Shown piece after piece: positions 1-31,168 of a stretch of 31,168 nt of DNA. The notes beneath the pieces are model-generated. The model worked only from the letters and a program-made list of their open reading frames with translations. It did no database searches and was not told the origin of the DNA. Every line of letters begins with the position of its first letter. Position 1 is the first letter of the stretch. Source of the DNA: Ignavibacteriaceae bacterium (GTDB lineage Bacteria > Bacteroidota > Ignavibacteria > Ignavibacteriales > Ignavibacteriaceae); contig JACAFA010000178.1 in NCBI GenBank assembly GCA_013388525.1, forward strand, positions 1-31,168. Direction: 5' to 3'. Position numbers and translations under genes: made by a program.

Positions 1-26
1 ACTTTATTTTCGCTTGCACGATTCAT

Positions 27-83
27 AGGGCGTTTACCTCCTTATTTTTTTATTGCTTATTTAGGTAAACGCTCTCTTTTTTT
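27..83 (+). terminator. Rho-independent terminator of a gene left of the window
   Basis: A 13-base-pair stem (27-39 against 63-75, one G-T wobble) around a 23-base AT-rich loop is followed by seven T residues (77-83). No coding sequence lies upstream within the window, so it presumably ends a plus-strand gene beyond the left edge. Confidence 0.75.
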
Positions 84-142
84 CTACTCCTCTTTACACA
101 ATTTTTGTAACGCTAATTCAGATGCAAAGAGAAAAAAATTAT

Positions 143-170
143 TTGACTTTTATTCATTATTTACTATTTT
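143..170 (+). promoter_or_regulatory. Possible sigma-70-type promoter for the beta-barrel gene
   Basis: TTGACT at 143-148 and TATTTT at 165-170 are separated by 16 bases, about 60 bases before the start codon at 231. The region is so AT-rich that a -10-like match is cheap; the -35 is the better half. The primary sigma factor of this lineage may prefer another consensus. Confidence 0.3.
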
Positions 171-175
171 CACGT

Positions 176-195
176 GTTGCTATTTGCTTAGCAAC
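176..195 (+). promoter_or_regulatory. 5' UTR hairpin before the beta-barrel gene
   Basis: GTTGCTA (176-182) pairs perfectly with TAGCAAC (189-195) around a six-base loop. It lies between the putative promoter and the ribosome binding site and has no T-run, so it is not a terminator. A role in mRNA stability is possible but unproven. Confidence 0.3.
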
Positions 196-219
196 GAATA
201 ATTAAATTTTCAAATATAT

Positions 220-225
220 AGGAGG
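220..225 (+). promoter_or_regulatory. Consensus Shine-Dalgarno AGGAGG
   Basis: A perfect AGGAGG five bases before the ATG at 231 fixes that start. It shows this genome uses classical SD sites, which helps judge weaker starts elsewhere in the window. Confidence 0.85.
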
Positions 226-230
226 TTGTT

Positions 231-1064
231 ATGCAAAAAATTTTTCTGATCATTCTTTCCATTCTTCTTATTTCACCTCTCGGACTGGCTGAGTTGAAAT
301 TAAAATTGCCTGCTGAAATTACGGGCGAAACCACAAATTCAATTATCAAAAAAAATCTCGAAAATAATTTCAAATTGAATATTCCTGCTGAGGCTGTACC
401 TCCTGCAGATATGAAAGAAATGGTAAAAGGAATGATAATGCTTGGTATACTTGCTGACGTTTCTTTTCCGATGGGTAGTGATGAAGGTTTTGGTCACATC
501 GCCGGTACAGGGTTTTCTGGTCACGTAATGGCAAGCTATATGATTGCCAGTTCCTTGATGTTATCCTTAAGGGCTGGATATATTTCTTTTGGAACTCAAA
601 CTGAAGAAGGCAGCGATCAATTCGGTAGCTATAAATATGAAGACAGTTATTCTCAAATTCCAATTCTTCTTGGTGCATATTATATGTTTTCAACTAATAG
701 CGCATTTAAACCATTCATTGGCGCAGCCCTTGGTGTGTTTATACAAAACTATTCTTACACCTGGACATTTAGTTACGATGTTGGAGGACAAACTTATTCA
801 GATACACAGGAGGGTGATGCAAGTTCAACAGGATTTGGTGTGGTACCGGGAGCTGGTTTTTACTACTTGATTGGTTCGATAATGCTGGTGGCAGCAGTTG
901 AGTACGCCTATATATTCAGTGAACTTCCGACTGAAGAGGAGGACGAATATACGCCGCCTCTATCAAAAATAAGCAGAGTTGCCCAGGAAGAGGAAGAAAC
1001 CACAGAAGAAAAAGCAAGCTATATTTCGGTTAACTTTGGAGTGTCCTTCCCATTAGGTCAATAA
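231..1064 (+). CDS. Outer-membrane beta-barrel protein
   Basis: Exported 277-residue protein, probably a small outer-membrane barrel of the OmpA/OmpW-like superfamily. Residues 1-20 are a signal peptide (Lys, hydrophobic run, then LGLAE). After an amphipathic stretch (about 22-70) come alternating hydrophobic/aromatic strands typical of a barrel from about residue 72 to 230, with Gly-rich turns (FGHIAGTGFSGHV, FKPFIGAALGVF, GFGVVPGAGFYYL). An acidic segment of about 35 residues (EEEDEY, EEEETTEEK) sits before the final strand, and the protein ends FGVSFPLGQ. That acidic insertion is probably a surface loop. The start is set by a perfect SD. It stands alone, between a terminator at 27-83 and one at 1088-1116. 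Function unknown; the barrel assignment is from residue pattern only. Confidence 0.75.
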   Translation: MQKIFLIILSILLISPLGLAELKLKLPAEITGETTNSIIKKNLENNFKLNIPAEAVPPADMKEMVKGMIMLGILADVSFPMGSDEGFGHIAGTGFSGHVMASYMIASSLMLSLRAGYISFGTQTEEGSDQFGSYKYEDSYSQIPILLGAYYMFSTNSAFKPFIGAALGVFIQNYSYTWTFSYDVGGQTYSDTQEGDASSTGFGVVPGAGFYYLIGSIMLVAAVEYAYIFSELPTEEEDEYTPPLSKISRVAQEEEETTEEKASYISVNFGVSFPLGQ

Positions 1065-1087
1065 GAAAACAAATTATATTAGAAATA

Positions 1088-1116
1088 AAGGCGAAGTTTG
1101 TTCTTCGCCTTTTTTA
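1088..1116 (+). terminator. Terminator between convergent genes
   Basis: AAGGCGAAG (1088-1096) pairs perfectly with CTTCGCCTT (1103-1111) around a six-base loop, and a T-run follows on the plus strand. On the minus strand the A-rich left flank gives a weaker T-rich tail, so it may also stop the ABC gene that ends at 1120. Confidence 0.85.
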
Positions 1117-1119
1117 TTA

Positions 1120-1848
1120 TTATTCAGTTCTCTGGATAAACTCTTTTATTATTTTGTCTTTCGAGGAAAGAAGTTCTGCAGGTGTTCCAAGAAAATAAAT
1201 TTTACCTTCATGCATCATTGCTACCTGGTTAGCAACGTTTTTAACGCTGTACATATCGTGTGTTACTACAATTGAAGTTACGTTTAATTTATCTGTAAGA
1301 TCTTTTATTAAACTGTCTATAGAATCTGACATAATCGGATCAAGACCGGTTGTCGGCTCATCATAAATGATATAATCAGGGTCTGTTATTAAGGCTCTTG
1401 CAAGACCAACTCTTTTTTTCATTCCTCCAGAGAGTTCTGCGGGTTTTAATTTTTGGACATTTCTCATACCAACCAGTTCAAGTTTTTCAGAGACTTTCCT
1501 GTCTAATTCTTCACGTGAATATTTTTTACCTGATTCAACAAGAGGAAGAGCAACATTTTCTTCAACAGTCATGGAATCAAACAATGCTGAGCCCTGGAAT
1601 AAAAATCCAAACTTTCTTCGCAGATTATAAAGTTCCTCCATATTCATTTCATCAACTCTATGTCCTTCAACTTTTACATAACCTTCATCCGGATAGAGTA
1701 ATCCAACTATATGTTTTATCAGAACACTTTTTCCACAGCCGCTTCTGCCAATAATCACAATGGTTTCACCTGTATCAATATCCAGATTTACTCCCTGGAG
1801 AACTTTGGCGCTATTGAATGACTTATGCAGATCTTTAATTTCTATCAT
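1120..1848 (-). CDS. ABC transporter ATP-binding protein, MlaF/MCE-system type
   Basis: Cytoplasmic ATPase of 242 residues, full length for the family. Visible motifs: Walker A GRSGCGKS at 34-41, Q-loop region FLFQGSALFDSMTVEENV, signature LSGGMKKRVGLARAL, Walker B IIYDEP, and switch His in VVTHDM. The LFDSMTVEENVALPL wording after the Q-loop and LSGGMKKRVGLARA are characteristic of MlaF/Ttg2A-like ATPases that power MCE phospholipid transport between inner and outer membranes. The usual partners (MlaE permease, MlaD MCE protein) are not adjacent: upstream on this strand is a lipoprotein gene with its own terminator, and downstream is a convergent gene. It is therefore an orphan here, and partners must lie elsewhere. 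Substrate is inferred from family only. Confidence 0.85.
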   Translation of the reverse strand: MIEIKDLHKSFNSAKVLQGVNLDIDTGETIVIIGRSGCGKSVLIKHIVGLLYPDEGYVKVEGHRVDEMNMEELYNLRRKFGFLFQGSALFDSMTVEENVALPLVESGKKYSREELDRKVSEKLELVGMRNVQKLKPAELSGGMKKRVGLARALITDPDYIIYDEPTTGLDPIMSDSIDSLIKDLTDKLNVTSIVVTHDMYSVKNVANQVAMMHEGKIYFLGTPAELLSSKDKIIKEFIQRTE

Positions 1849-1910
1849 AATAGTAACTAATTAACTGTGTTTAAAATAGATAAAAGCATGGGTTTTATGA
1901 ATCTTAATTT

Positions 1911-1947
1911 AAAATAAAAAACCGGACTGAAATTAAATCCAGTCCGG
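1911..1947 (-). terminator. Terminator of the DUF4397 lipoprotein gene
   Basis: CCGGACTG (1922-1929) pairs with CAGTCCGG (1940-1947). Read on the minus strand the stem is followed by a run of six T residues (1921-1916) and more T-rich sequence. It lies just after the stop at 1975 and separates this gene from the ABC ATPase. Confidence 0.85.
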
Positions 1948-1974
1948 CAAGGTTTTACTAAAATTTTCTAAAGA

Positions 1975-2664
1975 TTAATTATTGACTATTATTGCTGCGC
2001 CAAGTTGCTGCTCTCCGACCCCGGCAACAAAACCTCTGGCGTAAGTTGTGTAAATTTCACCGGAAGTAAAAGTGATATTTCCTAAGTCTAAAACAACAGT
2101 AGAAGTTCCGGCAAGTCTAACTTGCAAATTATATGTGCCGGCATCTAAAGGTGTGAATGCTGTAAAACCTTTAAAAGATATATTACCGAACACAACTGTT
2201 CCATCAGCGAGAGTTATGTCAACTGCCGGGGCATCCGGTGATAAGTGAATAAATCTCACGTGAGCTTTACCTGAAGCAGGTTTAGCTAAATTATCTTCAA
2301 GAACTAACGGCTCAATATTAGCTACTGAATTAACAGCAAAAATTGAGTAAGCTTTGTCTTTTACAAAATTTATGTTTCCTTCGATAACGGTTGTTGATGT
2401 ACCTGTAACATTAACCTTAATATTTCTGGTACCGCTTGGTAAAGTTAAGTAAGGTGTGTTTTGCAGATAAGTAAGATTCATACCAGCAATTGCATTATCA
2501 ACAAGTATATCAACTCCGGGTGCATCAGGCGAAGCATGAATTACCATTGTTGACGAGTTAGATGGAGCTGGCTGCATCGGAGCTTCTTCTTCATCATCGC
2601 AACCAACGAATGTCAATGCAGTTATTGAAACTGCAAGAGCTAAAACAAGATTTTTGAATTTCAT
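1975..2664 (-). CDS. DUF4397 lipoprotein with two repeats
   Basis: Predicted lipoprotein of 229 residues. Signal peptide 1-21 ends in a lipobox with Cys22 (LTFVGC), followed at once by an acidic run DDEEE. Two copies of the DUF4397 unit are visible, each opening with a near-identical signature: VIHASPDAPGVDI near residue 41 and FIHLSPDAPAVDI near 138. Each continues with a beta-rich stretch ending in an extracellular-type G-T-S-T-x-V pattern. DUF4397 is common in secreted or envelope proteins and has no established biochemical role. The acidic residues straight after the lipid-bearing Cys resemble the surface-export signal described for Bacteroidetes lipoproteins; surface display is inference. 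An SD-like AAAGGAA precedes the ATG. It is a single-gene unit with its own terminator. Confidence 0.85.
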   Translation of the reverse strand: MKFKNLVLALAVSITALTFVGCDDEEEAPMQPAPSNSSTMVIHASPDAPGVDILVDNAIAGMNLTYLQNTPYLTLPSGTRNIKVNVTGTSTTVIEGNINFVKDKAYSIFAVNSVANIEPLVLEDNLAKPASGKAHVRFIHLSPDAPAVDITLADGTVVFGNISFKGFTAFTPLDAGTYNLQVRLAGTSTVVLDLGNITFTSGEIYTTYARGFVAGVGEQQLGAAIIVNN

Positions 2665-2697
2665 TTTGATTTCCTTTTTAATTGATGAAATATTTAA

Positions 2698-2862
2698 TAC
2701 TTAGTTAACGAACTTTATAACAGATTATCTTTTATTATAGTTCCATTAACGAAAAAAATTTTTAAGTGGATTGAAAAGGCTGATTTGCCTGATAAGGAAA
2801 TAAAAGCGAATAATCGCGGTTTATATTGTGATGTGCTGAAATTTTTTGAAAGATTTATGTAA
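2698..2862 (+). pseudogene. Possible gene-end remnant, start-less open frame
   Basis: A plus-strand frame stays open for 54 codons between an in-frame stop at 2695-2697 and the stop at 2860-2862, with no usable start codon near its beginning. The last 30 or so codons read like an ordinary protein end (KWIEKADLPDKEIKANN, then YCDVLKFFERFM), with codon use like the genuine genes. It fills most of the gap between the DUF4397 and DinB genes and overlaps the end of DinB by eight bases. It may be the decayed 3' end of a lost gene or a chance open frame. Confidence 0.2.
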
Positions 2863-3316
2863 AAATTTGTTTCAGATGATGATCCATATGATCAACATAA
2901 TCTTTCATAAGAAAGAGTAATGTGTCTGCATTTTCAAAAGGATCTTCTGCTTCAATTTTTATATTAAGATTTTCCTCGGGAGTATTCTGCATTAAGAAAA
3001 GAATATGCTCGTTGTAAACTTTCCATAAATTCACAAGCTGTTTAGTATCCTTTTCATTATAATTTTGTATTCTCACCCAATCGTTTTGTGCATAACCTTC
3101 CACAAAAAATGGTGATGGCATAAACTGAATTTTTACAAACCGGTGATGATTGTTTGCTGCCGAGTCAATCAAATGTCCCAGCAATTCTTTTTTAGACCAT
3201 TTGTTTGTTGCAGGTTTTGCATTCAATTCCACTTCAGAATATTTTAAGAATTTGGAAGGAACTACATTGATGTGTTCCTGAAAACGGTCAATAATTTTTT
3301 TTAGTTCTTCTGTCAT
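2855..3316 (-). CDS. DinB-fold protein (DinB/YfiT-like)
   Basis: Small cytoplasmic four-helix-bundle protein of 153 residues, typical length. Family hallmarks are the N-terminal KWSKKELLGHLIDSA stretch with metal-ligand candidate His48, and the C-terminal YVDHMDHHLKQI stretch with His143, His146 and His147. These form the three-His metal site of DinB_2-type proteins, a superfamily that includes bacillithiol transferases and other thiol-dependent S-transferases. No substrate can be assigned. It starts 21 bases after the stop of the lamin-tail gene on the same strand, so it may be the last gene of the SDR / lamin-tail / DinB unit. No strong SD is visible. Confidence 0.85.
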   Translation of the reverse strand: MTEELKKIIDRFQEHINVVPSKFLKYSEVELNAKPATNKWSKKELLGHLIDSAANNHHRFVKIQFMPSPFFVEGYAQNDWVRIQNYNEKDTKQLVNLWKVYNEHILFLMQNTPEENLNIKIEAEDPFENADTLLFLMKDYVDHMDHHLKQIFT

Positions 3317-3337
3317 AAAAATTCTTTCTTATTAAAA

Positions 3338-6300
3338 TTATAATTTTCTTGCAACAACAACTACAGTCTTCATAGATTCAACGACACCGGAACCTTCGTT
3401 AATTGCTTCGAGGAAGATGATGTAAATTCCAATTCGTAAAGTTTGTCCATCATCGCCAATTCCATCAAATATAACTGAGCCGGAAGAACCGCTTGCCTGG
3501 TTGTTGGCGAGAGATCTCACGAGTCTTCCTTTGTTATCAAATATTTTTATGCGAACCTGTGAAGTTGCCTGAGTTAATTTGTAATTGATGATTGTGAAAT
3601 CTTCAAAGCCATCATTGTCCGGCGAGAATGGATTTGGTGAAACAGAAATGTTTGATTCTATATTCGGGTTAATAGTATAAATACTGTTCTGCTTTCCGGG
3701 TGTTGCACCAATAGGTGTTACAGAACTGCTCCAGTTACTAGGATCGTTGGCGCTAATGTTGGGATTTATTCTTTCAAGAGAAATATTTATGGTTGAACCA
3801 AAATTATCATTATGCCATTTATCAGAATACCAGACTGAATCAATAACATTTCCCTTGACATCTTTTAAAAGAATTAATTCTCCTGTATTAACAAGCCCAA
3901 GACTTGAAACTCCAACAACTGTTTTGAGCTGGGTTTCATCCAATCCATATTTAACTATTACCGATGAGTCAGCTGCTAACAAGAAGAAAGAATTGTTCGG
4001 CACCATTATCGGGATTTGTGAAAGTCTGTAATTGTTTTCGTTTTCATCTACAATTTCCCAGCCGCCAACATTTACTGAGTCACCGCTTAAATTTAAGAAC
4101 TCTATAAACTCTGAATTATCTTCACCGGGCTCAAACATAACTTCGTTGATGACCAGATCATTTCTTTCATAATCAGGAACATTCAATATTGAATTTGGTA
4201 AACCGGGAGTGCTTCCTTTGGTACTGAGAGAAGTTGTCCAGTTTGTGCTATCGTTTGTTGAAGCTTCAAGTGAAATTCTTTCTAGCGAAAGACCTCTCCC
4301 CCCACCCCAGGAAGAACGATAAAATAAACTGTCAATTATTCCATTTCTGAAATCATAAATGACAACTCCATCAGAAGTATTTCCAAGTGATCCAAAGTTC
4401 GAGAAGAAGACTTTTGCTGTAACTCCCGGATGAGCAGAATTGAATGAAGTATCTTTTGCAATTACAATATACTCTTCCGGCTGAATAAGAGCATCAGTAT
4501 TTACTATAAAACTTTTTGTTGGAGTTGTAAGCACATCACTGATTGACCAGTCCTTAATATTTATTATTTCACCCGAAACATTAACAAGTTCAACCCATTC
4601 TGGCTTGTTGGTTTCAGTATTATACATAACTTCATTAATCAGAATAATACTTCCGGGAAATCCAGGCTCAACAGATTTTTCAAAATAATTATTAAGTGTA
4701 TCCTCATCTGCTGCGTAAACTATTCTTACAGCAGTTAATATTTTTGAATTGATATTCTGAATTGGTGATGATGAAGTAACATTTACAGAATCACCAGCAG
4801 CAAGGTTTAATCCGGCTTCGATGCTAAGAAGCAAGTCAACAACATTGTTAGTATCTGTGTCAATATAAAACTCAACATTAAAATTATTTGCAGAAGATGA
4901 TCCGTTATTCTTTATAAAAGCAGAAATAAAAACATCATCACCTTCGACAGGAAAGCGCGGATTGAAATTTATTCCGGCAACAGAAAGATCAAACTGTTTT
5001 GGTGTAAGGCTGTTAATTCTTCCGGGTGTGCTTTGCTCAATATCAAATGAACTTCCCCAGTTTGAAGCAAGATTTGAATTAGCATTCACTGATAATCTTT
5101 CAAGTGAGTAGCCGTTAGTTCCTCCCCACTGATTTGAATAAAGAACTGAATCCATTTGTAGTCCACGGTTATCTTTAATAACCACACCATCAATATCATT
5201 ATTCAAAGATGGAAGCGAAATAACAAAAACTTCAGACGGGATAAAACGATGAAAATCAAAAATTGCAGAACTTCTGCTGAGAATAAGATATGAATTTGGT
5301 TGTATAATAACATCCTGATTTATTGTAACAGTTGTTGGAGTCGTAAGCACATCTCTTATTTTCCAGCCGTTAAGATTAACTGCAATATTAGTTCGGTTGA
5401 ATAATTCTATCCATTCCGGCTCGCCACCTAACGGTGTAAACATAATTTCGTTGATAACAATTGATTGAGCCGCCAATCCGGGTTCTATGATTTTATACAA
5501 CTTATTGTTTGTTGTATCCTGATCCTGAGTGAAAACTGCATTTACAACAAACCCACGTTGAGTTTGAATGTTTTGAATTAAATAATTGAAATTAAAAACT
5601 CCGGAATCATTTGCTGGCAGAAAAAGTGATTGAAGACTTTCTAAAAGCACATCCGGAATGGAATCAAGATTATTGTCTTCATAAAGCTCCAAAGAAAAAA
5701 CAGCAGAATTGTTACCTAAATTTTTGATCTTTGATGAAATTGATACTGTGTCTTCTTCGATAGGAAATTCCGGATTGAATAATATATCTTCAACAGCAAT
5801 ATCATAATCTTTTTCAGTCAGTGAATTGATAAAACCAGGAGTTGCCTTGAATTGACTTGTTGACGTTCCCCAGTTCGTCGGGTCCAGTGAAAAACGATTA
5901 ACTGAAACTCGTTCAAGAGACTTGCCATCAATATTGCCTCCCCAATCAGGATAGTAATAAAGTGAGTCGATCTTTGTGCCAATTGAATCTTTGATTGTAA
6001 CCGCGTCGCCGGTATTATTTAATGCGGGAAGATTTAACTGAATTATTTCTGATTGAACATTATAATAATTCAGGATTGATGAATCCCTTGCTAAAACAAT
6101 ATAACCATTTTCAGGAATGAATTTATCCGAGCTTGTTATCGTTACAGTAGTTGCTGCATCTGAAAATTTCCATTTCATTAAATTGATGGGAGTGGAAGTT
6201 CTGTTAAAAAGTTCCACCCACTCAGGCTCTCCTGTTGATGGTGCATACATAATTTCATTGATTACAACATCGTTGTAATTGGTTCCGGAAGGAAAAACAA

Positions 6301-7192
6301 TAAACGTTTTAACCAGCTGATTATTTTCTGGTTTCTCATCAGGTGCAAATAATACTTTGCCGATGATTTGATAATTTCCTGAAGTTAATGAGTCCATAAT
6401 TACACTTGCTGTTACAGAATCACCGGAAGCGAGATTAATGTATTGTTGAGTAAAAATTATTTCTCCCGGATCTGCTGTAGAATCAAAATTTGCATCATTA
6501 TAAATTTCAATTGAATACATATTCGCTGTGTTTGTCCCCTGGTTTTTAACTTGAGCAAAAACAGTAACGTCATCTCCTTCAATTGGAGTTACCGGTTGAA
6601 AAGATATTGAAGATAGCTGCAAGTCAAACTGAACAGGAGTAACCGAATTTGCAAATCCCGGAGTGCCATTAACAATAAGTGAATTTGCCCAATTACTCTG
6701 TGAGCTATCCTTTCTCATTATCTTTTTCTCATCTGAACGTCCCTGAGTATTATTTGCTGAATAAAAGTATGCTTCAAGAGTATCATTTACTGTATTAAGA
6801 AGCCAGATTGGTCTGTTCTCTGTATTCGACATTCCGGAGGTTCCAAAAGAATTATCGGATATTTTAACAACAAGCGCCTCAGAAGGAATTAAGCCATCAT
6901 AAATTCCTGAACCAAATGGATAGTCGCCTTCAAGAATTATAGCAAATGATTTTGGAGGGAGAATTGTTCCTTCGCCGGCATCAGTAATTACATCCGGACT
7001 GGAATTATAATATTTGACTTTAAAACTATTGATATCAATACTTTCTGTTTCACTTCTGTTGTATAATTCTATGAACTCATTAGGACCGGATTGAGGATTA
7101 AACATTACTTCGCTAAGAATCAATGTAGAATCAGATTGAGGAAAAACTAGAGCAGATAACAGAATAAATATTGGCAGCAGTTTTTGTAGCAT
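3338..7192 (-). CDS. Secreted multi-domain lamin-tail (LTD) surface protein
   Basis: Large exported protein of 1284 residues with a signal peptide (1-18, ending ALVFPQS). Five lamin-tail domains are recognisable from repeated openings such as VINEIMYAP...GEPEWVELFNR, at about residues 25, 307, 575, 847 and 1010. Three CARDB-like beta-sandwich modules, each containing PxEGDDVxxxAxxKNxG or a close variant, follow LTD 1-3 at about 195, 460 and 735. The LTD-plus-CARDB unit thus recurs about every 270 residues. The C-terminal 100 residues (VSPNPFSPDNDGFEDF, then KIFDNKGRLVRSL and GIYIIFLEA) form a FlgD/CHU_C-like Ig domain of the type found at the end of type IX secretion substrates. A structural or adhesive cell-surface role is likely; no catalytic motif is seen. 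It starts 12 bases after the SDR stop. Confidence 0.88.
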   Translation of the reverse strand: MLQKLLPIFILLSALVFPQSDSTLILSEVMFNPQSGPNEFIELYNRSETESIDINSFKVKYYNSSPDVITDAGEGTILPPKSFAIILEGDYPFGSGIYDGLIPSEALVVKISDNSFGTSGMSNTENRPIWLLNTVNDTLEAYFYSANNTQGRSDEKKIMRKDSSQSNWANSLIVNGTPGFANSVTPVQFDLQLSSISFQPVTPIEGDDVTVFAQVKNQGTNTANMYSIEIYNDANFDSTADPGEIIFTQQYINLASGDSVTASVIMDSLTSGNYQIIGKVLFAPDEKPENNQLVKTFIVFPSGTNYNDVVINEIMYAPSTGEPEWVELFNRTSTPINLMKWKFSDAATTVTITSSDKFIPENGYIVLARDSSILNYYNVQSEIIQLNLPALNNTGDAVTIKDSIGTKIDSLYYYPDWGGNIDGKSLERVSVNRFSLDPTNWGTSTSQFKATPGFINSLTEKDYDIAVEDILFNPEFPIEEDTVSISSKIKNLGNNSAVFSLELYEDNNLDSIPDVLLESLQSLFLPANDSGVFNFNYLIQNIQTQRGFVVNAVFTQDQDTTNNKLYKIIEPGLAAQSIVINEIMFTPLGGEPEWIELFNRTNIAVNLNGWKIRDVLTTPTTVTINQDVIIQPNSYLILSRSSAIFDFHRFIPSEVFVISLPSLNNDIDGVVIKDNRGLQMDSVLYSNQWGGTNGYSLERLSVNANSNLASNWGSSFDIEQSTPGRINSLTPKQFDLSVAGINFNPRFPVEGDDVFISAFIKNNGSSSANNFNVEFYIDTDTNNVVDLLLSIEAGLNLAAGDSVNVTSSSPIQNINSKILTAVRIVYAADEDTLNNYFEKSVEPGFPGSIILINEVMYNTETNKPEWVELVNVSGEIINIKDWSISDVLTTPTKSFIVNTDALIQPEEYIVIAKDTSFNSAHPGVTAKVFFSNFGSLGNTSDGVVIYDFRNGIIDSLFYRSSWGGGRGLSLERISLEASTNDSTNWTTSLSTKGSTPGLPNSILNVPDYERNDLVINEVMFEPGEDNSEFIEFLNLSGDSVNVGGWEIVDENENNYRLSQIPIMVPNNSFFLLAADSSVIVKYGLDETQLKTVVGVSSLGLVNTGELILLKDVKGNVIDSVWYSDKWHNDNFGSTINISLERINPNISANDPSNWSSSVTPIGATPGKQNSIYTINPNIESNISVSPNPFSPDNDGFEDFTIINYKLTQATSQVRIKIFDNKGRLVRSLANNQASGSSGSVIFDGIGDDGQTLRIGIYIIFLEAINEGSGVVESMKTVVVVARKL

Positions 7193-7204
7193 ATGAAATA
7201 TTTT

Positions 7205-7978
7205 TTAGTTCTTTCGTGCCGGAAGTTCTTTACTCATTATTAAATCAAACAACCAATCGGGCATAAATTTTACTAACTTTGAGCCAATCACAATCGGAAG
7301 AGGAAACTGAACAATTTTCTTTTCTTTCTTAATTCCATTTAAAATAATCTTTGCTGCTTTATCTACATCAATTATAAAAGGCATATGGAATTCATTTTTA
7401 TCAGTCATCGGTGTTCTCACAAAACCGGGTTTAACAATAACTACCTTTATATTATAAGGTTTTAATTCTATTCTTAAACTTTCCAGAAGCAGAGTTGCTG
7501 CAGCTTTACTTGCATTATAAAATCCACTTTTAGGAAAGCCGCGTGATTCTGCTAAACTCGATACTCCGACAATCATTCCCTCTTTACGATTTATAAAATC
7601 AGGCAGCAGTTGCTCAACACAGTTTACAATGCCGAGTGTGTTGACCTTAAAAATCTCATTTGCAGCTGAAGCAGAGTATGTTCTGATATCTTTTCTTGAT
7701 GAGGTACCTGCATTAAGAATAGCAATATCTATTTTACCGAAATCTTTTTTTATTTCCCCGAAAGTAGTTTTTACTTCATTTATCTCCCCAACATCACATT
7801 TATATGCTGAAACCTTTACATTAGCAGAACCGATTTCATTTATCAGTTTATCTAGTATTTCTATCCGTCTTGATATAAGAGCAATGGAGCAATTTTCCTT
7901 TGGCAATAATTTTGCAAGAGAATAGCCGATTCCGGAAGAAGCTCCGGTTAATAAAACTGTTTTGTTTTTAAAATCCAT
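7205..7978 (-). CDS. Short-chain dehydrogenase/reductase (SDR)
   Basis: Cytoplasmic NAD(P)-dependent oxidoreductase of the classical SDR family, 257 residues from the start chosen here. The nucleotide-binding motif TGASSGIG is at 11-18, the NAG motif appears as AILNAGTSS, the catalytic Ser lies in VGVSSLAESRG, and the Tyr/Lys pair is YNASK near residue 149. After it comes the usual VKPGFVRTPM segment. Substrate cannot be read from sequence; these DltE/YqjQ-like short forms act on varied carbonyl compounds. An ATG five codons upstream (7993) is possible, but the shorter start gives the family-typical beginning MDFKNKTVLLTG; neither has a good SD. It is the first gene of the unit with the lamin-tail and DinB genes, and is divergent from DUF3109 across about 100 bases. 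Confidence 0.87.
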   Translation of the reverse strand: MDFKNKTVLLTGASSGIGYSLAKLLPKENCSIALISRRIEILDKLINEIGSANVKVSAYKCDVGEINEVKTTFGEIKKDFGKIDIAILNAGTSSRKDIRTYSASAANEIFKVNTLGIVNCVEQLLPDFINRKEGMIVGVSSLAESRGFPKSGFYNASKAAATLLLESLRIELKPYNIKVVIVKPGFVRTPMTDKNEFHMPFIIDVDKAAKIILNGIKKEKKIVQFPLPIVIGSKLVKFMPDWLFDLIMSKELPARKN

Positions 7979-8017
7979 CTGTGCAGGGGGCATTTTATCG
8001 AAATTCAGGAAGGAATT

Positions 8018-8068
8018 TAAACAATTGGAAAGAGTATTTAAACTTTGTAAAAAAGAATCAATTGTTTA
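8018..8068. promoter_or_regulatory. Inverted repeat in the SDR/DUF3109 divergent region
   Basis: TAAACAATTG (8018-8027) and CAATTGTTTA (8059-8068) are a perfect 10-base inverted repeat with a 31-base spacer, inside the only spacer shared by two divergent operons. It could be an operator pair, but both arms are AT-rich, so chance is not excluded. Confidence 0.2.
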
Positions 8069-8095
8069 TTTTTTCTCAAAAATTATTCCAAGTTA

Positions 8096-8662
8096 ATGAA
8101 TAAGCAAATTTTACCGGTTGGAAACATATTAGTAAGGGATGAAATTGCACAAATGCCTTTCAAATGTGATTTGTTGAAATGTAAAGGCGCTTGCTGTACA
8201 TTCGAAAGTCACTACGGCGCTCCGGTTACCTGGGCTGAGGTTACTCAGATTACTGAAATACTTTCGACTGTAAAAAAGTATTTGCCAACCACACATAAAG
8301 AGGAAATAGATGAGAACGGATTCTTTGAAATTAAAAAAGATTCACCTCTTCTCAGAAGTATTAACAATCGTGCCTGTGTTTTTGTTTATTATGAAAATGA
8401 AATTGCTAAATGCGCTATGGAAAAAGCTTTTCTTGATGGAAAAACTGATTTCAGAAAACCTATATCCTGTCACCTTTTCCCGATAAGAGTTTCTGACTTC
8501 GGTGGAGATGTTCTTAGGTTTGAACATCTTGATGAATGTCAACCAGCTATTGAACTTGGTAAAAAAGAAAACATAACTGCTGCAGAATTCTGCGAAGAAC
8601 CTCTCAGCAGATTGTATGGCAAAGAATGGTATTCACAATTTAAGGAACTAATCGGAAAGTAA
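8096..8662 (+). CDS. DUF3109 family Cys-cluster protein
   Basis: Cytoplasmic protein of 188 residues matching the DUF3109 family, related to the YkgJ-type CxxCxxCC metal-chelating proteins. The N-terminal cluster has Cys24, Cys29, Cys33 and Cys34 (FKCDLLKCKGACC), followed by GAPVTWAEV. Further Cys residues lie in NRACVFVY, AKCAMEKAF, PISCHLFPIRV, DECQPA and FCEEPL. The family is widespread in Bacteroidetes/Chlorobi and has no proven function; Zn or Fe-S binding is a reasonable inference. Its stop is followed after one base by the rpoN ATG, so the two are surely co-transcribed. The start ATG has no strong SD, and no in-frame alternative is better. Confidence 0.85.
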   Translation: MNKQILPVGNILVRDEIAQMPFKCDLLKCKGACCTFESHYGAPVTWAEVTQITEILSTVKKYLPTTHKEEIDENGFFEIKKDSPLLRSINNRACVFVYYENEIAKCAMEKAFLDGKTDFRKPISCHLFPIRVSDFGGDVLRFEHLDECQPAIELGKKENITAAEFCEEPLSRLYGKEWYSQFKELIGK

Positions 8663-8663
8663 A

Positions 8664-10118
8664 ATGCTTACATTAAGTCAACGTTTATCTCAACAACAGA
8701 AACTTTCACCGCAGCAAATTCAGTATCAAAAACTGCTGCAGCTAAATACTCTTGCTCTTGAGCAGAGAATTAAAACCGAGCTCGAGCTTAATCCTATTCT
8801 CGAAGAAGAAATGGAATTATCTCAGGAAACTGACGATAAGGAAAAAGACAAAGATGAAGATACAGTAACAGATGAAATAAAAGATCCTGATAATGAAGAG
8901 TTTGGTCTGGAAGACTTTATGAACGATGATGATTATGACCATGAAAGAGTTTATAGAGGAAGTGATGAAGAACAATTCCATCCACTGGCTCCGCTCAAAG
9001 AAACATTGTCAGAGCATCTGATTGAACAGTTGAACATGCTAAACCTCGATGAAAAACTATTCCGGCTTGGTGAGGAAATTATTGGCAATCTTGATGATGG
9101 CGGATATCTTAAAAGAAGTCTTGATGAAATATTAAATGAACTTGAATTATTTGAACATATTAAAATTGATCCTGCTGAAGCTGAAAATCTTCTTAAAAGA
9201 ATTCAGCTTTTTGATCCGCTGGGTATTGCATCCAGAAATCTTCAGGAGTGTTTGCTTGTTCAGGTTCGCAATATTAAAAATGCAGATCCATATTACAGAT
9301 ATATTGCCGAGAAGATGCTTGTAGAATTTTACGATGATTTTACAAAACGAAGATTTGACATATTGAAGCAGAAGATGAATCTTACTGACGAAACTCTCCG
9401 GGATACTGTAAACTTTATTCAGAGTTTGAATCCAAAACCGGGAGAAGGAAATATAGATTCTGCAGAAATGAATCAAATATCGCCTGACTTCATTATAGAA
9501 AAAGTTGATAACGATTACGTAATTACTCTCAACGACAAAAGTATGCCTTCTGTAACCATCAGCAAACAGTATCTCGAGATGTTTGAGAACAACAGAAGAC
9601 GCGGGAAAAAATCTTCAAGGGAAAAGGAGACTTACAAATTTTTGCGTGAAAAATTTGAATCTGCAAAATGGTTTATTGCATGTATCCAGCAGCGAAGAGA
9701 TACATTGATGAAAATAATGCAGGCGATTTTCACAAGACAATATGAGTTCTTTGAAAGAGGACCAAAAGCTCTCAAACCAATGATCTATAAAGACATTGCT
9801 CAAGAGATAAATATGGACATATCAACAATCAGCAGAGTAGTTAATGGTAAATATGTACAAAGCCCTCAGGGAATTCATGAACTAAAATATTTTTTCAGTG
9901 AAGGACTTGCAACTGATAACGGCGAGGAGGTTTCAAATAAACACATCAAAGAAAGACTAAAAGAAATAATTGAAAAAGAAGATAAGAGAAAACCCTTCAG
10001 CGATGACAAACTTGCGGAGATGCTTAATGAAGAAGGCATTCACATTGCACGAAGAACGGTTGCAAAATACAGAGAACAATTAAGGCTACCTGTTGCAAGA
10101 CTCAGAAAAGAACTTTAA
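8664..10118 (+). CDS. rpoN: RNA polymerase sigma-54 factor RpoN
   Basis: Sigma-54 directs RNA polymerase to -24/-12 promoters that need an AAA+ activator. The protein has 484 residues and all regions: Gln-rich region I (LSQRLSQQQKLSPQQIQYQK, then LELNPILEEE), an acidic region II (about 50-95), the core-binding domain, the HTH region (IAQEINMDISTISRVVNGKY) and the RpoN box ARRTVAKYRE at 462-471 near the C-terminus. It lies one base after DUF3109 and overlaps the next start by one base (TAATG), implying translational coupling. No enhancer-binding activator gene and no convincing -24/-12 promoter was found in the window, so its regulon is not local. Confidence 0.97.
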   Translation: MLTLSQRLSQQQKLSPQQIQYQKLLQLNTLALEQRIKTELELNPILEEEMELSQETDDKEKDKDEDTVTDEIKDPDNEEFGLEDFMNDDDYDHERVYRGSDEEQFHPLAPLKETLSEHLIEQLNMLNLDEKLFRLGEEIIGNLDDGGYLKRSLDEILNELELFEHIKIDPAEAENLLKRIQLFDPLGIASRNLQECLLVQVRNIKNADPYYRYIAEKMLVEFYDDFTKRRFDILKQKMNLTDETLRDTVNFIQSLNPKPGEGNIDSAEMNQISPDFIIEKVDNDYVITLNDKSMPSVTISKQYLEMFENNRRRGKKSSREKETYKFLREKFESAKWFIACIQQRRDTLMKIMQAIFTRQYEFFERGPKALKPMIYKDIAQEINMDISTISRVVNGKYVQSPQGIHELKYFFSEGLATDNGEEVSNKHIKERLKEIIEKEDKRKPFSDDKLAEMLNEEGIHIARRTVAKYREQLRLPVARLRKEL

Positions 10119-10768
10119 TGGAACTTGTTGCTGATGTAATAATTATCATACTACTCTTTGCTGCTTTTGGTTACACTCACACACTACTTGCTTCAGAAAA
10201 GTTAAAGATTCAATTCAAAAAAATCTTTGGCGATTTAGTTGCATTTTACAGACTTATTTATAATCTGCTCTCTTTGTTATCATTTTATCTGATTTATGAA
10301 CTTTCACCAAAACCTCACTTTATCATATATGATTTGCCCAATCCATATGATTTAATTATTCTGATTCCACAGCTCTTATCGCTGGCAGGGGTATTCTGGG
10401 TGTTTAAGTATATTTGCTTTAAAGAATTTTTAGGATTAAATCAGATAAAAAGGTTTGTTGAGAAAAAGTACAATACCGAACTCGATGAAGAATTCACTCT
10501 TCGTATTGAGGGACCTTACAGATATTCAAGACATCCTATTTATTTTTTTTCAATCACTTTTTTACTATTCAGACCGGTAATGGATTTGTTCTATCTCACA
10601 TTCTTCATCTGCATAGTCGTTTATTTTTACATTGGTTCTTATTATGAAGAGAAGAAATTAGTGAGACAGTTTGGTAAGGTTTATGAGAAGTATAAAAAAG
10701 AAGTGCCGAGAATTTTTCCGGTTAAGTTATTAAAACCTTATAATCAGAAATCCTTAGTTGAAGTTTGA
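10118..10768 (+). CDS. ICMT-like membrane methyltransferase family protein
   Basis: Integral membrane protein of 216 residues with about five hydrophobic helices. The signature [12 protein letters not shown] near residue 130 is the SAM-binding motif of isoprenylcysteine carboxyl methyltransferase / phospholipid methyltransferase (NnrU/PEMT-like) proteins, and it is followed by the C-terminal [22 protein letters not shown] stretch typical of that fold. The bacterial substrate is unknown; a prenylated-protein substrate should not be assumed. Its ATG overlaps the rpoN stop, and it ends 11 bases before the hslV ATG, so it sits inside the DUF3109-rpoN-hslVU operon. The functional reason for that placement is not evident. 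Confidence 0.82.
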
Positions 10769-10773
10769 AAGGA
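10768..10773 (+). promoter_or_regulatory. Ribosome binding site that fixes the hslV start
   Basis: AAAGGA six bases before ATG 10780 supports that start. The open frame also contains an upstream TTG at 10765, but using it would put the SD inside the coding sequence and add an untypical MKGKF leader. Confidence 0.7.
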
Positions 10774-10779
10774 AAATTT

Positions 10780-11319
10780 ATGAGCAAAAAAATAAGATCA
10801 ACAACAATACTCGGAATAGTACACAACGGAACAGCTGCTCTTGGCGGCGATGGACAGGTATCAATTGGGAACACAATAATGAAGCACAATGCTTTGAAAA
10901 TAAGAAAACTTTCTGATGGAAAAGTTATTTGCGGATTCGCAGGCGGTGCAGCAGATGCCTTTTCTTTGATGGAAAGATTTGAGGACAAATTACAACAGTA
11001 TCGCGGCAATGTCAGTCGTGCTGCCGTTGAACTTGCAAAAGAATGGCGCACAGATAAAATACTTCGCCGGCTCGAAGCAATGCTGGCTGTAGTTTCTAAA
11101 GACACAGCTCTTATCGTTTCAGGTAATGGCGATGTAATTGAACCGGATGATAAAATAGTAGCAATTGGTTCCGGAGGAATGTATGCTTTGTCTGCAGCAA
11201 GAATGTTAAAAAAATACAGCAAACTCTCTGCTAAAGAGATTGCAGAAGAATCTCTGAAGACAGCATCAGAAATTTGTATTTACACTAATGATAAAATTAA
11301 TGTTGAAGTAATCGATTAA
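10780..11319 (+). CDS. hslV: ATP-dependent protease proteolytic subunit HslV
   Basis: Threonine peptidase of the HslUV (ClpQY) complex, a bacterial proteasome-like double hexamer degrading regulatory and damaged proteins in the cytoplasm. The protein has 179 residues. The catalytic Thr should be Thr8 after a short propeptide (MSKKIRS before TTILG), as in other HslV with a few-residue leader. The [13 protein letters not shown] segment, [10 protein letters not shown] and [15 protein letters not shown] are all canonical. I use ATG 10780, not the TTG at 10765, because of the SD just upstream and family length. It is followed by hslU after an 86-base gap that holds a palindromic element. Confidence 0.97.
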
Positions 11320-11323
11320 GAGG

Positions 11324-11381
11324 CTTCGTTCCGACAGTTCGGAACTGCACCTGCTTAGGAACGGCAAGGCATAAAACGAAG
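11324..11381. repeat. Palindromic element between hslV and hslU
   Basis: An inner hairpin GTTCCGA (11328-11334) / TCGGAAC (11339-11345) with a four-base loop sits in a wider arm pair CTTCGTT (11324-11330) / AACGAAG (11375-11381); another GGAAC occurs near 11358. The arms overlap, so two alternative folds compete. Base composition is clearly richer in G and C than the flanks, and there is no T-run. It looks like a small REP/MITE-type insertion within an operon, or an RNA element tuning hslU expression. No second copy was seen in the window. Confidence 0.45.
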
Positions 11382-11405
11382 TCAATTTGAAAGGGAAAAA
11401 TTTTT

Positions 11406-12818
11406 ATGAGTGAAAAATCAATGCAGGAATTAACACCAAGCAAAATTGTTGAAGAGCTTGACAAATATATTATCGGTCAAACTGAAGCGAAACGGGCAGT
11501 AGCAATTGCGTTACGAAACCGATGGCGCCGACAGAGGATTGAAAATGTTCTTCGCGAAGAAATATTTCCAAATAATATAATACTGATTGGTCCAACCGGA
11601 GTAGGAAAAACTGAAATTTCCCGGAGGCTTGCTAAACTTGCTGCGGCTCCGTTTGTTAAAGTTGAAGCATCAAAATTTACTGAAGTCGGTTACGTTGGAA
11701 GAGATGTTGAATCAATGGTAAGAGACCTAACTGACTTTGCCGTTAACATGGTTAAAGCAGAAAAAACCAAAGAAGTTCAATCCAAAGCTGAGCATCTTGC
11801 AGATGAAAAAATTCTTGATATACTAATTCCACCTGTTAGAAAATCTCATCAGCCAACACAACCTATTCAGGTTCAGACACAAACTGACGCTGAACAGAAT
11901 AATAAGGATGTTAACTCAGAAGAATACCAGAACAAAAAAACACGAGAGTGGATGAAAATGAAATTAAAGAGCGGTGAAATGGATGACAAACTTATTGAGT
12001 TTGATACCCAGGCACCACCGGCAATTGGTATGCAGGTCATGGGTCCTTTTGGTATGGACGATATGGGAATTAATATTCAGGAAATTGTTGGCAACCTGAT
12101 GCCGAAGAAAAAAAAGAAAAGAAAAACTACAATTGCTGAAGCAAGGCAGATTCTTGCACAGGAAGAAGCACAAAAGCTTATTGATATGGAAGCAGTGCAG
12201 CGGGAAGCAATAGAAAGAGTTGAAGAATCTGGAATAATTTTCATTGATGAAATTGATAAAGTTGCAAGCAGCGGTGGTAAAGGTCACGGTCCGGATGTTT
12301 CCCGTGAAGGTGTTCAGAGAGATCTTCTTCCGATTGTTGAAGGTACAAACGTGAACACAAAGTACGGTGTCGTGAGAACTGATCACGTTCTCTTCATTGC
12401 CTCAGGTGCATTTCATGTTGCCAAACCCTCTGATCTTATTCCTGAATTACAGGGAAGATTTCCAATTCGTGTTGAACTGAAAAGTTTAACTGAAGAAGAT
12501 TTCGTTAAAATACTTACAACACCACAGAATGCATTATTAAAACAATATTCTGCTTTGCTCGAAACCGAAGGAGTTAAATTAAACTTTACTGAAGATGGAA
12601 TAAGAGAAATTGCACGCATTGCAACAGAAGTTAACGAAGCAGTTGAGAACATCGGTGCAAGAAGACTTCACACAATACTAACAACCTTGCTTGATGAAAT
12701 ACTTTTTGATGTGCCAGATAAAATTCCGGCTGAAACAATTAACATCACAGCAGATTTTGTTAAATCGAAGCTCGATAAAATTGTGAAAGACAGGGATTTG
12801 AGTAAGTTTATTTTGTAG
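11406..12818 (+). CDS. hslU: HslU ATPase subunit of the HslUV protease
   Basis: AAA+ unfoldase that feeds substrates to HslV. The protein has 470 residues, somewhat longer than the E. coli form. Motifs: N-terminal [16 protein letters not shown], Walker A GPTGVGKT at 62-69, pore loop within [10 protein letters not shown], a variable I-domain (about 110-270) with a Lys-rich PKKKKKRK patch, Walker B IIFIDE ending at Glu282, sensor region [20 protein letters not shown], and the C-terminal SKFIL tail that docks into HslV. An AAAGGG lies upstream of the ATG. It is the last gene of the operon and is followed by a strong terminator. Confidence 0.97.
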
Positions 12819-12841
12819 AGTAAAATCAGGGTTTTCACCAC

Positions 12842-12866
12842 GGCGACTTAATAAGTCGCCTTTTTA
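12842..12866 (+). terminator. Terminator of the rpoN-hslVU operon
   Basis: GGCGACTT (12842-12849) pairs perfectly with AAGTCGCC (12853-12860) around a three-base loop, followed by TTTTTA. It lies 24 bases after the hslU stop. Confidence 0.9.
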
Positions 12867-12925
12867 TTTGCAAGCAGCTAAGTTTCAAGAAGGGAGAAGA
12901 ACAACAAACTTCATTAAATAAAAAA

Positions 12926-12987
12926 ACCACTGCGGACAAAAATTAACAGGACAGTAATTGGAGGACAGCAATTTTGCCCGCAATGGT
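12926..12987. repeat. Imperfect inverted repeat between hslU and the DHOD-like gene
   Basis: ACCACTGCGG (12926-12935) and CCGCAATGGT (12978-12987) are complementary at nine of ten positions. Between them lies a near-direct repeat AGGACAGTAATT / AGGACAGCAATT with a 14-base period (12948-12959 and 12962-12973). There is no T-run. It may be a relic of a small palindromic repeat; function unknown. Confidence 0.3.
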
Positions 12988-13004
12988 ACTAGGAGGCTAT
13001 GAAG

Positions 13005-13994
13005 TTATTTATAAGATTGTAAAACCTTCATATAATTTGCTCTTTCAAATTTTGCCGGGTCATCGACATTCATATAGCTCATACTTCCGCGCATCTGATC
13101 AAGTGATTCATATTCTTTTTCTTCCATCCACATTTTCATTTTTGATGTAACATCAGCAATATGTCCTATTCCAAACTTAAATAAGCAGGAGAGCATTTGT
13201 GTTACTTTGGCTCCTGCCATAACCATTTTAATAACATCTTCAGCAGTGTAAATACCGCTTGTAGCAGCAAGATCGGCATTTGTTCTTCCGTAAAGTATTG
13301 CAATCCACCTGAGCGGAAGTCTCATAGCAAATGGTGTACTGAGAATAACATTTGGTTCAACCTCAAGAGTTTCAAGATTTATATCTGGCTGATAAAATCT
13401 GTTAAAAAGTACCAGACCATCTGCACCGGCTTTGTTCAGTTCTTTTGCCATGTGAGCAACCGAACTGAAGAATGGATGCATCTTTACTGAGATTGGTATT
13501 TTAATTTCTGATTTAACTCTTTTAACTATATGAACATATTTCTTTTCAAGCTCCTCACTTTTTTGATCAATATCAGTTGCAAGAAAATAAATATTAAGTT
13601 CGAGAGCGTCAGCACCTGCCTGCTCTATTTGCTTTGAATAATCAATCCAGCCACCAATTGACTTTCCGTTTAGGCTTGCAATAATCGGGATGTTAACCGC
13701 TTCTTTAGCTTTTCTGATATGTTCAAGATATTCTTCCGGACCGAGTTTATATTCAAACGGTTCCGGGAAGTAACTTGTTGCTTCGGCAAAGCTTTCAGCA
13801 GAACCAGCGGTATGATGATAAAGTTCCAATGATTCATGTTCCAGCTGTTCTTCAAATAAAGAATAAAGAACAACTGCACCTGCACCGGCATCTTCCATCA
13901 ATTTAATGTTGGAAATTTCATGAGACAGAGGACCTGCAGACGGTACAATTGGTGATTTTAATTTTAAGCCCAAGTATGTGGTTGATAAATCCAT
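13005..13994 (-). CDS. Dihydroorotate dehydrogenase-like flavoprotein
   Basis: Probable FMN-dependent TIM-barrel oxidoreductase of 329 residues, of the group usually annotated as 'dihydroorotate dehydrogenase-like protein' (related to PyrD class 1 and to PreA). Visible are the N-terminal LGLKLKSPIVPSAGPLS, the barrel strand and FMN-region motif IPIIASLNGKS, the VKMHPFF strand, GADGLVLFNRFYQP, and the C-terminal TSGIYTAEDVIKMVMAGAKV phosphate-binding region. It is not assigned as the pyrimidine enzyme: these paralogues commonly sit by redox genes, and here the gene lies about 100 bases downstream of nifJ on the same strand. A role linked to pyruvate or ferredoxin metabolism is inference from context. 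Confidence 0.85.
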   Translation of the reverse strand: MDLSTTYLGLKLKSPIVPSAGPLSHEISNIKLMEDAGAGAVVLYSLFEEQLEHESLELYHHTAGSAESFAEATSYFPEPFEYKLGPEEYLEHIRKAKEAVNIPIIASLNGKSIGGWIDYSKQIEQAGADALELNIYFLATDIDQKSEELEKKYVHIVKRVKSEIKIPISVKMHPFFSSVAHMAKELNKAGADGLVLFNRFYQPDINLETLEVEPNVILSTPFAMRLPLRWIAILYGRTNADLAATSGIYTAEDVIKMVMAGAKVTQMLSCLFKFGIGHIADVTSKMKMWMEEKEYESLDQMRGSMSYMNVDDPAKFERANYMKVLQSYK

Positions 13995-14036
13995 TATTTA
14001 ACCTTTGATTTATATTTTCAAATTATTTTCTATTGA

Positions 14037-14082
14037 AACCTTCGAGGTTATGGTACTTTTTCCTCGAGCAACCTCGAAGGTT
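14037..14082. repeat. REP-like 13-base perfect inverted repeat
   Basis: AACCTTCGAGGTT (14037-14049) and AACCTCGAAGGTT (14070-14082) are exact reverse complements separated by 20 bases, and each arm is itself nearly palindromic (AACCT-TCG-AGGTT). It lies 11 bases past the nifJ stop. A run of T on the exit side is lacking, so it is not a canonical terminator. Short palindromes of this wording recur in intergenic DNA of some Bacteroidetes in my recollection, which favours a dispersed REP-type element. Confidence 0.6.
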
Positions 14083-14093
14083 ACTTTCTGAAC

Positions 14094-17000
14094 TTATTTC
14101 TCTCCTTCGGGTTTTCCGTTTCCCGGTTCCCAGGAAGCTAATCTTTCATATTCCTTCCATCGTTTATTAACATCCTCCTGAGCTTCTTTAATTAATTGTT
14201 CGGCAATTTTAGGATGAGATTTTGTCAACATCTTATATCTGGTTTCCATATACGCATAGTCTTTAACCGGAATCTTTAATCCCTTTGAATCAAGCTTGAA
14301 AGGATTCTTTCCTTCTTTTGCAAGATCGGGATGATATCTGTACAACTGCCAGTAACCTGAATCAACGGCAGCTTTCTGATTTTGCATCCCTTTGCCCATA
14401 TTGATTCCGTGAGCAATACAATGGCTGTATGCAATTATCAAAGAAGGTCCATCATATGCTTCAGCTTCCAGGAAAGCTCTCAGAGTATGCTGATCATTTG
14501 AACCCATTGCAACTTTTGCCACGTACACATTTCCATAAGAAATTGCCATAAGTCCAAGATCTTTTTTAGCACCAGGTTTACCTGCGGCAGCAAACTTCGC
14601 AACTGCTCCGCGAGGTGTTGCTTTTGAACATTGACCACCAGTGTTAGAGTACACTTCTGTATCAAGGACTAAAATATTCACATTTTTTCCTGAAGCGAGC
14701 ACATGATCCAAACCGCCGTAACCTATATCGTATGCCCAGCCATCGCCTCCAATTATCCATACTGATTTCTTTACAAGATAATCGGCGACACTCAACAAAT
14801 GTTTTAAGTCACTCGATTTGCCGTCTTTTGATGTATTAAGTAACTCATTAACTTTTTTCTTCAGAACACTTACTCTTTCTCTTTGCTCATAAATTTCTGC
14901 TTCATCTTTTTGTGTGGAATTCATAATCGCAGTCACTAAATCTTCACCAATATCATTCGCATATTTTTGCAGAAGTTCTTTTGCTTGTGTGTTATGTTTA
15001 TCAATTGCAAGACGGAAACCAAATCCAAACTCTGCATTATCCTCAAATAAAGAATTTGACCAAGCAGGACCTCTTCCCTCTTTGTTTGTAGCCCATGGAG
15101 TGGTTGGTAAATTTCCTCCGTAAATTGACGAGCAGCCTGTAGCATTAGCAATTACTGATCTATCCCCAAACAATTGACTGACGAGCTTCACATAAGGTGT
15201 TTCACCGCATCCGGAACAAGCACCGGAGAATTCAAACAATGGTTCCAGAAATTGTGAGTCTTTCACTTTTGTAACATTAATTTTTCGTCTGTCAATATCA
15301 GGGATTGAAAGGAAGTAATCCCAGTTTACTCTTTCCTGATTGCGCAGCGGAATTTGCTCCGCCATATTTATAGCTTTGAAGCGGGTTTCTTTTTTATTCT
15401 TTGCCGGACAAACGTCAACGCAAAGTTCGCAGCCTGTGCAATCCTCTACTGCAACCTGAAGTGTGTAATACATATTCTCGCCGTAATCTTTTGACTTGAA
15501 TTTCGTAAACTTAAATGTTGGTGGTGCATTTTTAATATATTGCTCATCATAAACTTTCGCTCTGATAGTAGCATGCGGACAAGCTATTACACACTTGTTG
15601 CATTGAATACAGACTTCAGGATCCCAAACAGGAACTTCGAGTGCTATGTTACGCTTTTCCCATCTTGTAGTGGAAAGCGGAAAAGTTCCGTCAACAGGAA
15701 ATTTACTTACGGGAAGATCGTCTCCTTCAAATGCAATTATTTTAGCTGTAACTTCTTTCACAAACTGAGGGGCATTGCTGCTAACGGGAGGTTGGATTTG
15801 TATCGTGCTGGTAATAACATCCGGAACTTTTACTTCGAAAAGGTTTTCGAGTGTTTTATCAACAGCGTCGAAGTTCATCTGCACAATCTTATCACCTTTT
15901 GCACCGTAAGTTTTCTTAATTGAGTTCTTAATTAATTTAATTGCTTCTTCTTTCGGGAAGATGTTGGAAATAGCAAAGAAGCAGGTTTGCATTATTGTGT
16001 TAATCCTTACACCCATTCCGGTTTCGTTAGCAACTTTGTAAGCATCTATTATGTAAAATTTCATTTTTTTCCGGATGAGATCTCTCTGAACTTTTTCCGG
16101 AAGTGAATCCCAGACTTTTTCTTTAGGAACTATAGTATTCAACAAAAATGTTGATCCCTCAATTGCTTCCCTGAGCATATCAAGCTTTTCAAGAAAAACC
16201 TGCTGATGACAGGCAATAAAGTTTGCCCTGTTTATTAAATAAGTTGATTTGATTTCCTTTGGACCAAAACGCAAATGAGAAATTGTCATTGAGCCGGATT
16301 TCTTCGAATCATAAACGAAGTAACCCTGAGCATAATAATCAGTTCCTTCACCTATAATTTTTATTGAATTTTTATTTGCTCCAACTGTTCCGTCTGCACC
16401 CAAACCATAAAATTTTCCTCTAAAGGTTTCTTCTGATTCAACTGAGAAATTAGGATCAAAATCCAGACTTGAATTTGTAACATCTTCTTTAATTCCAACC
16501 GTAAAATGATTTTTAGATTTACTACTTGCCAGATTATCATAGACTGCTTTAACCATAGCCGGTGTAAATTCTTTTGAAGAAAGACCATATCTTCCTCCAA
16601 CAATTTTAGGATAACTGAACTTCAGTTCTCCCGCTATATACTTTTCTGAAATTGAGTTCACGATATCAAGATACAAAGGCTCACCGGAAGCGCCCGGCTC
16701 TTTAGTCCTGTCTAAAACAGCAATTGATTTTACTGACTGCGGAAGTGTGTTGATAAAATGATCTAATGAGAATGGTCTGTAAAGCCTTACTTTTATTAAT
16801 CCTACTTTTTCTCCTTTTTGATTCAAATAGTTAACGGTTTCTTCTGCTGCATCAGCACCGGAGCCCATCATTACAATTACTCTCTCTGCATCTTTAGCAC
16901 CAACATAATCAAACAGACGATATTGTCTTCCGACAAGCTTTGCAAACTTATCCATCTGTTGCTGAACGATTCCCGGGCAAGCAAGATAGTACGGGTTTAC

Positions 17001-17693
17001 AGTTTCCCTCGTTTGAAAGAAAACATCCGGATTCTGTGCGGTACCACGAAGAACCGGATTATCAGGGGTGAGAGCTCTTTTTCTATGTGCAATAACCAGA
17101 TCATCATCAATCATTGCACGCATATCTTCAAAACTAAGTTCTTCAATTTTCATAATTTCGTGAGAGGTTCGAAATCCATCAAAGAAATGAAGGAAAGGAA
17201 CCCGTGCGTTTAATGTTGCAGCCTGAGCAATCAAAGCAAAATCCATAACCTCCTGCGGATTGTTAGAAGCTATAAGTGCAAAACCAGTTTGCCTTGTTGC
17301 CATTACATCACTGTGATCTCCGAATATCGAAAGTGCATGTGCTGCTACAGTTCTTGCTGAAACATGAAATACTGTTGAAGTAAGTTCACCTGCGATTTTA
17401 AACATATTTGGTATCATCAGCAGAAGACCTTGCGAAGCAGTAAATGTTGTTGTTAAGGCACCAGTTTGTAATGCGCCGTGAACACTTCCGGATGCTCCAC
17501 CTTCACTCTGCAATTCGCTGACTGAAGGAACTATTCCCCAAATATTTTTTTTACCTACTGCTGACCAATCATCACAGTGTTCCCCCATATTTGAAGAAGG
17601 TGTGATTGGATAAATTGCAATTACTTCATTTGTATGAAAAGCTGTATAAGCCGCAGCTTCGTTTCCATCAATAGTTACTTTATTCCGATTCAT
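14094..17693 (-). CDS. nifJ: Pyruvate:ferredoxin (flavodoxin) oxidoreductase, single-chain NifJ
   Basis: Catalyses pyruvate + CoA + oxidised ferredoxin to acetyl-CoA + CO2 + reduced ferredoxin, or the reverse, in the cytoplasm. Its 1199 residues are the expected size for the fused homodimeric enzyme. Order of parts: N-terminal domain beginning TIDGNEAAAYTAFHTNEVIAIYPITPSS (in outline), the gamma-like domain, the two-cluster ferredoxin domain with CIQCNKCVIACPH near 695 and CTGCELCVDVCP near 750, the extra-cluster Cys pair in GACSGCGE near 823, and the TPP-binding segment GDGWAYDIG...SNTGGQ near 983-1020. All key residues are present. It marks anaerobic fermentation or CO2-fixing capacity. A perfect -10 TATAAT lies about 60 bases upstream. 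It probably shares a transcript with the DHOD-like gene unless the repeat between them intervenes. Confidence 0.97.
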   Translation of the reverse strand: MNRNKVTIDGNEAAAYTAFHTNEVIAIYPITPSSNMGEHCDDWSAVGKKNIWGIVPSVSELQSEGGASGSVHGALQTGALTTTFTASQGLLLMIPNMFKIAGELTSTVFHVSARTVAAHALSIFGDHSDVMATRQTGFALIASNNPQEVMDFALIAQAATLNARVPFLHFFDGFRTSHEIMKIEELSFEDMRAMIDDDLVIAHRKRALTPDNPVLRGTAQNPDVFFQTRETVNPYYLACPGIVQQQMDKFAKLVGRQYRLFDYVGAKDAERVIVMMGSGADAAEETVNYLNQKGEKVGLIKVRLYRPFSLDHFINTLPQSVKSIAVLDRTKEPGASGEPLYLDIVNSISEKYIAGELKFSYPKIVGGRYGLSSKEFTPAMVKAVYDNLASSKSKNHFTVGIKEDVTNSSLDFDPNFSVESEETFRGKFYGLGADGTVGANKNSIKIIGEGTDYYAQGYFVYDSKKSGSMTISHLRFGPKEIKSTYLINRANFIACHQQVFLEKLDMLREAIEGSTFLLNTIVPKEKVWDSLPEKVQRDLIRKKMKFYIIDAYKVANETGMGVRINTIMQTCFFAISNIFPKEEAIKLIKNSIKKTYGAKGDKIVQMNFDAVDKTLENLFEVKVPDVITSTIQIQPPVSSNAPQFVKEVTAKIIAFEGDDLPVSKFPVDGTFPLSTTRWEKRNIALEVPVWDPEVCIQCNKCVIACPHATIRAKVYDEQYIKNAPPTFKFTKFKSKDYGENMYYTLQVAVEDCTGCELCVDVCPAKNKKETRFKAINMAEQIPLRNQERVNWDYFLSIPDIDRRKINVTKVKDSQFLEPLFEFSGACSGCGETPYVKLVSQLFGDRSVIANATGCSSIYGGNLPTTPWATNKEGRGPAWSNSLFEDNAEFGFGFRLAIDKHNTQAKELLQKYANDIGEDLVTAIMNSTQKDEAEIYEQRERVSVLKKKVNELLNTSKDGKSSDLKHLLSVADYLVKKSVWIIGGDGWAYDIGYGGLDHVLASGKNVNILVLDTEVYSNTGGQCSKATPRGAVAKFAAAGKPGAKKDLGLMAISYGNVYVAKVAMGSNDQHTLRAFLEAEAYDGPSLIIAYSHCIAHGINMGKGMQNQKAAVDSGYWQLYRYHPDLAKEGKNPFKLDSKGLKIPVKDYAYMETRYKMLTKSHPKIAEQLIKEAQEDVNKRWKEYERLASWEPGNGKPEGEK

Positions 17694-18025
17694 TTCTATT
17701 CCATTATAATTAATAATAAGCGATGAAATTTGACAACCACATCACCCAATAATTATACCATCCAAATGCTTCTAATTAACGATTTATTCCATCATTTTTT
17801 TTCAAATTTGGTAATGAAACCATTTTTATAAAATCGATTTCCCACTTTTAAGAATGACTTAGTTGATTATTACACCAAAGGATTTTTATAACAGAATGAA
17901 TGAAAACATTTTTCTATCTGACTTATATTTTTCATTTATAAACATTTGGTATATTAGCTGTGTAAATTCATCCGGCTGTTGTTCTTCATCTATAAATTTA
18001 TTTCATCCACTTAATAGGAGCGTGC
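17694..18025. other. 332-base divergent intergenic region
   Basis: This spacer separates nifJ (minus) from the small membrane protein gene (plus). It holds the candidate nifJ -10 at 17752-17757, a plus-strand TATATT at 17950-17955 that could serve the small gene (no good -35), and an AGGAG just before its ATG. I see no tRNA, no stable hairpin, no riboswitch-like fold and no convincing ORF; it is simply AT-rich. Confidence 0.5.
17752..17757 (-). promoter_or_regulatory. Possible -10 element of nifJ
   Basis: On the minus strand the bases read TATAAT, 58 bases before the nifJ ATG. The matching -35 position is poor (GTTAAT at 17-base spacing), so the assignment is tentative in this AT-rich spacer. 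Confidence 0.3.
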
Positions 18026-18280
18026 ATGGATTATCAAAACTACCAACCAATGAGCATCGGAGAATGGCTCATCACTTTCATAATTACTTACATACCGATT
18101 GTAGGAATTGTGATGTTATTTGTCTGGGCATTTGGAGATGGAACTCACCCAAGTAAAAAAACCTGGGCTCAGGCAACATTAATTCTTTTTGCTATTGCAA
18201 TTGTGCTCGGTATAATTTTCGCTACAGTTATTATATCCATGATAGGAAGTATGTTTGGTGCAATGGGAACTTATTCATAA
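18026..18280 (+). CDS. Small two-helix inner-membrane protein
   Basis: 84-residue protein with two hydrophobic segments (about 15-38 and 50-77) joined by the polar loop GDGTHPSKKTWAQ. The pattern (M-S-x-G-E-W-L, IP-x-VGIVMLFVWAFG, then PSKKTWAQA) resembles a widespread family of uncharacterised short membrane proteins; I know no function for it. A clear AGGAG SD lies seven bases before the ATG, and a strong terminator follows 26 bases after the stop, so it is a monocistronic, genuinely expressed gene rather than a chance ORF. The loop between the helices would be cytoplasmic or periplasmic depending on topology, which cannot be settled here. Confidence 0.8.
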   Translation: MDYQNYQPMSIGEWLITFIITYIPIVGIVMLFVWAFGDGTHPSKKTWAQATLILFAIAIVLGIIFATVIISMIGSMFGAMGTYS

Positions 18281-18305
18281 GAATTGTGAAATATTTTATA
18301 AACGT

Positions 18306-18330
18306 GAGGGCTTTAATGCCCTCTTTTTTT
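18306..18330 (+). terminator. Terminator of the small membrane protein gene
   Basis: GAGGGC (18306-18311) pairs with GCCCTC (18318-18323), loop TTTAAT, followed by seven T residues (18324-18330). Confidence 0.9.
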
Positions 18331-18425
18331 GTTTAAAGTTTTTGTGGTTACTATTTCCTAAGTTGAGTAGTAAGTTTTTATTTATTTTGTACGCGCTGTA
18401 AAACTTTCTAGAATAATTCATCATC

Positions 18426-18429
18426 GGAG
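18426..18429 (+). promoter_or_regulatory. GGAG that supports a non-ATG start
   Basis: GGAG is spaced eight bases from the ATT at 18438 and is in the right place only for an upstream start. It would be useless for the ATG at 18516, which has no SD of its own at normal distance except a GGGG at 18496-18499 that falls within conserved coding sequence. Confidence 0.45.
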
Positions 18430-18437
18430 CGATAAAA

Positions 18438-19556
18438 ATTAATTCCACCGATAAATCCGTTTCCACAAAACGCTTTGACTTCATAGATCAGTTCAGGGGC
18501 TTTGTTGGCATTTTAATGTTGCTCGGTCATAGTTCCTACTACTTTAACTCAATCTGGTTATATCTCGATCCTGCCGATCCATTAATCCCAAACTGGGAAC
18601 AATTTATTCTCAGATACATTGGCTACATCTGCGCACCTGGTTTTCTGATGATGAACGGTGCAATGGTTTGGTGGACATATCAAAGCAGAGTTCAAAAAGG
18701 ATCAACAGATTGGAATGCAAAATGGCATTTAATTCAACGGGGACTTTTTCTTGTATTTGTTCAAATTACATGGGTTAATTCTTCGTGGGGTGGTTTCAGT
18801 GAATTCAAACCTGAACATCTTGGAATAATTTCCACAATCGGCACATCAATGCTTCTTCTGACTTTAATAATCAAGCTGAAGTGGCAGTTGAGACTTTTTA
18901 TTGCATTAGCGATTTTAATAATCTATCCATTCTTACTAAAGATTGCTTACAATCCTGAAGTTTACTGGCACCAAGTTCTGATGCAATCATTTATTGATGC
19001 AGGTGATTTCAATAAATATCCAATCCTTCCATGGTTTGCGTTAGCAATTTTAGGTTCAGTTATGGCAACCGGTTGGTTAAAAGGTTGGAAAACAGATAAG
19101 CAAAAAATAATTTATAGTCTGACAATCGGAGCTGGTTCAGTTTTGATTGCAACGCTTATCCGAATGGGACGCGGTTTCGGTAATATATTTCCTTTTTCAG
19201 ATTTTGGTTCATATTCATTTTTCCTTGATCAAAAATATCCGCCAAGTCTTTACCACAATCTGTGGTTCTTTGGATGGGTTGTTATCGGTGTTGGTATTAT
19301 TATCACAATCAACAAATCATTCCCGAAACTACTTATGTTTCTGTCGATCGTGGGCAGAGTTCCTCTCTTTTTCTACTGTGTTCATATTGCAATACTTGGT
19401 TTAGTATCGAAAAGAATCGGATTCTTCTACCGTGAAGGTGAAGTAGTGGAAACGCTGATCGGATTTGCATTAATGCTAATTGTGATGCTGCCTCTGGCAA
19501 AGTGGTTTGGCGGTGTTAAGCAAAGAAGTAAAAATTATATAATCAGAATGATCTGA
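18438..19556 (+). CDS. Membrane acyltransferase (DUF1624/HGSNAT-like), apparent ATT start
   Basis: Multi-pass protein with about ten hydrophobic helices, resembling the heparan-alpha-glucosaminide acetyltransferase-like / DUF1624 and YeiB-type acyltransferases that move acyl groups across the membrane onto glycans. The first ATG (18516) would give 346 residues beginning MLLGHSS, which cuts off the family's N-terminal hallmark. Upstream in the same frame the sequence reads KRFDFIDQFRGFVGIL, containing the conserved D-x-F/L-RG motif before the first helix. No ATG, GTG or TTG lies in that frame after the stop at 18414-18416. ATT at 18438 lies eight bases after a GGAG (18426-18429) and would give 372 residues. 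I therefore propose an ATT start; an assembly error or a lost start codon is the alternative. It overlaps the next gene by one base. Confidence 0.7.
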   Translation: MNSTDKSVSTKRFDFIDQFRGFVGILMLLGHSSYYFNSIWLYLDPADPLIPNWEQFILRYIGYICAPGFLMMNGAMVWWTYQSRVQKGSTDWNAKWHLIQRGLFLVFVQITWVNSSWGGFSEFKPEHLGIISTIGTSMLLLTLIIKLKWQLRLFIALAILIIYPFLLKIAYNPEVYWHQVLMQSFIDAGDFNKYPILPWFALAILGSVMATGWLKGWKTDKQKIIYSLTIGAGSVLIATLIRMGRGFGNIFPFSDFGSYSFFLDQKYPPSLYHNLWFFGWVVIGVGIIITINKSFPKLLMFLSIVGRVPLFFYCVHIAILGLVSKRIGFFYREGEVVETLIGFALMLIVMLPLAKWFGGVKQRSKNYIIRMI

Positions 19557-20536
19557 TGATAAAAAAAATATTCATAAAATATTTTGACCTGATAATATTT
19601 GTTGTTGCCGCAATTACACTGATGTTTTTTATTTCAGGATGTGCAAGCCGGGAAGATTCACCTGTAAAACTCGATGATTCAATTCTCGTTTATCCATCAA
19701 AATATAAAAATGGAATTCTTGCAAAGATTACACTCGGCAATAAAATCAGTAAAAAAACCGGTAAGCCATTAAAAGGTGGTACAGTTTTCAGATTAGAAGA
19801 TAAAGCAAAACTGTTTGCAGTAGCTGATTTGGAAAATAAGGCGTATAACAATCAGCAGAATCTGATGTTCCATATCGACTGGTTAGATTCTTCCGGTAAT
19901 TCATTTTACAAAAAGCGAATTGACATTTCGCCGAAGGATTCAGTAAACTCAATAACCAGCTCAATTTCAATAGAGCCTCAAAAAAGAAAAGCAGGAAATT
20001 ATATTGTTCGCGTTTACCTTTTCAGGGAATTAATCGCAGAGAAGAAATTCAGACTTGTTGAATCAATAACTGACACAGTCTCTATTGAAAAGAAGAATAA
20101 ACCTGAAAAGAAAAAGAAATCAGAAGTAAAAGTTGAAAATCAAAAAACTGCAAAGCCAATAATCAAAACAGATAGCATTACCGCAAACATCATCCTGTGC
20201 AAAAAGATCAGTAAAAAAACAGGTAAACCGATAGGAGCGGGAACTGTATTCACAATTTATGATAAAGCAAAAGTAAAAGCAGTTGTAAATTTTCAGAAGC
20301 AGGAAATTAAGAATAATGAACAGTTGAAATTTTATTTTAACTGGATTGGACCAGATGGTAAATCGTTTTACAAAAAGCGTTTGGTTTATACAACCAGCAA
20401 TCCTTCATTTACTTTGACTAACTCAATTTCAATTGCGCCCGGAAAGAGGCAGCCGGGAAGTTATATTCTGCGTATCAGTTTTCGTAAGAAAATTATTGCC
20501 GACCAAAAATTTGAACTTGTGGCTCAAACGAAATGA
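19556..20536 (+). CDS. Lipoprotein with tandem duplicated domain and Lys-rich linker
   Basis: Predicted lipoprotein of 326 residues: N-terminal membrane segment (12-28) ending in a lipobox with Cys29 (FFISGC). Two homologous domains of about 115 residues follow, at about 53-167 and 209-323. Both open with KISKKTGKP and G-TVF, carry SFYKKR in the middle, contain SISI-P-KR--G-YI, and end near E/D-KKF-LV. They are joined by a Lys-rich linker (EKKNKPEKKKKSEVKVE). The corresponding DNA is also partly alike, so the duplication looks fairly recent. No known family is recognised; each domain looks beta-rich. Start overlaps the acyltransferase stop (TGATG), indicating coupling, and the gene converges on the poly-gamma-glutamate operon with 15 bases between stops. 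Binding an anionic polymer is speculation from charge. Confidence 0.8.
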   Translation: MIKKIFIKYFDLIIFVVAAITLMFFISGCASREDSPVKLDDSILVYPSKYKNGILAKITLGNKISKKTGKPLKGGTVFRLEDKAKLFAVADLENKAYNNQQNLMFHIDWLDSSGNSFYKKRIDISPKDSVNSITSSISIEPQKRKAGNYIVRVYLFRELIAEKKFRLVESITDTVSIEKKNKPEKKKKSEVKVENQKTAKPIIKTDSITANIILCKKISKKTGKPIGAGTVFTIYDKAKVKAVVNFQKQEIKNNEQLKFYFNWIGPDGKSFYKKRLVYTTSNPSFTLTNSISIAPGKRQPGSYILRISFRKKIIADQKFELVAQTK

Positions 20537-20551
20537 CACAAAACTTTTTTG

Positions 20552-21553
20552 TTAAGGAATTGATATAATTACTAAACCTTCCGATTCATCAGCAACGTAA
20601 ACATATTTGTCATCTATAGCCAGACCTTTTGCAAGTTTTGTCTGAACAGTACCTATCCGGACCGGTGCAGTAATATTTGATACGTCGAATATTTGTAAAC
20701 CTCTCAAATCTGTTGTTACGTAAGCTTTATTATCTTTATAAACAACCTCTTTTGCGTAACCTCCAGTAGAATAGCTGCCGATAATTTTTACATTAGCTGA
20801 ATCTGTATAATCAACTACATACAGACCTGATGTACCACAGGCAAGAAAAGCATAAGGTAAATCCGGATGAGCAATAACATCTTCAGCATAGCCGGGAGTA
20901 TCGACCCAGCCAGCCATTGGATATATTCCCCAACCACTTTGCAATTCGGAAATATTAAAAAGAGAAAATCCCATTTCACCGCAGGCAACAAGCAAATAAT
21001 TTCTGTCAGGACTAACGAAAACTGCCTGAGCAAAACCCGGGGCAGGAGTTTCCCCTCTTATATCAGGTTGTGTTGGGTAACTTATTTCCGAAACTTTAAA
21101 ACCATATTCACCAACTGCAGTAAATAAAAAATTTTCCCAGATATCAAAACCTTTTGCAGGTTTAAGCGCAAGGTTGGTTGCTGTAATAAAAGGATTAAAC
21201 GGGTCAATTGCATCAACGACCGAAACACCAAAAGCTCCTGCTGAGATGTAAACCACCGAGTCTTTAACTGCAACTTTATTGCTATATCCTTTTAAATTCT
21301 GAATAACACTTGAAAGTTCTTTAGGTGATTTACGATTAGAAATATTGATTATCATCAACCCGCCTTCTCCCTGGGTTACGTAAGCAATAGTATCTTGTAC
21401 TACCACATCCTGTGCATAACCCGAAGTTGAAAATTTACTGACAATTTTATAACCGCCATCACCACCGATAATTGATTCCGGGTCATTTGGTGTTCCGCAG
21501 CCTGCCAGTAAAATTAGTTCTAAAAACAGAATTAAAAATAAAATCTTTTGCAT
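20552..21553 (-). CDS. LVIVD-repeat beta-propeller lipoprotein
   Basis: Predicted lipoprotein of 333 residues with Cys19 at the end of a signal sequence (LILLAGC). The mature part is a run of seven LVIVD-type repeats of about 42 residues, each with the pattern GYAxDVxVxDxxAYVxxGxGGLxIxDxSxPxxPxxxG. Examples are TSGYAQDVVVQDTIAYV near residue 43 and GGYAKEVVYKDNKAYVTTD near 265. Seven blades suggest a closed propeller, usually a protein- or ligand-binding scaffold at the cell surface or periplasm; no enzyme motif is seen. It is the last gene of the six-gene unit that begins with pgsB, 32 bases after the barrel gene. Convergent with the duplicated-domain lipoprotein. A role in polymer anchoring or assembly is inference from position only. 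Confidence 0.82.
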   Translation of the reverse strand: MQKILFLILFLELILLAGCGTPNDPESIIGGDGGYKIVSKFSTSGYAQDVVVQDTIAYVTQGEGGLMIINISNRKSPKELSSVIQNLKGYSNKVAVKDSVVYISAGAFGVSVVDAIDPFNPFITATNLALKPAKGFDIWENFLFTAVGEYGFKVSEISYPTQPDIRGETPAPGFAQAVFVSPDRNYLLVACGEMGFSLFNISELQSGWGIYPMAGWVDTPGYAEDVIAHPDLPYAFLACGTSGLYVVDYTDSANVKIIGSYSTGGYAKEVVYKDNKAYVTTDLRGLQIFDVSNITAPVRIGTVQTKLAKGLAIDDKYVYVADESEGLVIISIP

Positions 21554-21585
21554 GTTATTTCTCTTATAAATGTTTGATATACTTT

Positions 21586-22734
21586 TTAAAAATTTATTAT
21601 ATAGTTGAAATTAATACCCAGCCGGTATTGTGTATAATCTTTTTCATTAGAAACATATTCCCTGTTAGCTTCCGCTGAAGTGCTCGATTCTCTTCCGAAC
21701 CAATGATAAAATGCAGTCGCTGAAAAATTTTCCGACAGCTCAATATTGTAATTGACATAAATACGATAATTGTAATCGTAACGTCCGGCGTGCAGAGGGT
21801 CCAACTCAAGATAATGTTCTGTTGTGTAGAAAGCTCTTAAATACTGAAAATCAACACTAACGTCATTATTTCGGGAAAAAACTTTGGGAAGCAAATAATC
21901 AATGCCGGCAAAGTATGAATGCTCGTAATTGGTAGCATCAGAATCATCAGAGTTTTCTTTGGTTTCATTTGGTTCATCGTATCCTTTAGCGTCAGAAGTT
22001 GTATAAAAATAACCGAAGTTGACATCAAGATTTTTGAACAGCGATTGATAAATTCTGAAACCAAACATATAATCATTACTATCATATTCGGTATTTGACT
22101 CATCTAGATAATATCTATCGTAAGCAAAGTAAAGCCGGGCTCTTGTTGTCTTCCATGGAAGTATTTGCTGAAGCCAGAGACTAAAATCATCTTTTGAAAA
22201 AATATACGGTCGGAATGTTTCAGGAGTATAACCATAATATTTTACCCAATCATCATCCCGGAAATGACGAACATAAAACTCCGGAATATAAGAATAGGAA
22301 AACTGAGCGGTAGTTGATGAAGCTATTTGCTGCCGGAAAAATATGTTAAATGTTGCCCAGGTTTTGATTGAGTTATTTGTATATGCGTCAGAATTATAGC
22401 CCGTACCAATTATAGTTTTCATCTTTCCGAAAAATTCATCTGTAAAGGTTAAACCAGCAGAATAACCAATGGTGAGATCATCGATACTGCTTATGTGAAA
22501 TCTTCCGGGGTCTTCCCCGTTTTTAAAGCGGTCAATATATTTTTCTGAATATTTTAAGATATTACTATCATAATAAGGTTTAACCGAAAGGCTTAATGCC
22601 CACTTGTTTGCTTTTTTCTTCTTTGGTTTATCATCAGCAAAAACTCCATCGTTAATTGTTGATGACAGAATAATCAGACAACACAAAAGGAACAGTTTAC
22701 AGGGCAGAAATTTTACTTTCATTAATATTTTCAT
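21586..22734 (-). CDS. Outer-membrane beta-barrel protein of the pgs operon
   Basis: Exported protein of 382 residues. Signal peptide about 1-33 ends in a small-residue cleavage region (NDGVFADD). The mature chain begins with a Lys-rich patch (KPKKKKANK) and then consists almost wholly of alternating aromatic/hydrophobic strands with acidic loops (DEPNETKENSDDSDATNYEH). It ends in phenylalanine (FNYIINF), the classic barrel-assembly C-terminal signal. The length suits a barrel of about 16-18 strands, large enough for a channel; not a recognised named family. The start is ATG 22734, preceded by GGAAAG; an in-frame TTG lies one codon upstream. The upstream gene stops three bases before that TTG, so they are co-translated neighbours. 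Context makes it a candidate outer-membrane exit for poly-gamma-glutamate. Confidence 0.8.
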   Translation of the reverse strand: MKILMKVKFLPCKLFLLCCLIILSSTINDGVFADDKPKKKKANKWALSLSVKPYYDSNILKYSEKYIDRFKNGEDPGRFHISSIDDLTIGYSAGLTFTDEFFGKMKTIIGTGYNSDAYTNNSIKTWATFNIFFRQQIASSTTAQFSYSYIPEFYVRHFRDDDWVKYYGYTPETFRPYIFSKDDFSLWLQQILPWKTTRARLYFAYDRYYLDESNTEYDSNDYMFGFRIYQSLFKNLDVNFGYFYTTSDAKGYDEPNETKENSDDSDATNYEHSYFAGIDYLLPKVFSRNNDVSVDFQYLRAFYTTEHYLELDPLHAGRYDYNYRIYVNYNIELSENFSATAFYHWFGRESSTSAEANREYVSNEKDYTQYRLGINFNYIINF

Positions 22735-22737
22735 CAA

Positions 22738-23655
22738 TTAAAATCTTTCCAGCTTAATATCTTTTTTAGGAAAAAGAATTTTTGCAAGTGTTGTATATTT
22801 ATCAAGCGAAACTATTTCATAAGTATGAGTACCCGAAGGAACAGCAATAACAATTTCATTAGCTCTACCGGGTGTTTTTTTATCATCCTTTTTATAACTC
22901 GTTACATCAGAACGATCAGAACAAAGCATATAAGTATTCTTTAACTTTTTATCTTCTCTGACTTCAATTCTATAATTTACCTTGCCTTTCATTTTGTAAT
23001 CAAACTCGATACGATTTAATACTCTTAATGTTGTAGGTCCGGCAACCTGAATTTTCAGGGGTTTATCAGAAGAATAACGATAATAAGTAACTACATCTTC
23101 ATTTGTTACCAGACTTACAGGATCATTCGGATAAACAGGCGTTAAAGAAATCCAGTCAATTTTCTTTTCTTTAATTTTAGTAAACAATACTCTCACACAA
23201 ACTTTTGCTTTATCAGAACCGTTCCATATTTCAATAGCGTTTTCGCCACGGGGCAGTTCTATATTAATATTTTCTCCAATTGAAGGATAACCAAGCGAAG
23301 CATTTTCAAAGTAAGCTTTACTATCAGGTTTAACATTATTAAAATCAACTTCTATTTTTTTACCACCATTGATTCTATAGTATAAAATATAACCGGATTT
23401 ATTTTCGTTTTGAGAGTTTAGATGTCTGCGCGTAATAATTTTAAGCTTGCCGGGACCACGAACGGAAAATACAGAGGGGTCATTAAATAATATCGGATAG
23501 TAATTTAAACTTTTTCCTGAGACGTTAATCGAAACTGGTGCATTTGCATTTTTCGGTACTAAGACTTTTGTTTTAGGTGCCGGAAAGCATAAAACTGAAA
23601 AGATTAGTATAAAGAGTATCAAAGAAATTAATTTATTTATTTTATGATTATTCAT
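22738..23655 (-). CDS. Exported protein with duplicated domain, pgs operon
   Basis: 305-residue secreted or periplasmic protein with a signal peptide (1-25, ending LCFPAP) and no lipobox at the right place. Two related beta-rich domains are visible, about residues 36-160 and 165-300. Matching elements are GPGKLKIITRRHL with GPTTLRVLNRIEF, YRINGGKKIEV with YRIEVREDKK, INIELPRGENAIEIW with IVIAVPSGTHTYEIV, and DKAKVCVRVLFTK with DKYTTLAKILFPK. I recognise no family or enzyme motif; the fold could be a jelly-roll-like binding module. It follows pgsW by 27 bases and abuts the barrel gene, so it is well placed to be a periplasmic or outer-membrane-associated part of a polymer export path. That role is inference. 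Confidence 0.75.
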   Translation of the reverse strand: MNNHKINKLISLILFILIFSVLCFPAPKTKVLVPKNANAPVSINVSGKSLNYYPILFNDPSVFSVRGPGKLKIITRRHLNSQNENKSGYILYYRINGGKKIEVDFNNVKPDSKAYFENASLGYPSIGENINIELPRGENAIEIWNGSDKAKVCVRVLFTKIKEKKIDWISLTPVYPNDPVSLVTNEDVVTYYRYSSDKPLKIQVAGPTTLRVLNRIEFDYKMKGKVNYRIEVREDKKLKNTYMLCSDRSDVTSYKKDDKKTPGRANEIVIAVPSGTHTYEIVSLDKYTTLAKILFPKKDIKLERF

Positions 23656-23682
23656 AATTCAATTTCTGTATAAAATTATTTA

Positions 23683-24816
23683 CTACAATTCCGGTTCCGT
23701 ATCATTTCTTTGAACGACTACCTGCTCATTACCAAGCCGGTGTCTTTTTCTTTCCATGAAAAAGACAAACGAAATTGCGATAGTTAAAAAAATTGTTACT
23801 CCTGAAGTAAGCAATACACTGTATCTCTTTTGAATAAAGATTTCACCTTCACCAGGACGTGGTAGTGGTGCCGGATTGATTTGTAATCCATACTGTTGCG
23901 CAAGCTGATTGACATTAAGAAGATGAATAATCGGAATATTTTTATCAGCCATTTCAATCAGCATACCTCTGACAGGGTAGTTTTTCATAGGAAGAGATTT
24001 TGATAAGCCGCTCGGAATGAAATTTACATTTTCAACCGAACCGATGCTTGATATTCCTCCGCCAACATTAATGAAAGCTTTAATCTTTTCTTTATTTCTG
24101 TGCTTATCATATATTTTCATTCTCTTTTGAATGCTGCTCTCAAGATGCTCTTCATTGATGAATTCAACTTTGTTTCTGTTGATGGCATCAACAATTAATT
24201 GTCTTCCTTCCGGACTAAGTCCTCTGCCTCTGTCAAGTCCGCCGCCAATTGAAGCTGCAACCGATTTATTCTTAAAAATCCCGGCATTGAACAAAATTTT
24301 TTCCATATCAAGCCAGGTATAATAAGGATCGTTTGCACCCCAGTTCGAAGCACCTACTGAAGTAATGATTATCGGTTTTAACTTCAAAGTCTGCACAGCA
24401 GAATGAACAGCAATATTCAACCCCGGAAATGAACCTGTGAACGCAATTGCAACCACATCATTTTTTTCTAGATCTGCTTCTTTAAGCATATCAACTACAA
24501 CTGCAGCAAAATTTGGATTAGTTGCTGTCAGCTTTGCTTCAATATATCCGCGATCAGTAGTAATTGGAGTAATATCCTGACCAATCAAAGCGGTTTCATT
24601 CGGGTCATTTATAACATCAACAAAAACACCTTTACGCATACGAAATTCTTTGAGGTATTCTGTGGCTTCTTTTGCAAGCCTGGCTGCTTCTAATTTTTGG
24701 TCGTAATATTTTAACTTAACATCTTCCTTACCATATTCAACAGCAAGAAAAGCCATTAAAGCTAAAAGTGATAATACACTTAATACTGTTTTTGAACCTG
24801 CGCTAAGATTATACAT
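23683..24816 (-). CDS. pgsW: Poly-gamma-glutamate system protein PgsW
   Basis: 377-residue protein matching the family named 'poly-gamma-glutamate system protein' (PgsW), which accompanies pgsB-pgsC in many lineages. It has an N-terminal membrane segment (about 8-26), a large extracytoplasmic or cytoplasmic domain with AIAFTGSFPGLNIAVHSAV, ITSVGASNWGANDPYYTWLDME and AFINVGGGISSIGS, and a C-terminal membrane segment (about 338-358) followed by a basic tail (MERKRHR). The biochemical role is not established. It lies 20 bases after pgsC, with a 27-base gap to the next gene. In Gram-positive loci PgsA/CapA and PgsE fill the accessory slots; neither is here, so PgsW may take part of that function. 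Confidence 0.88.
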   Translation of the reverse strand: MYNLSAGSKTVLSVLSLLALMAFLAVEYGKEDVKLKYYDQKLEAARLAKEATEYLKEFRMRKGVFVDVINDPNETALIGQDITPITTDRGYIEAKLTATNPNFAAVVVDMLKEADLEKNDVVAIAFTGSFPGLNIAVHSAVQTLKLKPIIITSVGASNWGANDPYYTWLDMEKILFNAGIFKNKSVAASIGGGLDRGRGLSPEGRQLIVDAINRNKVEFINEEHLESSIQKRMKIYDKHRNKEKIKAFINVGGGISSIGSVENVNFIPSGLSKSLPMKNYPVRGMLIEMADKNIPIIHLLNVNQLAQQYGLQINPAPLPRPGEGEIFIQKRYSVLLTSGVTIFLTIAISFVFFMERKRHRLGNEQVVVQRNDTEPEL

Positions 24817-24836
24817 TTGAATATCAGTAATAAAAA

Positions 24837-25289
24837 TTATGTTGGCAGCAATTCGCCGTTAAAAATAATAATCACAATCAACCTAACAAGAACGGAGGTA
24901 ATAAATAACACACATAAAGTTCTGTAAATACCCTGTTTGCCAAACCAATGAGCAATCAAACCGGGGACAACCCAGCCGACAGCCTGCAATTGTACGGTGC
25001 TTGAGGTTAAATCAATAAATAAAAATTGCCTTGAAAAATTCGCAAGCAAACAACCCACGAGAAGACACAATACCATTTGCCTTCTTCCATAAAGAAAAGT
25101 ATAGTGCCCTAAAATTTTGATGATAAGATAAGTTGATAAGCTGACGAGAATAATTCCAATCAGTCTATCAGGTTGTGAAAGCTGTAAAGCAATGTAGCCG
25201 GGAACAACAATTCCACCGGCAGCAAGTCCAAATACTTCATAAGACAATAAACTAAAAATAAGACCGAGTGTTATTGCAAGTTCAACCAT
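24837..25289 (-). CDS. pgsC: Poly-gamma-glutamate biosynthesis protein PgsC/CapC
   Basis: Integral membrane protein of 150 residues, exactly the usual PgsC length, with about five hydrophobic segments. The N-terminal half carries the conserved GLAAGGIVVPGYIAL followed by QPDRLIGIILVSLSTYLIIK; the middle has YGRRQMVLCLLVG, and the C-terminal half repeats the theme as VGWVVPGLIAHWFGKQGI. PgsC associates with the ligase PgsB at the inner membrane and is required for polymer synthesis and passage. Its ATG overlaps the pgsB stop by eight bases (ATGGTTGA), a sign of translational coupling and of a fixed subunit ratio. Confidence 0.95.
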   Translation of the reverse strand: MVELAITLGLIFSLLSYEVFGLAAGGIVVPGYIALQLSQPDRLIGIILVSLSTYLIIKILGHYTFLYGRRQMVLCLLVGCLLANFSRQFLFIDLTSSTVQLQAVGWVVPGLIAHWFGKQGIYRTLCVLFITSVLVRLIVIIIFNGELLPT

Positions 25290-26469
25290 ATACTACCCTA
25301 CGGTTTTCAAAGAAGTCAGCAACTTTGCCGCCCATACCACCCATATTTCCAATTGCAACAACGGTAGATTGATCGGTTGTATATGCAAGTATTGCTTCGA
25401 AAACTTCTTCCGGTTCAGTCCAGCCTATGTTCACAATTTTATTTCTTTTAATTCCATTACCAACTGCTAATTCTTCTACCACTTCAGCCGATTGCCCGAT
25501 TAATATCAAATAGTCATACTGATCATTTAATTCCGAACCTATCATTCCGATTAGCTGTTTTGCTCTATCCAGACGATCCTGTCTTGTATTCAGTAAAATA
25601 ATTTTAACTCCCCGAAGCCCGATTTCATTTTTGATTTTTTCCCAGATCATTAAAGTTGATTGAGGATCATTTGCGGCAAAGGCATTAAAAAAATTTATCT
25701 GCTTCTGAAAAACATTTACTCTTGATAGTCTTAACGCACCGGCATCAGGAATTGCCTTGTACATTCCCTTAAGCGCGACTTTTCTATCTATACCGAGATG
25801 TTCACTTATTGCAAGTGCGAGAGCTACATTTTCTTTATGCTCGATGTAACCAAATCCTTTCATCTCTTCTGCAGTAACTGAATTTTCATCAGCTAAATGA
25901 ATAGTTGTATTCCGCTTTTCTGAAATTTCTTTCAGCTTATTAAACATTACTTTTTCTGCTGTGAACAGATGTTGATTTTTGGGAATAGTATTTCCGAGCG
26001 CTTCAGTAATTTCGGGAAGTGTATAGCCCATTATATCTATGTGATCTAATCTGACGTTGGTAATTACACCGATAGTTGAATGGAGCATTTTCATCTCAGT
26101 TATCCACTGATACTGTGGTTGAAGCGCCATACATTCCATAACAATCGCCTGTGCTTTTCTGTTTGAAGCAAATCTGACTATTGATAATTGCTCAATTATG
26201 TTCGCTCCGGCTTTTCGGTAGATAGCAACCTCGCAACCGTTTTCTAAAATTAACCGAGGATAAGTTCCTGTAACTTTTGTAATGGTTGGAATTCCGTTTT
26301 CACGTAAAGCAGCACCTATCAGTCTTGTTACACTTGACTTTCCCCTTGTTCCGTTAACATGAATTCTGATCGGGATAGAATATATTTTTTTCTGATGCAG
26401 AAAAAATTCTATCAGTCCATAAACAGAGACTGCAATAAACAATATCAATAAAACTGTAAAAACGAACAT
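25282..26469 (-). CDS. pgsB: Poly-gamma-glutamate synthase PgsB/CapB
   Basis: ATP-dependent amide ligase that extends poly-gamma-glutamate through an acyl-phosphate intermediate, related to Mur ligases. 395 residues, typical length. An N-terminal membrane anchor (2-24) is followed by the P-loop VNGTRGKSS (38-46, Lys44), TGTYPR, the MALQPQYQW segment, TNVRLDHIDIMG (the Mur-type Mg/substrate region), INFFNAFAANDPQST, LNTRQDRLDR, and the C-terminal GNMGGMGGKVADFF. All wording agrees with CapB/PgsB, not with folylpolyglutamate synthase or MurC-F. Stereochemistry (D- or L-glutamate) cannot be read, and no glutamate racemase gene is in the window. It leads the operon; the 77 bases upstream show no clear promoter, only a weak AT hairpin (26501-26517), so read-through from the C25 gene is possible. 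Confidence 0.96.
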   Translation of the reverse strand: MFVFTVLLILFIAVSVYGLIEFFLHQKKIYSIPIRIHVNGTRGKSSVTRLIGAALRENGIPTITKVTGTYPRLILENGCEVAIYRKAGANIIEQLSIVRFASNRKAQAIVMECMALQPQYQWITEMKMLHSTIGVITNVRLDHIDIMGYTLPEITEALGNTIPKNQHLFTAEKVMFNKLKEISEKRNTTIHLADENSVTAEEMKGFGYIEHKENVALALAISEHLGIDRKVALKGMYKAIPDAGALRLSRVNVFQKQINFFNAFAANDPQSTLMIWEKIKNEIGLRGVKIILLNTRQDRLDRAKQLIGMIGSELNDQYDYLILIGQSAEVVEELAVGNGIKRNKIVNIGWTEPEEVFEAILAYTTDQSTVVAIGNMGGMGGKVADFFENRRVVYG

Positions 26470-26546
26470 ATCAACTTATAACTTTTGAACTTTCAGAATG
26501 CTTTAATTTTATTAAAGAAACTTTACTGACAGTTTACTGCTATCGC

Positions 26547-29500
26547 TTACTTTAATAGAATCATTTTTCTTGTTTGAACAAAACTATTCGCCTGAATCCT
26601 GTAAAAATAAACACCTGAACCAACCTTAAACCCGGAACTGTTTTCACCATTCCAGACAGTATGATATCTGCCTGCAGACAGGTCTCCTTCATATAAAGTT
26701 CTTACCAATATTCCGTTAATATCATAGATGCAAAGTTTAACAAACGCTTGTTCCGGAATTGAATAACTGATATGAGTTTCAGGATTAAATGGGTTTGGAT
26801 AGTTTTGCTCTAAAATATAATTATCCGGAATTCCGCTGACTTCATCATCTTCATTAACCGATACAATCGTAGGTGAATTCGTTGTGAATTTTATCGCATA
26901 ATTATTTCTAAGTTCTGTGGCTGTAGTTGAATAAATATCATCGAAGACATATTGAAGAGCAATGGTCTCAGTATTGTCTTCGATTCCAACTGTATTGCCG
27001 CCAGCTTCTTCTACAATTTTGTATTGGAAAATAATTTCACCGTCACCTGTTTGAGTAGGATAATATACAGGATCAAGCAATAAAACCTGAAAAGTTTCTG
27101 TGCTGAGGGTATCAGTTGCGTGTTTAACTTTATCCCATTCGATTACAAATCTGTGATTTGCTGCATCATTGAAATAATAGATTTTACCTGTCTCATTCGG
27201 ATAAGTTGAGAATAAGTCATCCCAGAACGGACAGACCATATTTTTAATATCATCCAGTTTTGGTAATGGAAAGTTTTGAGAAGCAATCTGTGTCCCGTTG
27301 CCCAAAGCAATCCAGCCATCTGTACTAATTCTTACTTGCGAAAAATTATTTCCATAATATTTAAAATTAAACGGAAGTGAAATTGTTTGAGTGAAGTTAC
27401 TATTTCCAGCCGGTCTCGGGAATAAAGTCCCCGTAGAATTTATTTCCACCCAATCATATTGCGGAGACTGCTCAAACAGAACATCATCACTTGAATATGC
27501 ATAATAACCATAAGCATCAGGACCTGTTGGATCAAAACCTGAAGGCATTGCAACAGAAATTGTGAATGAGTTAATATTAGAATAAGGATATAAACCGTTT
27601 TGAGTTGAAAGCAAAACAGAATATAAAGCATCGTACTGAACAGGACAGGTTTCACTTACTTTAACAATAAAATAATCCTGATTATTTATTGCGCTACTGT
27701 CTTTTAAAATTGTATTGAAAGTACCAACAGAATCAAGTATAGTGATATACTCATCTGTGCTGCGTAAAATCCCATTCACTTCCGGGGCAACATCATCACC
27801 GGCATTTTTAATTTTCAAAAAAACTTTAACGGTTTCGCCGGGATCCATACGATAATTTCTTAAAATATTTCCTTCGTCATCAATAATATTTTCGATATAA
27901 ACTAACTGACAACCGTGAACGGTTAATATGTAATAATACACCCAGTTGGAAGTTTCACTTGTTACTGTCAGTTTAAATGGGATTGTAAATCCAACTGCAC
28001 ACTCAGGCTTTACAAAAAACTGAAACGGAGCGCCTGTTACTGATTGATCCGGTCCAATGTTTCCGAAACTAACAGGATTAGTTGTAATAACCTGAACGAT
28101 ATTTATACTATCAGGCACTGATAAAACTGCCGAAACATTGTTTGCTGTTTGAGTGCCATAATTTTTCAAAGTGAAAGTTATCGTACCATTTTCATTTGGG
28201 TTTATAAGTCCATCAAGATTGCCATCGGTGTCAGTAACAACAGGATTACCGAATAAAGCAACATTCTCAATTCCCTGAACAACCTGCATCGTACCTTCAT
28301 ATGGTATAACAGTACCACCACGCACTGTAATGCTGAGTTCTCCAAGTAATGAAGGACTGATGTTAATCATAGCAATACCATTTAAATTTGTCTTGCTCAA
28401 TTCATAAACATCATTTCCCGAAATACATATCTGTGCATTTGGGACAGGTAATCCCGTGGTGGAATAGTTCACTGTTATCTGAATTTGGTTAAATCCATTT
28501 ATAACAGTGTCCGGATGGGAAACATTCACTGCCAGTGGAGTAGCTTTCCAAACATGTAAACTTGGATCACCAAGTACGTGATAAATTCTGAAATGATATT
28601 CTACCCACATTGTATTACCAAAGACTGAATACATAAACATCTTTCCATTTAAAAGTGCTTCACCCGGGCTATCCATTGGTGGTTCAGAAGGTATCATTTG
28701 CTGAAACATTCCGGTGTAGATACCCATATCAATTTTATTATTATAAGTTGTATGAGTGTTTGAAGTTGGACCTACAAAAGCACAGGCACCTCTTGGCTCG
28801 GTCAATGTTCCTAGTTGAACCCATTCTTCTCCAAAACAGTTTCCACCACTTGCATTAAACATTGCAACTCCGCAGCCAATACTTGTTACAAAAGTAAGTT
28901 TTTGACCATTGTTTAATGAACTAACATTGGAAGTTTGAAATTGAAAACATGAAGCCCACCATCCTGAACTCCATCCTTCTCCTCTGTAGTTCAAATAACT
29001 TCTGCCGTTATTTATCATATTAACTATCGTTGCAACATTACCGGGACAGGGATATCCGTTATACATTGAATCTACAGAAATAAAATTTCCATTTAACAGC
29101 ATTTGCTGTGCAGTAAATCTTTTGGTTTCTCTTTGTGATGCATAAGCATCGTTAGCACAGACCAATCCTTTTTTAAACCAATCTACATCCTGAACGTATG
29201 GAGTCTTTTCATAACCTAAAAATTTATTTATCATAACCTGTAATCTGTAATCCGTTTGATTGGTAAATCTGCCAATCATCATTTCCGGAATGAAATCATT
29301 GCCTTCTAATTCTACGAAGTAATCATCATAAGCAAAAGTATAATCATAGCTTATTAATTTTATCGGAGCTATACCTGCATCACCAATCAGAAGTACGTGG
29401 GTAGGAGCAACTTGCCAGTTATTGTAAGAATCAAGAATATGATCTTTAACGGCAGTAGGATTATTACCGGTTGCACCGATTTCACTGAATTTCGTTATAT

Positions 29501-30320
29501 GAATATAAGTCCCCGTTTTTTGTCTCCAGGCAGCATAAGCCTGAAAGCTATTTACAAACTCATCGGGCATAATACACAACATAAAATCGTAACCACTCTC
29601 CATCCCATTATATTTTCTCTGCAACACCTCTTCATAATTAAAAATGAAATTTCTGTAGAGTTTAGCAAACGAAGGTGCAATTGGTCTATCAAGAGTTGTT
29701 TTAGGATTGATTCCTGAGCCTGGTGTGTAATTGATTTTAATTGTAATTGACGTAACTGCCTGAATTTCTTTTCTTGCCGGTGAATATCTGATTGGAAAAA
29801 TTGAAACACGTGCAATACGGAAATCTCTGAAGACCGCAGGATTTTCAACCGTTGCAAAATTTCCAGGATAAAGTTCTTCCGATTGATATGCTTCGTTATA
29901 TTCCACATACGGTGTTTCCGGTTCTCCTTCAATCCAGCTTTCTCTTGCAGGAGGAATATTTATTCCTTTAATAGTCTGAACCGCACTGGTTTCCAGAACT
30001 TCAACACTAATGTTTCCCTGATCCGGTATTGCGAGTATTTTAGCAATATGAGGAATTTCAGGAAAGCCTACTTGTGTGGTAGCAGCTTCTGAATTAAAAC
30101 TTATTGACTGATACTTTTTTCCTTCAAAAGAAAATTCATTTATCTGAAAGCCTGATATCTCGACTTTAATTATGGTAATGAAATCATTATCGCTTATTAG
30201 TTGAACTTTTGGCTGGGAATTCGGAATGTTGTTTTTATCAAGAGAAATCCATTGTGATAAGGAAACGGACTGCATCAGGATAATTAAAAGACAACTAAGT
30301 GATTTTATATTTTTCATCAC
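26547..30320 (-). CDS. Gingipain-like (C25) secreted protein with type IX sorting domain
   Basis: 1257-residue exported protein. Parts: signal peptide (about 1-22), propeptide-like domain (about 35-235), C25 peptidase fold (about 240-620), an Ig-like domain (about 630-690, cf. gingipain IgSF), a CARDB/COG1361-like stretch (about 690-850), an all-beta domain with YDWVEINSTGT and TDGWIALGNG (about 950-1150), and a C-terminal type IX secretion sorting domain (NYPNPFNPETHISYSIPE to the final MILLK). In the peptidase fold Cys483 (VTSIGCGVAMF) aligns with the gingipain nucleophile. At the position of the gingipain His (NYTGHG) this protein has NYRGEG, so Glu448 stands in for His. It may be inactive, or use a changed mechanism. 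An AGGAG SD precedes the ATG. It lies 77 bases upstream of pgsB on the same strand. Confidence 0.88.
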   Translation of the reverse strand: MMKNIKSLSCLLIILMQSVSLSQWISLDKNNIPNSQPKVQLISDNDFITIIKVEISGFQINEFSFEGKKYQSISFNSEAATTQVGFPEIPHIAKILAIPDQGNISVEVLETSAVQTIKGINIPPARESWIEGEPETPYVEYNEAYQSEELYPGNFATVENPAVFRDFRIARVSIFPIRYSPARKEIQAVTSITIKINYTPGSGINPKTTLDRPIAPSFAKLYRNFIFNYEEVLQRKYNGMESGYDFMLCIMPDEFVNSFQAYAAWRQKTGTYIHITKFSEIGATGNNPTAVKDHILDSYNNWQVAPTHVLLIGDAGIAPIKLISYDYTFAYDDYFVELEGNDFIPEMMIGRFTNQTDYRLQVMINKFLGYEKTPYVQDVDWFKKGLVCANDAYASQRETKRFTAQQMLLNGNFISVDSMYNGYPCPGNVATIVNMINNGRSYLNYRGEGWSSGWWASCFQFQTSNVSSLNNGQKLTFVTSIGCGVAMFNASGGNCFGEEWVQLGTLTEPRGACAFVGPTSNTHTTYNNKIDMGIYTGMFQQMIPSEPPMDSPGEALLNGKMFMYSVFGNTMWVEYHFRIYHVLGDPSLHVWKATPLAVNVSHPDTVINGFNQIQITVNYSTTGLPVPNAQICISGNDVYELSKTNLNGIAMINISPSLLGELSITVRGGTVIPYEGTMQVVQGIENVALFGNPVVTDTDGNLDGLINPNENGTITFTLKNYGTQTANNVSAVLSVPDSINIVQVITTNPVSFGNIGPDQSVTGAPFQFFVKPECAVGFTIPFKLTVTSETSNWVYYYILTVHGCQLVYIENIIDDEGNILRNYRMDPGETVKVFLKIKNAGDDVAPEVNGILRSTDEYITILDSVGTFNTILKDSSAINNQDYFIVKVSETCPVQYDALYSVLLSTQNGLYPYSNINSFTISVAMPSGFDPTGPDAYGYYAYSSDDVLFEQSPQYDWVEINSTGTLFPRPAGNSNFTQTISLPFNFKYYGNNFSQVRISTDGWIALGNGTQIASQNFPLPKLDDIKNMVCPFWDDLFSTYPNETGKIYYFNDAANHRFVIEWDKVKHATDTLSTETFQVLLLDPVYYPTQTGDGEIIFQYKIVEEAGGNTVGIEDNTETIALQYVFDDIYSTTATELRNNYAIKFTTNSPTIVSVNEDDEVSGIPDNYILEQNYPNPFNPETHISYSIPEQAFVKLCIYDINGILVRTLYEGDLSAGRYHTVWNGENSSGFKVGSGVYFYRIQANSFVQTRKMILLK

Positions 30321-30581
30321 TTTTATCTCCTATTAAATTTATTATCAATGAAAATATCTATTTTTCAGATGGAATCATTCTAAGAAAGATTCGCAAAGCA
30401 ACTTTTAAAATTACTTTTTAATTTTATGGATACCAATAGCAACAATTTGAGGAATCTTAAAAAAATTCGATTGATTAAGAGCAATTTATATTCCTGAAAT
30501 TTATAAGGAAATTAAATAAAAAAAATTAGTGAACAGCAATATGTATTCGGAACAGGCAGTTATTGAGAATTTATTAGTTCG

Positions 30582-31168
30582 TCAACCATGACGGATTATC
30601 ATAATGTCGCCATCTTTAACGATATATTCCTTTCCTTCGAGTCTCCAGGTCCCTTGCTCTTTTGCTTTTGCAAATGAGCCGGCAGAAATAAAATCATCGT
30701 ATCCAACAACTTCAGCACGGATGAACTTGTTATAAAAATCTGTGTGGATTTCTCCTGCGGCTTCCTGTGCAGTTGAGCCTTTTCTGATTGTCCAGGCTCT
30801 GCACTCAGTATCTCCGCAGGTGAAAAAAGACTGGAGACCAAGTAAATCATATGCTTCCCTGATAATGCTGTTCAATGCTGATTCCTTAATTCCGTATTCT
30901 TTCATAAATATTTCTGCTTCTTTATCAGAAAGCTCGGACATTTCCTGCTCTATTTTTCCGAAGAAGAAAAGTGCTTTTGTATTCTTACTAAGTTTTTTCT
31001 TTGCAAGTTCGTCAAGAAACATTTCTGCTTTATCAATTTGTGATTCATCAAGATTGAGGGCAATCAGCATCGGTTTTACTGAAAGCATCTGGAATGAACT
31101 TAATATTTTTAATTCATCATTTGTAAGATGAGCATCTCTCAGCGGTTTTTCTTCCTGAAGAAGCTGAT
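30582..31168 (-). CDS. ychF: YchF/EngD-type redox-regulated ATPase, C-terminal part
   Basis: C-terminal 195 residues of YchF, a TRAFAC-class P-loop protein that prefers ATP and associates with ribosomes and the stress response. The gene continues beyond the right edge; the Met at 31088 is internal, because the reading frame carries on upstream with QLLQEEKPLRDAHLTNDEL, matching the family. Visible are VKPMLIALNLDE (the adenine-specificity NxxE-type motif in place of the GTPase NKxD), the coiled helical region, and the TGS domain with GIKESALNSIIREAYDLLGL, FFTCGDTECRAWTI, AGEIHTDFYNKFIRAEVV and KEYIVKDGDIM. The last residues are IIRHG rather than the RFNV ending I recall for most members. No terminator is apparent in the 261 bases before the C25 gene. 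Confidence 0.95.
   Translation of the reverse strand, partial: QLLQEEKPLRDAHLTNDELKILSSFQMLSVKPMLIALNLDESQIDKAEMFLDELAKKKLSKNTKALFFFGKIEQEMSELSDKEAEIFMKEYGIKESALNSIIREAYDLLGLQSFFTCGDTECRAWTIRKGSTAQEAAGEIHTDFYNKFIRAEVVGYDDFISAGSFAKAKEQGTWRLEGKEYIVKDGDIMIIRHG

Follow-up and report, generated by a model that had tools for sequence, protein, structure and literature searches.

A candidate periplasm-to-surface module beside pgsB-pgsC-pgsW in Ignavibacteria and Bacteroidales records

In the Gram-positive poly-gamma-glutamate (PGA) cluster, the gamma-glutamyltranspeptidase (GGT)-type CapD is a surface enzyme that acts on the polymer. Among outer-membrane proteins, the barrels of synthase-dependent secretion (Bcs, PgaA, and AlgE) have 16 to 18 strands, Wzi is an 18-stranded outer-membrane lectin, and a 14-stranded barrel has room for an extended chain. 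The retrieved passages of one survey place PGA systems, modelled on CapABCDE, in most phyla and state that diderms require at least one additional protein for outer-membrane translocation (PMC5542703). In excerpts of two further papers, Fusobacterium is recorded as a gram-negative PGA producer (PMC3815933), and PGA was purified from the broth supernatant of recombinant E. coli with pgsBCA (PMC3815934); therefore, a dedicated channel may be non-essential. Partial texts also describe capBCA in Cloacimonadota, with DAPI staining read as PGA (PMC13082233), and report capB and capC to be dispensable for the Francisella LVS capsule (PMC4688374), a warning that the PgsBC families may have other jobs. 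The sequence-only reading of the present locus knew of no described export route for PGA across an outer membrane, and none was described among the matches listed in the open-licence literature. Searching for PgsW by name gave, among the matches listed, unrelated papers only, plus Francisella for "poly-gamma-glutamate system protein."

The window, that is, the whole stretch of 31,168 nucleotides of Ignavibacteriaceae DNA analyzed here, contains six minus-strand ORFs at 20552-26469 with gaps of -8, 20, 27, 0, and 32 bases, in the order and spacing originally proposed. The gene pgsB (25282-26469) encodes a putative Mur-ligase-like poly-gamma-glutamate synthase (TIGR04012, 437 bits, cut-off 222.7), in which GTRGKSS was read in the sequence. 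It is followed by pgsC (24837-25289), encoding the membrane partner of PgsB (TIGR04011, 118.3 bits, cut-off 96.45; PF14102, 108.8 bits), and pgsW (23683-24816), encoding a poly-gamma-glutamate system protein (TIGR04332, 337.7 bits, cut-off 100) with, by eye, a hydrophobic stretch towards both termini. All three, which carried these names from the start, exceed the NCBIfam cut-offs, and from this family membership they would form a synthase; the polymer of the cassette is presumably gamma-glutamyl. No match to the CapA/PgsA family was found among the nine window proteins (18516-30320) in Pfam and NCBIfam at E 0.1. Downstream of pgsW on the same strand lie orf4 (22738-23655), encoding a strongly cationic exported protein with two duplicated beta-sandwich domains, the gene of an outer-membrane barrel (21586-22737) modelled with 14 strands and conserved in its extracellular loops, and the gene of an LVIVD-repeat lipoprotein (20552-21553; PF08309, 77.9 bits, cut-off 20.2; LLAGC lipobox by eye). 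These are the three kinds of protein that had been named at first.

The six genes taken as the unit at 20552-26469 are thus real, but the conserved cassette runs beyond both ends by three extra genes. Upstream, on the minus strand, a C25-like (gingipain-type) protein (26547-30320; PF01364, 187.4 bits, Pfam cut-off 23) carries a C-terminal type IX sorting domain (TIGR04183, 36.7 bits, cut-off 23). Downstream, on the plus strand, are an HGSNAT-type acyltransferase (18516-19556; PF07786, 38.4 bits, cut-off 22) and a cationic lipoprotein (19556-20536; pI 9.97) in which a repeated stretch was seen by eye. A promoter and terminator scan gave 44 promoter-like and 6 terminator-like signals, compared with 41.5 and 6.3 in shuffles, and was uninformative. 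Elsewhere in the window, positions 3338-7192 encode a protein of 1284 residues in which five stretches match the lamin-tail domain (PF00932) and the C-terminus holds a type IX secretion-type domain (CHU_C).

A search of genome contigs with an alignment of the barrel only returned 23 loci, in records named Ignavibacteriaceae, Bacteroidales, other Bacteroidetes, Marinifilum, and Chlorobi. Where the contig reached, the barrel gene was accompanied by an adjoining pgsW in 20/20 loci and an adjoining orf4 in 22/22. In a sample of 395 genomes from the phylum to which the genome of L001, an Ignavibacteriaceae MAG, belongs, PgsW (TIGR04332) gave 14 matches, 13 of them over the cut-off. The barrel and orf4 profiles, for which up to 4 and up to 5 candidates per genome were scored, each found seven genomes; these were the identical seven, each match adjoining pgsBCW, a coincidence of 1/C(395,7) = 3.5e-15, uncorrected for kinship. 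Further PgsW searches gave 8/119 genomes at class level and 27/98 and 12/198 at order level. The resulting 64 unique loci comprised 42 of type 1 (orf4 or barrel present) and 22 of type 2 (neither). Twenty-three of the type 1 loci had been selected by the barrel and the other 41 of the 64 by PgsW; within these 41, orf4 was present in 19, the barrel in 15, and neither in 22, and the barrel never occurred without orf4. Nearly identical pairs, for example L008 and L013, were counted as two, and L118, identical in sequence to L009, was left out. Short loci (L024-L036, L050-L075, and L077-L090) were superseded by longer versions or lay in counted genomes (L001, L003, L005, and L020), and a partial sub-cut-off pgsW (L037) and a second fragment (L078) were uncounted.

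Gene order has changed at least two times with the set kept together: in L005, the barrel and LVIVD genes lie 5' of pgsB, and in L020 and L048, an HGSNAT-family gene comes first and the C25 gene lies at the far end. The association of orf4 and the barrel with pgsBCW is close to certain. Chance adjacency was ruled out by the barrel-first and PgsW-first searches and by the rearrangements that keep the set together. The expectation that the downstream genes would stand beside pgsBCW in related genomes held for orf4 and the barrel in one pgsBCW clade (Ignavibacteria, Bacteroidales, and other Bacteroidetes/Chlorobi records), but not for the 22/41 PgsW-selected loci that lack them. Context beyond this group of bacteria came from one plasmid match.

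In a PgsW tree of 59 rows, from which pieces of fewer than 250 residues were excluded, type 1, type 1b, and L112 formed one group (support 98/96). Type 1b consists of L044, L045, L094, L095, L097, L098, and L099, a single PgsW clade (100/100). Both type 1b loci that were scanned have an upstream sortilin-like protein with a T9SS tail, and GGT lies farther upstream in 3/7. C25 and LVIVD were found in 0/7, with three contigs long enough for C25 and five for LVIVD; the contig of L097 reaches, and it has neither C25 nor GGT. Among the type 2 loci, DUF6305 was present in 20/22 (the remaining two contigs being too short) and GGT in 12/22. Both occurred in 12/12 loci of type 2a (L038-L043, L049, L103-L106, and L110), and the seven of these that were checked (L038-L043 and L049) also had a DctM/TRAP-like permease and an AspA/AstE-like enzyme. 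The same gene set as in type 2a was found on the Cetobacterium plasmid NZ_CP143320.1 (L120). Genome G004 carries both a type 1 (L004) and a type 2a (L049) pgsBCW. In the type 2b locus L101 (4725-9784), pgsW is followed by DUF6305, a permease-like protein, an AspA/AstE-like enzyme, and a C69-family dipeptidase, a gene set that perhaps serves recycling or import, not capsule. A relationship of orf4 to DUF6305, the family encoded after pgsW in type 2b loci, was rejected, as no profile similarity was found (probabilities 0.1%).

The flanking members were less constant. Among the type 1 loci whose contigs were judged sufficient in length, LVIVD was present in 30/36, the C25-like protein in 24/27, HGSNAT in 23/30, and the lipoprotein in 18/27; the C25-like protein, LVIVD, and HGSNAT occurred in 0/22 loci without orf4, 10/22 of which satisfy the contig-length rule. 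In nine loci, the C25-like gene, pgsB, pgsC, pgsW, orf4, barrel, LVIVD, HGSNAT-type acyltransferase, and lipoprotein genes all lie on the same strand, and the last two are on the opposite strand in the window, L001, L002, and L018 (Ignavibacteriaceae) and in L046. L047, the next nearest by PgsW, gave no HGSNAT match. In L046 (6134-7167) and L107, the LVIVD gene is broken into two ORFs, whether by sequencing error or by decay.

The C25-like protein is predicted to be secreted via the type IX system. The His-Cys catalytic dyad of C25 cysteine peptidases, with positions from a gingipain alignment, was not intact: the catalytic Cys was kept in 24/24 proteins, and the catalytic His position was occupied by Glu in 23/24, including the window protein, and by Gln in 1/24. 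The active-site columns were missing in L091 and one L117 fragment, and the peptidase core was missing in the protein of L007 and the first L010 piece. Across 44 loci, C25 and GGT occurred together in 0, C25 only in 24, GGT only in 15, and neither in 5 (Fisher p 6.7e-8), with 33 type 1 contigs below the 7 kb rule, in which a more distant GGT is possible. Because the classes are clades in the PgsW tree and reflect few changes, this exclusion is non-independent evidence, and the replacement of GGT by the C25-like protein is a lead, not proof.

Neither orf4 nor the barrel matched any Pfam family over its cut-off or any NCBIfam family at E 0.1. The two halves of orf4 were similar (99.1% probability, E 1.3e-18), in line with the duplicated-domain exported protein first described, and the model (pLDDT 91) showed CBM-like halves. 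The pI of orf4 without the first 25 residues was 9.59. A pI above 8.5 was found in 37/37 orf4 proteins versus 4/43 other exported-like proteins from the same loci, a comparison set picked by a simple ad hoc filter. Homologues of orf4 include records named Candidatus Eisenbacteria (P0312 and P0314).

The barrel was modelled with 14 strands, and its nearest folds were the 14-stranded porins CymA and OmpG; Wzi was absent among the fold matches listed, an absence that excludes nothing. Conservation peaked in the extracellular loops, with a mean top-residue frequency of 0.74 compared with 0.57 in the strands. In two of the three orf4 loci that lack the barrel despite sufficient contig reach, a TonB-type outer-membrane barrel (OMP_b-brl_3, 260 and 234 bits in L098 and L099) follows orf4 in the barrel slot. 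These TonB-dependent-receptor-like barrels lie at 6001-8664 in L098 and 7652-9895 in L099, where related loci have the 14-stranded barrel. L112 has orf4 and no barrel match.

We propose that a gamma-glutamyl polymer would be made at the inner membrane by PgsB, PgsC, and PgsW acting as the synthase and carried to the outer surface by the products of this cassette. The two cationic beta-sandwich domains of orf4 would hold or guide the polyanionic chain across the periplasm, a role suggested by its charge, its fold, and its constant place after pgsW, and the 14-stranded barrel would be the outer-membrane exit or docking point. More speculatively, the LVIVD lipoprotein and the C25-like protein might work outside on the emerging polymer, and the HGSNAT-type enzyme and the cationic lipoprotein might modify or retain it. 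That this whole pathway is a module dedicated to taking a PgsBC polymer from periplasm to surface is, in our judgment, somewhat better than an even prospect, its export role being drawn from the features above. The division of the downstream trio into transit, exit, and anchoring, as first suggested, gained from the charge and paired beta-sandwich of orf4 and from the barrel model, but passage through the barrel and anchoring by LVIVD are steps that we infer; the absence of LVIVD from 6/36 type 1 loci judged long enough limits an anchoring role. It is doubtful that the cassette is a dedicated polyamino-acid outer-membrane pathway, set apart from known polysaccharide exporters, in the fuller sense, in which the chain would run from the cationic guide to the 14-stranded barrel and a Cys-Glu C25-like enzyme in place of CapD would cut or transfer it.

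The main rival to export through the barrel is that the barrel is a surface receptor, Wzi-like as in group 1 capsule, which has no pore and docks or anchors a polymer exported elsewhere. The peak of conservation in the extracellular loops, the joint relocation of the barrel and LVIVD genes in L005, and the TonB-type barrel occupying the slot in L098 and L099 are all in keeping with such a receptor, as is the partial account of PGA leaving E. coli without the addition of any such gene (PMC3815934). However, the tallied cassette genes include no second outer-membrane pore gene that is constant, and the nearest folds are porins, with 14 strands being wide enough. We consider docking unlikely, if still a serious contender.

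A less probable alternative, which we think rather improbable, concerns the product, which could be other than a long PGA capsule, for example, a short gamma-glutamyl tail with which the cassette decorates a surface protein or lipid carrier. The acyltransferase and two lipoproteins of the cassette would suit this role, and the Francisella LVS dispensability of capB and capC (PMC4688374, seen in part) also leans toward it; against it, PgsB, PgsC, and PgsW each exceed the NCBIfam cut-off, and orf4 is strongly cationic, as for a polyanion partner. It is very improbable that the downstream genes are mere neighbours with unrelated roles. The position of the last two window genes on the other strand and the lack of LVIVD in all five type 1b loci with contigs of sufficient length would fit unrelated neighbours, but the barrel and orf4 occur in the identical seven genomes and the set outlasts rearrangement. 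A dedicated periplasm-to-surface module remains the reading that we prefer. For every step across the envelope, the cassette supplies named candidates, whose conservation extends at least over the records of Ignavibacteria and Bacteroidales. Modules within it are delimited by gene swaps and rearrangements that arose naturally, and the C25-like protein with its altered active site connects type IX secretion with a PGA locus.

Compared with synthase-dependent secretion (Bcs, PgaA, and AlgE), the cassette barrel has 14 strands and the polymer would be a polyamide; no TPR match (the BcsC, PgaA, and AlgK-AlgE scaffold) and no Poly_export/SLBB match (Wza-type export) was found in the nine window proteins with Pfam and NCBIfam. 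Wzi is similar in being an outer-membrane barrel that is linked to a capsule and may bind polymer on its surface side, but it differs in its 18 strands, as against 14 in the cassette model, and in its polymer. The Cloacimonadota capBCA likewise places PGA genes in a two-membrane phylum, but the operon is CapA-type, and the main text as retrieved does not use the term "outer membrane" (PMC13082233). The plasmid of Cetobacterium somerae (Fusobacteriota) shares pgsB-pgsC-pgsW in a two-membrane bacterium; in contrast, it has GGT, DUF6305, a TRAP permease, and a desuccinylase nearby, and orf4, the barrel, LVIVD, and C25 are all missing from the annotation of the 24.6 kb covered. This locus resembles type 2a. 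The C25-like protein shares with gingipain/PorU the C25 domain, propeptide, T9SS tail, and catalytic Cys position, whereas it has Glu or Gln at the catalytic His position. With the Gram-positive PgsBCA/CapBCADE clusters, the cassette has the PgsB and PgsC families in common and, as proposed here, a cluster-encoded surface enzyme that would act on the polymer as CapD does; it differs in having PgsW for PgsA/CapA, a C25-like protein where GGT might be, and outer-membrane and periplasmic genes.
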